From the NCBI GenBank assembly GCA_022844165.1, contig JALHMH010000013.1, positions 54,045 to 118,044 on the forward strand: a stretch of 64,000 nucleotides of DNA, given 5' to 3'. The notes under the pieces were generated by a model that made no database searches, was not told the DNA's origin, and was given only the letters and a program-made list of their open reading frames with translations. Source of the DNA: Lysobacterales bacterium (GTDB lineage: Bacteria > Pseudomonadota > Gammaproteobacteria > Xanthomonadales > SZUA-5). The position numbers and the translations under genes were made by a program. This document shows positions 1-64,000 of this stretch, piece by piece; the first letter of the stretch is position 1; each line of letters begins with the position of its first letter.

Positions 1-2533
1 AGCCATCATTCGCAGCGATGGCAAAGAAGCCGTCGAAATAGCACTCTACAAGGAAGGAGATGCGAACACGGTGACGGTGGCGGACGGCGTAGAGCGGGCG
101 CTGGAACGGCTCAAGGATCAGATCCCCGCAGGTGCCACGCTGGTCAAGATCGACGACCAGTCTTTGTTCATTCGCAGTTCGATCAAAGAGGTGGTTGAAG
201 CCGCATTGATCGGCGGGCTGCTGTCGATTCTGCTGATTTATCTGTTCCTGGGACAGGCGTGGGCAACCTTCGTGATCGCGTTGTCGCTGCCAGTTTCGAT
301 CATTACGACTTTCTTCTTCATGCTGCAGTTCGATATCAATTTGAACGTGATGTCGCTGGGTGGCATCGCGCTGGCCACCGGCATGGTTGTCGACAACGCC
401 ATTGTCGTGCTCGAGAACATTCGCCGGTTACGCGAAGAGGGATTGAGCGCGCTGGACGCCACGGTGCAAGGCACCAGTCAAGTCGGCATGGCCATCAGCG
501 CCTCGACGTTCACGCATATTGCCGTGTTCTTACCCTTGGTCTTCGTGGAAGGCATCGCTGGCCAGTTGTTTGGCGACCAGGCTTTGACCATCACCTTTGC
601 GATGCTGATCTCGCTGATGGTCGCGATCACACTCATTCCGATGTTGTCTTCGCTCGGCGAACCCGGCGAGCGCGCTGTAAAAATCGAAGAGCCAGCGGCG
701 ACGACAGCACACACGCCACATTGGTTGCTGGCAAACACGCCAGTTGTGAACGATATGCGGCTGCTTTTGTTCCCGCTGTGGCTGCTGCTGTTCGTCCTAC
801 GTTTGATCTTCATGATCGTACGTCGAGTCGCGTTTGCGGTTGCGAAGTTCGCGCACGTACTCTGGCGGCTATTGGCAGCGGTCGCAACTCGTGTGCTGCA
901 GCCGCTGGCCAAAATCACCATGACCGGGTTCGAACGTATCACTCGCGGCTACAACTGGCTGTTACCCTGGTCACTCCGAAATCCGGCAACCGTTCTGGGC
1001 ATCGCGTTGCTCAGTGGCGCTCTGAGCGTAGCGATCGTGCCGCGCCTTGGGCTTGAGCTGATTCCGGAATTTGCGCAGGGCCAGTTGCAGGTCGATATCA
1101 AATTGCCAGTCGGTACGCCGCTCGCTCGTACCGACCAGGTCATCACCGATTTACAAACTCAGGCGCTGACCGTTTCAGGTGTGAAGCAGATCTTCGCAAC
1201 GGCCGGCACCGGTGCGCGACTGGACGCTAACCCAACCGAATCGGGCGAAAACATCGGCAAACTCCTGGTTTCGCTGAACCCAGGCACACCGCGCTCGGCA
1301 GAACCCGGAATTATCGAAGGCTTACGCGCGTTCACTGACCGTCTGCCCGGTTCCGAGACCAAATTCAGCCGCCCGCAGTTGTTTGCTTTCGACACGCCGC
1401 TCGAAGTTGAGATCGTCGGCTACGACTTGGCACAACTGAAAATTGCAAGCGAGCGCATCGCTTCCAAAATGCGCCAAGACCCCATTTTCGCAGACGTCAA
1501 GAACTCGCAAGAACAAGGTGCGCCAGAGCTGCGCGTGTACTTCGATCAAGACAAAATCGCAGCGCTCGGCCTGACCACCCGGCAGGTGGCCGACCAGGTT
1601 GTGCGCAAAGTGCGTGGCGAAGTTGCGACGCGCTTTTCGCTGCGAGATCGGAAAATCGATGTCCTGGTGCGCGCAACCGAAACCGACCGCGATTCTGTCG
1701 AAGCTGTCCGGCGTCTGATCGTTAATCCAACCAGTACCAATCCAGTACCTCTCGATGCCGTTGCGCGCATCGACATTACCCAAGGCCCGGCTGAAATCCG
1801 ACGCAGCGACCAGGAGCGCGTTGCGGTGATTTCTGCAAGTTTGCGTGGCGATTTGGGCAGCGCGGCGCGCGCCGCGCAGGCGATTGTCGATGCCGAAAAC
1901 CTGCCGCCGGGCACTGCGGCCAAAGTTGCTGGCCAAAGTGAAGATCTCGACACTTCCTTTCGTTCTTTGTTGTTGGCCCTGGCACTGGCGGTGTTCATGG
2001 TGTACCTCGTGATGGCCTCACAATTCGAGTCGCTGCTGCATCCGTTCATCATCTTGTTTTCAGTGCCTTTGGCGCTGGTTGGCGCCATTTTGAGCCTTTG
2101 GGTCACGGGCACCGCGCTGTCGATCATCGTCTTCATTGGCCTGATCATGCTGGTCGGCATCGTGGTCAGCAATGCGATCGTACTGATCGACCGAGTAAAC
2201 CAACTGCGAGCGAGCGGGCGCAGCAAACACCAAGCGCTGCTGGAAGGCGGCCGCACGCGATTAAGACCCATCGTGATGACCACACTGACGACCTTAATCG
2301 GGTTCATGCCAATGGCTCTGGGTCTGGGCGATGGCGCGGAGCTGCGGCAGCCGCTGGCGATCACCGTGATCGGCGGGCTGGCATTTTCGACGCTGCTGAC
2401 TCTGGTCGTCATTCCGGTGCTATACGACCAAATCGATCGGCGCGAACACTATCGCCAACCGGCGGCAGTGGCAGGCGCTGTCGAGAATCATCAGAAGTCG
2501 GCTTCGACCGCCGTGAAGCTGCAGGAGTCTTAG
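1..2533 (+). CDS. Efflux RND transporter permease subunit (5'-truncated by window edge)
   Basis: ORF 71..2533; the frame is open back to position 2 (AIIRSDGKEAVEIALYKEGD...). RND signatures such as GGIALATGMVVDNAIVVLENI and a second TM block VFIGLIMLVGIVVSNAIVLIDRVNQLR. Confidence 0.95.
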   Translation, partial: AIIRSDGKEAVEIALYKEGDANTVTVADGVERALERLKDQIPAGATLVKIDDQSLFIRSSIKEVVEAALIGGLLSILLIYLFLGQAWATFVIALSLPVSIITTFFFMLQFDINLNVMSLGGIALATGMVVDNAIVVLENIRRLREEGLSALDATVQGTSQVGMAISASTFTHIAVFLPLVFVEGIAGQLFGDQALTITFAMLISLMVAITLIPMLSSLGEPGERAVKIEEPAATTAHTPHWLLANTPVVNDMRLLLFPLWLLLFVLRLIFMIVRRVAFAVAKFAHVLWRLLAAVATRVLQPLAKITMTGFERITRGYNWLLPWSLRNPATVLGIALLSGALSVAIVPRLGLELIPEFAQGQLQVDIKLPVGTPLARTDQVITDLQTQALTVSGVKQIFATAGTGARLDANPTESGENIGKLLVSLNPGTPRSAEPGIIEGLRAFTDRLPGSETKFSRPQLFAFDTPLEVEIVGYDLAQLKIASERIASKMRQDPIFADVKNSQEQGAPELRVYFDQDKIAALGLTTRQVADQVVRKVRGEVATRFSLRDRKIDVLVRATETDRDSVEAVRRLIVNPTSTNPVPLDAVARIDITQGPAEIRRSDQERVAVISASLRGDLGSAARAAQAIVDAENLPPGTAAKVAGQSEDLDTSFRSLLLALALAVFMVYLVMASQFESLLHPFIILFSVPLALVGAILSLWVTGTALSIIVFIGLIMLVGIVVSNAIVLIDRVNQLRASGRSKHQALLEGGRTRLRPIVMTTLTTLIGFMPMALGLGDGAELRQPLAITVIGGLAFSTLLTLVVIPVLYDQIDRREHYRQPAAVAGAVENHQKSASTAVKLQES

Positions 2534-2535
2534 CC

Positions 2536-5500
2536 ATGACACTCGCCGAGATTGCGCTCAAGCGTCCTGTGACGACGATCATGCTGTTCCTGAGTTGTGT
2601 TGTGTTCGGGATGCTCAGCGCGCGGCTGCTCAAATTGGAGTTTTTCCCTGAGCTGGACGCGCCGTTTATCCTGGTCAGCGTGCCCTACCCCGGCGCAACA
2701 CCGAAGGAGGTGGAGCGCGAAATCGTCCGGCCGCTGGAGGAGTCGCTGGCGACGATTTCTGGCATCGACCGCATGTTTGCCAATGCCGATGAGAATGGCG
2801 CGACCTTTTTCATGATTTTCGACTGGGGCAGAAACCTCAAGGTCAAGTTGAGTGAAGTCCGAGAACGCGTCGACGCCGCACGCAGCGAACTTCCGGACGA
2901 CATCCAACGCATCCAGGTGCTGAAATTCTCGACGAACGATCAGCCGGTTTTGCAAATCCGACTATCCAGCACCACGGGCAATTTGCTGGACGCCTACGAT
3001 TTGTTGGAACGTCGCATCAAAAGGCCGCTGGAGCGGATCCCTGGCGTCGCCTCGGTGGACCTGTCTGGCGTGCAACCTAACGAGGTCCGAATCGATTTGC
3101 TTCCCGAACGCATCGCTTCGCACAGCGTCGACCTCAACAACGTCGCGCAGCGATTGCAGGCCGCTAACTTCTCGACGTCGGCGGGCCTGATCCACGATGG
3201 CGAGTTTCGCTACCGGGTGCAGCCCGTGGGCGAAATTCGCTCACTCGAAGAGTATGGCGCGCTGTTGATCAACGACAACGGCTTGCGTCTGCGCGATGTC
3301 GCCGAGGTGCGTTTCATGCAGCGAGAGGTCGAGTTCAAGCGCATTCTGAACGGCAACTATGCGGTAGGTGTCGATATCCGCCGCGAACGCGGCGCCAATC
3401 TGGTCGACGTTTGCCAGCGCGTCATGGAGGAAGTGCGCAAGATCGAAGCCAGTGGCGCCCTGGCTGGCATCGAGATCTATCTGATTGGAAACCAGGGCGA
3501 AGGCGTGCAGACCTCGCTGCTCGAACTGGTGAACGCTGGTTGGTTGGGCATGCTCTTTTCGCTAGTGGTTCTGTACTTTTTCCTACGCCATTGGCCCAGT
3601 ACCTTGATGGTTTCGCTGTCGGTTCCGATCTGCATCGCGATCAGCCTCGGTGCGATCAATTTCGTGGGACTGACGCTCAACGTACTCACCATGATGGGCC
3701 TGTTGCTCGGTGTTGGCATGCTGGTCGACAACGCAGTCGTGGTCACCGAAAGCATTTTTCAGCAGCGCGAGAAGAATCCCCGGGACCGTGTTGGCACGGC
3801 TATCGAAGGTACGCGCATGGTGCAACTTGCGGTCAGTGCGGGCACGTTGACCAGCATTATTGTGTTCTTGCCCAATGTCTTCGGCAGCACAACCCAAGTC
3901 GGGCTATTTTTGTATTTCGTTGCGGTGCCCTTCTCTATTGCGCTGCTGGCATCCTGGTTCGTTGCCGTCACGATTATCCCCATGCTCGCCGCGCGCATCG
4001 ACCCACCGCGCGGTCTGGAGCGCGTTGCGATCGTCGAACGTTGGAAAGATCGGTATGAACAGATTTTGCATTGGACGCTGGCGCATCGCGGCATCACGCT
4101 GTCGCTCATCGTCTTGTTGTTTGCGAGCATCGCGTTGCCGTTGAACCAGGTGAAAACCGACTTTTTCGGCGGCGACGAGGATCGCGACTTTGAGATCGGC
4201 TATGAATTGAATGGCCGTTATAGCCTGGACCAGCTGGAAACCGCAGCGCGCGAAGTGGAAGCCTACCTGTTAGCGAACAAAGAGAAGTTCGAAATCGAAT
4301 CGGTATACAGCTGGATTTCGCGCGACCAGGGTATGCAAACCCGATTGCAGATTGTTGCGGGCGACGAAGCAAAACGCTCTGCCAAAGAGCTTCAAGACAT
4401 GGTGCGCGAGGGTATGCCGAAGCTCGCCATCGGCGAAGCCATCGTCGGGCTGGACAACGATGGTCCACCTGGGGCGGGCAGCGGCGGCGGTGGCGGTGAG
4501 GCGTTGACGATCAATGTCACCGGGGACTCCACTGAAGTCTTGATTGAACTGGCGAACGAGATTCAGCGCCTGCTGGACAAACGCGACGAGTTCGTCGAAG
4601 TGCGCGTCGACAATGCCCAGGAACAGCAGGAGATCCAGGTACGCGTCGACCGCGAGCGCGCCGCCAGCCTTGGATTCGAGCCTTCGCAAATCGCACGGCT
4701 GATTCAGGTCGCGATGCGCGGCACACCGTTGCGCGAGTTCCGCCAGGGCGACACGGAAGTTCCGGTGTGGCTGCGGTTCAAGGACGCTCAGAAGCTGTCT
4801 CTGGACGATCTGAAAGAGATACGCCTGACGCGTCCGGACGGCGCCAGCATCCCATTATCGGCGGTGGTGGACATCGATATGGCGCCAGAAGCGACTTTGA
4901 TCAGCCGGCAGGATCGCAGCACCAATCGTTCGATTCGGCTGGAACTGGAAAAAGACGGCGATATGGAAAAGGCCCGGCAAGCCATCGAGTCGACCTTGAA
5001 GGATTTTCCGTTTCCCGCCGGGTATGGCTACAACCTTGGTGCGCGATTCGAGGATGAACAAAAGGCGGCGCAGGAGATGGTGTTCCTGTTGGTTCTATCG
5101 ATTGTGCTGATTTATATGCTGATGGCCGCATTGTTCGAATCGCTCCTGTACCCGCTGGCTGTCATGGTGTCTATCCCCATGGCCGTGGTGGGTGTGTATT
5201 GGACGTTTCTGATCTGGCCGACCACGTTTTCGGTGATGGCCTTTATCGGCATCATGATCTTGGTGGGCGTGGTGGTGAACAACGGCATTGTGCTGGTCGA
5301 GCACGTCAACACGCTTCGCCGCCAGGGATTCGACAGGACCACCGCGCTGACGCTGGGCGGCAAAGAGCGTCTGCGCCCGATTTTGATCACCACGGGAACA
5401 ACGGTGTTGGGATTGCTGCCGCTTTGTATCAGCGATGTAGGCATTGGCAGCAACGGCCCACCCTACTATCCGATGGCACGCGCGATTGCGGGCGGCCTGG

Positions 5501-5637
5501 TTTTTTCGACTTTCATCACGCTCCTGGTGCTGCCGACGGTGTATGCAACACTTGAGGATGTTTCGAATAACCTTGGAAAACACTGGCGTGCCGCAGGGCG
5601 TCAAACAAAGACTCTCACCAAAGTCGCTACTTCTTGA
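2536..5637 (+). CDS. Efflux RND transporter permease subunit
   Basis: Start MTLAEIALKRPVTTIMLF 2 nt after the previous stop; RND motifs GVGMLVDNAVVVTESIFQ and IGIMILVGVVVNNGIVLVEHVN. Confidence 0.95.
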   Translation: MTLAEIALKRPVTTIMLFLSCVVFGMLSARLLKLEFFPELDAPFILVSVPYPGATPKEVEREIVRPLEESLATISGIDRMFANADENGATFFMIFDWGRNLKVKLSEVRERVDAARSELPDDIQRIQVLKFSTNDQPVLQIRLSSTTGNLLDAYDLLERRIKRPLERIPGVASVDLSGVQPNEVRIDLLPERIASHSVDLNNVAQRLQAANFSTSAGLIHDGEFRYRVQPVGEIRSLEEYGALLINDNGLRLRDVAEVRFMQREVEFKRILNGNYAVGVDIRRERGANLVDVCQRVMEEVRKIEASGALAGIEIYLIGNQGEGVQTSLLELVNAGWLGMLFSLVVLYFFLRHWPSTLMVSLSVPICIAISLGAINFVGLTLNVLTMMGLLLGVGMLVDNAVVVTESIFQQREKNPRDRVGTAIEGTRMVQLAVSAGTLTSIIVFLPNVFGSTTQVGLFLYFVAVPFSIALLASWFVAVTIIPMLAARIDPPRGLERVAIVERWKDRYEQILHWTLAHRGITLSLIVLLFASIALPLNQVKTDFFGGDEDRDFEIGYELNGRYSLDQLETAAREVEAYLLANKEKFEIESVYSWISRDQGMQTRLQIVAGDEAKRSAKELQDMVREGMPKLAIGEAIVGLDNDGPPGAGSGGGGGEALTINVTGDSTEVLIELANEIQRLLDKRDEFVEVRVDNAQEQQEIQVRVDRERAASLGFEPSQIARLIQVAMRGTPLREFRQGDTEVPVWLRFKDAQKLSLDDLKEIRLTRPDGASIPLSAVVDIDMAPEATLISRQDRSTNRSIRLELEKDGDMEKARQAIESTLKDFPFPAGYGYNLGARFEDEQKAAQEMVFLLVLSIVLIYMLMAALFESLLYPLAVMVSIPMAVVGVYWTFLIWPTTFSVMAFIGIMILVGVVVNNGIVLVEHVNTLRRQGFDRTTALTLGGKERLRPILITTGTTVLGLLPLCISDVGIGSNGPPYYPMARAIAGGLVFSTFITLLVLPTVYATLEDVSNNLGKHWRAAGRQTKTLTKVATS

Positions 5638-5986
5638 TCAACCCAGCCAGCGCGGCGAACGGATTGTGCGTCGCCGCCACCGGCACATTGACGCCGGTGA
5701 GGCTGCCGTGATCGTGATCGAGGTATCGCTGGTGCTCGTTGTCGTGGCAATAAAGGCATAACAGCTCCCAGTTGCTGCCATCGCTGGGGTTGTCGTCGTG
5801 GTTGTGGTTACGGTGATGCACCGTCAACTCGGCAACATTCGCGCGGGTGAAACTGCGTGCACACCGCCCGCATACCCACGGATACATCTTTAGCGCCTGT
5901 TCGCGGTACCCGTGACCACGCATTTCTGAGGCGCGCCTGCTGGCGGCTACAATGGCATCGAGCTTGTTGTTATCGATCGATTTCAT
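5627..5986 (-). CDS. YajD-like HNH nuclease family protein
   Basis: 119 aa; CGRCARSF...LTVHHRNHNHDDNPSDGSNWELLCLYCHDNEHQR (HNH motif). Overlaps the end of the RND gene by 11 nt (convergent). Confidence 0.85.
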   Translation of the reverse strand: MKSIDNNKLDAIVAASRRASEMRGHGYREQALKMYPWVCGRCARSFTRANVAELTVHHRNHNHDDNPSDGSNWELLCLYCHDNEHQRYLDHDHGSLTGVNVPVAATHNPFAALAGLIKK

Positions 5987-6052
5987 GCGGCGATTGTACC
6001 TGTGCGCGATCTTTATGCAACGGCGCCCGCCGATGCCGCTATTCTCCCGCAC

Positions 6053-7219
6053 ATGAATACCCCTGCCCTGCCGCTCGTGCGGCTCAAGACTGAACGGCGC
6101 TCGAACCATCCCTGGATTTTCCAGAAGATGGTCGAGAAGCCAGATCCAAAACCCAAGCCCGGTTCGATCGTCGACATCGAAGACCGCACCGGTGCCTTTG
6201 TTGGCCGCGGCTTCTACAACGGGCACTCACGCATCGCCCTGCGTGTTCTCACTCCGCACAACGAAGCCGTCGACCAGGCGTTTTTTGAACGCCGCATCGT
6301 ACACGCGATCGGATTGCGCCTGGATGTGCTTAAGCTCGATCAAATCACTGATGCGTATCGCTTGATCCACTCCGAAGGCGACGATTTAAGCGGCCTCGTG
6401 GTCGATCGTTTCGCCGACACGTTGATCATCGAGTACTTCAGTGCCGGCATGTGGCGCATCCGCGACCAGATCCGACGCGCGCTGGTCGCGCAATTCCCGG
6501 AGGCAAAACTGTATTGGTTTGCCGAGGAGCACGTGGCGAAACAAGAGAGCTTTGACTGTTCCACACCAGATCCACCGGCGCCCACGCAAATTATCGAGCA
6601 CGGGCTGAAGTTCAAAGTCGCACCAGGCCTCAAACACAAGACCGGATTTTTTGCCGATCAACGCGACAACCGGCGCTCGCTCGGCAGTTTTTCGCCTGGG
6701 AAACGCGTGCTGGACCTGTGCTGCAACTCGGGTGGGTTTGCGATTTACGCCAAAGCTGCGGGTGCCGACGAGGTCATCGCGATCGACCTCGATGAAGAAG
6801 TGCTGGAGATCGCGCAAGCGAATGCCAAACTCAACCGCACGCCGGTCAAGTTCAAACAGGCCGACATTTTCCATTGGCTGCGCGATGCGGCAATCAATCG
6901 CGAGCAGTTCGATGTGGTTGTGCTCGATCCGGCGAAAATGACGCGCGATCGCGAACAGGTGATCCCCGCGCTAAAGAAGTATCTGGACATGAACAAGCTG
7001 GCGATGGGCGTCACCAAACCCGGCGGCATCCTGCTGACATGCTCATGCACGGGACTGGTGTCCGAGGAGCAGTTCCTGGACATGATCCGCCGCGCCGCGT
7101 TTTATGCCAACCGCAGCGTACAGATCCTCGATGTTCGCGGCGCGGGAGCCGATCATCCGTGGCTGGCGCACGTCCCCGAATCACGGTACTTAAAGGCCGT
7201 GTTTTGCCGTGTCATGTGA
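6053..7219 (+). CDS. rlmI: Class I SAM-dependent rRNA methyltransferase (RlmI/RlmK-like 23S rRNA cytosine-C5 methyltransferase)
   Basis: PUA-like N-terminus (RLKTERRSNHPWIF), VLDLCCNSGGFAIYAKAAGADEVIAIDLDEE, VVLDPAKM, LLTCSCTG. Confidence 0.85.
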   Translation: MNTPALPLVRLKTERRSNHPWIFQKMVEKPDPKPKPGSIVDIEDRTGAFVGRGFYNGHSRIALRVLTPHNEAVDQAFFERRIVHAIGLRLDVLKLDQITDAYRLIHSEGDDLSGLVVDRFADTLIIEYFSAGMWRIRDQIRRALVAQFPEAKLYWFAEEHVAKQESFDCSTPDPPAPTQIIEHGLKFKVAPGLKHKTGFFADQRDNRRSLGSFSPGKRVLDLCCNSGGFAIYAKAAGADEVIAIDLDEEVLEIAQANAKLNRTPVKFKQADIFHWLRDAAINREQFDVVVLDPAKMTRDREQVIPALKKYLDMNKLAMGVTKPGGILLTCSCTGLVSEEQFLDMIRRAAFYANRSVQILDVRGAGADHPWLAHVPESRYLKAVFCRVM

Positions 7220-7267
7220 TGCGCTCGGCGATTGCGCTGCGCCTGCTCCGACATTAGACCTGGAACC

Positions 7268-7332
7268 CTCAGTTGGACGGGCGCTCATTGGGACAAAGCG
7301 CAATGAGAAGGAATAGCGGTCAACTGAAGTTG
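7268..7332 (+). promoter_or_regulatory. Candidate structured leader upstream of hemL (nested inverted repeats)
   Basis: cagttg(7270-7275)...ctcattg(7284-7290)-N10-caatgag(7301-7307)...caactg(7321-7326): two nested complementary arms within 125 nt of the hemL start. Confidence 0.35.
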
Positions 7333-7388
7333 TCAGTTTTAAATACCGCCGACAAAAGCACACTTTCGACTTTGACCAAACGGCACAA

Positions 7389-8687
7389 ATGACCATCAGC
7401 GCTACGAACACCACCAACCATCAAGCGTTTCTCGCCGCGCAGGCGGTCACCCCCGGCGGCGTCAATTCACCAGTGCGGGCCTTCAAACAGGTTGGCGGCG
7501 AGCCCTTCTTTGTTGCCCGCGCGCAAGGACCGTATCTGTGGGATGTCGAAGGAAAGCGTTACATCGACTACATTGGCTCTTGGGGCCCGATGATTGCCGG
7601 GCATGCGCATCCGGCGGTGATTGAGGCTGTGCAGCGCACTGCGATCAACGGCTTGAGCTATGGCTGCCCGAATCCGCTCGAAACCGAACTGGCAGCGGAG
7701 ATCATCAGGCTGGTCCCCGCCGTTGATCTGGTCCGTTTCGTTTCCTCAGGCACCGAAGCGTGCCTTTCGGCGATCCGACTTGCGCGTGGTTACACTCGCC
7801 GCAACCGCATCCTGAAGTTCGCCGGTTGTTACCATGGACATGCAGACTCGTTTCTGGTCAAAGCTGGCAGCGGCGTCCTCACCCTCGGGCTGCCCAATTC
7901 GCCTGGCGTTCCGAGTGCGCTGGCGGACTTGACGATCACAGCTGAGTTCAACGATCTCGATCAGGTACGCGATGTTTTTGCGCAGGTCGGAAGCGATATC
8001 GCCGCGGTGATCGTAGAACCAATTGCAGGCAACATGAACATGATTGCCCCCTCACCCGGTTTCCTTGAGGGCTTGCGCGAGCTTTGCGACGCCCACGGCA
8101 GCCTGTTGATTTTCGACGAAGTGATGACCGGGTTCCGCGTTGCGCTGGGTGGCGCACAAGCGCTGTATGGCATTGTCCCCGACTTGACGACGTTCGGCAA
8201 AGTCATCGGTGCGGGCATGCCGGTTGGCGCTTACGGCGGCAAGCGCGCCGTCATGGAGAACATCGCGCCGCTTGGCCCGGTCTATCAGGCGGGCACGCTG
8301 TCCGGTAATCCAGTGGCGATGGCAGCTGGTCTCGCCAACCTCTCGCTGATTCAGGCGCCAGGTTTTTACGAGGCTCTGGGCGCCCGAACGCTGGAGCTAT
8401 GCACAGGCCTTAGGAACGCGGCTCACGCTGCCGGAATTCCGTTGCAGACTGTCGCCATCGGCGGCATGTTCGGGTTCTTTTTTGCGGATGCCCCCGTGAC
8501 GTCGTTTGCCGATGCGCAGCGTTGCGATATCGAGCGCTTCAAGCGCTTCTTCCATGCCTGCCTCGAGCGCGGTGTGTATTTCGCGCCAAGCGCGTACGAG
8601 GCAGGGTTCACATCAATGGCCCACGACGCGGCGGTCATTGAAACAACGCTTCAAGTTGCCCGCGAAGCGTTCGCCGCCGTTGCGTAA
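7389..8687 (+). CDS. hemL: Glutamate-1-semialdehyde 2,1-aminomutase
   Basis: [72 protein letters not shown]. Confidence 0.97.
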
Positions 8688-9462
8688 CGATGTTCGACCG
8701 TTGATCTTTGGCGCCTCGTCTGCGATCGGGGCCTCGCTGTTGCCGCAGTTTGCCAGCTACACCGCTGTATCGCGATTCACGCAGCGCGACCCTCGCTGGT
8801 GGTTGAGCGGCCTCGAAGTCGCGCCCGCTGCACCCGCAGCAACGACACACATCTTGAGTCTCGGACCGTTGGACGCCTTCGCCGCATGGTTGTCGCGACA
8901 CCCGTTGCCAAGCTCGGTGCGGCAGATCATTGCCATGAGCTCTACCAGCGCGCAGACCAAAATCGCAAGCAGCGCAAGCGGCGAGGCCCAGATTGCGCAA
9001 CGCCTTGTCGATAGCGAGACGCGGGTGCGCCACCGGAGTGCAGAGTTCGGCATTGCGTCAACGCTGCTGCGCGCATCCATGCTCTATGGCGGAGAACAGC
9101 ATCTGGTAGCGCGAATCCAGCGCATGGTTCGACGCTTCTATACATACCCATTTCTCATTGGACCAGGCGCCAGCGCGCTACGCCAGCCCGTACATGTTGC
9201 CGATATCGCGTCCGCCGTTTTGTTGTGCATAGATCAACCACAGGCTTTCGACCGTCAGCTTGTCGTTGCGGGCGCCGAGAGGCTCTCGCTACGCGAGCTG
9301 ATTATCCGCAGCGCGCGAGCTACGCAACGGCTTGCGATACCCATTCCCACACCAACTCATTTGATCGGTCGGATCTCGTTGGAACGCCTTGCCCAGGATC
9401 AGGTGTTCGACGTCGGAACAGCCAGAGATCTGGGCTTCACACCGCGGTGTTTTTTGCCGTAG
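8680..9462 (+). CDS. NAD(P)-binding / epimerase-like protein
   Basis: In-frame TTG candidate start; [16 protein letters not shown] Rossmann-like motif; [18 protein letters not shown] and [15 protein letters not shown] resemble SDR-extended epimerases. Confidence 0.7.
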
Positions 9463-9474
9463 GCCTTGCCCGGA

Positions 9475-9936
9475 TCAACGTTTCTGCTTTTCTTCTGGCC
9501 CAAGTATCTCCAGGATGTCAGTCCATTGACGCGGTGCTTGCGAATACGGCAGCTGCAGCTGACGCACCCGCATTTCCAGAATGGCGTTTGAGCTGTCGAC
9601 CATGGCGCGTCTATGCAAGCCGGACCGCACGAACGCATTCCGATCGGCGCTGCTTCGCCAAACGGTGTAGGTCCAAACCTGATCACCCCAGATCTCCCGA
9701 CGCAATGAATGACCCACGATACCCGGCTGGTCGTCCATCACCCTCCGGAGCTTGTCGACATAGTTGTCGAAAGCCTGCCGATGGTCCGGGTCCAATCTCG
9801 CGTGAGTGATCGAAACTTCAACCAATTCCTCGTTCGCCAGCGGTTTCCACTGCATCGGCGTGGAGAAGGCACACCCGGCGCTCCACGCGCAGAGACTCGT
9901 CATGACCGCAGCACCAATCAAACGTATCGAAACCAT
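9475..9936 (-). CDS. Putative lipoprotein with antibiotic-biosynthesis-monooxygenase-like (dimeric alpha-beta barrel) fold
   Basis: MVSIRLIGAAVMTSLCAWSAGCAFSTP lipobox-like signal; VSITHARLDPDHRQAFDNYVDKLRRVMDDQPGIVGHSLRRE..WTYTVWRSSADRNAFVRS. Confidence 0.55.
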   Translation of the reverse strand: MVSIRLIGAAVMTSLCAWSAGCAFSTPMQWKPLANEELVEVSITHARLDPDHRQAFDNYVDKLRRVMDDQPGIVGHSLRREIWGDQVWTYTVWRSSADRNAFVRSGLHRRAMVDSSNAILEMRVRQLQLPYSQAPRQWTDILEILGPEEKQKR

Positions 9937-9949
9937 GGAATACCTCTCA

Positions 9950-9995
9950 GTTGACAGTGTCAACAGTATCAGGGTCTAATGTAGACACTGTCAAC
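9950..9995. promoter_or_regulatory. Paired TetR-type operator palindromes overlapping divergent promoters
   Basis: gttgacagtgtcaac (9950-9964) and gtagacactgtcaac (9981-9995). + strand -35 TTGACA 9951-9956 with TCTAAT 9975-9980; - strand TTGACA inside site 2 with GATACT about 18 nt downstream. Confidence 0.7.
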
Positions 9996-10011
9996 AACGT
10001 CGAGCAAAGAA

Positions 10012-10431
10012 ATGAGGAAATCGCTGGCGGTTTTTGTAGTGTGTTGTTTGGCGTCGCACGCTTCGGGCGAGACCATAACCGTCGATGTTCAAGGCATATC
10101 CAATCCAACCGGCACTATCCGCTGCGGGCTGTTCGAATCGCCCGCTGGATTCCCGGACGAGCCGACCCAAGATCGCGTCATCGTGATTCCTGCGTCGCGC
10201 GACCAGAATTTCTGCAGGTTCGAAGCCGTTTCGAGCGGTCGTGTTGCTCTCGCCATCAGCCACGATGCGAACAACAATGGCGAACTCGACAAGAACTTCT
10301 TGGGCATGCCAAAGGAATCCTGGGGCGTGTCCCGTGGCGCGAGGCCGTCGTTAAGACCACCGCGCTTCGACGAGGCAGCACTGGATTACGACGGTAAGCC
10401 TCTCGAGATCATCGTGGAGATCGACCGATGA
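10012..10431 (+). CDS. DUF2141 domain-containing secreted protein
   Basis: Signal peptide, then ITVDVQGISNPTGTIRCGLFESPAGFPD...GRVALAISHDANNNGELDKNFLGMPKESWGVS, characteristic of DUF2141. Confidence 0.85.
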   Translation: MRKSLAVFVVCCLASHASGETITVDVQGISNPTGTIRCGLFESPAGFPDEPTQDRVIVIPASRDQNFCRFEAVSSGRVALAISHDANNNGELDKNFLGMPKESWGVSRGARPSLRPPRFDEAALDYDGKPLEIIVEIDR

Positions 10432-11228
10432 GGACCTCTCAATTTCTCGACCGCTACGGCCCATGGGCATTGGTGACCGGCGCATCGGATGGTATTGGCA
10501 GAGCGTTCGCTTCAGACTTGGCAAATCGGGGCCTGAATTTGATTCTGGTCGCACGGCGCGCGGGAATTCTGAGCGAGTTTGCGCGAGATTTGCGTTTACG
10601 CAGCAACATCGAGTGCGAGGTTCGGGCACTCGACCTGGGCGACTCAAAAGCGCTCCTGGATTTATGCAAGGAGATGAGCGATCGGCCGATCGGACTGCTC
10701 GTCGCGGCGGCCGGATTCGGTACATCGGGCGCATTCCTGCAAACCAGCACAATGGACGAGCTGGACCAGATCGACGTAAATTGCCGGGCTGTGATGGCTC
10801 TGTGCAAAACGTGCGCGCCGGGCATGGCTCAACGTGGTCGCGGAGGAATGGTCCTTCTGAGTTCCATCGTTGCCTTCCAGGGCGTTCCCAGGGCGAGCAA
10901 TTACGCCGCCACCAAAGCCTATGTTCAAACACTGGCAGAAGGGCTCGCGCACGAACTTTCAGTGCAGGGTATCGATGTTCTGGCTTGCGCCCCGGGCCCG
11001 GTATCCAGCGGTTTCGCAGACCGGGCTGGCATGCGCCTGGGCGCTACAGTAAGCACATCCATCGTCGCCCAGGAGACATTGCATGCCTTGGGCAAAAGGT
11101 CCTTGGTTCGTCCTGGATTTCTCTCGAAACTTCTGGGCTACTCGCTAATGACCGCGCCACGCTCGCTGCGCGTGCGCATCATGACGCAAATAATGAGCGG
11201 GATGACAGCGCATCGGCGATCATCGTAG
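10428..11228 (+). CDS. SDR family NAD(P)-dependent oxidoreductase
   Basis: WALVTGASDGIGRAFA, VAAAGFGTSG, SNYAATKAYVQTLAEGL (YxxxK). Overlaps the previous gene by 4 nt. Confidence 0.92.
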   Translation: MRTSQFLDRYGPWALVTGASDGIGRAFASDLANRGLNLILVARRAGILSEFARDLRLRSNIECEVRALDLGDSKALLDLCKEMSDRPIGLLVAAAGFGTSGAFLQTSTMDELDQIDVNCRAVMALCKTCAPGMAQRGRGGMVLLSSIVAFQGVPRASNYAATKAYVQTLAEGLAHELSVQGIDVLACAPGPVSSGFADRAGMRLGATVSTSIVAQETLHALGKRSLVRPGFLSKLLGYSLMTAPRSLRVRIMTQIMSGMTAHRRSS

Positions 11229-11256
11229 GTTGCCATGACACCTCGAAGCCCGTCGA

Positions 11257-11850
11257 ATGAGCAAGAAAGCTCCCATTCCGCTCAAGGACTCGTGCGTCGA
11301 AGCCGCGCGCGAAGTGATTGCAGAAAAGGGGCTGGAGGCTCTCAGCCTTCGCGAAGTAGCGCGTAAGCTGGGCGTCTCGCATCAGGCGCCTTATCGACAC
11401 TACCCCTCGCGAGATCACTTACTCGCCGCTGTCATGGCCCGATGTTTCGAGGACTTCCGTATGCATCTGGAATCGCGTCCCACGTCGGTGGACGCGGAAC
11501 ATGACCTTGGCGAACTTGGCCGAGCGTATCTGCAGTACGCCAACGACCACCCGCTCGAGTATCGATTGATGTTCAGCACACCATGGCCAGCACCGGCCGA
11601 ACATCCCGATCTCGTTCGCAATGCGGTATTTGCGTTCGATGTGCTGCGCAACGTGCTGCGGCTGCTCGCCGGGACAATGCCACCTGAAGAGATCGATCAG
11701 CGCGCGCTGTTCATCTGGTCTTGCGTACACGGCTTGTGCGGCATTCGAACAGGCGACGTGATGCAGCATTTAGCGATCGCACCATCGGTCACGGATCTGC
11801 CCGGCGAACAGGTCCTGGCAATGATCAGCCTCGCGATGCGGCCCGTTTAG
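11257..11850 (+). CDS. TetR/AcrR family transcriptional regulator
   Basis: N-terminal HTH: CVEAAREVIAEKGLEALSLREVARKLGVSHQAPYRHYPSRDHLLAAV. Confidence 0.93.
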   Translation: MSKKAPIPLKDSCVEAAREVIAEKGLEALSLREVARKLGVSHQAPYRHYPSRDHLLAAVMARCFEDFRMHLESRPTSVDAEHDLGELGRAYLQYANDHPLEYRLMFSTPWPAPAEHPDLVRNAVFAFDVLRNVLRLLAGTMPPEEIDQRALFIWSCVHGLCGIRTGDVMQHLAIAPSVTDLPGEQVLAMISLAMRPV

Positions 11851-11869
11851 GCTGGTATGGTGTTCCGCA

Positions 11870-11922
11870 GAGGCATCAAAAGCCAAAGCTTCTCCGAGCA
11901 ACAAAATCCGGCTCCGTCAAGG
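11870..11922 (-). repeat. Partial copy (R0) of dispersed intergenic repeat
   Basis: Reverse complement ccttgacggagccggat...ggctttggcttttg... matches the first ~50 bp of the repeats at 31248, 49923 (reverse) and 54104. Confidence 0.6.
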
Positions 11923-11958
11923 CTCCAACAGCTGCGAAAGTTCGATACCTCTCTTTAG

Positions 11959-12798
11959 ATGCGATCATCACAGCTCGCCACACGAATCAAAAAAATGACC
12001 GACCCTCGCTCTCTCGCGTACGAATGCCTGACCGAGATGTCGCCAGCCTCGAAATGCGCAAGAACCCTCGCTTCAGAAATGGCGATTCGCTCAAACCACC
12101 TGTCGATCACGGCGACTCAGGCGAAACCACTTCTGGTACCCGGTCGGCCATTGCGTCCACGGCTGGTCGAACCTCGACAGCTCAAGCAGCGCAAGTTGAA
12201 TACTGCACAAGGGCGTGCGGCATTGGTGCACGCCATCGCACACATCGAGTTCAACGCCATCAACCTGGCTTGGGATGCTGTGTATCGCTTTGCCGGAATG
12301 CCGGATGCCTTTTACCGCGACTGGGCGAGCGTTGCCGCCGATGAAGCCCGACATTTCTTGATGCTTCAGTCACGACTCGGGGAGCTTGGCTTTGCCTACG
12401 GAGATTTCCCAGCGCATAACGGGCTATGGCAGATGGCTATCGACACCGCAGATGACATTGTTGCGCGAATGGCCCTCGTGCCCCGAGTGCTTGAGGCGCG
12501 TGGGCTGGATGTTACGCCTGGAATGATCCAGCGCCTGTCAGCAGCAGGCGATATGGACACGGTAGCGAAACTGTGCGTCATCCTCAATGAGGAGGTGCGG
12601 CACGTGGCGATCGGCTCGCTCTGGTTCAAGTTCGCGTGTCAGCAGCGCAACCTCGAACCCAAGTCCACCTTCCGATCCCTGCTCAAACACTACTCGATGG
12701 AACGCCTCCGCGGCCCGTTCAATGTGTCGGCGCGCCTGGATGCAGGTTTCGATGCTGAGGAGATCGCAATGCTCGAGTCGCTGTGCACCTCGCAATAG
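11959..12798 (+). CDS. Ferritin-like DUF455 family protein
   Basis: HAIAHIEFNAINLAWDAVYRFAGMPDAFYRDWASVAADEARHFLML...VLNEEVRHVAIG: E/H metal-ligand pattern of the DUF455 family. Start uncertain. Confidence 0.8.
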   Translation: MRSSQLATRIKKMTDPRSLAYECLTEMSPASKCARTLASEMAIRSNHLSITATQAKPLLVPGRPLRPRLVEPRQLKQRKLNTAQGRAALVHAIAHIEFNAINLAWDAVYRFAGMPDAFYRDWASVAADEARHFLMLQSRLGELGFAYGDFPAHNGLWQMAIDTADDIVARMALVPRVLEARGLDVTPGMIQRLSAAGDMDTVAKLCVILNEEVRHVAIGSLWFKFACQQRNLEPKSTFRSLLKHYSMERLRGPFNVSARLDAGFDAEEIAMLESLCTSQ

Positions 12799-12874
12799 CG
12801 TAGGCTAATGCTGCGGTTCGCTCCTCGCTTTGACCGCTCCAAAAGAATGGCGGAAGTCGCCGCGACGGCGCAGA

Positions 12875-13348
12875 TTAACTGCCGCGGTGGTAAGGATGGT
12901 TCCCCAATTGGCTTAGCGCGCGAAACAACTGCTCGGCGAGCACGATGCGCACGAGGGCATGGGGCAGAGTGAGCGGACCCAAACTCCATCTTTGATGGGC
13001 CGCCGTCAAACACTGAGTTGCAAGCCCATCCGGCCCGCCGATCAGAAAACACAAATCACGACCGTCCATCATCCATGCCGTGAGTTGCTTGGCCAATGCC
13101 TCAGACGACCAGGCTTCGCCACGACCATCCAGAGCAATCACACGGTGCAGTTTGGGTATCGCCGCAAACATGCGCTGGCCTTCATCGAGCACGGCGCGAT
13201 TGGGATCCATCGATTTGCCTCGCGGACCAAGGGGCAACTCGGTCAATGTCAATGGCAGCGAGCGCTCCAGGCGCATGGCATAGTCCTCGAAACCCTGTTT
13301 GATCCACACTGGCGCACGTTCGGCAATCGAAAGAATCCGCGCGCGCAT
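12875..13348 (-). CDS. rlmH: 23S rRNA (pseudouridine(1915)-N(3))-methyltransferase
   Basis: MRARILSIAERAPVWIKQGFEDYAMRL...LDGRGEAWSSEALAKQL...LCFLIGGPDGL...LTLPHALVRIVLAEQLFRALS. Confidence 0.95.
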   Translation of the reverse strand: MRARILSIAERAPVWIKQGFEDYAMRLERSLPLTLTELPLGPRGKSMDPNRAVLDEGQRMFAAIPKLHRVIALDGRGEAWSSEALAKQLTAWMMDGRDLCFLIGGPDGLATQCLTAAHQRWSLGPLTLPHALVRIVLAEQLFRALSQLGNHPYHRGS

Positions 13349-13353
13349 AGCGA

Positions 13354-13872
13354 TCAGAGCGCGGCCGCTGCGCGCGATTCCTCGACGATTCCCCACATGC
13401 GTTCGAGCTGATAAAACTCGCGGGTGCGCGGCAGCATGACGTGAATGACCGTGTCGCCAAGATCGACGAGAATCCACTCGGCGTCTTTTTCGCCTTCAAC
13501 CCCAAGCGGCGAGTAACCGAATTTCTTTGCCGTCACAACCACCTCATCGCCCATCGATTTGACGTGGCGTGTAGACGTGCCGCTGGCGATGACGATGAAG
13601 TCGCAAACGCTGGTTTTTCCGCGCACATCGATGATTCGAAGATCGTTGGCCTTCATCGAATCCAAGCGCGCCACGACAGCTTCGCGGACCACCTCATCAA
13701 TGGTTTTTTGCGGCACGGTTTTTTGCGCTTTGCGCGCTCGCTTGATCGTACCACCCTCAGCGCTCGCAAACTCACTCGCAACCGTCTGACGCGGCGAAGC
13801 GCGTTTGCGTACCTTTGGGGCCGTCTCGATCGTGCTTCCAGCAGGCTGCTTCACTGCTGGTTTTGCCTTCAT
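13354..13872 (-). CDS. rsfS: Ribosome silencing factor with basic N-terminal extension
   Basis: LDSMKANDLRIIDVRGKTSVCDFIVIASGTSTRHVKSMGDEV...VEGEKDAEWILVDLGDTVIHVMLPRTREFYQLERMW. Confidence 0.93.
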   Translation of the reverse strand: MKAKPAVKQPAGSTIETAPKVRKRASPRQTVASEFASAEGGTIKRARKAQKTVPQKTIDEVVREAVVARLDSMKANDLRIIDVRGKTSVCDFIVIASGTSTRHVKSMGDEVVVTAKKFGYSPLGVEGEKDAEWILVDLGDTVIHVMLPRTREFYQLERMWGIVEESRAAAAL

Positions 13873-13939
13873 TCGTTTGCGCGGCGGATGATCTGTTTCG
13901 GTGGTCAAAGTTCTCGTTTCTCTTGTTGGACAGGTGGAA

Positions 13940-14581
13940 TTATAAGTGGCGATACCAGCGCCGATCATCAATCATCTGGCGCACAGGTTCAGGAACCAGA
14001 TGCATGATCGATCGACGGGCCATGATGCGCTCGCGAATCATGGTCGAGGAAATTGGCAACAACGGAATCTGTAGTCGAAGAATCTTACCGCCGCTCGCTG
14101 ACCGCAATTCGGCGGGATCAGACGTCGATCGATGCGCGAGCTCCAGTTCAAGACGCGGGTCAATCAGCCCATTGGCATCTGGCCTCGTCAGCACAACCAG
14201 ATGCGCAAGCTCAAACAGTTGCTGCCAACGATGCCAGAGCGCTAGGCCAGAGAATGCATCGGCGCCAACGATCCAGATCACTGAAGCATCGCAACCCAAT
14301 TCATGTCGAATCGAACCCAGGGTGTCGACTGAGTACGACGGCCCCTGCCGCTCCAATTCGCGACAATCGCAGCGAAATCTGGGTTCGGCACTAATGGCAG
14401 CCTTGACCATCGATGCCCGATCGCTCGCAGAAATCCCCGGCACGACCCGATGCGCAGGCATTGCGCATGGTACAAAGCTCAGCTCTGCCAAGCCCAAAGC
14501 CTCAATCGTCTCGATACCAGCGCGAAGGTGACCGATGTGAGGTGGATCGAATGTCCCGCCCAGGAATGCTGCAGTCCTCAC
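13940..14581 (-). CDS. nadD: Nicotinate-nucleotide adenylyltransferase
   Basis: GTG start; AAFLGGTFDPPHIGHLRAG, IWIVGADAFSGLALWHRWQQL, PISSTMIRERI. Confidence 0.95.
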   Translation of the reverse strand: MRTAAFLGGTFDPPHIGHLRAGIETIEALGLAELSFVPCAMPAHRVVPGISASDRASMVKAAISAEPRFRCDCRELERQGPSYSVDTLGSIRHELGCDASVIWIVGADAFSGLALWHRWQQLFELAHLVVLTRPDANGLIDPRLELELAHRSTSDPAELRSASGGKILRLQIPLLPISSTMIRERIMARRSIMHLVPEPVRQMIDDRRWYRHL

Positions 14582-15582
14582 GCTGCAAATCGCTCTGCCT
14601 GCGTCGGAATTGCTGCTCGCAAAAGCCAACGTTCCATAAGCACCCAAGAATCTCCAGCCTCGCGGCCTTTCGCCGCGCCATCCACGATGCGTGCCTCTCG
14701 AAAGAGTTGTGCCCAAGGCCGATCAAGCGCTCGCTGATACAAGGCCATTCGCGATCCAAACACACCACGCGTAGGCCAGAAGTTCGACAGATTCCCTTGC
14801 ATCGCCGAAGCCATCATCAAGGTCTGCATCTGTCCGATCGGATACCAAAGAAGCCCTGCCGGTTCCTCGCCTTCAGCACGGAGCGCATGCAATATGTGGC
14901 GAACACGCTCAGGATCGCCGCGCAGTACGGCCTCCCAAAGCGTCTGCACATCGTAGCGCGCGTGATCCGCCACAAGATCCACCAGGGTCAGAACATCGAC
15001 GACCTGCCCGGATGTCAGCAGGGCGAGTTTCGCAAGCTCCTGATCAGCGGCCAACAGGTTCCCTTCGGCGCGTGCGTTCAGCTCTTCCATGGCGTCATGG
15101 GTCAATTGCACTTTGTGTCGAGCCGCTCGGCGCTGCAACCACGGGAGGAAATCGTCACGATTCATGGGTGGGATCGACACCACTACTCCTGTGGCGTCGA
15201 TTGCTTGAACCCAGTCCTGACGTTCGAGTGTTTTGTTCCATTCAGGTAGTGTCACGAGCAAGATATCCAGCCCAGGATCACGCGCGAATTCCCCGATCGC
15301 CTCTGCCGCACCTTGTGTGATCTTGAGGTTCGAAAAACGCACCTCAATCAACCGTGTCTGCGCGAAAAGCCCAAGGGAACGAACATCGATTCGCCATTCG
15401 TCCCAATCGAATCCCGAACCGACGTCGAAAACGAGACGATCCGTTGCACCAGAATTTCGCGCAGCCTGCCGTAGCGCGTCTGCAGCCTCAATGGCGAGCA
15501 AGGGTTCGCTGCCGGCTATCAGATAACTCGACCTTAACCCGTTACGCAGTTGCCCATCGAGTTGATCGGCACGAACGCGCAT
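14578..15582 (-). CDS. holA: DNA polymerase III subunit delta
   Basis: MRVRADQLDGQLRNGLRSSYLIAGSEPLLAIEAADALR...; position immediately before nadD-rsfS-rlmH. Confidence 0.92.
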   Translation of the reverse strand: MRVRADQLDGQLRNGLRSSYLIAGSEPLLAIEAADALRQAARNSGATDRLVFDVGSGFDWDEWRIDVRSLGLFAQTRLIEVRFSNLKITQGAAEAIGEFARDPGLDILLVTLPEWNKTLERQDWVQAIDATGVVVSIPPMNRDDFLPWLQRRAARHKVQLTHDAMEELNARAEGNLLAADQELAKLALLTSGQVVDVLTLVDLVADHARYDVQTLWEAVLRGDPERVRHILHALRAEGEEPAGLLWYPIGQMQTLMMASAMQGNLSNFWPTRGVFGSRMALYQRALDRPWAQLFREARIVDGAAKGREAGDSWVLMERWLLRAAIPTQAERFAA

Positions 15583-16049
15583 CAGGCTGCGGCAAGCAGC
15601 GACTGGTTGATCAAAAGTTCGATCTGCCCGAGATCTGGAATCACCGCCTGATCATCCCGAACGAGCACGTTCATCAGTACGCCAGGGCGAGTTGGTACGG
15701 AATCGGAAGCGGAGACAAGCACCTCCGGCGACAGCGTCGTCAGTCGAGGAAATCCCTGCGCCAACATCGCCAGAAACGGCATTCTTTGGTACCCACCAAG
15801 CGCTTTCAGAACTGTCACACGAGTACCGCGCGCACCCTCATCCAACGCCATGCCAGCGAGGAGGGAGAAAGAAAACAGAGGAATGCGCCACCCACGCCAC
15901 GCCACGCGCCCCAGGAGCCATGCGGGCGCATTGGCGATCTTTTCCGGTGTCGAGAGTGTAATCACCTCGGCGACGCTTGCATTCGGCAAAAGAACGCGTC
16001 CATTGGTGACCGGGATCATGAGGCCGCGAATTTCGCGCTGATCAATCAT
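15582..16049 (-). CDS. chpC: CheW-like chemosensory protein (ChpC-like)
   Basis: REIRGLMIPVTNGRVLLPNASVAEVITL, LLGRVAWRGWRIPLFSF: CheW-like. Stop and holA start overlap as TGATG. Confidence 0.75.
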   Translation of the reverse strand: MIDQREIRGLMIPVTNGRVLLPNASVAEVITLSTPEKIANAPAWLLGRVAWRGWRIPLFSFSLLAGMALDEGARGTRVTVLKALGGYQRMPFLAMLAQGFPRLTTLSPEVLVSASDSVPTRPGVLMNVLVRDDQAVIPDLGQIELLINQSLLAAA

Positions 16050-16112
16050 TTTATTTCCCCACGTTCACTTAGCCACTTGCCATTCACCGAACCAGTTCGC
16101 TCACCCAGAAAC

Positions 16113-18125
16113 TCAGCTCAGCACACTGTTAACTCGTTCGGCCAGCTCATCAGCCGAACCCTCGAATCGAACCACACCCTGTGCCTTCGCTGCGTCGATC
16201 ATGGATGCAATAACACAACTCTTTCGGTCTTGCACCCACGTCTCGCCACCGCGCTGACCAAGATAGCGCGCCCCTTCGACGGCGTCTCCACCCATTCCGC
16301 TGAAGAGGACCAATGTTGCTTGATCGCCAAATCGATCTGCAGCGTCGCGAACAATTTGATCGATCGACGGACTATAGGGAGAGTTGGACTGAATGGGCGA
16401 CAGTCGAATACAACCGCTATCGTCGATTCTTAACTCCTCACCTGCCGGTGCGACCACGACCTCGCCATGTTTCAGTCGCTCACCATTCTTCGGATAGCGA
16501 ACGCTCAGTGGTGTGGCGGCATCAAGTTGCATCGCCATCATCTCCAAAAATTCAGCGCCCATATGCTGTGCGACCACAAAGGCCGCCGCCGTATTGGCAG
16601 TGAGTTTGGCCAAGAACGCCTTGATGGCCTCAGGACCTCCAATCGAAGCGCCAAGTACGAAAACACGGTTCAAGTCAGGCAGCGAAAGACCTAGAACCGG
16701 CGTTGGAGAGTTGCTCGCAAACAGCCCGTCGAAATCGTCGACCAGCGCAAGGTCGCCCGCGTTCGGTTCGTCGGCAGAAAAGTCCAGTGCGAAGTCGAGG
16801 TCAGACAATGCCAGATCGTCACCATTCGTTGGCGCTGGCTTTACGGAACCAGACTCCGCTTTGGTGTCAAAGTCGAAGTCGGCGGAAAAATCCAGCGTAT
16901 CAATACTGAATTGCGCTTCGCTCTCCACCACCGACGCAGTGTTTTTTTCCGGTTCATCGAACAACTTCAAATCGGCCAACGCCAGTGATTCCTCAAACTG
17001 AGGAGGCAGAGTCTTCTCGATCGGCTTAGCGGGCGGCTTCGGGCTTTGGCTCATCTCGCTAACAAGCGGCTTCGAAGGCGCATCCAGCCGCCACTCAGCT
17101 ACTGTCTTCCCCACATTCGTTTTGGGCAGCTCTTCGGGCATCTCTACCGGTTCGAGCGACCACTCAATAGGCGCTTCAACGGCTTTAGGTTCAGTGCGTG
17201 TTGCTTTGGACTCGGAAATCGCTATTGGCGTTGGCTCGCCAGACAATTCCGCAAACAGTGCGTCGAGATCCGCCAAATCGCTGCTGCCAGACCCTGACTG
17301 AGTGACATCCGCAAGCGAAGAAGGCGCATCGAACAATTCGACGTCGTTTGGCAGTGGATCCGACGCCGTCGCTGACACCTCAACCAAAGTCGGCTCAGCG
17401 AATAGCGCATCAAGCTCTGATAAATCATCCACGACCGAGGACTGCGCTGTGGTCGGTGCGGCCATCGGGCTCGGCCCAAACAAGAACTCATCCAATGGAA
17501 TTTCTGAGTCGCCCACCGTCTGAGCCGCGCTGATCACCGGCACCTCTCGGGTGATTGGCAATGCCAGGGCGGGTGCATCAAAATTGATGTCGGCCAAATT
17601 TGCGAACGTATCGTCGGAATCGGCGTTGCCAAGTGCACCCACCACGTTCAGCGGCCCCTTTGCGGGCACTTGTCGCTGAGTGACAGGCGGCGCCACAATC
17701 TCGTCGGCCAGCCTGGTCAATGTGGCTGTTGTGGCAACTGGCCGCTTCGGCTCCGGAATCGACTGAGCGTCAGGCGGCGGCGGCGGTGTAACGTTGCTCC
17801 CGCCCTTTAACTTTGCCGACAAGTGGCGGAGCCATCTCGCGCGATCCCAACCGCTTAAGTCACTGGAAGCTTCCGGATCGTTGAAAATCACCGGCTGACT
17901 TGCAGTTTCCAGAGCGTCAGTCACCAGATCGAGCAAATCGTCGAGTTCCGAATCGAGATTGACCACGATGGCATCGACACCGCTGCTTAGAATGCCCTGC
18001 GAATCAATGGAATCGGCCCGCGACTCAAAAGCAACGCGTACCCCGGCGTTGGCCAACGCCGCGCGCAAGGCAACCGAACTTTCAGCCTGTTGATAAACCA
18101 GGGCGACAGAAAATTCAGTGGACAT
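16113..18125 (-). CDS. chpB: CheB-type protein-glutamate methylesterase with pseudo-receiver and acidic linker (ChpB-like)
   Basis: C-terminus VFVLGASIGGPEAIKAFL, FVVAQHMGAEFLEMM, VLFSGMGGDAVEGARYLGQRGGETWVQD (Ser/His/Asp of CheB); long Asp/Glu-rich middle. Confidence 0.88.
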   Translation of the reverse strand: MSTEFSVALVYQQAESSVALRAALANAGVRVAFESRADSIDSQGILSSGVDAIVVNLDSELDDLLDLVTDALETASQPVIFNDPEASSDLSGWDRARWLRHLSAKLKGGSNVTPPPPPDAQSIPEPKRPVATTATLTRLADEIVAPPVTQRQVPAKGPLNVVGALGNADSDDTFANLADINFDAPALALPITREVPVISAAQTVGDSEIPLDEFLFGPSPMAAPTTAQSSVVDDLSELDALFAEPTLVEVSATASDPLPNDVELFDAPSSLADVTQSGSGSSDLADLDALFAELSGEPTPIAISESKATRTEPKAVEAPIEWSLEPVEMPEELPKTNVGKTVAEWRLDAPSKPLVSEMSQSPKPPAKPIEKTLPPQFEESLALADLKLFDEPEKNTASVVESEAQFSIDTLDFSADFDFDTKAESGSVKPAPTNGDDLALSDLDFALDFSADEPNAGDLALVDDFDGLFASNSPTPVLGLSLPDLNRVFVLGASIGGPEAIKAFLAKLTANTAAAFVVAQHMGAEFLEMMAMQLDAATPLSVRYPKNGERLKHGEVVVAPAGEELRIDDSGCIRLSPIQSNSPYSPSIDQIVRDAADRFGDQATLVLFSGMGGDAVEGARYLGQRGGETWVQDRKSCVIASMIDAAKAQGVVRFEGSADELAERVNSVLS

Positions 18126-21100
18126 TGGCGTGGCCCGCGGTCAGTGCTTCTTGCACGTTCTTTAACAGATCACTTTCCTGGTAAGGCTTCCCGAGATAAC
18201 GATCAACTCCGATTTCCATCGCCCGCTGGCGATGCTTCTCGCCGGTTCGCGACGTAATCATGATAATTGGAATGTGCTTAAGTCGATGGTCATTACGGAT
18301 ATAAGTTGCGACTTCGTATCCATCCATACGCGGCATTTCGATATCCAGGAGGATAACGTCCGGCAAGCGATCTTGAAGCTGCTCTACCGCATCCAGGCCG
18401 TCCTTGGCGGTGAAGACATCAAAGTCAGCGCGTTCCAGTACGCGAGTGGTGACTTTGCGCATCGTGATCGAGTCATCCACCACCATCACCAATGGTTGCC
18501 GGCGAGTTGCCGGTTCCGGCAGCGGCTCAAGCAACTCGAGTGCTGCGGCCAGTTCCGGCGCCTGACGCAGCGCCACGCCATGGCGAACCAACGGCGCCAG
18601 ATCGAGAATGACGACTACTCGACCATCGCCCATGATTGTGGCGCCAAAAATGCCGGGAACCGAACTGAGCTGTGCCCCCGCCGACTTGACCACCACTTCC
18701 TTGGAACCGATGACGTGACTGACTCGAATCGCGGCACGCTGATCGCCCGTTCGGCTCATCAACATCGGCACCTGGGTTTCCTCTAACGAGTGATTCACCG
18801 GTGAGCGAAGCAGATCGCCTAAGTCGTAAATCTGGTACGTCTCGCCGCCATAAGCGATTTCCAACTGCTTTTGTTCAAGACGTCGGTCGAGTTCCTTTCG
18901 TGGCATTCGCGTGACGCCAGTGATGGACGTCATGGGTATGGCAAATGTCGCTTCTCCCAACCTCACCAAAACGGCCTGCGCAACTGCCAGCGTAAACGGC
19001 AACCGAATAGTGATGCGCGTGCCTTGTCCCGGATCAGAGTCAAGCTCCAGCGAGCCGCCCAGCTGTTTAACTTCGCTCGCGACGACGTCCATTCCAACAC
19101 CACGGCCCGCCACCTTGCTCACTTCATCGGCCGTCGAGAAACCCGCTTCCAGAACAAACTGATAAATGTCGCGGTCGCTCAATTGGGCTTCGGGATTCAT
19201 AAGCCCGCGCTCTATCGCTTTGCGTCGAATGGCATCGCGATTCATGCCGCCGCCATCGTCAACCACCTGAATCAATACCTCAGTCGCTTCGCGCGATACG
19301 CGGATGCTGACCGCACCCTCCTCGGCTTTGCCTCGCACACGCCGCACATCGGGCGACTCGATGCCGTGCGCTAACGAATTCCGCAACATGTGTTCGAAAG
19401 GAGCGGTCATTCGCTCGAGTACGGTGCGATCCATTTCGCCCTGAGTACCCTCAACTCGCAACTGCGCTTTCTTGCCGAGTTCTGTTGCCGTTTGGCGCAA
19501 AATACGACGCAGGCGCGGCACCAAACTCTCGAAGGGCACCATGCGAGTGCGCATCAAGCCTTCCTGGAGGTCAGAACTGACGCGCGACTGTTGCAAGAGC
19601 AACGTCTCCGACTGCCTTGCAATGTCGTCCAGCAAATTCTGAATCGAGACCAAGTCGGATACTGATTCTGCGAGTGCCCTTGAAAGCTGCTGCAAAGTCG
19701 AGAAACGATCCAATTCCAAAGGATCGAATTCGGTTCCGCCCGACTGTTCGGTTTCGCGCTGAAAACGCGACAAAATCTGCGCCTCAGTTTCCATTTCGAG
19801 CTTGCGCAACTGATCACGCAAACGGAGTACCGTCTGCTCGAACTCCACGAGGTTGAAGCGGAATCCGCCCATCTGCGCTTCAAGTCGGGAGCGATAAATC
19901 GACACCTCGCCTGCAAAGTTCACGAGATTGTCGAGCAAGTCGGCACGGACACGAATGAGTTCTTGCTGAGCAGCCCGCGCTGTGGCCTCGTCCTCGTCGA
20001 GCTGAGTCTTGCGTTTAGCGCTAGGGCGTGCTGCGGGCGGCGGTGCGACGCGCTCCGCTTCCGCCGTCTGCGCTGCCACCAATTTTGTTTCGGGAACAGC
20101 TGGCACCGAAACCGGCGTTGACACTTCCTGCGAAAGCAGCTCCGCCTCGCGACCTTCCAACACCATTTCGATACGGGCAATGATGTTCTCTGGCAAGGCA
20201 ATCGCTTGTCGAGCACGCACCCGCTGAACCATTCCGTGCAACCGATCGAAAGCACGCTCCAGGGATTCGATCGCAGGTCGCGTCGCTTTACGGTCACCTT
20301 GCGCAATGGCCTCGAACAATGATTCCATCGCATGACTAAGGTCACCGATTGGCGTCAGTCCGGCCATGCGGGCACCGCCCTTCAATGTATGAAGGTCGCG
20401 CTGCAATGCCGCCACGGTTTCTCTGTCCTCGGGCGATTCGCGTAACCGCGCCATCATGCCGTCGGCATGATCAAGAATATCCACTCCCTCTTCGACAAAG
20501 ATATCGAGCAATTCAAGATCAACGTCCGGCAGGTTCAAAGCCCCCGGTGGGTCGGTATCTCGATCGTCCCCGCCTTCCGGTTCTGCAGTTTCGCCAACGG
20601 CATCGCGGAGGTCTTGCGTCGTTTCCGCGTCCTTCAGGTGTTCCTCTTTGGCATCCCCGGAAACGCGGCTGAATTCGGGAACCGACGGATTGTCGCCAAG
20701 TGCTGCTTGCGCCAGTTCCATTGCCTCATCGGCTTCGACACCGTCGTGCTCAGATGCCAACTCGAAAATTGCGCCGCTGGAGGTTTCCGATTGCCCGGCA
20801 AAATCCGACAGCAGCTCGCCGGTTTCGCTCCCCGGGGCTTTGGCTAACGTGGAAAAATCGTCCTGTTCGTCTTCAGCCTCAGTGACCTCGATCGCGACGA
20901 CATCCAAGTTCGCGAGCGGCACGGCTTCAACATCGTCGACGGGTGTTGTGAGAGCCAACACGTCGTCCATCGAGACCGCATCAGGGCGCGCGCTGGAAAG
21001 CTCGCCGGAAGCAATCAGTTCACCGATTTCATCAGCGATCGCGAGCTCCGCTGGATCAAACGAGTCGTCGCTGAGCCAGCGGTCCAGTTCGACCTCGGCA

Positions 21101-24100
21101 TTGACAAATGACTCGGTCGAAATCACTGGCAGCTCGTTCAATAACGAACCTGTCGGTGCAACCGACGTTTGTGACAGCAGTTCCTGAAGGTCTGCGACTT
21201 CCAGCGGCACCGAACCATCCGGCTGCTCGTGAGCCGAAAACTCGACACCAATTGTCTCTTCCGTCGGCAGGGAGAATTCAAGATCCCCCTCGATCTGCGC
21301 CACCTCAGCCCGACCACCAGCATCCTCACCGACCTGCGCCGACGTCTGCCCCGCTGGCGAGTCGTCGGCGAGAAAAGCGTCTTCATCGAATGGAATAGCG
21401 ATGATTTCTGCGATCTGTCCGGCCTGGAGATCTGATTCCGTTGCGAGCTCGCCGGCGCCGCTATTTGGTTCTTCCTCCTGCCACGAACTGAAGCTGTCAA
21501 CAGGATCCACTGTTGCCGCGTCTGCGTCAGGCGAAACCATCGCACCATCGCCAGCGGCATTGTCCGCGTCGAACACCAACGCGACGTCTGGCTCTTCGAC
21601 GATATCCAGGATGGCCGGCTCCGACAAGGCTGACCGTGCCGGCTCGTCCGCCGCCGCCGATTCGACGGTGTCAACTTCGTACCAAGGCCTGGCAGACGTC
21701 TCAGGGTGCTGTTCATCCAGATCGTGTATGCCATAACCTTGGTAGGGATGGTCCGGCGCAGGCAAGCCATCGCGCAACGCCACCACGCGATCGGCCAAAA
21801 ATTCCGTGGAACTGACCGTCAGGTGGTTTTCCAACGAATGCATCGTCGCTTCAATGCAATTGGCGGAATCGCGCAGCGCCTCAACCCCTTCGAAACTCGG
21901 CTCGTGTCCTTGTGCGCGGAGCCGTTTCAAATAGCCCTCCAATGGCCCAACGAACCTTGTCAAAACAGGCAAGTCGACCATCGACAAAGCGCCATTCATC
22001 GTATGAACGGCTCGAAGCAACTCTTCAGTCACAGGCGGTGGTGACGCCAACAATTCCGCTTCAGCAAGAAAGCGACGCATCGTTGCCACATGAGACGTAA
22101 TCTCACTGCTTAGGATTTCCATCAGCATCGGATCAACATCTAAAGGCGATCCGGCCGAGGGCGTCAGCAAACTATGATGGTCTGCCTCGTAGGGAACTTG
22201 CTGTTCGAGTGCAGGTATGGCGGGCGACAAGGTGCCGACACCGACGGCAACCGGCTCTACGTCGCCATTCGCCATCGAGTGATCGGTTTCTGCCTCGAAC
22301 GCTGCCGACTGAATTTCGCCATCGAAAGCTCCCGCCGCAGCGACCGGCTTGTCAGCCTTGGCCACCGTGGCGGGCGAGGATTTTGGGAGCCAGACCTCCT
22401 GTCCCGACGCCAGCTGGTCCGAAACCCACATGATTGTGCCAATTTGCGGGTCAGGCCGACCCTCTCCCTTTAGTCCGGCCAACATGCTCGGCAACGCTGC
22501 GAGCGCATTGTCCAGAAGATCGAGTATTGCGGGTGTTGGCTGGATAGTCTTGTCGAGCACGCGATTCAACATGTTCTCGATCTTCCAGGCGAACTCTCCG
22601 ATCGCGAGTGCACCAACCAAACGACCACTTCCCTTCAAGGTATGGAATGAGCGTCGCACGGGTTTGAGCTTCTCGAAATCGCCCAAGTCAGACTTCCACT
22701 GAGGATATTGCCTGTTGAGATTGTTAAGCTCTTCCTCCACCTCTTCGACAAACACCTCACGAATCTCATCATCGATTTCGTCCGACGGCATCGCCTGGAA
22801 ACCGACATCCGGAATCGCGAATGTTGTGATAGCCGAATCGACGTTGACGCTGTCTTCGGGCAATGACACCGAAAGCTCGACCGTCTGGTCCGCCGCCGCG
22901 ACGGGCGGCTCCAGGTCCATCGTAAGTGCTGGCGCCTCCAGGTCCATCGTGAATGCCGGCGCCTCCAGGTCAAGTTCATCCACCTTGGCAGGCGCTCTTG
23001 CGTCGACCTCAAAGCTAAACTCAGGATCGGTCTGACCAAGATCCAGGCTCAGATGCTCGTGCTTTGGTGCCACATCGGCAATCAGATCATCCAAACTCAG
23101 AGCCGTGTCGTCTCTGATCGACGCATCGAAAGGCTGGGTCCCGCTTGATAGATCGATGAAGTCCAAATCACTGAGCAAGCTACTCGATCCGGGCGCTTCA
23201 AGCTCCGCAGTGGTCACGCGCAACCCAGACAGCTGGATGTCAGCCGGTTCGGTGGCCGGAGCGATATCGCCGATGAGCAGAGATTCCAGGTTGTCACCGG
23301 GAGCGATATCGACGGCGTCCAGAGCAGCCAATGGCGTGACATCGATGTCAGCAGAAGCAGCACTGGTCGAGGCTACGGTCTCGTCGATGACAGCAGACGC
23401 GGCACTGGGTAAGCGCGAGGGCTCGTCGGCGAAAACGGGCTCGTTCACGAAGGGGCCCATTCCGACTTGATCCCCCAACGAGGAATCGAACAAGGTGTCG
23501 ATATCGACCACCTCCGAGGAAGAGGCGATCATCGAGTCGATCGCAGAAGCATCTGGCAGACCCATCGAATCGTGCTCCGCCGTTGGTTCTGACGCCATCG
23601 GCGATTGGGTAGGGGGCGGGCTGCCAACGCGGTCCGTAGCAAATGCATCGGGAAATCTGGGGAAATCACTTGCTTCTGGCGCAACTTCGAGAATTTCGTC
23701 GCTATCGGCGGACAGGTCTGCGCCATCGACCGGCAATGGCCAGTAGCCGAGCGCCTCAAGACTGCGACGGGTCACGTCAAGAATCTTGTCGCGATTCCGA
23801 CGCCCCTCCTTTACAGCCTCCAAGTAAAATTCGATGGAAGCGATCGCATCGGCCATCAAGTCCAATTGATCGCCCGAAGGAACTCTGCGATGTTTTAACA
23901 GCTCGACTTCCGCGAAACGAACCACACCACTTAGAAGCTCGGCAGCGTCCGGGAGATTCAACATCCGCATTGCACCGCTAATTTCATCCAGTAGCCGCGG
24001 GATTTGTTCGATCTTGCTGTGATCCCATGGCGACTCAATGAACGCTACGATGTCTTGTTTGGCCTGTTGAATATTGGCAGACGCTTCCTTTGTGGTCGCA

Positions 24101-25437
24101 TCAAGAATCTTTCGAACCTCAGCTTGCGGCAGCTCAAAACCGCCAGGTGCAGCTGCCTCTGGTTTCTGCTCCGCACCCAGGCGCTCGATGTGGTCATCCA
24201 GCGAGCTTTCAACGTAGAGCAAGGATCCTGCGACATCCAGCAGCACGCTCTCGTCTGCAGACTGCCGACCCTGAACGATGCGTTCGAGAACTTCCTTTTG
24301 GTCGAGCACTACGCGTCTTGGAACACCCAATCCCAGCATGCCGAGCGTATCAGCCACGCGATGCAGCGCTTCACTCTGAGAGGCAAGTTCCTCTACGTTG
24401 GTACTGCCAGTCCGTAGGTAAAGATCGAAAGCATCCTTGATCCGCAACAAGTCTTCCTTAATTGCGGTGCCAACGGTGTCAAGGAGCGCACGATTGTGAC
24501 CGCTCAACGCGCCGCGTGCATGGTCAAGTTCAGATTGGCTCGGGATCAGCTTATCGAGTTGGTAAACCTGCTTGACTTCCGCAACTCGCGGGGCGCTCGA
24601 AGTCGATTGAGCAACGTAATACAACAGCCCTTTTGTGAGCTCCGTTGGTGGCTGAGCCGAAAAAGCCGGCTCCCCGGCATCAACGAGTCTCTTTATTTCG
24701 CGATCAACACGACCGATGAGCAGCTTCAGCGCCACCGAAGCGTCAACGCTCTTCAGGAGCACCGCTTCAAGTGCGGCACCAGCGACCCAGAACAGTCGAC
24801 GCGCGTCGAGCTGTACACACATCGTTCTGAGGCGATCAACTGAAGCAATCAATCGTGTCACATTCCCATCAATATCCTCGCCCTTAAACCACTTGAGCAG
24901 TCCAAACTGAAATGCAAGTCGAAGGCGACCTCCATTCGCTGCCAAAAGCGGTTGTGGCGTTGGCAATTTCGCACCAGCTGCACTGACCGGCAACGCCGCG
25001 CTGAGATCCGGCGAAAACAGAGCGGTTTCGCTGAGCAGCTTTTCGCCTCGGCAGGCTCTCAGATCATTCAGTAATGGCAAAAGAACAATCGGAATGTCGC
25101 GGTGCCCACTTTGCAAGCGCTCCAGGTAGTCCGGCAGCTGCACCATGCCACGCATCAGCACAGTGTATGCATCCTCAGCTTGTTTGATCTGGCCATCCAG
25201 CAAACCGAGCGCTAACCGCTCCATTTCCTCGACGACCATCGCGGCGCCGTACAATTCGACCATGCGCAAAGTGCCCTGCACCTGGTGCAGGTAACTGGCG
25301 CAGAAACGCATCTGGCTCTTGTCGGAAGTGTCTTCGACATAGGCTTCCAGAGCTTGCTGAGCTTGCTTGAGCGTGTCGTCCAGCTCCTGCTTAACCCAGG
25401 TCAGCGTGGTGAAATCGATGTCGTCTTGAAGCCTCAT
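18115..25437 (-). CDS. chpA: Giant hybrid CheA-type kinase with multiple Hpt domains and C-terminal REC (ChpA/PilL)
   Basis: 2440 aa; Hpt motifs FHTLKGSGRLVGA, VHTMNGALSMVD, LHTLKGGARMAGL; CheA core NSLAHGIESPDVRR, DDGGGMNRDAIRRKA, VAGRGVGMDVV; CheW-like region; REC LVMVVDDSITMRK...ILLDIEMPRMDGYE. Confidence 0.95.
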   Translation of the reverse strand: MRLQDDIDFTTLTWVKQELDDTLKQAQQALEAYVEDTSDKSQMRFCASYLHQVQGTLRMVELYGAAMVVEEMERLALGLLDGQIKQAEDAYTVLMRGMVQLPDYLERLQSGHRDIPIVLLPLLNDLRACRGEKLLSETALFSPDLSAALPVSAAGAKLPTPQPLLAANGGRLRLAFQFGLLKWFKGEDIDGNVTRLIASVDRLRTMCVQLDARRLFWVAGAALEAVLLKSVDASVALKLLIGRVDREIKRLVDAGEPAFSAQPPTELTKGLLYYVAQSTSSAPRVAEVKQVYQLDKLIPSQSELDHARGALSGHNRALLDTVGTAIKEDLLRIKDAFDLYLRTGSTNVEELASQSEALHRVADTLGMLGLGVPRRVVLDQKEVLERIVQGRQSADESVLLDVAGSLLYVESSLDDHIERLGAEQKPEAAAPGGFELPQAEVRKILDATTKEASANIQQAKQDIVAFIESPWDHSKIEQIPRLLDEISGAMRMLNLPDAAELLSGVVRFAEVELLKHRRVPSGDQLDLMADAIASIEFYLEAVKEGRRNRDKILDVTRRSLEALGYWPLPVDGADLSADSDEILEVAPEASDFPRFPDAFATDRVGSPPPTQSPMASEPTAEHDSMGLPDASAIDSMIASSSEVVDIDTLFDSSLGDQVGMGPFVNEPVFADEPSRLPSAASAVIDETVASTSAASADIDVTPLAALDAVDIAPGDNLESLLIGDIAPATEPADIQLSGLRVTTAELEAPGSSSLLSDLDFIDLSSGTQPFDASIRDDTALSLDDLIADVAPKHEHLSLDLGQTDPEFSFEVDARAPAKVDELDLEAPAFTMDLEAPALTMDLEPPVAAADQTVELSVSLPEDSVNVDSAITTFAIPDVGFQAMPSDEIDDEIREVFVEEVEEELNNLNRQYPQWKSDLGDFEKLKPVRRSFHTLKGSGRLVGALAIGEFAWKIENMLNRVLDKTIQPTPAILDLLDNALAALPSMLAGLKGEGRPDPQIGTIMWVSDQLASGQEVWLPKSSPATVAKADKPVAAAGAFDGEIQSAAFEAETDHSMANGDVEPVAVGVGTLSPAIPALEQQVPYEADHHSLLTPSAGSPLDVDPMLMEILSSEITSHVATMRRFLAEAELLASPPPVTEELLRAVHTMNGALSMVDLPVLTRFVGPLEGYLKRLRAQGHEPSFEGVEALRDSANCIEATMHSLENHLTVSSTEFLADRVVALRDGLPAPDHPYQGYGIHDLDEQHPETSARPWYEVDTVESAAADEPARSALSEPAILDIVEEPDVALVFDADNAAGDGAMVSPDADAATVDPVDSFSSWQEEEPNSGAGELATESDLQAGQIAEIIAIPFDEDAFLADDSPAGQTSAQVGEDAGGRAEVAQIEGDLEFSLPTEETIGVEFSAHEQPDGSVPLEVADLQELLSQTSVAPTGSLLNELPVISTESFVNAEVELDRWLSDDSFDPAELAIADEIGELIASGELSSARPDAVSMDDVLALTTPVDDVEAVPLANLDVVAIEVTEAEDEQDDFSTLAKAPGSETGELLSDFAGQSETSSGAIFELASEHDGVEADEAMELAQAALGDNPSVPEFSRVSGDAKEEHLKDAETTQDLRDAVGETAEPEGGDDRDTDPPGALNLPDVDLELLDIFVEEGVDILDHADGMMARLRESPEDRETVAALQRDLHTLKGGARMAGLTPIGDLSHAMESLFEAIAQGDRKATRPAIESLERAFDRLHGMVQRVRARQAIALPENIIARIEMVLEGREAELLSQEVSTPVSVPAVPETKLVAAQTAEAERVAPPPAARPSAKRKTQLDEDEATARAAQQELIRVRADLLDNLVNFAGEVSIYRSRLEAQMGGFRFNLVEFEQTVLRLRDQLRKLEMETEAQILSRFQRETEQSGGTEFDPLELDRFSTLQQLSRALAESVSDLVSIQNLLDDIARQSETLLLQQSRVSSDLQEGLMRTRMVPFESLVPRLRRILRQTATELGKKAQLRVEGTQGEMDRTVLERMTAPFEHMLRNSLAHGIESPDVRRVRGKAEEGAVSIRVSREATEVLIQVVDDGGGMNRDAIRRKAIERGLMNPEAQLSDRDIYQFVLEAGFSTADEVSKVAGRGVGMDVVASEVKQLGGSLELDSDPGQGTRITIRLPFTLAVAQAVLVRLGEATFAIPMTSITGVTRMPRKELDRRLEQKQLEIAYGGETYQIYDLGDLLRSPVNHSLEETQVPMLMSRTGDQRAAIRVSHVIGSKEVVVKSAGAQLSSVPGIFGATIMGDGRVVVILDLAPLVRHGVALRQAPELAAALELLEPLPEPATRRQPLVMVVDDSITMRKVTTRVLERADFDVFTAKDGLDAVEQLQDRLPDVILLDIEMPRMDGYEVATYIRNDHRLKHIPIIMITSRTGEKHRQRAMEIGVDRYLGKPYQESDLLKNVQEALTAGHANVH

Positions 25438-25656
25438 CCGCGGACTCCTTTGTCCCGGCCAAGTTTAGGACGCCTCGAAAGTCGTCCGACAGACTGGCTG
25501 ATGGTCGTCGGTTGTTGACTGGCGCGAACCGGTGTTCGGTCGAACCGCGTCAACATGCCTGAACCTTCAACCCAAGCTTTCCATAGCTCTTTGTGCAACT
25601 AAACAACGTGTTGCGTTTCTTCCGTATTTCCAAGGGCAATTCACGAACCACTGCAC

Positions 25657-27693
25657 TCAGCTCGGCAGCTTGAAGTCGGCGACGGATCGACGAAGGTCAG
25701 CTGCCAATTGGGCCAGATTGCCGATCGATTCTGCCGTCTGGCTCGCACCAACGGAGGTCTGGGTGGTAATTTCCTGAATCACGTTCATCGTTGCTGAGAT
25801 GTTCGTCGCAGCTGCAGATTGCTGACGCGCCGCTTGCGAAATGTTCTGAATCAAATCCGCGAGATCGTTCGATACCTTTTCGATCTCACCCAGCGCCAAA
25901 CCGGCGTCTTCCGCAAGGCGAGCGCCCGCAACCACTTCTGCGGTGGTTTGCTCCATTGAGCTCACCGCTTCGTTGGTATCGGACTGAATGGTCTGGACCA
26001 GCGTTTCGATTCGCTTGGTCGCGTTTGAGGCGCGTTCCGCAAGGCGCTGAACTTCGTCCGCGACAACCGCGAACCCGCGACCAGCCTCGCCAGCGGAAGC
26101 CGCTTGAATAGCGGCATTGAGTGCCAGGATGTTGGTTTGCTCGGCGATGTCATTGATCAACTCGACGATCGACCCAATTTCCTGCGACGACTCACCGAGG
26201 CGTTTAATTCGCTTCGACGTCTCTTGAATCTGGTCGCGAATATTGTCCATTCCCTGGATCGTCTGGCGCACGATCGCCGCACCCTTACCGGCAATTTGCA
26301 CTGAGCGTTGCGCCACGTCCGCGCTTTCCGCCGAGTTGCGCGACACTTCGTCGATGGATACCGCAATTTCGTTGATTGCCGCTGAGGCAGAGGTGATCTG
26401 CTGGGCCTGGTGCTCTGCAGCTTCGGCAAGGTGCATCGCAGTCGCCTGCGTTTCCTGTGCGGCTGCAGCGACCTGGACAGCGGTTTCGTTAATCGTTGTC
26501 ACCAAGCTTCGCAGCGCTTCAACTGCGAAGTTAATGGAGTCAGCGATTGCCCCGGTGATGTCTTCGGTAACGGTCGCTTTGACGGTCAGGTCTCCCTCGG
26601 CGAGCGATCCCATCTCGTCCAGGAGGCGCAAAATGGCTTCCTGATTACGCTGATTGAGGTCGGCCGTAATCTTGTACCGTTTCGCCTGATCTCTATAGAT
26701 CAAAATTGCCAACAGGATGAGTGCAATAGCAGCGAGCGCGCCAAACACGATCGCTGCGCGAACCGATGGGAAGAGGCGCTGGTTGACCTGATCCGCATAG
26801 GCGGCCGAAAGAACTTCCGCATTTTCGAGGAGCGCTTCGCTGTCCAATGACACCGTGTTCGCTGCCTCGCGGACGTCGATCAAGTCAACCGAGCCTGTCG
26901 TGATGGCTTCCACAAACTGGCCCAGCTCCTGGAATGTCGTATAGATGTCTGCCAGCAAATTGCGGATTTGCGGCGCTTCGACCGGGCGGATCCCGGTATT
27001 CGCATCGCCGTTCTGCAGGCCGTCCAGGACCTGCCCGAACAACGCCGCATCACGATTGAAACCGTCCGCAGCTGTCGACGCCGTTTGACCACCTTGAAGA
27101 ACTTCGTTCAAGCGACGCAACATGCGGTCTGCCAGCGTCACCTGGCGTCCCGCGACATAAATCTGATCCTGAGTTGCGCCCCGGTCAGCGAGCAATTGTG
27201 CGACCTGATCTGAGCGCGATTGAAGCAACGGGATCTTGGTCTGAAATTCAGCCGCCGTCGCGTTCAACTGCTCAATCACATCGCGACGCGCCAAAATCAC
27301 GTCCGACGCTTCTTGGATCGGTGCCCAAGTTCCCTTGACCTGGTCGAGCGCGGTCTGTACGTCCGGATTCTTTCGAATCGACGGCACGCCCTCTTGCGGA
27401 TCGCCGTCCTCGAGCTTTTTCAAGTGCGACTGGATAGTCGCCTTGATATCGCTCAATTCGTCGAATGCCTCGTCGCGACCGCCCGCCGCTTCGGCCGCGA
27501 ATTTCGCCAACTGCTGCGAGAGCACGCGTATGTCAGTCGACAGACTGATTGCGGCGCGGTCTTCGTTGTTGTTTACGTTGGAGAAAATGAAATTCGCGAT
27601 CAAGCCGATGAGGCCGCCAAGCAAGACCACCACAAGGATGGCAAGCATGGTTGAAGATTCGCGCTGTTGGATTCCGCCGCCCGCCGCACTCAT
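25657..27693 (-). CDS. pilJ: Methyl-accepting chemotaxis protein PilJ (twitching)
   Basis: Hairpin tip [57 protein letters not shown]; two TM segments; gene context. Confidence 0.95.
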
Positions 27694-27742
27694 CCTAAGC
27701 TCCCCTACTTCGTTACCGTGCAATACTCATGAACGCAGATCG

Positions 27743-28297
27743 TCAAGCCGACGCCTGCATGAAATCCGGCGCCCGCATCAGCTCCATGATGCTGAAAAGG
27801 CCCCAGACCGATTGTCCAACTCGATACTCATTCTCAATGAACCGGCTGACCGGCGAATCCGCGTACACATCCACACCACGCAACTGCTCATCGACGAAAC
27901 TGCGTTGCCCCAGGACCTCATCAACCACCAATCCCACTGCTCCGCTCGCCTGGCGAACAACAAGTACGCGAGTACGTTCGGTCACCCGAAACGGTTCGCC
28001 TTCCAAGAACCCGCGCAAGTGGACAACGGTCACGAGATTTCCGCGGACGTTTGCGATGCCCAGCATCCACGCCTTTGTCCCAGGGACCGTGGTGATCGAG
28101 GGAAACATCAAAATTTCGTTCACTTCATCGATCGCGCTGACGAGGAAGGCATCGCCCAGACGGTAGGCAATTCCTCGCCACAGGCCCGGTGCGTCGAGCT
28201 GCTCAGGCAACCCGGCGACATGGGCGAGCGAACGCCTTTCGTAATCGAGCAAGATCTCGAAGGGGTTCAGCGCAGCAATTTCAGGCAGATCGATCAC
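27743..28297 (-). CDS. pilI: CheW-domain protein PilI
   Basis: WMLGIANVRGNLVTVVHLRGFLEGEPF...VRQASGAVGLVVDEVLGQRSF; context between pilH and pilJ. Confidence 0.92.
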   Translation of the reverse strand: MIDLPEIAALNPFEILLDYERRSLAHVAGLPEQLDAPGLWRGIAYRLGDAFLVSAIDEVNEILMFPSITTVPGTKAWMLGIANVRGNLVTVVHLRGFLEGEPFRVTERTRVLVVRQASGAVGLVVDEVLGQRSFVDEQLRGVDVYADSPVSRFIENEYRVGQSVWGLFSIMELMRAPDFMQASA

Positions 28298-28327
28298 AGC
28301 TGATAGTCCCCTTGTCCCCTACAGCAA

Positions 28328-28696
28328 TCAGGCCGCGGCAATCAAATTTTGGATTCTCTGAACCAGATCGCGCTCAACCGGCGGTTTGGAAATAAAGTCC
28401 TTCGCGCCTTGACGCATGCCCCATATACGGTCCGTTTCCATGTTCTTTGTGGTGACAATAATGACAGGAATCATGGAAGTCTCCGGGTCCCGGCTCAGCG
28501 TCCGGGTCGCTTGAAATCCGTTTGTTCCTGGCATGATGACATCCATCAGGATCAGATCCGGCCGCTCCGAGCGCGCCTTTGCGATCCCTTCCTCGGCATT
28601 CGCCGCACTGATCGTATTAAAACCCGCTCGTTCAAGCATCGCACTCAGAACGCGCACGTCTGTTGGCGAATCATCTACGATCAGAATCCGAGCCAT
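28328..28696 (-). CDS. pilH: Response regulator PilH
   Basis: MARILIVDDSPTDVRVLSAMLERAGF...LILMDVIMPGTNGFQATRTL...SKPPVERDLVQRI. Confidence 0.94.
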   Translation of the reverse strand: MARILIVDDSPTDVRVLSAMLERAGFNTISAANAEEGIAKARSERPDLILMDVIMPGTNGFQATRTLSRDPETSMIPVIIVTTKNMETDRIWGMRQGAKDFISKPPVERDLVQRIQNLIAAA

Positions 28697-28708
28697 ACCG
28701 CCTACTCC

Positions 28709-29140
28709 TTAGCTCACAGCAGCAGCGCGACCGTCAACATAGCGCCGAATGGCGCCCAGCAACTCTTCTCGCGTAAACGGTTTCGTCAGATATTGCTCGG
28801 ACCCGACAATTCGGCCTCTTGCCTTGTCAAACAGTCCATCTTTGCTCGACAACATGATGACCGGTGTGCCCTTGAAGACCTGATTATTCTTGATCAAAGC
28901 GCACGTCTGATACCCATCCAGGCGCGGCATCATGATGTCGACGAAAATGATCTGCGGGTGATGATCTGAGATTTTGGCCAGAGCCTCGAATCCGTCCGTC
29001 GCGGTCACGACGTCACAGCCCTCCTTCTTCAGCAAGGTTTCAGCGGTTCTTCGAATCGTCTTACTGTCGTCGATCACCATGACACGAAGGCCCGCGAGGC
29101 TGCCCTTGTTCTGCAATTCGTCCACATGCACCTCCGCCAA
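28709..29140 (-). CDS. pilG: Response regulator PilG
   Basis: GLRVMVIDDSKTIRRTAETLLKKEGCDVVTATDGFEALAKI...FVDIMMPRLDGYQTCALIKNN. Confidence 0.95.
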   Translation of the reverse strand: MAEVHVDELQNKGSLAGLRVMVIDDSKTIRRTAETLLKKEGCDVVTATDGFEALAKISDHHPQIIFVDIMMPRLDGYQTCALIKNNQVFKGTPVIMLSSKDGLFDKARGRIVGSEQYLTKPFTREELLGAIRRYVDGRAAAVS

Positions 29141-29380
29141 TCAAATAGCTCAATTCCGCAACCGAAGGCCTTGTTGCATGCACTTTCGGCTTCTTGCTGG
29201 TTGGTCCAACCCAAGAAGCTCTCTAGCCAAGCCTCAACCGGTTGTCAAGTTTGTCTTGTAAGTATTTGTGTTCGCAAGGATTGCTAACGGCAATCAGCAC
29301 CGCTTAGCGCCAAAGCGCAACAGATGACGCATCATACATTGGACCATCGCCTAACCAACTACTTTTCTGAAGGGGTCTTT

Positions 29381-30328
29381 GTGCAAAAACGACTTGCGGT
29401 GCTCATGGACCCTATCGAGCACATCCTTCCATACAAAGACTCAACTTTCGCGATGATGCTGGAGGCTCAGCGCCGAAGCTACGCCGTGCATGTCGTAAAT
29501 CAGGGTGGCCTGTCGATGCGTAATGGTGATGTCTGGCTGCAATCCCGTGAAGTCCGCTTGTTCGACAGTACCCAACATTGGTTTGATGCAGGCGAGTTTG
29601 AAGATGCAGAGGCGATTTCGTTCGATTTTATCTTCCTGCGAAAAGACCCGCCGTTCGACGCAGACTATCTGTATGACACGCAGATCCTGGACCGCGCCGA
29701 AGCGCGTGGCGTTCGCGTTGTCAATCGCCCTGCGGCGCTGCGTGACGCCAATGAGAAGTTGTTCACCAGTTGCTTCCCTGCCCTTTGCCCGCCAACACTC
29801 GTCAGTCGCCGACCGGAGCAGCTGCGCGCCTTTGTTGCGGAACACAAAGCCTGCGTCGCCAAAGTGCTGGACGCGATGGGAGGCGCGTCTGTCTTTCGCG
29901 TTGATTTAGGCGACGCGAATACCAACGTCATCTTCGAAACCCTTACGCGCGAGGGCCGCCGAGCAACCATGATTCAACGCTTCATCCCCGAAATTGCCGC
30001 CGGAGACAAACGAATACTGATGATCAACGGCGACCCTGTAGACTTCGCGCTGGCACGAATCCCAGCAGAAGGCGAGTTCCGAGGCAACCTTGCGCGTGGC
30101 GGAACGGGACGAGGGCAGCCACTGACCGAATCGGACCGCAAGATTTGCGCTCTGGTTGGGCCAGAACTGCGTCGACGTGGCTTGTGGTTCGTTGGCCTTG
30201 ACGTCATCGGCGAATATCTGACGGAAGTCAACGTGACTTCGCCGACATGCATTCGAGAGTTGGACGCACAGTTCGGCCTGAATATCGCCGGCCTGCTCTT
30301 TGACTTCCTCGAACAGGAGCTAACGTGA
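29381..30328 (+). CDS. gshB: Glutathione synthase
   Basis: LAVLMDPIEHILPYKDSTFAMMLEAQRR, FLRKDPPFDADYLYDTQILDRAE, INVTSPTCIRELD-like VNVTSPTCIRELD. GTG start assumed at 29381 (ATG alternative 29324). Confidence 0.95.
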   Translation: MQKRLAVLMDPIEHILPYKDSTFAMMLEAQRRSYAVHVVNQGGLSMRNGDVWLQSREVRLFDSTQHWFDAGEFEDAEAISFDFIFLRKDPPFDADYLYDTQILDRAEARGVRVVNRPAALRDANEKLFTSCFPALCPPTLVSRRPEQLRAFVAEHKACVAKVLDAMGGASVFRVDLGDANTNVIFETLTREGRRATMIQRFIPEIAAGDKRILMINGDPVDFALARIPAEGEFRGNLARGGTGRGQPLTESDRKICALVGPELRRRGLWFVGLDVIGEYLTEVNVTSPTCIRELDAQFGLNIAGLLFDFLEQELT

Positions 30329-31179
30329 GTGATGTGGCAACGCATGATCGACTGTCGATGACACTGACGTTCGCGGCGATCCTCCACGCGATTGCAATTT
30401 TCGGCATCGGTTTTCGTACCGACCGGGACCCGGTTTCGGTACTGCCTTCATTAGATGTGATCCTGGTCCAATCGGCGACCTCAGAAACGCCAGACAAAGC
30501 GGATTTTCTGGCAAATGCTGTGCAGGCTGGCGGCGGTAACAGCGATGAAGCCAAGCGCCCAACGGAGGTGTTCTCATCGCCCCTGCCGAGACCTGAAGCA
30601 GGCGTTGCGCCTGTTCCGATCAAGGCCGGGGCACCGGATCCTATCACCGCGCCACACCGGACGCCGGTCCTGTCGACTTCGGACGCGGATGTGCAAGTTG
30701 CGCGTATCGAACCGGATGCGAACAAGCCCCGCCGAACGCTGCCAAAAGCCGACACACTGATGGAACGCAGTGCTGATGTGGCGCGTCTGGCAGCAGAACT
30801 CGATCGGCGTACCCAAGCCTATGCCAAGCGCCCTAAACGGAAGTTCATTTCGGTCAATACCCAAGAGTACGTGTATGCCAACTACATGGCAGCCTGGGAA
30901 GCGCTCGTCAAGCGGGTGGGAACACTCAATGCCGGGGAGTTGGATCGACGAAAGCTACGCGGCGACCTTGTTGTTACTGTCGCCATTCGCCGCGACGGTT
31001 CTTTGGACGGGATCGACATTATCCGCTCCTCAGGTCATCCACTCATCGACGAAACAGCGCTAAAGACGATCGAGCTGTCAGCGCCGTTCTCACCCTTGCC
31101 ACGGCTTGCGGACGAAGTGGATGTATTGCACATCACTCGAACCTACGTGTTCTCTGATGGCGATCTGACCATGAAGTGA
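30325..31179 (+). CDS. Energy transducer TonB
   Basis: N-terminal TM, Pro-rich middle, C-terminal LRGDLVVTVAIRRDGSLDGIDIIRSSGHPLIDETALKTIELSAPFSPLP. Confidence 0.88.
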   Translation: MSDVATHDRLSMTLTFAAILHAIAIFGIGFRTDRDPVSVLPSLDVILVQSATSETPDKADFLANAVQAGGGNSDEAKRPTEVFSSPLPRPEAGVAPVPIKAGAPDPITAPHRTPVLSTSDADVQVARIEPDANKPRRTLPKADTLMERSADVARLAAELDRRTQAYAKRPKRKFISVNTQEYVYANYMAAWEALVKRVGTLNAGELDRRKLRGDLVVTVAIRRDGSLDGIDIIRSSGHPLIDETALKTIELSAPFSPLPRLADEVDVLHITRTYVFSDGDLTMK

Positions 31180-31247
31180 CAACCGTAGAGTGATTGCGGA
31201 TGTTTGTCGATCTGGATCAGGCGCGTTTGGCCGGAATGCCGGCCAGA

Positions 31248-31495
31248 GTCCTTGACGGAGACTGATCTCGACAAATGAGTCAAATTTTCTTAGGAGCGGC
31301 TTTAGCTTTTGCAGCCCCTTAAGTTAAGGGGGTGAGACGCGGCGCTGACACGCCGCAGGCGTGTGCCGAGTCGAACGCCCGGCGGCTGCGCCGCTGGGCC
31401 GGAAATGCGAAGCCCGGGTTGTGGGAAATACGGTGTCTGGCGAAGCCAACAATGCGCGTCGGTCTGAGGCAAAGCCTCGCCAGTGCTTTCGGTTC
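31248..31495 (+). repeat. Dispersed intergenic repeat copy R1 (about 250 bp, multi-hairpin)
   Basis: Very similar to the reverse complement of 49680-49923 and to 54104-54270; lies between convergent tonB and amylase genes. Confidence 0.85.
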
Positions 31496-31636
31496 TTGCG
31501 GCTGGCTTTCAGCCGTGATCGTGTTTGTGGCGCTGGCGTTGTCGGACCAAACTCATATCGCTTTTCAGACTGAGGCGAAGTCGCTTCATCTTCGCCGCAG
31601 AACAACAAGTCCTGCGATGAGTGATCCACATCGTTC

Positions 31637-33040
31637 TCAGCGCAACCACATGCGCGCGGTCCTGGCCGGCAAGCTGAACGTGTAGTTTGACGATGTGATG
31701 CGAACGGTGTGAGCACTCAACACATCGCGATAATCCGTGTGCCACCAAAGTACGCTGTTGTCCATCCCAACGTTCGCATTGACTGTCGAGGCGCATTTGT
31801 TGATGCCGACAATGCCACGGCTGCCACGGCGAAAAATCAGGTGACAGTCGCCATATGACAGCACTTGCATATCGCTCCCCTGAGCCGCGTTATGAAAGCG
31901 GATCATTGGTGTCAGATCGCTACGCCGATACGCATCTACCCATCGATTGTCGCCGCTCTCGTTGTTATCCGAATACAGCAGCGGTACGCCACCGTTACGC
32001 CCAAGAACGAACGAATAGGCAAGTTTCTCGTCAACAGGATCGAGCAGCAGATATCGAAAACCGCTGTTGTTCGGGATGTCGTGCGTGATTGTGAAGGTGA
32101 TGGCACGCGAGCCGGCCAACGCCTGACCATAAGCCCCGGGGTCGACCAATCGGCTCATGCTGCCGCCAAAACCGAACGCGCCACGAATCTGCGCAAACAA
32201 TGGAAAATCATATGCGCCATGGTCGGTACCATCCAGGTAAGGCTTCAGGAAGCGCTCGTATTCGGATTCGCCAGAACCACCTCCAGTGATCACTTCACCG
32301 AAGACGTGCACGCCTGACTTGATCGTCGGCGTCAGCACGCTGTTGATGTGGCTCAGGGTCATGTGTTTGGCGGCGTCGATGCGAAAGCCTGAAACTCCCA
32401 GACCCTTAAGCGCACTCAGATATGCCTGCTGTTGTTGAATCACCCAGGAATTGGCAATCAAGTCCGGCAGTCCAGCATCTCCGCCACCGCCGCATAGACG
32501 CCAGTTCTGCACTTGCCATACGTTGTTGTAGTCAGCGATACATTGCGTCGGCCCAAAGTCCCATTGCGACAAAAAATTGTTCGTCAGCGCTCCGAAAAGT
32601 CGCTGGTTACCCCAATAGGACGTGTTGGCAGCATAGGTATTGAGCACGCGTTGACCCGGGTAGTTAAGGTCGGAACGCTGAGCTGCTTCGTTCGCCATAT
32701 GGTTCAAGACGATGTCGGCATAGACCTTAACGCCATGGGTACGAAGCGCATTTGCCATCGCTCGAAAACTGTCTGTGTTCCCAAGCGGATGATCGATCAC
32801 TCGGTAGTCTTGTGGTTGATATCGGGCCCACCACGCACTGCCCTCACTCTTCAACGGCGGAGCGACGAGTACGCTTGCATAGCCGAGCTGACGGATCTCT
32901 TGAGCTCGCGCTTGTATGCGCGCATACGGCCAATTGAACGCATGGAGTACGACTTCCGCCTGGGCCACGCAGCTGGCAACCAACAAATGCGCGGCAACAA
33001 GAACTCGTGACCGCAGCGCAGTCAACATTTTGAATGTCAT
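31637..33040 (-). CDS. Secreted alpha-amylase family (GH13) protein
   Basis: Signal peptide; VKVYADIVLNHMANEA, GVSGFRIDAAKHM, HVFGEVI, TITHDIPNNSGF cover the GH13 conserved regions. Confidence 0.9.
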   Translation of the reverse strand: MTFKMLTALRSRVLVAAHLLVASCVAQAEVVLHAFNWPYARIQARAQEIRQLGYASVLVAPPLKSEGSAWWARYQPQDYRVIDHPLGNTDSFRAMANALRTHGVKVYADIVLNHMANEAAQRSDLNYPGQRVLNTYAANTSYWGNQRLFGALTNNFLSQWDFGPTQCIADYNNVWQVQNWRLCGGGGDAGLPDLIANSWVIQQQQAYLSALKGLGVSGFRIDAAKHMTLSHINSVLTPTIKSGVHVFGEVITGGGSGESEYERFLKPYLDGTDHGAYDFPLFAQIRGAFGFGGSMSRLVDPGAYGQALAGSRAITFTITHDIPNNSGFRYLLLDPVDEKLAYSFVLGRNGGVPLLYSDNNESGDNRWVDAYRRSDLTPMIRFHNAAQGSDMQVLSYGDCHLIFRRGSRGIVGINKCASTVNANVGMDNSVLWWHTDYRDVLSAHTVRITSSNYTFSLPARTARMWLR

Positions 33041-33180
33041 GATTTTCCCCGGACGATGGCGCTGACGCGGCTGCGTAGCGCGCGTCGGCAAGCTCCCCAG
33101 CGACCAACGCGGTGCAAATCGTAGTCGCATTCCATCGCGCAACACGATAGGTTGCAATCGTATTCAGATGTTTCGCCTGA

Positions 33181-33955
33181 TTAACCCGCATATTTCATGA
33201 GGGAACGCGGAAGATCGCGAAGGGTGAGAGCGAGCAAGCTTGCGCCGCATGCGGCGCGCTCGCTCGAACGGGTGGCGGCTGTGCCGCCACACCGGACTGA
33301 AGGCTGGCAAGCTTGCGCCGCATGCGGCGCGCTCGCTCGAACGGGTGGCGGCTGTGCCGCCACACCGGACTGAAGGCTGACGAGCTTGCGCCGCATGCGG
33401 CGCGCACGCTCGAACGGGTGGCGGCTGTGCCGCCACACCGGACTGAAGGCTGGCGAGCTTGCGCCGCGCGAGCTGCGCGCCAGACTGAACGACTGGCGGC
33501 TGCGCCGCCAGGCCGGACCTTTGCGCCGGAATCGAGGCGCGAGAAGGGTGAGAGCGGGCAAACTTGCGCCGCATGCGGCGCGCCAGCTCGAACGGGCGGC
33601 GGCTGCGCCGTTGCACTGGGCGGAATGGTTGACCCGGCCCGTCAGCGTAGCTGCCGGGCGCTCTGAGCATCGCGCGCTGCGCGCGCAAGCGATGCTCCTC
33701 GCCCATTGCGACGACGAGCTTTGAGTCGTCCGGCGCAAAGAACGAGCGAGGGTGAGGCGGGATTTCCGCCGCATGCGGCGCGCCGCCGAACGCCAGCGCA
33801 TGGATGCGCTGGCCGGAGGGGCGAAGCAGGAAGCGCAGCCGTGCTAGCGAGGAAATGGCAGCGGACAGCCTGTCATTCCAACCAATTCGAAGGTTCCGCG
33901 CCGTTACAACGAAATGAGGCCATTTCATCGCGACCTCATGAAATATGCGGGTTAA
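33181..33955. mobile_element. Putative non-autonomous TTAA-type element (MITE-like) with 22-bp terminal inverted repeats
   Basis: ttaacccgcatatttcatgagg (33181-33202) and its exact reverse complement cctcatgaaatatgcgggttaa (33934-33955); no credible transposase ORF inside; palindrome-rich interior. Confidence 0.65.
33236..33527. repeat. 73-bp tandem repeat array of two-hairpin units
   Basis: Unit starts at 33236, 33309, 33382 and 33455 (exact 73-bp spacing); each has GCGCCGCATGCGGCGC and a GGCGGC-loop-GCCGCC hairpin, the fourth diverged. Confidence 0.92.
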
Positions 33956-34040
33956 CGCACCCGCGATGATCATTGGCCGTTCCTGCGAACGCCTGGCCCA
34001 GGCTGGTCTGGACCACAGCCGCGCCAATTGAGGAACCGCA

Positions 34041-36824
34041 CTATGGCGTGAGTAAGCGTTGCAACTCTTCGGCCGCTCGCCGGAATTCAATGCTCGCTTG
34101 ACGTGCCATCCCGACAGTGTCGCGCAGCGTACCCGCACGCGCACCATGTTCGATCAACTTTGCCACGTCAGACAACGCCATCGCACCCAGGTTTGCGCTG
34201 GTCGATTTCAGCGAGTGCGCAGGTGCAATCATGGCCTGGACATCGCCTCGCTCCGCTGCTCCATTCAGGATCTTTAAGTTCGTTGGAGTGTCCTCAAGGT
34301 AGACCTTGACCAGCGACGTAAACTCGTTGCCCATCACATCGATCAGCTCATTGACGATTGCTTCGTTAATGGCGGGCGCTTGGGGCGTTAGCCGGACAGG
34401 CTCGCTTAGTCGCACTGGAACCGGCGCCGGCGAGGGGCCCGGAGCAGCCGGCGCAGGCTTAACCTCTTGCGCCGACACTCGCAACTCGGCCAGAACCGCA
34501 GGCTGCTCGATGGCTGCCGCAACGGTGGACCTGGTGGATTTTGGCATCCATTTGCGGATGGTTTGTTCGAGCAAGCCACGGTTAAGCGGTTTGCTCATGT
34601 AGTCGTCCATCCCAGAAGCGAGGCACTTCTCGCGATCCCCAGCCATCGCATTTGCAGTCATCGCGATGATCGGTATACGCGTCAGGCCCTTTTCCTGTTC
34701 AAGTGTGCGGCGCGATCGGGTCGAAGTGTAGCCGTCCATGACTGGCATTTGGCAATCCATGAGCACGACATCGAAACCGCCTCGACCCATCAGATCCAAT
34801 GCGTCTTTTCCGTTTTCAGCAATTTCGAACGTAATGCCGATCAACCCAAGCAGCCGTTGCGCAACCTGACGATTGACTGGATTGTCTTCAACCAGCAGGG
34901 CGTGACCACCCAGCTTACCGGTTTCAGTTCGCGCGCCGACATCAATCGGTGGCGCGGTATCTTGCCCCAGGCGCGCGGCCTCCTCCAGCAAGTTGAAGCG
35001 CCGCTCGCTACCTGCATCGACAAGCAGCGCCTTGTTTAATGCGCCCATGAGATCGGCATCGGTGAACTGCCGTTTGATCAACTGACTTCGGGCCGGGTCA
35101 TTGCCCAATTCAGCTGGCGGTGACTCCTCACCCTCGATATGAACCACCTTGAGCCGCTCAAGGACCGGCTCGCGACCGACGTTGCGATAGAGTGCCGGAG
35201 CTGTCGTGCGCATGCTGCCCAAATCAACAATGACCACATCGAATGCCCAGTTCTCGCCCAATGTGGCCGAAGACTTCAGTTTGCTCAATGCGTCTGCGGT
35301 GGTGTTCGTCGAAATCTGGCTCATGCCCCACATCTGGCATTGACCCGTGATTCGCTGCGTCAGCCGTTGATCTCCACTGACGATCAGCGCGCGGGCGCCG
35401 GCCAGATCTCGCCGATGGCTACTGACATCGCCCAGCGCTTTCAATAAGGGGACGCTGAACCAAAACACCGAACCCTTCCCGGGTTCGCTTTTCAGCCCAA
35501 TCTTCCCGCCCATGAGCTCAACGATTCGTTTGCAGATCACTAAGCCAAGGCCGGTGCCGCCGTAGTTGCGCGTGGTCGAAGTGTCGGCCTGCGAAAATGG
35601 CTGGAACAGCTTCTCGGCCTTCTCCGGCGAGATGCCAACCCCAGTGTCGCGGACTGCGAAAAGCACTTCGCTATGCGTTCGCGTTTCGCCGCGTTTGCTG
35701 ATTTGGATCGCGATAGAACCCTTGTCCGTGAACTTAACCCCATTGCTGACGAGATTTGACAGCACCTGACGCAAACGAACCGGGTCGCCACGGCACGCCA
35801 ATCGAACATTGGGATCGAAGCTGACTGAGATTTTCAGCCCTTTGTTCTCAGCGGAGCGCTCCATCAAGCGGAAGACCGAATCAACCACATCTTTGAGATT
35901 CAGTCCGACGCTCTCAAGCTCAAGCTTGTTGGCCTCAATCTTCGAGTAGTCGAGAATATCGTCGATGATCCTCAGCAGATGGCGAGCAGACGAGTACGCA
36001 GTATTCAAGTACTCACGTTGGTCGACTTCCAGTTTGGTATCACGCAGGATTTCGAGCAATGGAATGATGCCGTTGAGCGGCGTGCGCATTTCATGGCTCA
36101 TCGTTGCCAAAAATTCGCCCTTCGCCATGTTTGCGGCTTCTGCGGCCTGCCTGGCGCCTTCCATCTCCTTTTCGAGATTGCGCTGGCGTTCCAATTCACC
36201 GCGCAGCTGTGTCAGCTCCACAACGTCGATGGTGGTGGCCTGCACGACCCTCTCCACCGGCTGCGCGGATTCCACGATTTGGGGCGACTCTAAGACCGTT
36301 TCTCGGCTTACCAACCACCAATGGCCAGAGACGATCAGTGCTATCGCAGCGACGGCGATCAATCCACCTTCTGCGCCAAACAGCTGCCAGGCGCCAGGCA
36401 ATAGCAGCACGCTCAGAGCCGTGACCACAAGCCAAAGCTGCGAGTGAAACAACCAAATCACCGCCAATGCCAAACCCACCAATGCCAGATGCAAAGGCGA
36501 GTTGGCATGGACTTGACCAAGAACGAATGGAGCAGCGCCCCACTGCAGGGCGCCCGCTACCACCAACATCTGCGCAATCGAAGTGTTCGGTTCCGGCCCG
36601 CGCTCCGCCAGACGGCGCGCCCAGTAAGCCGCGCCAGCCGTGCCTAGCAGCAGAACACACCAAATCGCGATCCGTGTCGGTTCCGCAAAGCCAATCGACG
36701 CGTATGCCACCAGCAGCGACAAAACGCCAGAACAAAGACACCACCGGATCGCAGCATGCATCATGGTTTGACTGCGCTCATCAGGCTGAGCAGACCGCGA
36801 CTTCATTCGAAGCGCCAGCAACAT
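34041..36824 (-). CDS. Hybrid sensor histidine kinase with pseudo-REC, REC and C-terminal Hpt (GacS/BarA/RpfC-like architecture)
   Basis: N-terminal TM segments; [65 protein letters not shown]...[11 protein letters not shown]; Hpt [18 protein letters not shown]. Start uncertain (ORF opens at 36905). Confidence 0.93.
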
Positions 36825-36849
36825 CGATGGTTCCACACATACCCCCGTT

Positions 36850-39558
36850 TTACAGTGCTGATGCGCTGAAGTCGAAACCGAGATCGGTTCCTGGTTGCTG
36901 AACAAAATTACCTTGAATGAGGTCTACACCCAAAGTCCAGAGTGTGGCTGCGCTCTGCGCATTTTCCACTTTCGCAGCAATCACATACTTACCGCCATCG
37001 TGTGCTGCACGAATGAGCGTCCGCAACTCATCGGACGCGTAATTACCGTTGCCCGTCGTGTACTTGTCTGCCAGTTTCAGAAAGTCTGCGCTAAGTACGC
37101 TCAACAACTGCAGAGCGGTCAGGCTGCCGTCGAACTCATCAACCACCACCCGCACGCCGAGCTTGCGAACCGACTCAAAAAACGCCAGCGCTTCGCGCAT
37201 ACTCGACAACACATCGCTCAATTTCACTTCGAGCACGACCGCATCCGGTGCAATGCGTCTGGTTTCCAGTTGCTGTCTGAGCCATGGAATGCGTTCGGCA
37301 TCCATCGTGCTTTCGACACACTGGTTAATGAACAAGCGCACTGGTCGTCCCTGGCGCTTGCGATCCTCGATAATTCGCAAACATTGCGCCAGGCACCATC
37401 GGTCGATAGCCACCACCAACCCTGCGGAACGAGCTGCATCAAGGACCTGCGCCGCGCCGATCATGTCGCCGCCTTCGGAGCGCATTCGCAGCAGCACCTC
37501 ATACTGTTCCTCACCGGTGGAATGCAACGAGACGATCGGTTGGAACAACAGTTGCAACTGATCGCCATCTAAGGCCGCGCGAACTGCATCTGCGAGCGTA
37601 GAACCCTCGCTCGCCTCATGCACATGAACCGCGACTCCTGTCGGTAACTGCCGGGCTCGCACGGATGCCCGTTCGGCCGCATTGAGCATATCGGCCGCGT
37701 CGGCAAGGTGCGTCGAGAACGGCGCGACGCCGATGCGCGCAGCAACACGCACGCTGTGCTGGTCGACTTCCACCATATCCTGAGCCAGCTTGGCGACGAT
37801 GGACGCTGCTAACGACTGAAGCGCCGGCAGCGCCCGCGCGCTGCTCAACAACACGAAACTCGAATCGCCATAACGCGTGGCCAGTTCGTTTTCTTGAGTA
37901 AAACTGGCGATCGTTGCGCCAAGTTGCCGCAGGACAGGCTCGTAGACGGCCAAGCCGCGTTGCTCCCGCAACTTCTGCATCCCTTCAATATCGATAAAGA
38001 GGATGCCGCCGTGTTGTTGGCTGCGATCATCAACATTGAGCAACTCGTTGAGTCGGTCAATGAGATAGGTTCGATAATACAAGCCGGTCGTGCTGTCGCG
38101 CGGATCGACGGTCTTTCGCCTTGCCATCTGACGCGCGCGTCTGGCACGGTTATTGACGGCTGAGATCAGGTGTTTGGGGCGAATCGGCTTCGCCAGGAAA
38201 TCGTCCCCTCCTGCGGAAAGTGCCTCGAAGTGCTTCTCGGAGTCTTGTTCGCCCGACAAAAAGACAATTGGCGTATTGATGAACTGTTCGCGCTCGCGAA
38301 TGATCGATGTCAGCTCCATGCCTGAGATATTGGGCATGTACAAATCCATCAAGATCAAATCGGGTTTGAAGCGTTCCAGTCGATCCAGCGTTTCGAGCGG
38401 ATCGGTGATCGCCAGAGTCTCGAACCCGGCTTTGCGCAGGACCGATTCGGCGAAGATCGCCTGACTGCGGTCGTCCTCAACAATCATGACCTTGAATGGA
38501 TCGGAGGTTGTCAGCTCCAACAACTCGCGAGCTCTTTTTGTTGCGTCTTTCGCGGAAATCGGCAAAGGGATGAAGAGATCCGCACCTGCGCGCATTGCCT
38601 TGAGCCTTGCAGCGAGATCGTTCTCGACCGAAAACGTCAGGAGCGGGATCTTAAGTTGAGTACTTGCGCGAACACGCTTGATAAACTCACCCAGGTGTTC
38701 GAGTTGCTCGAAGAAACTTGCATCGATGACCACTGCCTCTGCCGTCAACGACCCTAACGCTTCCTTGAGTTCCTCAGAAGAACTCAAGCGTTCCACCTGG
38801 AAATTCAGCTCCAGCAAATGGTGTGACAATTCTCTTGCAAACGGCGCGACATCCGAAAGATAGAAAATTCGACCGGCAACCGTCTGTCGCTCCGGCTTCT
38901 CGGAAATAGGATGAGGTGCGGCGTTCGCAGCCGCGGGCGCAACGTTGGCGTCGAGTCCGAACACGCTCGTTGCATTGACGATTTGTGCAGGCGCATCAAG
39001 TCGCAGCCCCGGCGGCTCGGGATCGCCCAAGACCCACTCTTTGGGCGGCGCGATGGTCAATCGCGCAGGCGCTGTCCCATGCGTTTCGCTGGTGATCAGC
39101 GAAATATCGCTTTGGCTGAAGCGACGCCAGCAATCCTCGGGTGGGCGCAGGAACAATGGGACGTTTGAGCCAGCCAGCTTGTCCGGCGGGGCAACGACGA
39201 AATCGCGCGGGTTGCGGATTTGCGGCGCTGGCGGGTTGGCGACTTCGATCAACCCATCGAGCAGCAGGGCAATCTGTTGCTTGTCGGCGCTCTCGGGCAA
39301 ACGCAGTTGTTTGATCAAGGGTTCGAGCGCCCGCTCGATCTGAAACAACTTTTCACTTCCGTCCACCAGACCGTAGCGTCCAGCAGCGCCCGCCAACCCC
39401 TGCACGTCCTGATACAACAGTGTGACCGTATTGACGTCCCAATCGCCCTTGCAAATCCGCAGTCCTCGCTTGCGAATGGCCTCTGCGCGGCGCGGCAAGT
39501 GCTTCAGGAACGCCTGACGCAATTCGGCATGGTGTTGGGATTCGTCCTTCGGCAGCAC
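36850..39558 (-). CDS. Response regulator with degenerate GGDEF and EAL domains (FimX-like)
   Basis: REC FKVMIVEDDRSQAIFAESVL...LILMDLYMPNISGME; GGDEF replaced by ATRYGDSSFVLL; EAL replaced by YEVLLRM; DDFGTG replaced by DEFDGS; C-terminus VDLIQGNFVQQPGTDLGFDFS. Confidence 0.88.
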   Translation of the reverse strand: MLPKDESQHHAELRQAFLKHLPRRAEAIRKRGLRICKGDWDVNTVTLLYQDVQGLAGAAGRYGLVDGSEKLFQIERALEPLIKQLRLPESADKQQIALLLDGLIEVANPPAPQIRNPRDFVVAPPDKLAGSNVPLFLRPPEDCWRRFSQSDISLITSETHGTAPARLTIAPPKEWVLGDPEPPGLRLDAPAQIVNATSVFGLDANVAPAAANAAPHPISEKPERQTVAGRIFYLSDVAPFARELSHHLLELNFQVERLSSSEELKEALGSLTAEAVVIDASFFEQLEHLGEFIKRVRASTQLKIPLLTFSVENDLAARLKAMRAGADLFIPLPISAKDATKRARELLELTTSDPFKVMIVEDDRSQAIFAESVLRKAGFETLAITDPLETLDRLERFKPDLILMDLYMPNISGMELTSIIREREQFINTPIVFLSGEQDSEKHFEALSAGGDDFLAKPIRPKHLISAVNNRARRARQMARRKTVDPRDSTTGLYYRTYLIDRLNELLNVDDRSQQHGGILFIDIEGMQKLREQRGLAVYEPVLRQLGATIASFTQENELATRYGDSSFVLLSSARALPALQSLAASIVAKLAQDMVEVDQHSVRVAARIGVAPFSTHLADAADMLNAAERASVRARQLPTGVAVHVHEASEGSTLADAVRAALDGDQLQLLFQPIVSLHSTGEEQYEVLLRMRSEGGDMIGAAQVLDAARSAGLVVAIDRWCLAQCLRIIEDRKRQGRPVRLFINQCVESTMDAERIPWLRQQLETRRIAPDAVVLEVKLSDVLSSMREALAFFESVRKLGVRVVVDEFDGSLTALQLLSVLSADFLKLADKYTTGNGNYASDELRTLIRAAHDGGKYVIAAKVENAQSAATLWTLGVDLIQGNFVQQPGTDLGFDFSASAL

Positions 39559-39718
39559 GGCGATCTCGATTCACGACCAAGCTCAAAACTATAACGCGAT
39601 GCACGCTTCATATGACTGCCCATCGCGATTGTTTGCCGATCTGGAACGACCCTCGAACACGGACCCCCATCGACCCGTTGCCAACGGCATACTCGCGCCT
39701 CTTTGAAAGGGCATCTAC

Positions 39719-40456
39719 ATGGCGGCAGCTGCGCCCAGGCTCATCGTTGTCGAAAATGACCCATCGCGGCTCTGGCGCGTCAGGATAGTCTTGGCGGCGA
39801 TCTGGATCGGCTCATTGCTTGCCGTGTACTACTGGGTGAGGGCGACCAGCACGCCGGGCCTGGCGACGGCACAGGCCGACCTGAGATCCGTGAAGTCCGA
39901 ACTGCGCGTGGCGCTTGAGCAAGTGGATCTGCTCAAGCAGGAAGTTGCCAGGCATCAACGGGGCGAGCAGGTGGCAGAGTCCGCACAATCCGAACTCCAG
40001 GCATCGCTGTCAGCCCGGCAGGATGAGATCGCTTCTTTGCGTGCCGACTTGAACTTCTTCGAGCGGCTTATGGAAGGTGGCCAGCAACGACCGGGGCTGG
40101 CCATCCATAGCCTGCAGATCGCGCGAGGCAACGATCCACGCGCATTTCAGTTTTCGCTGACGCTCAGCCAGAATCTCAAGCGCAACCGGCCGGCGGCGGG
40201 TATCGCGAGCATCAGCATTAGCGGCGCTCAAGGCGACAAGAGCGAGCGGCTGTCGTTGTCGCAGCTCGGGCACGAAGGCGATGCACTGAAATTCAGCTTC
40301 AAGTATTTTCAACAGCTGGCGGGTTTGGTCACGCTGCCCGAGAACTTTAGACCCATGGCTATTCGAGTGCGACTAAACCCTGAGGATGGGGTCGTCGTCG
40401 AACGCGAATTTGTTTGGGCGGACGTTTTGGATTCAGCCGAAAAAGAGGACATCTGA
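39719..40456 (+). CDS. Membrane-anchored coiled-coil protein of unknown function (DUF6776-like)
   Basis: TM IVLAAIWIGSLLAVYYWVRA followed by heptad-rich SVKSELRVALEQVDLLKQEVARHQ; directly upstream of the bactofilin gene. Confidence 0.65.
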   Translation: MAAAAPRLIVVENDPSRLWRVRIVLAAIWIGSLLAVYYWVRATSTPGLATAQADLRSVKSELRVALEQVDLLKQEVARHQRGEQVAESAQSELQASLSARQDEIASLRADLNFFERLMEGGQQRPGLAIHSLQIARGNDPRAFQFSLTLSQNLKRNRPAAGIASISISGAQGDKSERLSLSQLGHEGDALKFSFKYFQQLAGLVTLPENFRPMAIRVRLNPEDGVVVEREFVWADVLDSAEKEDI

Positions 40457-40863
40457 TGTTTGGGGACAAGAAAGCCGTTAAGTCGAGTGTGAGCCCAACA
40501 GCCATTGAGTGCCTGATCGGCGAGAGGATGTCGATTGTAGGTGACGTCACTTTTGCGGGCGGCCTGCAAATCGAGGGCAAGCTCAAAGGGACGCTACGGG
40601 CAGACGACAGCAATGACGCTTTCGTCAAATTGAATGATCGCGGTCGGGTCGAAGGCGAAATTCACGCGCCTCAGGCGGAAATTCATGGCGAATTAATCGG
40701 CGACGTAGTCGCCGATCGCTTGCAGCTTGGCAGTAGTGCGCGAGTCCGTGGCAACGTCTTCTATCGAGTCCTGGAGATGGCTGCCGGCGCCCAGGTCAAT
40801 GGCCAGATGGTTCACCAGGACGAACCACAGAAACAACTTCCCAAACCAGATCCATCGAACTAA
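40456..40863 (+). CDS. Bactofilin (polymer-forming cytoskeletal protein)
   Basis: IGERMSIVGDVTFAGGLQIEGKLKGTLRA...GRVEGEIHAPQAEIHGELIGDVVADRLQLGSSARVRGNVFYRVLEMAAGAQVNG. Confidence 0.92.
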   Translation: MFGDKKAVKSSVSPTAIECLIGERMSIVGDVTFAGGLQIEGKLKGTLRADDSNDAFVKLNDRGRVEGEIHAPQAEIHGELIGDVVADRLQLGSSARVRGNVFYRVLEMAAGAQVNGQMVHQDEPQKQLPKPDPSN

Positions 40864-40874
40864 AGCGATGCCCG

Positions 40875-41207
40875 TCAAACCGAAAATGAGCTTCCGCAGC
40901 CGCATGTGCTCTTGGCATTCGGATTGCGGATCGTGAACTGCGCGCCGGTCAGCGACTCAGCGTAATCGACAGACGCGCCGGCCAGGTATTGCAGGCTGAT
41001 TGGGTCAACGAGCAACGTCACACCGTCGGTCTTGACAGCGATATCATCGTCAGCACCATCCTCCTCAAAACTAAAGCCGTATTGAAACCCAGAACATCCT
41101 CCCCCTTGGATGTACACGCGCAGCTTCAATTCGGCATTCCCCTCTTCCACCATCAATTCGCGCACTTTGCGAGCAGCGGCGGGTGTAAATTGCAAGTCGT
41201 CGGTCAT
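40875..41207 (-). CDS. erpA: Iron-sulfur cluster insertion protein ErpA
   Basis: [23 protein letters not shown] and [12 protein letters not shown]-type scaffold cysteines. Confidence 0.95.
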
Positions 41208-41461
41208 GGCTGTCAGACCTTATGGCAGTGTCTTCAGTATAGCGCCCGCACGTCAATGAACTGCGTCCGTCAGCAAGTACAGCGCCGAATACGCAAAGTC
41301 ATGGCCGCATGCCGGCCCCAACGCAGCACTCAGGCCCAACCGTCTGGAAACTGCTCCAACAACTTTTGGGACACCACGCTCTGAACGCAATTCGATTGCC
41401 GATTGACATCGAACGAGGCACTCGTCTAGCCTGCGCGGCTCTTGACGGGAAGATTCGTCAA

Positions 41462-41546
<85 letters not shown>

Positions 41547-41557
41547 TGTTTGACTGG

Positions 41558-41584
41558 AAACCCGCGCTCGTCGCGGGTTTTTAG
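41558..41584 (+). terminator. Rho-independent terminator after tRNA-Leu
   Basis: aacccgcg-ctcgt-cgcgggtt followed by a T-rich run. Confidence 0.8.
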
Positions 41585-41677
41585 TTTTCGCGCAGTGAAC
41601 GACGTCTAGCCACACGGGCTTGCGATCCGTGCTCAGGCAAAGCAATGCGCCTGCTTTCGAGTACGTACCTCTCAAAA

Positions 41678-41708
41678 ACAAAACCCGCCGATAAGGCGGG
41701 TTTTGTTC
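41678..41708 (-). terminator. Rho-independent terminator for cspA
   Basis: aacaaaacccgcc-gataa-ggcgggttttgtt just downstream of the cspA stop (minus strand). Confidence 0.85.
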
Positions 41709-41732
41709 AGAACTAAGGCGAAGCCGGAACGT

Positions 41733-41942
41733 TCAGACCGGCTGCACTTCCTCAGCCTGGAAGCCCTTCTGGCCCTTGACGACCTTGAAGCTCACCTTCT
41801 GGCCTTCCTTCAGGGTCTTGAAACCGTTGCCCTGGATGGCGCGGAAGTGCACGAACACGTCCTCACCGCCTTCGCGGCTGATAAATCCAAAGCCCTTGGC
41901 GTCATTGAACCACTTGACGGTGCCAACTGAACGATCCGACAT
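41733..41942 (-). CDS. cspA: Cold-shock protein (CspA family)
   Basis: [48 protein letters not shown]. Confidence 0.97.
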
Positions 41943-42178
41943 CTTGAAAATCTCCAAACTCAACTGAACTAAGGGAAGCGCATCTGCGCTACCGGGATTG
42001 ACTGGGCGTGCGGGGGAATTTGCAACGAGCGGATCGAACGGATCAGCAACGGGGCTAGCGGCCTGCAAACACAGCGCAAGAAGTGTAACGGATAAATCTT
42101 CTCCATAGCTAGCACTTTTTTGCGTCGACTTTCACTTCGTTTTGGCTAGCATCAGGCGACCTGATCCCGAGAACCAAC

Positions 42179-42919
42179 ATGCGCCGATCTTCGTTTGCCT
42201 GCATTCTGCTTGCTCTTACCGCGTGCCGAACAGCAGAAGAATCAGGAAAATCCCCTATGCCCGCGGCGCCCGTTGCTGAGCCCATTCCAACGTTGCCGCA
42301 GGATCCGACGTCGCCCGTTGGCATGCCTGAACGCGATCAGGAAGGACCATTGGCGCATGCAGCGATTCGTAAGTCGATCGACGGCACATGGTTTTGGACC
42401 GGCGCTCCCGGCGAGATGGTCGCGGAGCGTGAACGTTATTTCGTCAATATAGGAAACGACGGCGTGGAACTTCAGGCCGATTGCAACCGCGGCCGAGCGT
42501 CGATTGAGCGCGACAACGATTCAGTGCGATTTGGCGCCCCTGGGTTGTCCAAGATGGGCTGTCCAGCGGGAAGCTCAGACCAGCGCTTTCTCGGCAGTCT
42601 CTCGGGCACGCATACCATGATCGCGAACGACGCCTGGGCGCTCGCAAGCAACGACAAAGGCAGCGTTGTTGGCATTTACTCGCGCAAACCTGAAGCGACA
42701 CTCAAGACCTACACATGTACGGAAGGCAGCTTTCAAGTGGGTCTTGCCGAGAGCGAAATCGCGTTATTCCTAAGAGGGCAGCTTTACACGCTGATCAAAC
42801 TTCCCGACAACGTCGAAGAGCGATGGGGCGATGGCATCTTCGAATTTCGCGGTAAAGAGGGGGCCATCACCCTGGCCGGGCGAGGCCCGACGCTGAAAGG
42901 CTGCCGCTCAACGCCGTAA
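42179..42919 (+). CDS. Lipoprotein with META/HslJ-like and MliC-like (lysozyme-inhibitor-like) regions
   Basis: MRRSSFACILLALTACRT lipobox; middle resembles META (WFWTGAP...LQADCNRGRAS); C-terminus YTCTEGSFQVGLAESEIALFL...GDGIFEFRGKEGAITLAGRGPTLKGC resembles MliC. Confidence 0.55.
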   Translation: MRRSSFACILLALTACRTAEESGKSPMPAAPVAEPIPTLPQDPTSPVGMPERDQEGPLAHAAIRKSIDGTWFWTGAPGEMVAERERYFVNIGNDGVELQADCNRGRASIERDNDSVRFGAPGLSKMGCPAGSSDQRFLGSLSGTHTMIANDAWALASNDKGSVVGIYSRKPEATLKTYTCTEGSFQVGLAESEIALFLRGQLYTLIKLPDNVEERWGDGIFEFRGKEGAITLAGRGPTLKGCRSTP

Positions 42920-44023
42920 CACCGAAGAGAGCGCAGTCAGCACGGCGTCTACCGCTTCAGGACGGCTGTTCGTACCCATCAAGCCGATGCGCCAGATTTT
43001 GCCTGCCAAAGGACCAAGCCCAGCACCAATTTCGATATTGAACTCATCCAGGAGGCGTTTTCGCACTGGCAAGTCTTCGATGCCCTCGGGTATCCGCACC
43101 GCATTGAGCTGGGGCAGCCGCGCGCTTTGCGCAACGAACAATTCCAGGCCTATCGCTTGCAGCCCCTCGCACAATCGCAAGTGGTTGGCGAAGTGTCGTG
43201 CCCAGGCCTGCTCCAGACCTTCTTCTGAAACCGCAGTCAGTGCTTCGTGAAGCGCGTAGAGCATGTTGATAGGCGCTGTGTGGTGATACGTTCGTGCACC
43301 CTCGCCTTGCCAGTACGCCATCACTAACCCCAGGTCAAGAAACCAACTCTGCACAGGTGTCTTGCGCGCCTTTAACGTCGCGACTGCGCGTTCGCCGAGA
43401 CTGACTGGCGACAGTCCGGCCGGCGCCGAGAGGCATTTTTGCGAGCCCGAGTAAATCGCGTCGCAACCCCAGTCATCGACGCGCAGTTCGATACCGGCCA
43501 GACTTGTCACTGCGTCGACAATCGACAGCGCGCCGAATTCTCGCGCCAGTGCACACAAAGCCTGCGCATCAGAGCGTGCGCCCGTCGAGGTTTCGGCGTG
43601 TACGAACGCCAGCGCTTTGGCGCCAGGGTTTGCCTTTAACGCAGCCCTTGCCTTGTCCAGATCTACCGGCTGACCGAAGTCGTCCTGCACCATCACAGGT
43701 GTAGCACCGAGCCGCAAAACGTTCTCTCTCATTCGCCCGCCAAAAACACCGTTTTGGCAAACGACAACGGTATCGCCTGGCTCAATCAAATTCACAAAAC
43801 AGGTTTCCATGCCGGCCGAACCAGGCGCCGACACAGGAACCGTGAGCGCGTTGTCGGTCAAAAACGTACGCCGCAACAGTGCCTTTGTCTCGTCCATCAT
43901 CGCCACGAACCGTGGGTCCAGATGCCCGATGGATGGTTGCGCCAAAGCCTCCAGTACTCGCTGGGCTACGTTGGACGGGCCTGGGCCGAGAAGCAGGCGC
44001 TGCGGCGGAATGAAGGCTGGCAT
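42908..44023 (-). CDS. Alanine--glyoxylate / serine--pyruvate aminotransferase family protein
   Basis: LLLGPGPSNVAQRVLEALAQPSIGHLDPRF, AGMETCFVNLIEPGDTVVV, VHAETSTGARSD, DAIYSGSQKCLSAPAGLSPVS (PLP Lys). Confidence 0.93.
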   Translation of the reverse strand: MPAFIPPQRLLLGPGPSNVAQRVLEALAQPSIGHLDPRFVAMMDETKALLRRTFLTDNALTVPVSAPGSAGMETCFVNLIEPGDTVVVCQNGVFGGRMRENVLRLGATPVMVQDDFGQPVDLDKARAALKANPGAKALAFVHAETSTGARSDAQALCALAREFGALSIVDAVTSLAGIELRVDDWGCDAIYSGSQKCLSAPAGLSPVSLGERAVATLKARKTPVQSWFLDLGLVMAYWQGEGARTYHHTAPINMLYALHEALTAVSEEGLEQAWARHFANHLRLCEGLQAIGLELFVAQSARLPQLNAVRIPEGIEDLPVRKRLLDEFNIEIGAGLGPLAGKIWRIGLMGTNSRPEAVDAVLTALSSVLRR

Positions 44024-44158
44024 AAAGTTGAGTGTGAGATCAAAGCACTGAGCCTAACAAAGCTTGGCGGAGTATTCACAACCGTCCGAAGCGCAACTTG
44101 AGCGACACCACCGCTCATAGCGGCTAACATTTGGACACCTCGACTTCCGGTCGGTCCC

Positions 44159-44590
44159 GTGATCGCTTGGATCAAATCAGTATTGAGGAAGTTTGGACTC
44201 GGCAGACATCCGACCGACGACATCGATCCTGAGCTACTCGGAGTGTTCTTCGATGAGCTTCAGGACATAACGCTAACGCTGGAACGGGCCTTTGCGATCT
44301 GGCGGATTAACGCAGCCGACGAGCGATCGCTGAAGAACCTCCGCCGAGGTTTCCACACAATAAAAAGTTCGGCGAGGTTAGTGGGTGCTGCGGACTTGGG
44401 CGAGTTTTCTCGCCAGTTCGAACTTTTGGCAATCCGCCTTCTGGAGCAGCGGACGAAGGTCTCGCCAACGATCCTCGTCAGTTTCGATCAGGCGATCGCG
44501 CTGTTGCCGGTTTTCGCTAGATCGATGCGCGATCACAAAGCGCCCCCACCGCAAACATACGTGCTCTGCAAGCGGGTAGAGCGCTTGTGA
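44159..44590 (+). CDS. Stand-alone Hpt domain protein
   Basis: GTG start; RRGFHTIKSSARLVGAADLGEFSRQFE matches ChpA internal Hpt RRSFHTLKGSGRLVGALAIGEFAWKIE. Confidence 0.8.
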   Translation: MIAWIKSVLRKFGLGRHPTDDIDPELLGVFFDELQDITLTLERAFAIWRINAADERSLKNLRRGFHTIKSSARLVGAADLGEFSRQFELLAIRLLEQRTKVSPTILVSFDQAIALLPVFARSMRDHKAPPPQTYVLCKRVERL

Positions 44591-44608
44591 GGCTCTTAGG
44601 CGACTGGT

Positions 44609-45664
44609 TTACCGGAAGCTGGCGTTCAGTTTTTCCAGCACCTCGGCGCCCGGACACAGCGCTGCCGTTTCCAGCTGATTTAAAGGCATCTGCACCGTTG
44701 TCAGATGAGAATGGAAGTCGCGCGATTCAGGGTCGACAAACAACAGACCCGTCACCACCTCGCCTTTTGCGGCATGGTGCGCGATGAAATTCATCGCCCG
44801 CAATCGATCACGCGGATCGTAGTCGGCTTCAAGCTTGCGCAAACGAATCACGCTGCCGTCATGCTGCTCGACGTCGATGACGCCCTCATCGGGTTGAATC
44901 ACTTCAATTGCCGCGCGACCTTCGATGATGTCCAGCCGATTGACCGCATCATTGTGTTCGCGCACATAGTCGTAACTCTTGGTACTTCCGCCGTGGTTGT
45001 TGAAGGCAACGCACGGACTGATGACATCAATAAACGCCGCGCCGCGATGTTTCATCGCCGCCTTGATGAGCGGCACCAGCTGCGCCTTATCGCCGGAGAA
45101 ACTGCGAGCCACAAAACTTGCGCCGAGCTGCAGCGCGAGGCTCACCAGATCCACCGGGCTGTCCGTGTTTTCTGCGCCCTTCTTACTCCTGGAGCCTTGA
45201 TCGGCGGTGGCCGAGAACTGGCCTTTGGTCAGTCCATACACACCATTGTTTTCGACGATGTAGGTCATGTCTACGCCACGCCGCATTGCGTGCACAAACT
45301 GACCAATACCGATGGACGCCGAATCGCCATCGCCCGACACGCCCAGGTACAGTAGATCGCGATTTGCCAAATACGCTCCCGTCAATACCGACGGCATGCG
45401 GCCATGCACCGTGTTAAAGCCGTGCGACTGACCCAGAAAGTAGTCCGGCGTTTTCGACGAACAACCGATTCCCGAAAGTTTGGCCACGCGGTGCGGCTCG
45501 ACATCCAGCTCCCAACATGCCTGAACGATCGAAGCCGAAATCGAATCGTGCCCGCACCCGGCACACAACGTGGAGATCTTTCCCTCGTAGTCGCGGCGCG
45601 TGAACCCAACACGGTTGCGTGTCAACGAGGGGTGGTGAAGTTTGGGTTTGGCGATGTAGGTCAT
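44609..45664 (-). CDS. 2-oxoacid:ferredoxin oxidoreductase subunit beta
   Basis: STLCAGCGHDSISASIVQAC, GDGDSASIGIGQFVHAMRRGVDMTYIVENNGVYGLTKGQFSAT (TPP motif). Confidence 0.93.
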   Translation of the reverse strand: MTYIAKPKLHHPSLTRNRVGFTRRDYEGKISTLCAGCGHDSISASIVQACWELDVEPHRVAKLSGIGCSSKTPDYFLGQSHGFNTVHGRMPSVLTGAYLANRDLLYLGVSGDGDSASIGIGQFVHAMRRGVDMTYIVENNGVYGLTKGQFSATADQGSRSKKGAENTDSPVDLVSLALQLGASFVARSFSGDKAQLVPLIKAAMKHRGAAFIDVISPCVAFNNHGGSTKSYDYVREHNDAVNRLDIIEGRAAIEVIQPDEGVIDVEQHDGSVIRLRKLEADYDPRDRLRAMNFIAHHAAKGEVVTGLLFVDPESRDFHSHLTTVQMPLNQLETAALCPGAEVLEKLNASFR

Positions 45665-45701
45665 GCGTGGGACCCAAACGGAGGCAAGACGGCGACGGAA
45701 A

Positions 45702-45816
45702 TGCGGGGCACGGGACACGGGGCACGGGATATGGGAACTGGTGCCTGTGTCGGCTCGCCAGCCGACCAGAGGCACGACCACTTCCTGTGCCCCTTACCCC
45801 GCCCCCCGTGACCCGC
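45702..45816. repeat. GGGGCACGG-type intergenic inverted repeat, copy A
   Basis: gcggggcacgggacacggggcacggg left arm, ccttaccccgccccccgtgacccgc right arm, inner hairpin gtgcct-gtg-tcggct-cgcc-agccga-ccag-aggcac. Confidence 0.75.
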
Positions 45817-45860
45817 TTTTCTGCAGGCTCTTGACCCGCACCGCGCTATTCGAACATCCA

Positions 45861-47678
45861 TCACGCCGCCACCTCCCTTATCGCAATCGCACCCAGGCGC
45901 TCCCGAATCGCACCGGCTATGAAGCGCGCGGTGATCGGCGTACCGTCGTAGTGAAGGATGGGCGTCACGCGTGCAGGGTCCACATCGAAACTGTGAACCA
46001 ACAACGTGCGCAATTGCGCGTCGCGATTCTGCTCAATCAGGAACACATGATCGTGCGCCAGCACAAAGTCGCGCACGGTGTCGGGAAACGGATACGCACG
46101 TATGCGCATCAGATTCAGCGCCAGACCGTCGACGGCAAGGCGCTGCGCGGCCTCATGCATTGATGGACTGGTCGAGCCAAAGTACAGCACGCCGAGCGAC
46201 GTCGGCCGATGCGCGCGCTCGATGATCGGTTGCGGCACCAGTCCCTTCGCTGTTTCGAACTTCCGCTTCAAGCGATGCACATTGTCGAGATAATCCGGGC
46301 CGCGTTCGGAATAGCGAGCGTCGGCATCTTTGGTAGTACCGCGAGTGAAATAGGCGCCGCGCACGGGATGCGTGCCCGGGTAGGTTCGCCACGCGATGCC
46401 GTCACCATCGACGTCACGATAGCGGCCGAAGGGCACACCGCCTTCGAGGGCTTCTGTGTCCAGCACTTTGCCGCGCTGGAGTGTACGCCCCGCATTCCAC
46501 TGTAGCGGCGCGCACAAGCGCTGATTCATACCGATATCGAGATCGAGCATCAGAAACACGGGCGTTTGCAATTTGTCCGCCAGATCCAGCGCATCGGCGG
46601 CGAACGCGAACGATTCGTGTGGATCCTCCGGAAACAGCAGCACGTGCTGAGTGTCACCGTGCGATGCCCATGCGCAGCTCAGAATATCGGCCTGTTGAGT
46701 ACGCGTTGGCATGCCGGTGGACGGCCCACCGCGCTGCACGTTGACAATCGTCGCCGGAATTTCGGCAAAATAGGCGAGGCCCAGGAACTCGGTCATTAAC
46801 GACACGCCCGGCCCACTGGTGGCTGTGAACGCACGCGCGCCATTCCATCCGGCACCGACAACCATGCCAATCGACGCGATCTCGTCCTCTGCCTGAACAA
46901 TCGCGAATTTGCGTTTGCCATCCGCGTCGATCCGGAACTTGTGGCAGTACTTCTCGAAGGCTTCTGCGACCGAGGTCGATGGCGTGATCGGATACCACGC
47001 ACAGACCGTCGCGCCGCCGTACACGCAGCCCAATCCAGCGGCACTGTTGCCATCGATGAAGATGCGGTCACCGACATTGTCCGCGCGGACGACGCCAAAC
47101 TTCAGCGGAAACTTGAGATTGTCCTGAGCCCAGGTGCGGCCCAATCGAAACGCGTCGATATTTGGTTGCGCAAGTTGCGGTTTTCCCTTGTACTGCTCGC
47201 TCAACAGTGCTTCGACCACGGCTGGCTCGATACCGAGCAGCATCGACAGGCCACCCAGATACAGAACGTTCTTCAACAGCTGGCGCTGGCGCGGGTCGTC
47301 GTAGTGTTTGACGCACAGTGCGGACAACGGCATGCCGATGATTTCGATATCGCCCCGCATGCCCTGCGGCAATGGCTTGGTCGAATCAAAAAATAGATAC
47401 CCGCCCGCCTCGATCTCGCGCACATCCGCGTCCCATGTCTGCGGGTTCATCGCCACCATCAAATCGACGCCGCCACGCCTCCCCAGGTGCCCGGCAGCAC
47501 TGACGCGCACTTCGTACCAGGTTGGTAGACCTTGGATATTCGAAGGAAAAATGTTCCGCGGACTCACTGGTACGCCCATGCGCAAAATCGCTTTAGCGAA
47601 TAGCTCATTCGCCGAAGCCGAGCCAGAGCCGTTGACGTTGGCGAACTTGATGACGAAGTCGTTGGTGGAAGCGGTCAT
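45861..47678 (-). CDS. 2-oxoacid:acceptor oxidoreductase subunit alpha (gamma-alpha fusion)
   Basis: N-terminal gamma domain (NVNGSGSASANELFAKAILRMGVPVSPRNIFPSNIQGLPTWYEVRVS) then AWYPITPSTSVAEAFEKY, QAEDEIASIGMVVGAGWNGARAFTATSGPGVSLMTEF. Confidence 0.93.
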   Translation of the reverse strand: MTASTNDFVIKFANVNGSGSASANELFAKAILRMGVPVSPRNIFPSNIQGLPTWYEVRVSAAGHLGRRGGVDLMVAMNPQTWDADVREIEAGGYLFFDSTKPLPQGMRGDIEIIGMPLSALCVKHYDDPRQRQLLKNVLYLGGLSMLLGIEPAVVEALLSEQYKGKPQLAQPNIDAFRLGRTWAQDNLKFPLKFGVVRADNVGDRIFIDGNSAAGLGCVYGGATVCAWYPITPSTSVAEAFEKYCHKFRIDADGKRKFAIVQAEDEIASIGMVVGAGWNGARAFTATSGPGVSLMTEFLGLAYFAEIPATIVNVQRGGPSTGMPTRTQQADILSCAWASHGDTQHVLLFPEDPHESFAFAADALDLADKLQTPVFLMLDLDIGMNQRLCAPLQWNAGRTLQRGKVLDTEALEGGVPFGRYRDVDGDGIAWRTYPGTHPVRGAYFTRGTTKDADARYSERGPDYLDNVHRLKRKFETAKGLVPQPIIERAHRPTSLGVLYFGSTSPSMHEAAQRLAVDGLALNLMRIRAYPFPDTVRDFVLAHDHVFLIEQNRDAQLRTLLVHSFDVDPARVTPILHYDGTPITARFIAGAIRERLGAIAIREVAA

Positions 47679-47708
47679 GGCGCGGGCGCCTCCTGGGGCG
47701 CTTCAAAA

Positions 47709-47836
47709 GCGGGGCTCGGGGCACGGGGTACGGGGTACGGGAATTTGTGCAGCGCCTTCGCGCTCCGGGCATATGGCAAACGCACAGAGGCTAGAGCCAA
47801 ATTCTCGGGCCCCGCGCCCCGTGCCCCGTGCCCCAC
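47709..47836. repeat. GGGGCACGG-type intergenic inverted repeat, copy B
   Basis: gcggggctcggggcacggggtacggggtacgggaattt (47709-47746) versus aaattctcgggccccgcgccccgtgccccgtgcccc (47799-47834). Confidence 0.8.
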
Positions 47837-47837
47837 T

Positions 47838-49625
47838 TCACGCCGCATGCGTCATCTCCAACAAAAACTTCTGCATATCCCATGCCCCGGTCGGGCAGCG
47901 CTCTGCGCAGAGCCCGCAGTGCAGGCAAAGGTCCTCGTCCTTGATCATCGACCTGCCTGTCTTCAAACCATCGGCCACGTACAAATCCTGAGTGAGGTTC
48001 TTCGCCGGCGCCATCAGTCGTGCACGCAAATCCGACTCGTCGCCGTTGACCGTGAAAGTGATGCAATCCATCGGGCAGATATCGACACACGCGTCGCACT
48101 CAATGCACTTATTAAGCGTGAATACCGTTTGCACGTCGCAGTTCAGACAGCGCTGGGCTTCTTTGAACGCGAGCTTCGGATCGAAGCCGAGCTCTACTTC
48201 GGTCTTGATGTTGTTCAGTGTGATCTCACTCGGCGCCCATGGCACTTTGTTGCGCGCAGCATTGTTGATGTCGTTGTCGTAGCTCCATTCGTGGATGCCC
48301 ATCTTTTGCGACACCAAGGTCACGCCGGGCGCTGGACGCGGCAGCAGCGACTCACCGCGCACGAATCGATCGATGCTGATCGCCGCCTCGTGGCCGTGCG
48401 CCACGGCCCAAATGATGTTCTTCGGTCCGAACGCAGCATCACCACCAAAAAACACGTTGGGCAAAGTCGACTGGTGCGTTGCGGCATCGAGTACCGGCAA
48501 TCCCCAACGATCAAACTCCAGCCCGAGATCGCGCTCGATCCACGGGAAGGCGTTTTCCTGGCCGACCGCGATCAACACATCATCGCAATCGATCACCACA
48601 TCGCCCTCGCCCGTTGGCACCAACTGCCGCTGCCCACGCGCATCAAGTTCCGGCTTTACTGGCTGAAAACGCATGCCGATCAGACGCCCTTGGTCGTGCA
48701 GGAACTCCAGCGGAACAAGGAAATTGCGAATCGGGATGCCCTCATGGATCGCGTCCTCTTTTTCCCAGGGGCTGGCTTTCATTTCTTCGAAGCCCGAGCG
48801 CACCGCCACGGTCACCTCGAGCCCACCCAGGCGCCGCGCCGAGCGACAGCAGTCCATCGCCGTATTGCCGCCGCCAAGCACAATCACGCGGCGACCGATC
48901 TCTGCGATATGACCGAAGGAAACCGATGCCAGCCAGTCGATGCCGAGGTGAATATTCGCCTTGGCTTCGGCGCGTCCCGGTAGCAGCAAGTCTCGCCCAC
49001 GCGGAGCGCCACAGCCAATGAACACCGCATCAAAACCCTGATCGATCAACGCACCAAGCGAATCTATTCGTTGCCCGGCTATGAAGTGCACATGCCCACG
49101 CGTCGCGTAAGCGACTTCTTCATCGATGACACTCTCCGGCAGACGAAATCGCGGAATCTGGGAGCGAATAAAGCCGCCCGCCTTTGCTTCGGCATCGAAG
49201 ATCGTGATCTCGTATCCCAGCGGGGCCAGATCGCGCGCCACGGTCAAAGATGCGGGGCCCGCACCCACACAGGCAATACGCTTGCCGTTTGGTGGTACGT
49301 CAAGCGGCGGCATCAAAGACGAGATATCGCCCTTGTAGTCCGCGGCCACGCGTTTAAGCCGGCAAATCGCCACCGGCTCCGGTGCATGACCGGCGCTTTC
49401 TTCCACCCGTCCACGCCGACATGCCGGCTCGCACGGCCGATCGCAGGTGCGCCCCAGGATCCCCGGAAACACATTCGATTTCCAGTTCACCATGTACGCG
49501 TCCGCGTAACGCTCCGCAGCGATCAGGCGGATGTATTCCGGGACCGGCGTGTGCGCAGGACATGCCCACTGACAATCGACGACCTTATGGAAGTAATTCG
49601 GCGCACCGATATCCGTCGACTGCAT
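47838..49625 (-). CDS. FAD-dependent NAD(P) oxidoreductase with 4Fe-4S motifs (GltD/NfnB-like)
   Basis: CQWACPAHTPVPEYIRLI, ILGRTCDRPCEPACRRG, IACVGAGPASLTVARDLAPLGYEITIFDAEAKAGG, CIECDACVDICPMDCITF and CLHCGLCAERCPTGAW. Confidence 0.92.
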   Translation of the reverse strand: MQSTDIGAPNYFHKVVDCQWACPAHTPVPEYIRLIAAERYADAYMVNWKSNVFPGILGRTCDRPCEPACRRGRVEESAGHAPEPVAICRLKRVAADYKGDISSLMPPLDVPPNGKRIACVGAGPASLTVARDLAPLGYEITIFDAEAKAGGFIRSQIPRFRLPESVIDEEVAYATRGHVHFIAGQRIDSLGALIDQGFDAVFIGCGAPRGRDLLLPGRAEAKANIHLGIDWLASVSFGHIAEIGRRVIVLGGGNTAMDCCRSARRLGGLEVTVAVRSGFEEMKASPWEKEDAIHEGIPIRNFLVPLEFLHDQGRLIGMRFQPVKPELDARGQRQLVPTGEGDVVIDCDDVLIAVGQENAFPWIERDLGLEFDRWGLPVLDAATHQSTLPNVFFGGDAAFGPKNIIWAVAHGHEAAISIDRFVRGESLLPRPAPGVTLVSQKMGIHEWSYDNDINNAARNKVPWAPSEITLNNIKTEVELGFDPKLAFKEAQRCLNCDVQTVFTLNKCIECDACVDICPMDCITFTVNGDESDLRARLMAPAKNLTQDLYVADGLKTGRSMIKDEDLCLHCGLCAERCPTGAWDMQKFLLEMTHAA

Positions 49626-49679
49626 TGAGAGCCCTCCCGGCCCGGCTGTCACCGGCGTGCAATGTACGGGATTGGCCAC

Positions 49680-49923
49680 AGAGATTCCAGCGAGGCTTCG
49701 CCTCAGACCGCCGAGCATTGCTGGCTTCGTCCGACAGCGTACTCGCCACAACCCCGCGCTTCGTATTTCCGGCCCAGCGGCGCAGCCGCCGGGCGTTCGA
49801 CTCGGCACACGCCTGCGGCGTGTCAGCGCCGAGTCTCACCCCCATGACTCAAGGGGCTGCAAAAGCCAAAGCCGCTCCGCAGCGAATTTGACTCAAATGT
49901 ACAGATCCGGCTCCGTCAAGGAC
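49680..49923 (-). repeat. Dispersed intergenic repeat copy R2
   Basis: Reverse complement gtccttgacggagccggat...tttgagtcaaatt...gcagccccttgag...ggcgctgacacgccgcaggcgtgtgccgagtcgaacgcccggcggctgcgccgctgggccgga nearly matches R1. Confidence 0.85.
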
Positions 49924-50075
49924 GCTAGTGAGGTGCGTGTTGATTGGAAGCTGCATCTGGCTGGCGCGACGACACATGGCACTGACGTTTTTTGCCCAGA
50001 GAAATTGCTGTCGTTTCTCCCGCGTCCATACGAATCCGGAGTCGATGCATCCCGCATCGGCCATTGGAGACCACC

Positions 50076-51689
50076 ATGATGGACCAACGTCGCGAACGAC
50101 CGCGCGCGCGTTCCGGACTTCGTAGCAGCCTCTTCGCATGTGCGTTAGCTGCGGCAGGCAACGCGAGCTCGCAAATCGTCGGAATCGCAATTCCACCTGA
50201 CCCTTGCGTCGAAACAACGTTCAATCCGCCTCCTGTCGAGATCACCAACCTCCCTCCCCCTTCAGGTGCTGGAGACTTTTTCGCCGGCATTCGTGTGTAT
50301 GTGGATCCTGCGCAGCCACCGGCTCTTTCTGCCAGCGCTATGGTGCTGATCGTCAACGGCAACGGCTTTAACCAATCCGACTACACCAGCTATGCCACCT
50401 ATCTTGCCCGGCAAGGCTTCACAGTTGCAGTGGCACGCCGCCCAAGCGGCGTCGCCTACGACGTCGACGACTTCGTACTCGATTCGCTCGCACTGGTTTT
50501 TGAAGAACAAGATCTTGCGAACGATACGAAAATTGCACTGATCGGGCACAGCGTCGGCGGCAGCACGGTTCTGAATGCTGCGGTTCGCAACCGCACCATC
50601 GGGGCTGGCTTCAATATCGATGCAGTGGTGACACTTGCGCCGTCCATCAGCGCATCAACGGCCAACCTCACGCGCACGCACGCGGATGCGCTGTTGACCA
50701 TCTTCGGTTCGCAGGATCAAGACGTCGAAGGCCTGGGCAACCAGGCAAACGACGCCTTCGCGGTTTACGACCGCAGCGATCACGAAGGCAACAGCACTTG
50801 CCACGGTAACGGCTTCTGTTTTGCGACACCGACGATCGACAAACGCATGCTGTTCATACACGGGGCCGATCACGCGAGCCTCGTGAATGCCGTCAAACTC
50901 TGCAACTTCGGCGCGTGCGAGTTTCCGCAAAAGGCCTTTATCAGCAAGTCCAACCAGTACTGCATCGCGCGCGGTTACACCAACGCATTCCTGCGTCGAC
51001 ATTTGCGCGGCGAGACCATTTATCAGGGCATGCTCGAAGGCCGTTATCGACCGCCCTCGATCGCGGGTGTCACCTCGAACGCCATCGATGCACAAGCCAA
51101 CCCGATCGGCTCGGCGCTGCGAATGAGCCTGCAGCAGAGCCCCAAATTGCGCAGTGTGATCGAAAACTTCGAAGACGAAGCCTGGTCTCTGAGCCATCAT
51201 TCGCCCCAGGTGCAACTGCAGCTGCTGCAACCCGAACAACTCATCGGCGGCACCAGCAATGTACGTCATGTCAGTCACGCGCTGGCAGTCGGTTGGACAA
51301 ACAAACCGACGTGGCATTACCTTGGCTTCACTGTTCCAGCTGGTCGCCGCAACGTCGGCAATTTCGCACGAGTCGCGCTGCGTGTCGGACAACTACACCA
51401 GAACAGCGCTGCCACGGCCAACGTTGCGAACGTCGCAACGTCGATCATGCTTGGCATTCATGATGGCGACGACACCAGCTGGCGCTGGGCACAGGATTAC
51501 GCCGCGATCCCGGCCAACGATTTCCGGCCGGGCAACGACTACACGCACAGTGTCATGAACACCGTTGCCGTTCCGCTCAGTGCCTATATTGGCGTTGACA
51601 AGTCCGATATCCGCTCGGTCATCCTGGCCTTTCCGCCAAACACCAAAGGGACACTGATCATCGACAACCTGGAGTGGTTCAAGGAGTAA
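50076..51689 (+). CDS. Secreted alpha/beta hydrolase with C-terminal beta-rich domain
   Basis: Signal-like N-terminus; IALIGHSVGGSTVLNAAV nucleophile elbow; C-terminal IIDNLEWFKE is CBM-like in style. Confidence 0.8.
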   Translation: MMDQRRERPRARSGLRSSLFACALAAAGNASSQIVGIAIPPDPCVETTFNPPPVEITNLPPPSGAGDFFAGIRVYVDPAQPPALSASAMVLIVNGNGFNQSDYTSYATYLARQGFTVAVARRPSGVAYDVDDFVLDSLALVFEEQDLANDTKIALIGHSVGGSTVLNAAVRNRTIGAGFNIDAVVTLAPSISASTANLTRTHADALLTIFGSQDQDVEGLGNQANDAFAVYDRSDHEGNSTCHGNGFCFATPTIDKRMLFIHGADHASLVNAVKLCNFGACEFPQKAFISKSNQYCIARGYTNAFLRRHLRGETIYQGMLEGRYRPPSIAGVTSNAIDAQANPIGSALRMSLQQSPKLRSVIENFEDEAWSLSHHSPQVQLQLLQPEQLIGGTSNVRHVSHALAVGWTNKPTWHYLGFTVPAGRRNVGNFARVALRVGQLHQNSAATANVANVATSIMLGIHDGDDTSWRWAQDYAAIPANDFRPGNDYTHSVMNTVAVPLSAYIGVDKSDIRSVILAFPPNTKGTLIIDNLEWFKE

Positions 51690-51908
51690 TCGGACGAACG
51701 GTTTCGACGAGTTCGTAGTGAGCCCAGGTTGATTCCTGGGACGACACACCGGCCGGCGCGCTGCACCTTCGCAGCGCGCCGGAACCTGGCGCGAAGATGT
51801 CAGAATCTGCGAGATTTGCGCGCTATCGAATTGCCCTATTTGATGGGAAGATCACAGTCGGCCGGAGCGCTTGCTCGGCCTTCAACCAATCATCGACAGG
51901 GGAAAGTC

Positions 51909-53015
51909 ATGACACGTATTTGCAGCGCGACCGCGGTCGCCTTCGCCACTGGTTTTTTCTGCAGTTCGGTAGCACTCGCCCAGAACGTACTGCCTCCCGG
52001 CCAGAGCGCCACGGGCGTGACAATCACGAACTCGTCGTCGGCTCCTGTGTACGCCAATTTGGTGCTGGGGCAACCGCCCGCAAGCCCGCCGGCGGGTTGC
52101 ACCAATCTCGGCATTCAGATCGACAGCCTTACGGATACCAATCTCGTCTTCACCTCTAGTACGGGTCAGAAAGTTGTTTTCACGCCGGTTCCTGGCGTGA
52201 CCGACAAGGGTTCCTACCAATTGGCCGCAGGCGAGACCATCACCTACGTGCCACAGACATTCGACTGCGGCAATTCCAACCAGTCGACATGCAGCCCGGC
52301 GGTCACGTTCAACTTCTTTTTTACGCCGCAGAACGTTGGCTTCAGCAACAACAATGGTTGCAGTAACAGTGTCTTCCCGAACGCAACCAATCTTGCCGAA
52401 GCATCGATCAACTTCGGCATCAACGGCGCAGTGGGCAGCACCTGTGCGAATGCGGACGATACCGACATCAGCGCCGTCAATGGCGTCAACGCCATTCTGC
52501 AAGTCAACACGGTCGGAACAGGTTGGCCGTCCGCCACAAGCTCCGCGCAAAACGGCGTGCTCGGGCAGAATGCCAACAAACCCGGTGTGTTCGGTTGGGC
52601 GGCCACCAATTGCTCAGGCAGCAATGCAAATGCAGGCTTCCCCAACCCGACCGCAAGCTGTGCAGCACCGGTGAACGCACCACGCGCACCCAGCGGGCCG
52701 AACCCGATCTGCACGACGCCCGGCGGTACCACCTACCAGCCAATCGTAGGACCCGATGGAACGAAATACTGCGATGAACGCAGCGATGCAGGCACGTGCA
52801 ACAACCAGCGGACAGCTCTCGTGACTGGCGGCAATGTCCAGATCAGCTATCTCAGTCAAGCGCCTGTTTGCACAGATGTCGATGCCGGCCCGATCTTCGA
52901 CAACCATCAAGCCCAAACCGTGTGCCCAAGTGCCTGCGGATCGCAGCAGTGGAATGGGCAATGGACAACAACTCAACCGGGCACCATGTCGGTTTGCGGG
53001 TGTTGTTCCGGCTGA
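51909..53015 (+). CDS. Secreted protein with thaumatin-like middle and C-terminal mannan-binding (MVL-type) lectin signature
   Basis: Signal peptide MTRICSATAVAFATGFFCSSVALAQ; VTITNSSSAPVYANLVLG; C-terminal AQTVCPSACGSQQWNGQWTTTQPGTMSVCGCC resembles the MVL repeat (WNGQWxT..PG.MSVC.C). Confidence 0.65.
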   Translation: MTRICSATAVAFATGFFCSSVALAQNVLPPGQSATGVTITNSSSAPVYANLVLGQPPASPPAGCTNLGIQIDSLTDTNLVFTSSTGQKVVFTPVPGVTDKGSYQLAAGETITYVPQTFDCGNSNQSTCSPAVTFNFFFTPQNVGFSNNNGCSNSVFPNATNLAEASINFGINGAVGSTCANADDTDISAVNGVNAILQVNTVGTGWPSATSSAQNGVLGQNANKPGVFGWAATNCSGSNANAGFPNPTASCAAPVNAPRAPSGPNPICTTPGGTTYQPIVGPDGTKYCDERSDAGTCNNQRTALVTGGNVQISYLSQAPVCTDVDAGPIFDNHQAQTVCPSACGSQQWNGQWTTTQPGTMSVCGCCSG

Positions 53016-53443
53016 ACGGGCTGAACTGTTGCATTTGGTCCCAGTGCGCCTCGCCTGACCGAGCAGAGCTGAGTCGGTCAGGCGTCGCGAATGACCGCGC
53101 ACGAACGAGTTGCGCAGTTCGATTTCCTGCGTATTCAAATGACCAGCAAAATCCCGACAGAGATCGCTCAACCCCACGGCGGCGGGACCGCATGCGCGCC
53201 AAGCTAAATCTATAGGGGTTTTTTCCAATCACTCTGGGACACCAAACTCGTGTCCGGGCGAGGATGGCAACAACTCGAAGGTTCGACTTTGCGTAGACGT
53301 GCTGTCCGCAACAATGAGGGGGGTTGAATTCGCGTTTGGTGTCGAAGGGTTCGAAGCTCTAAACTACCAGCGTGACATCCAGCCGCCGCGTCGCCGCGAC
53401 ACGGCGCGTCTGATACCCCTACCCAATTGGAATCCCGACAGCC

Positions 53444-54022
53444 ATGCCCATCGAATTGCCAGCACTCCCATACGCCCGCGACGCGCTGATGCCGCATATT
53501 TCGCCAGAGACGATCGACTTTCATTACGGCAAGCACCACCAAGCCTACGTCACCAATCTCAATAACCTGATCAAAGGGACTGAGCTTGACAGCAAGTCCT
53601 TGGAAGACATCGTCAAAGCTTCGAGCGGCGGCGTGTTCAACAATGCGGCGCAAGTATGGAATCACACGTTCTACTGGAACGGTCTTAAGCCCGGTGGCGG
53701 CGGCGAGCCCAGCGGTAAAGTGGCAGACGCCATCCAGGCGGCATTTGGCAGCTTCGAGAAGTTCAAAGAGGAGTTCGCCAAAACGGCCATCGGTACCTTC
53801 GGCTCGGGCTGGGCCTGGTTGGTGCAAAAGAACGACGGCTCGTTGGGCCTGGCAAGCACCAGCAACGCACAAACACCACTGACGGGCGACGACACACCAC
53901 TGCTCACTTGCGATGTTTGGGAACATGCCTACTACATTGACTATCGCAATCTGCGTCCGAAGTACCTGGAGGCCTTCTGGAATCTTGTGAACTGGGATTT
54001 CGTTGCAGGCAATATGCGCTGA
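53444..54022 (+). CDS. sodB: Superoxide dismutase (Fe)
   Basis: [37 protein letters not shown]...[28 protein letters not shown]. Confidence 0.97.
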
Positions 54023-54103
54023 GCATCGATACGCCATGATGTTGCACCCGCTAAAGCCGTTGCACCAGGCACGGCTTTGGCGGTTACGGCGAAGGCGCCA
54101 GAG

Positions 54104-54270
54104 TCCTTGACTGAGCGGGATCTTGTCATTTGAGTCAAGTTTTCGTCGGAGCGGCTTTGGCTGTTGAAGCCCCCATTGAGTACAAGGGGGTGGAGGATCG
54201 GCGCTTACACGCCGCAAGGCGTGTGCCGAGCCGAACGACCGGCGGCTGTGCCGCCGGGCCGAGCGGCATC
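54104..54270 (+). repeat. Dispersed intergenic repeat copy R3
   Basis: gtccttgactgagcgggatcttgtcatttgagtcaagttttcgtcggagcggctttggctgttgaagccccc...cacgccgcaaggcgtgtgccgagccgaacgaccggcggctgtgccgccggg; between convergent sodB and purK. Confidence 0.85.
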
Positions 54271-54346
54271 GCGATAGCGACGACAAGCGCCACAGAATCG
54301 GGCCGAAGACCCAGCGAGAAAGGCGTGAAACTTCCGGCGGATCAGA

Positions 54347-55471
54347 CTAACGCTGCAAGTAGTTGTGTAGTAAACCCTTTGCCAGCTCCACCGGAGGCCC
54401 AGCCAAACCCGTCGTAGATCGCGCCTCCAGTATTTCAAGCAGCGCCCTGCAGCTCTGGTGCGTTAAAGTCACGTGACCGACTTTTCGCCCCGATCGCGCT
54501 TGTTTCCCATAGTCGTGCCAATGCGCGCCGGGAGTTCTCAGTGCCGCAGAACGATCAGGCAGCGACCCCACCCAATTCAACATGCACGAGTATCCGAGCG
54601 CCGCGCAATCTCCCAACGGCAATCCGGCAATCGCACGAATGTGATTCTGAAATTGGCTGGTGACCGCACCTTCGATGGTCCAATGGCCGCTGTTGTGAAC
54701 TCGTGGTGCCATCTCGTTGGCAACCAACTGGCCGTCCACATCGAAAAACTCGATTGCGAAGACGCCGACATATTCAAGAGCGTCCGCCAGCCGGTGCGCT
54801 ATTGCTTCGGCATGCCTTTGCTGTGCCGCGCTGACCCGGGCCGGTGCAATGCTGACCGCTAACACGCCACCTGCATGCACGTTTTCGGTCAGCGGATAAC
54901 AGCGGACCTCGCCATCGGTGCCACGTACAGCAATGATCGACAGCTCGCGATCGAACGGCACTTTGGATTCGAGCACGCAAGCAGCTTCATGCAGTGCTGC
55001 GTGCGCCTGAGTCAGTACCTGCCGCGTTGCAACGGTAACTTGTCCTTTGCCGTCGTAGCCAAATCGTGTTGTCTTCAAAATTGCTGGAAACCGAAAATCG
55101 CCTGGCACCTCGCCCGGAACGGCACAATGCGGCGCTACGGGCACACCGAGCATTGCGAACAGTGCCTTTTCTTTGAGCCGGTCTTGCGACGTGCTCAGTG
55201 CCAATGGCGGCGGAAACACTGGGCATCGCGAGGCCAGTTCAACCAATCCCGGCGCCGAGACATTTTCAAAATCGAAGGTCACTAAATCGCATTGTCTGGC
55301 GAAAGCTTTGAGAGCACCCAGGTCATCGAAATCTCCTTGGATCAGATCCGCCACAACGCCAGCGCAAGCGTCCGGCGCCGGGTCGTAAACAGAGAAGCGA
55401 ATGCCAAGCGGAATACCAGCAAGCGCCAACATGCGCGCGAGCTGTCCGCCACCGACAATGCCTATGCGCAT
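54347..55471 (-). CDS. purK: 5-(carboxyamino)imidazole ribonucleotide synthase
   Basis: [78 protein letters not shown]. Confidence 0.96.
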
Positions 55472-55971
55472 GGCGGCACTCGAGGATCCGGGTCGTTCAG
55501 CACCTTGTCGGTAGCAGCTTGACGCCATTGGCGCAGACGCTGCTCGATGCGCTTGTCCGACAGCCCAAGTATTGCAGCTGCGCAAAGCCCGGCATTGCGC
55601 GCCCCAGCGATTCCAATCGCGAACGTGGGCACTGGCACACCCGCGGGCATTTGTACGATCGACAGCAGCGAATCAAGGCCGTTGAGCGATTTGGATTGTA
55701 CCGGCACACCGAGCACCGGCAACCAGGTCTTTGCCGCAATCATGCCCGGCAAGTGCGCAGCGCCGCCCGCCCCCGCAATGATCAGCCGCAAGCCACGCTC
55801 TGACGCCGTCTGCGCATACTCGAACAACAGATCCGGCGTTCGGTGAGCGGAGACCACACGCACCTCATGATCGATGCAAAGGGCCGTCAGCGATTCGCTG
55901 GCGCCAACCATCGTCTCCCAATCGGAGCGCGATCCCATCACGACGCCCACTAACGGCGATCCTGTTTCCAT
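55462..55971 (-). CDS. purE: 5-(carboxyamino)imidazole ribonucleotide mutase
   Basis: [68 protein letters not shown]-like [22 protein letters not shown]. Confidence 0.96.
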
Positions 55972-56033
55972 TTGTGCTTTGAGTGATTGGGCCGGCACGC
56001 TATGTTAGCGGGATTCTCAGCTGTGGAAATCCT

Positions 56034-56303
56034 ATGAGCATCGATAGACGCCTGCTCGATATCCTGGTCTGCCCTTCCTCGCGACGGCCGTTGCGGCCAC
56101 TGAGCCGCGATCAGCTCGCAGTGCTGAACAAGGCCATCGCCGCTGGCAGTGCGCTGCGCGTGGACGGCAGTGCAGAGAACACGATCCTGACGGAAGGTTT
56201 GATCACGGACGACCACAAAGTGGTCTATCGCATTGATGACGACATTCCGGTCCTACTGGTCGAAGCTGGCATCGGAACAACACAATTTGCAGATTTTCCT
56301 TAG
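56034..56303 (+). CDS. Trm112 family protein
   Basis: DRRLLDILVCPSSRRPLRPL...EGLITDDHKVVYRIDDDIPVLL. Confidence 0.85.
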   Translation: MSIDRRLLDILVCPSSRRPLRPLSRDQLAVLNKAIAAGSALRVDGSAENTILTEGLITDDHKVVYRIDDDIPVLLVEAGIGTTQFADFP

Positions 56304-56339
56304 CTGGAGATCGTAACCGTCGATCGATTGCGATATACG

Positions 56340-56356
56340 TCACACAAATTGTGTGA
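56340..56356. promoter_or_regulatory. 17-bp palindrome, putative operator upstream of the DUF1631 gene
   Basis: TCACACAAATTGTGTGA is self-complementary except the central base; 70-100 bp upstream of the next gene. Confidence 0.5.
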
Positions 56357-56427
56357 AACTGTTCAAAGTATGGCTAGATGTGACGTTCAGCGTCACTGGC
56401 ATTCGCTAACCTTTCAGACGTCCGCCA

Positions 56428-58917
56428 ATGGCGCGGATTGCCCAGGGGTGTTCCATCGTGTCGACAAGTTCCGACAATAAGGTTGTTGACCTGCAACAGC
56501 GTCAGGCGGCTCAGTCTCAACAACTCGATCGGGTTGGCGAGTTGATCAAGCAATGCCGTGGTGTGACGCAGAAGCGCCTGGCATTGATGGTTGGCGCCTT
56601 GTTCGACGGCGTCGATGATGCCTTGTTCGATTTGGCGGAAAAGGCGGAGAACAATACCGTCCAAACCAAGTACTTCGACGGTATGCGCGAGGTGCGCAAG
56701 AAACGGCAGTTGATTGAACGTCTGTTCCAAGAGAACCTGACACGTGAATTCGCCCAGTACGGGTCCGGTGTCGTCCGCACGAGTGAGGACACTTCCGCGA
56801 CGCCCAAGGTCGGGCTCGCGCTCATCGACGATCGGGAGCTGGAAGAATCGCTTGCAGTTTCAGCGATGGCCGGAAAAGCCGAAAATCGAATGTCGCGAGC
56901 CTTGTACGCGCTCGACCAGCGTATGTCGGTGATGTCCGGCGGCATTAAGGTCGACGACACCAACAATCCGATCGCACCCAAACCGCTGTGCCTGGCCTTC
57001 CAAGCCACACTGTCCGAACTCGACGTCGATCTCCACGTCAAACTGCTGATCCTGAAGCTTTTCGATAAACACGTGATGGCGGGGCTGGATGGGCTCTACG
57101 ACGAACTCAATCAGTTGCTGGTGCAGGCCGGGGTGCTGCCGCAGCTCAAACACCAGCCGCTCATCCGTCGCCCAGGTCAAAGCCCTTCGGCGCCCGGCCC
57201 AGGCGGACTACCGGCAGCCGAGGCACCGCCCGATCAGTTCGATCCCGGCACTGTGCCGCATACATCTGATGGGGGCCCTCCCGGTCATGGGCACTACTAC
57301 GGAAGCGCAACCGCGGCAGCGGAGGCGGAGCTGCAAATAGAACTCTACAACACGGTACGTTCGCTGTTGGCGTCCCGGCGCGCCATTTCGCCAGCGCCCC
57401 CGGGCGCCTCTGGCATGTATACGGGCGCTCAACCCGGACCGCCAACGCCCGCATTCGCGACGAACGATCTGGTCAACGCTTTGACGATCCTGCAAAGCCA
57501 AACCATGGCGATGACTTCGCCGCATGCACCTGCCTACGCGACGATGACGGGGCTGGTTCCGGCCACACAGGTGAAAGAGGACCTCGTGGGCCAGCTGCAA
57601 AGACTCGGCAGCAGCGAGCAACACCGAGTCGCCGCTGCAGACGAAGACACCATCGATTTGGTAGGCATGCTGTTCGAGTTCATCCTGCAGGACAAGAACC
57701 TGCCGGTGCAAATACAGGCTTTGTTGGCGCGATTGCAGATTCCGTATCTGAAATGCGCGATTCTCGATAAAGCGCTGTTCGCCAAGAAGGAACACCCCGC
57801 GCGCCAGCTCCTGGACGAACTTGCGCAATCCAGTTTGACCTGGAGCGAGGAAAGCGATAAGGACAATCGCTTTTTCGACAAGGTACGCTCGGTTGTGGAG
57901 TCGCTGTTAAAGGACTTCGACGACGACGTAGGTATTTTTGAGCGCCAACTCCGCGAGTTCCGCGAATTTGCGGCGTCGACCAAGAAGCGAGCCGAGGTTG
58001 CTGAGCTGCGCGCGGCTGAAGCAGCACGTGGGCGCGAACGACTTCAGGGTGCCCGGAAGACGGCTGCGCGCGAGATTCTGTCGCGCATTGAAGGGCACAA
58101 ACTGCCGGAAGTGATTCGCCACATCTTGACGCGGCCTTGGGCGAATGTGTTGGTGTTGACAATTCTTCGTCAAGGCGAGGGCTCGCACCCATGGAAAACC
58201 TCGCTACGCGTTGCCGACGAGTTGCTCTGGGCGGCCTTACCCAAGCAAACTGACGCAGAACGCGCGCGGCTGCGTGCGCTCATGCCCGAAATGGAGAAGG
58301 CGCTCCGCCAGGGTTTGGCCATGGTGGCATACCATGAAAACGATATGCGCCAGTTGTTGGATGAGCTGAATCGGTTTTATTTATCGCAACTCGACCCGAT
58401 GGCGCCCAAACCGGACACTCCCGCGGCGCCGGAAGACACGCCGGCGCCGGTCGCGGTGAACGATGGCCTGGTGGTGGAAGTCAAACGACCGAGTGTTGTG
58501 CTGCCGGCAACTCAGGAAGAGAGTTTTGTCGAGGAAATCTCCCGCGCACCCGCGTCCGAACCGGAGGTTGAGCCTGACCATATCGACGATCACTGCGCGG
58601 AATTGGTCAAGGCGATGAAGGTTGGCACGTGGGTCGAGTTCCGCTACGACGACGGCCGCGCTGAGCGTGCCAAACTGTCCTGGATCAGTCCGATCAGTAC
58701 CAAGTTCCTGTTCGTCAACCGCAAGGGCCTCAAAGTCGCAGACAAAACCGCGTTGGTACTGGCGGCCGAACTTCGCGCCGGCAAGGCAATGCTGCTCGAA
58801 GACGTGCCGCTGTTCGACCGCGCGTTAGACGCCATTGTCGAGCGCCTGAAGAACACGGCACCCACTGACTCGACCGAAACCTTGGAGTCTCCGACGGGCG
58901 AACCCGCGCCAACGTGA
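56428..58917 (+). CDS. DUF1631 family protein
   Basis: 829 aa; QQLDRVGELIKQCRGVTQKRLALMVGALFDGVDDALFDLAEKAENN; LQIPYLKCAILDKALFAKKEHPARQLLDELAQSS; PilZ-like WVEFRYDDGRAERAKLSWISPISTKFLFVNRKG. A GTG start at 56458 is possible. Confidence 0.85.
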   Translation: MARIAQGCSIVSTSSDNKVVDLQQRQAAQSQQLDRVGELIKQCRGVTQKRLALMVGALFDGVDDALFDLAEKAENNTVQTKYFDGMREVRKKRQLIERLFQENLTREFAQYGSGVVRTSEDTSATPKVGLALIDDRELEESLAVSAMAGKAENRMSRALYALDQRMSVMSGGIKVDDTNNPIAPKPLCLAFQATLSELDVDLHVKLLILKLFDKHVMAGLDGLYDELNQLLVQAGVLPQLKHQPLIRRPGQSPSAPGPGGLPAAEAPPDQFDPGTVPHTSDGGPPGHGHYYGSATAAAEAELQIELYNTVRSLLASRRAISPAPPGASGMYTGAQPGPPTPAFATNDLVNALTILQSQTMAMTSPHAPAYATMTGLVPATQVKEDLVGQLQRLGSSEQHRVAAADEDTIDLVGMLFEFILQDKNLPVQIQALLARLQIPYLKCAILDKALFAKKEHPARQLLDELAQSSLTWSEESDKDNRFFDKVRSVVESLLKDFDDDVGIFERQLREFREFAASTKKRAEVAELRAAEAARGRERLQGARKTAAREILSRIEGHKLPEVIRHILTRPWANVLVLTILRQGEGSHPWKTSLRVADELLWAALPKQTDAERARLRALMPEMEKALRQGLAMVAYHENDMRQLLDELNRFYLSQLDPMAPKPDTPAAPEDTPAPVAVNDGLVVEVKRPSVVLPATQEESFVEEISRAPASEPEVEPDHIDDHCAELVKAMKVGTWVEFRYDDGRAERAKLSWISPISTKFLFVNRKGLKVADKTALVLAAELRAGKAMLLEDVPLFDRALDAIVERLKNTAPTDSTETLESPTGEPAPT

Positions 58918-59747
58918 CAACGCTGGAAGTCAGTATTCGCGCGAACGTTTGCGCCGCCCTCGCCGAGGACGTCGGCTCGGGCGATGTTTCGGCGCAACTC
59001 GTCGATGCCTCTGGCCTGGGCACGGCGACCGTAGTCACGCGCGAGCCCTGTGTACTTGCAGGGCGACCCTGGTTCGACGCTACATTCGAGGCGCTGGGCA
59101 AAGTGGAGTCGAACTGGCACTATGACGATGGCGACGAGTTGCCGGCGGGAGTGGAAATCTGCTGCCTTCGCGGCTCTTTGCGGAATCTGCTGACCGGCGA
59201 GCGAACGGCGCTGAATTTCCTGCAACTATTGTCCGGCACGGCAACGACGACGCGCCGCTATGTACGTGCACTCGGACACACACGAACTCAAATTCTCGAT
59301 ACGCGAAAGACCGTCCCGGGATTGCGAATTGCGCAAAAGTACGCGGTCCGCATCGGTGGCGGCACAAATCATCGAATGGGTCTGTACGATGCCGTCTTGA
59401 TCAAGGAGAACCATATCGCGGCGTGCGGCGGAATCACTGCCGCCATCGAAGTCGCGCGCTCATTGCACCCAAATCTGACGATCGAAGTGGAAGTCGAGTC
59501 GCTTGCCGAGTTTCGACAGGCACAGGCCGCCCGGCCCGACCGCATTATGTTGGACGAATTGCCGCAGGATGAACTTCGCGCGGCGATTGCAGAACGAATG
59601 CCCGGCATCCAACTTGAGTTGTCAGGTGGACTGTCGATCGAATCGCTATCTGCGATCGCAGAGCTTGGCGTCGACTTCGTATCGATCGGCGCGCTGACTA
59701 AACACGTTCGCGCCATCGATTTATCGATGCGCATCGGCGGCGCATAA
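58914..59747 (+). CDS. nadC: Nicotinate-nucleotide diphosphorylase (carboxylating)
   Basis: LTGERTALNFLQLLSGTATTTRRYV, ILDTRKTVPGLRIAQKYAVRIGGGTNHRMGLYDAVLIKENHI. GTG start overlaps the DUF1631 stop. Confidence 0.97.
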   Translation: MTTLEVSIRANVCAALAEDVGSGDVSAQLVDASGLGTATVVTREPCVLAGRPWFDATFEALGKVESNWHYDDGDELPAGVEICCLRGSLRNLLTGERTALNFLQLLSGTATTTRRYVRALGHTRTQILDTRKTVPGLRIAQKYAVRIGGGTNHRMGLYDAVLIKENHIAACGGITAAIEVARSLHPNLTIEVEVESLAEFRQAQAARPDRIMLDELPQDELRAAIAERMPGIQLELSGGLSIESLSAIAELGVDFVSIGALTKHVRAIDLSMRIGGA

Positions 59748-59818
59748 CGTCCACATTCGGTCACCTGAAGCGTGACCAGCCGTACGGAGGCGAGCGGGTG
59801 CTCGCCTCCGTTCCAGAC

Positions 59819-62659
59819 TCAGGGCCGAAACTCGATCTTCTCGCGCTCCGCGGCCAATGCTGCATCGCGATCGATAATCAGAGGTTTGTATCGGTTTGTC
59901 AGCCAACGCCCCAGTTGGCTCGCGTAGGTCGGCGAACCCAACACCCCCGACTGACCGCCCGGATGAATATTCTCGGCCACCACCGGCGTCGTCATCTGGC
60001 CGATGAAGCGCCGCGCAGGCCCGGCGCCGAACATGAAGCCATTCACACTATTGGCACGTGTGCTATGGCCGGAAGCATCCAGCACTTCGTAGCCACCGGG
60101 GCGGGCAACGCCCGGTAATTGCGCCGACACGCTGGTAAATCCATAGGGATTGGCGCCCGGAAGGTTGAACGGTCCACCCAGCGGATGATCAAAAACGATA
60201 CGGTGCAAGCGTCCCCAACGGTAATCGTCGATGTTGGTCGAGTTCGCAAATGCCGCGGCGAAATCGGCGCCAGAAAGCGCATTCAGACCATCGCGCAAGG
60301 CTCGCAACAACAACAAATCGCGCGCGACGCTGGCGTCGCTGACACCTGTCACTTCAAAGAAATTCACACCGCTGGCGCCAATACCCCGAGCGGTTGCGTA
60401 GCGCTCAAGCAGATTGAGCAGAGTACGCACACTTTCTTCCGATCCGGGCAATTGCGTGCCCAAACCAACACGCGTCAAGGTGCCATCAACGATGCTGCGA
60501 ATTGCGAACGAACGCCAAATTGCGAACACCGTGGCGGCCGTTGAATGACGAATTTCTGTGGCACTCGGCGCAGGCAGATTGGCCGGATCGTCGCCCGGGT
60601 CGAAGCCCGCCTGGATGCCCGTGGGCGTCGAATAATCCCACTGCGTCAAACGCTCGATGGCGGCGGCAACGCGGGCATCATTGATCAACGCGCGCAAGTC
60701 TGCAGGTGCAGTCGCAGCGCGCGCATTGGCGGCCGCCGTCAGTAGGAATGGCGTCAGTTTTTCTGCGTCGAGCGGTTGATTATTCGCCTGGGCGCGTTTC
60801 AGGAACTCGGCATCGACCTGCCGATTGGCAGCCACTTCTGCTGCGAGAATTCGGTCGATCCGGCCCTGTCGGAACGCCGAATAACCTTTGTCCAGATAAT
60901 ACAAGCCGCCCCCGCGACGCACTTGGTTCAGTGCATTGTTGTCGAGCGTTACGCCCACCGGATCGTTATTGGCGTTCGCGATGTAACCGCTCGTCGGATT
61001 GATCACGAACGGCATTTCCGCTGGCGGCAAGATCTCAAAATTCAGAGCCTGATTCGGATAGTTGTTGGTCCGAGGCAGCCAGTCGTGTTGCAAAGTGCCA
61101 GTTCCGTTACGGATCAGGAACGGCGGAATGCCGCCATCGGGTCGCCCCAGGTTTTGCAGGTCGGTACGGAGAGGAGCCTCGGCCGACACAAAGTACGCGA
61201 TGTTCCCCTCGACATCGGCATAGGCGAAGTTCTGCGAACCGACATCGAAGAAGCTCAACGCGTCACGGAATTCCTGCATGTTGCGCGTTCGCGGCAAGCG
61301 CCTGAACGCCTCCAGTTCACTCGTCGCACCCCATCCGGTATAGGCCACGCTCAGCCCGGTATCGCCCAAAATCTGAAGCACTGGGCCGTTGTTGCGCCGA
61401 GGCACGATCACGGTTACGCCACCGTTGGTGTAGCCAATCGAATTCGTACGCGCGATGTTGTTTTGCACGCCATCGCCAACCGCGTTCACGAAATAACTCT
61501 GGAACACCCAAACCACAGGCTCTGCCACACCGCTGTGAATCGTGTGCGTGGGCAATCCATAGGGATTGAGACGGAAGCTCTCCTGATAGGTGTCGGTGAC
61601 ATCCATCGGGTTGGTCGTCAGGCCCCAGCACATCCGGTCCGTACAGCCGAGGAGCGAGCCCGGCACACCTGCGGGCGTGGAGCCACTGAATCGATAGGGC
61701 GTTGGGAAACGGCTGTCCGTAGAGAACAAACGATTTTCATAAAAGGTGGAGGGCGTGTCCATACCCAGATGCGGATCGTTGGCCAGAATCGGACGACCGT
61801 TGTTGGTCCGGTTGCCGGCGACCAACCACCAATTGCTCGCACCCCTGCCCTCGCGAAATTCGAGCGTGGGCCCGATGAGAGGATGGTCAGCAATTTTGTC
61901 TCGATACGCTTGCGCCAATTCCACGGTGATCGGATCGATGTCTGGCACTTCGTAGGAAACCTTATCGGCTTCGCCCGCAACGCCAATCGACGCCAGGAAT
62001 CCCGGGATCGAAACTCGGTTGTCGCCTGGCGCCACGCGATGGGTGTCTTCGAAAAACAGCCGTGTCCCGTCAAAACCTCGCGCTGTGCCCGCAGCCTGGT
62101 AGGCTTGCAGACGTAGTGTGTAGTCGATATCGAGATCGAACGAAAGTTGGAACGCGAGAATCTTGCCGATCACCAGTGAGTCGACTGGCGACCATGGTTC
62201 GGCGCGGGTGATCTCCAGCGCGGTGTATTCCGGCGGCAGCGGATTGTTACGCAACCAGAAATTCACCCCGTTGGCATAGGCCTGCAGGAATTCGCGCAAT
62301 TCGGAAGAGGCGCGAATGTACGACTCCCAGGCCGCACGCCGCAGACCCAAGGTCCGAATTTGCACGTCGTTCGCCAGTGCCGCAGCCCCCACAAGCTCGG
62401 CCGCAGTGCCGCTCGCGCCGCGGCGACTGAAGTCCATCTGAAAAAAACGATCACGCGCATGGATGTAACCCTGCAAAAACGCCATATCGACATCGTTACT
62501 GGCGACCACCGTCGGCACGCCTTCGGCGTCGATCGAAATTTGCGCATTGGCGATCAGGCCTGGTGCGGTAATTGGCGTACTCTGCGCGAGCGCTGGTTGA
62601 CTCACAAATGCTGCAACGGCGACCGCCAACGGTCGCCAGCTCAATGAAAACTGTTGCAT
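59819..62659 (-). CDS. Secreted penicillin acylase family protein (Ntn hydrolase)
   Basis: Signal peptide; IHARDRFFQMDFSRRGASGTAAELVG; putative autoprocessing site RGASNWWLVAGNRTNNGRPILANDPHLGM. Confidence 0.93.
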   Translation of the reverse strand: MQQFSLSWRPLAVAVAAFVSQPALAQSTPITAPGLIANAQISIDAEGVPTVVASNDVDMAFLQGYIHARDRFFQMDFSRRGASGTAAELVGAAALANDVQIRTLGLRRAAWESYIRASSELREFLQAYANGVNFWLRNNPLPPEYTALEITRAEPWSPVDSLVIGKILAFQLSFDLDIDYTLRLQAYQAAGTARGFDGTRLFFEDTHRVAPGDNRVSIPGFLASIGVAGEADKVSYEVPDIDPITVELAQAYRDKIADHPLIGPTLEFREGRGASNWWLVAGNRTNNGRPILANDPHLGMDTPSTFYENRLFSTDSRFPTPYRFSGSTPAGVPGSLLGCTDRMCWGLTTNPMDVTDTYQESFRLNPYGLPTHTIHSGVAEPVVWVFQSYFVNAVGDGVQNNIARTNSIGYTNGGVTVIVPRRNNGPVLQILGDTGLSVAYTGWGATSELEAFRRLPRTRNMQEFRDALSFFDVGSQNFAYADVEGNIAYFVSAEAPLRTDLQNLGRPDGGIPPFLIRNGTGTLQHDWLPRTNNYPNQALNFEILPPAEMPFVINPTSGYIANANNDPVGVTLDNNALNQVRRGGGLYYLDKGYSAFRQGRIDRILAAEVAANRQVDAEFLKRAQANNQPLDAEKLTPFLLTAAANARAATAPADLRALINDARVAAAIERLTQWDYSTPTGIQAGFDPGDDPANLPAPSATEIRHSTAATVFAIWRSFAIRSIVDGTLTRVGLGTQLPGSEESVRTLLNLLERYATARGIGASGVNFFEVTGVSDASVARDLLLLRALRDGLNALSGADFAAAFANSTNIDDYRWGRLHRIVFDHPLGGPFNLPGANPYGFTSVSAQLPGVARPGGYEVLDASGHSTRANSVNGFMFGAGPARRFIGQMTTPVVAENIHPGGQSGVLGSPTYASQLGRWLTNRYKPLIIDRDAALAAEREKIEFRP

Positions 62660-62846
62660 GAATCCCTCCCGGATTGCGTTCGGCGACGGCGCCGGACGAT
62701 TCTTGATTATGCTCCGCTGCGAGCGCTTGTCGAGGGTCGCGATCGCGGGTTGTGACTTGCTGAAAACTCATCCCGAATTACGCCGACCCATGCCGCGGCG
62801 CTCAGCTTCGGCTATGGTTTCGGTCTTTGTCTCTACGGCAGTACTT

Positions 62847-64000
62847 ATGTCATCGACAACGTTTCTCATTGCGACCGCCTTGCTGGTCGCCGCGGCTTTG
62901 CTGCCGATATTGCTGCCTTTGTTGCGCAGACCGTCGCTCAAAACCGCCGAGCTTCGCGCACAATTACAGCGCCTCGAGGAAGCGCATTCGGCAGGGCTGA
63001 TCGATGATGCGACCTTCACTGAGCGCAAGGCTGCGCTCAGCGCCGAAGCGCTGGCCATGATCGATGGCAGCGCTCGCCAGCCGCGGTCCAAACTGGCTTT
63101 CTGGCTGGCCCTGGCGCTCGCCACCACTATACCGTTGGCGACCTACGCGCTCTACCAGAAGATCGGCAATCCGAACGCACTCGCATTTGCCGGCGTCGCA
63201 CCGGCGCCCACTGCCACAACCAACGACGGCACGGAACAAGCGACTGCCGCACCCGATCTTTCCGCCGCCGCCGATTCGCTCGCGGCACGCCTGCAAGACA
63301 ACCCGGAGGACGGCGAAGGCTGGCTGCTGCTGGGGCGCACCTATCGGCAAATCGAGCGCTTTACCGAAGCTCGCGATGCATTCGGGCGCGCAAAGCAACT
63401 GCTTCCCGAGAGCGCCGACTTGCTCGCTGAGTACGCGGAAGCCTTAGGCCTTGCCAGCGAACCCAGAGCACTCTTTGGCGAACCCGAAACACTGCTCGAC
63501 CGGGCGCTGGCGCTAGACGCCGATCACCAGCGTGCGCTGTGGCTCAAGGGTTTTGCGCGACGCCAGGATGGCGATGCGGCGGGCGCGGATGCGGCATGGA
63601 GCAGGCTGCTCGGTGGCATGGAACCCGGATCGCCCGTGCACACGGCCGTGATCGAACAACTCAACCTGGTGCGCAGTGAATTGGGTCAGCCTGCGATCAC
63701 CCCGGCAGCACCACCAGCGACTCCGCCACAAACTTCTGCCGCGCCGGGAGCCGCCGGCGGCGCAGGCGCAGCACCTGGCATTGATGTTGATGTGAGCCTC
63801 GATCCAGCCTTGGCAGCAAAGGTTGCGCCCGACGACACGCTCTTCGTCTTCGCGCGTGCACCAGGTGGCCCGCCGATGCCGCTGGCGATCGCGCGCCTGA
63901 GCGCCGGCCAACTGCCAACGCGTGTGCGCCTCGACACATCGATGGGAATGGTTGCGGGGGTCACGTTGGAACAATTTCCCACAGTCGTCGTTGGCGCGCG
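62847..64000 (+). CDS. ccmI: c-type cytochrome biogenesis protein CcmI/CycH-like (3'-truncated by window edge)
   Basis: Manual translation MSSTTFLIATALLVAAALLPILLPLLRRPSLKTAELRAQLQRLEEAHSAGLIDDATFTERKAAL...; TPR LAARLQDNPEDGEGWLLLGRTYRQIERFTEARDAFGRA. Missing from the ORF track because no stop lies in the window. Confidence 0.88.
   Translation, partial: MSSTTFLIATALLVAAALLPILLPLLRRPSLKTAELRAQLQRLEEAHSAGLIDDATFTERKAALSAEALAMIDGSARQPRSKLAFWLALALATTIPLATYALYQKIGNPNALAFAGVAPAPTATTNDGTEQATAAPDLSAAADSLAARLQDNPEDGEGWLLLGRTYRQIERFTEARDAFGRAKQLLPESADLLAEYAEALGLASEPRALFGEPETLLDRALALDADHQRALWLKGFARRQDGDAAGADAAWSRLLGGMEPGSPVHTAVIEQLNLVRSELGQPAITPAAPPATPPQTSAAPGAAGGAGAAPGIDVDVSLDPALAAKVAPDDTLFVFARAPGGPPMPLAIARLSAGQLPTRVRLDTSMGMVAGVTLEQFPTVVVGA

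Follow-up and report, generated by a model that had tools for sequence, protein, structure and literature searches.

A miniature element with IS1380-type ends and a modular interior of double-hairpin units in a Lysobacterales genome

Bacterial MITEs, such as MITEPye1 of the IS1182 type (PMC11578231), are short, non-coding, multicopy elements with IS-type ends and target duplications. A review of prokaryote MITEs (PMC10969869) makes no mention of IS1380, and we found no MITE of IS1380 kind in the open-licence literature searched. Elements of the IS1380 family (PF13701) have termini of the form CCCG(G/C)ATATTTCATGA and a short target duplication. Small palindromes that occur at high copy number, form arrays, and keep their structure longer than their sequence are represented by REP, BIME, and REPIN sequences with RAYT (PMC2817692, PMC3116915), and units of two hairpins that are viewed as mobile have been described in mitochondria (PMC2800124).

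The cassette analysed here, from a 64-kb stretch of DNA (the window), shares with the IS1380 family the terminal form, the short target duplication, and a matching IS in the same genus. It differs from that family in lacking a transposase gene, in having a core of 246 bp rather than about 1.6 kb, and in its internal hairpin units, while IS1380 ends and a modular interior of exact units set it apart from the bacterial MITEs described. The units are small, structured, and present in arrays like REP sequences, but they start (GG)GTGA, with TGA or GTGA following GG, whereas the REP head is GTAG/GTGG (table in PMC2817692), and GAACG links the two hairpins of a unit, which differ from each other and share one orientation. 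They also differ from the Stenotrophomonas and Xanthomonas REP sequences compiled in PMC2817692. The likeness to the mitochondrial elements, which belong to organelle genomes, is one of description and serves as an analogy only; the literature searched held no bacterial counterpart of them, and a search for the unit by sequence gave only unrelated matches in the open-licence literature.

The element proper measures 767 bp (window 33185-33951) and ends in perfect 18-bp terminal inverted repeats, CCCGCATATTTCATGAGG, with TTAA on both sides (Table 1). The initial annotation had given the terminal repeats as 22 bp, and that sequence, TTAACCCGCATATTTCATGAGG, is indeed exact at 33181-33202, as is its reverse complement at 33934-33955, but the true repeat is 18 bp plus a 4-bp TTAA. 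Because TTAA is its own reverse complement, it extends the symmetry of an 18-bp repeat followed by a 4-bp duplication, and the repeat appears to be 22 bp long; the 18 bp recur unchanged in further copies, next to CTAG, TTAG, or CTAA. With up to 3 mismatches allowed, TTAACCCGCATATTTCATGAGG matches the window at these two places only and has no match in 100 shuffles. The cassette lies between a gene for an alpha-amylase-domain protein (31637 to about 33055, minus strand) and one for a hybrid histidine kinase (34041-36905, minus strand). Four ORFs inside the element have no Pfam match, in keeping with the earlier remark that no transposase-like ORF lies within it, and the proposed hairpin-array interior was confirmed by a predicted RNA fold 12 sd below that of shuffles and by four units of 73-75 bp in tandem. 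Shorter than 1 kb, multicopy, and without recognisable coding capacity, the element is a MITE, and we regard its assignment to the IS1380 kind as solid.

Table 1. Positions of the parts of the element in the window
Feature	Position	Strand	Basis or remark
Left copy of TTAA target duplication	33181..33184	.	Perfect 4-bp duplications at 27/30 copies of the sister genome
Left 18-bp terminal inverted repeat CCCGCATATTTCATGAGG	33185..33202	+	Form as in IS1380 element ends
Module site 1, head-to-tail array of four double-hairpin units	33225..33518	+	Clean insertion, core GCGAAGGG^CTTTGCG
Units of site 1	33225-33297, 33298-33370, 33371-33443, 33444-33518	+	
Module site 2, single 73-nt double-hairpin unit	33546..33618	+	
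Module site 3, single 69-nt double-hairpin unit, reversed	33632..33700	-	
Module site 4, 86-nt insert with double-hairpin unit (GTGAGGCGGG...CTGGCCGGAG)	33752..33837	+	
Right arm of core, contains GCGGACAGCCTGTCAT	33838..33951	+	Distance to terminus matches GCGGACAGTCTGTCAT in sister IS1380
Right 18-bp terminal inverted repeat	33934..33951	-	
Right copy of TTAA target duplication	33952..33955	.	

Further copies with the same ends, which the initial annotation had named as a check, are present both in the window's own genome and in a sister genome. The former, a 4.68-Mb draft, contains 20 matches to the terminal sequence within 3 mismatches (reversed control: none), and the latter, the Lysobacterales MAG Bin_30_3_3, contains 130 exact ends (reversed control pattern: 0) and about 60 related MITE copies; the other 98 relatives searched yielded a single exact end match. 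Perfect 4-bp duplications flank 27 of 30 sister-genome copies examined, and 26 of these have the form YTAR (CTAG 14, TTAG 5, TTAA 5, CTAA 2; the remaining one is CTAT). Such YTAR duplications are a signature of transposition, and they bear out the proposal that the TTAA pair in the window is a 4-bp target duplication. The suggested TTAA targeting of piggyBac/IS1380 type held in respect of the IS1380 ends, while the target proved to be YTAR, most often CTAG, and not strictly TTAA.

A DDE transposase with matching ends, for which the initial annotation proposed a search, belongs to the IS1380 family and was found in the sister genome as well as in many relatives. The sister genome has one intact IS1380 transposase of 455 aa (PF13701, DDE_Tnp_1_4; 1e-161, profile positions 3-432 of 435), in an element that ends in CCCGGATATTTCATGA / CCCGAATTTTTCATCA with TTAG on both sides; these ends differ from those of the MITE by 2 bases on one side and 5 on the other. 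Among relatives of this transposase in named genomes, some loci yielded no clear ends, and the ends that could be delimited are mostly CCCG(G/C)ATATTTCATGA or a TTGC variant, often flanked on both sides by CTAG, TTAG, or CTAA. The right arm of the MITE and the transposase-upstream end of the sister IS also have in common GCGGACAG(C/T)CTGTCAT, 57 and 58 nt from the terminus, although this subterminal homology is short and its score is reached by 6 and 10 of 500 shuffles (6/500 for the right arm). As a general IS1380 feature, GACAG-CTGTC was rejected; among the relatives checked it is clear only in the same-genus IS and the MITE.

No PF13701 transposase was found in the draft assembly of the window's own genome; a resident partner does not define every MITE, and one can be lost. 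We consider it very likely that the cassette is a non-autonomous MITE of IS1380 kind with a 246-bp core, presumably mobilised in trans and carrying putatively mobile or excisable double-hairpin passengers. In this view, the element ends would be cut by an IS1380 DDE transposase acting from elsewhere, and the element would have inserted at YTAR with duplication of 4 bp. The partner gene missing from the assembly may have been lost, may lie in an assembly gap, or may never have been resident, and the IS1380 of the sister genome may not be the exact partner, its ends differing by a few bases. The MITE widens the IS1380 family by a miniature member that is multicopy and has YTAR as its clear target.

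At the orthologous locus of the sister genome, the cassette is absent: flanking homology ends at 81510 and restarts at 81587, leaving 76 bp between the flanks as against about 880 bp in the window. The check for an empty site thus found a related genome without the cassette, yet one that has not kept the exact single TTAA; because the intergenic sequence has diverged, a clean single-TTAA junction is not demonstrable.

In the sister genome, 38 copies have the commonest form, of 246 bp, and two more have one unit inserted. Longer copies depart from this core at four exact sites (core positions 40, 67, 80, and 131), where inserts of 73, 73, 69, and 86-87 nt, respectively, are found, in the combinations none, {1}, {2,3}, {1,2}, {1,2,3}, {1,3,4}, and {1,2,3,4}. 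Two sister-genome copies carry one 73-nt unit in a core about 99% identical to that of unit-free copies, and the site 1 junction, GCGAAGGG^CTTTGCG, has neither a duplication nor microhomology. Cores only 1-2 bases apart carry different units; a single base separates the cores of L282 {1} and L034 {none}, and likewise those of L288 {1,3,4} and L258 {none}. Since entire, exactly bounded units distinguish near-identical cores, a structured unit of roughly 73 nt can be cleanly gained or lost in a bacterial genome, and the many MITE copies serve as a natural assay of insertion for another, smaller element. What had been described as palindromic repeat cargo does consist of hairpin units, but these are discrete modules with exact boundaries that are present or absent, not random cargo.

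The units may be mobile themselves or precisely excisable, and recombination would then reshuffle these passengers among MITE copies; gene conversion among copies could yield the same unit combinations without any movement of units. On a tree of the cores, 6-9 changes are needed per site, although many branches are weakly supported. The deepest branches are unit-bearing, which makes presence of units in the MITE probably ancestral and frequent loss likely, within the limits of the weak tree support and of possible gene conversion. An ancestral presence would suit immobile units that have long belonged to the MITE, disappear through deletions provoked by their hairpins, and spread in combinations by gene conversion, with the array produced by slippage. 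Tandem expansion does occur, and conversion has ample room among about 60 near-identical copies, but neither the exact presence or absence at site 1 nor its junction without microhomology is what this explanation would lead one to expect.

The occurrence of the same structure outside this MITE also counts against immobile units. A second MITE of the window's own genome, 229 bp long, with unrelated ends (TGTGGTGTTCCGT) and usually located at CTAG, has a unit inside (L161-L174); one of its copies (L164) is 298 bp long, 69 bp above the 229-bp form, and the extra match is a second unit. Units are likewise placed within tRNA genes and close to the 3' ends of genes in other genomes of Gammaproteobacteria, including other genera. 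We hold immobility of the units to be possible but somewhat doubtful.

In 11 of 34 loci, the 5' edge of the unit coincides with the end of a direct repeat of the flanking target, usually exactly after GG; the control gave 0 of 134 usable positions, its two matches being N runs. In two cases the repeat is the 3' end of a gene, and the encoded peptide (SKLGVRDRTRAVLKALEAKLV and NGGLLQYVLRQLAAKKAA) is identical in the two copies, all differences between them being silent. These two cases suggest that each copy once belonged to a working gene and hence that a foreign gene end arrived with the unit. Direct repeats of a gene 3' end or of part of a tRNA enclose units at L193, L196, L231, L333, and L213, and further at L215, L217, L219, L225, and L332; L193 and L196 are the loci with the same-peptide copies.

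Tentatively, and at rather less than even confidence, the unit, about 73 nt long and of the form GGGTGA to CCGGR, might represent a class of minimal mobile DNA of Gammaproteobacteria not described before, one that inserts exactly after GG without a short duplication, travels as a passenger of unrelated MITEs, and, where it meets a tRNA gene or the 3' end of a gene, brings a foreign target end that keeps the gene intact. The presence of this structure in other genera, in tRNA genes and at the ends of genes, in two cases between gene-end copies with silent differences alone, would make the movement of such tiny units directly testable. A single-strand mechanism like that of IS200/IS605 would fit the hairpins and the absence of a short duplication, but it leaves the long target repeats unexplained, and although Y1 transposase genes occur in 9 of 10 genomes tested, none of the 23 loci surrounding them has a significant unit match. 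With this result and the different head sequence, the units were also rejected as classical REPs or Y1 satellites.

The unit has the form (GG)GTGA, then stem A, within which lie GCTT and an inner hairpin, followed by GAACG and then by hairpin B and CCGG. In an alignment of 46 units that was fitted to the model, and so is biased towards the structure, two-sided changes affect 21 of 21 pairs, 94.8% of cells are paired, and the covariation score is reached by 0 of 500 shuffles; a MAFFT alignment of 10 units that was not fitted to structure still shows two-sided changes in 14 of 21 pairs, with 92% of cells paired. Searches with a covariance model placed units in 18 of 100 relatives; the corresponding figures are 12 of 274 genomes for the class Gammaproteobacteria and 14 of 399 for a phylum sample, in which all 14 belong to the Gammaproteobacteria.

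Covariation this strong, present even in the alignment not fitted to structure, could mean that the interior is a functional structured RNA, such as a regulatory RNA or an array of terminators, for which the MITE is merely the carrier, and the placement of unit copies within tRNA genes and at the 3' ends of genes would suit such a role. Yet no Rfam family reaches its curated threshold, two genomes have many copies (among the candidates scored in each genome) and other family members few or none, and a conserved structure is equally expected of elements processed as single-stranded DNA, for example REP sequences. We think a functional RNA unlikely. Far less probable still is a strict-TTAA, piggyBac-like element, since TTAA on both sides, as in the window copy and 5 of the 27 sister copies, is outnumbered by CTAG alone, most copies have CTAG, TTAG, or CTAA, and the matching transposase is PF13701, of IS1380.

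Several single loci add detail on the units. The window has three more units outside the cassette, at 31330-31406 (+), 49765-49841 (-), and 54189-54266 (+), each preceded by a common stretch that resembles a third dispersed repeat (GTCCTTGAC...GGAGCGGCTTTGGC). At L177/L078 in the window's own genome and at L328 in another family, a unit lies at the end of what is apparently the same gene (ending SKCG), with the GGGTGA of the unit providing the final glycine and the stop codon. On contig 5 of the window's own genome (L178:1000-1460), tandem repeats of about 100 bp with an assembly gap inside contain a hairpin that is identical at 30 of 31 bases to the hairpin at window 33788-33818.
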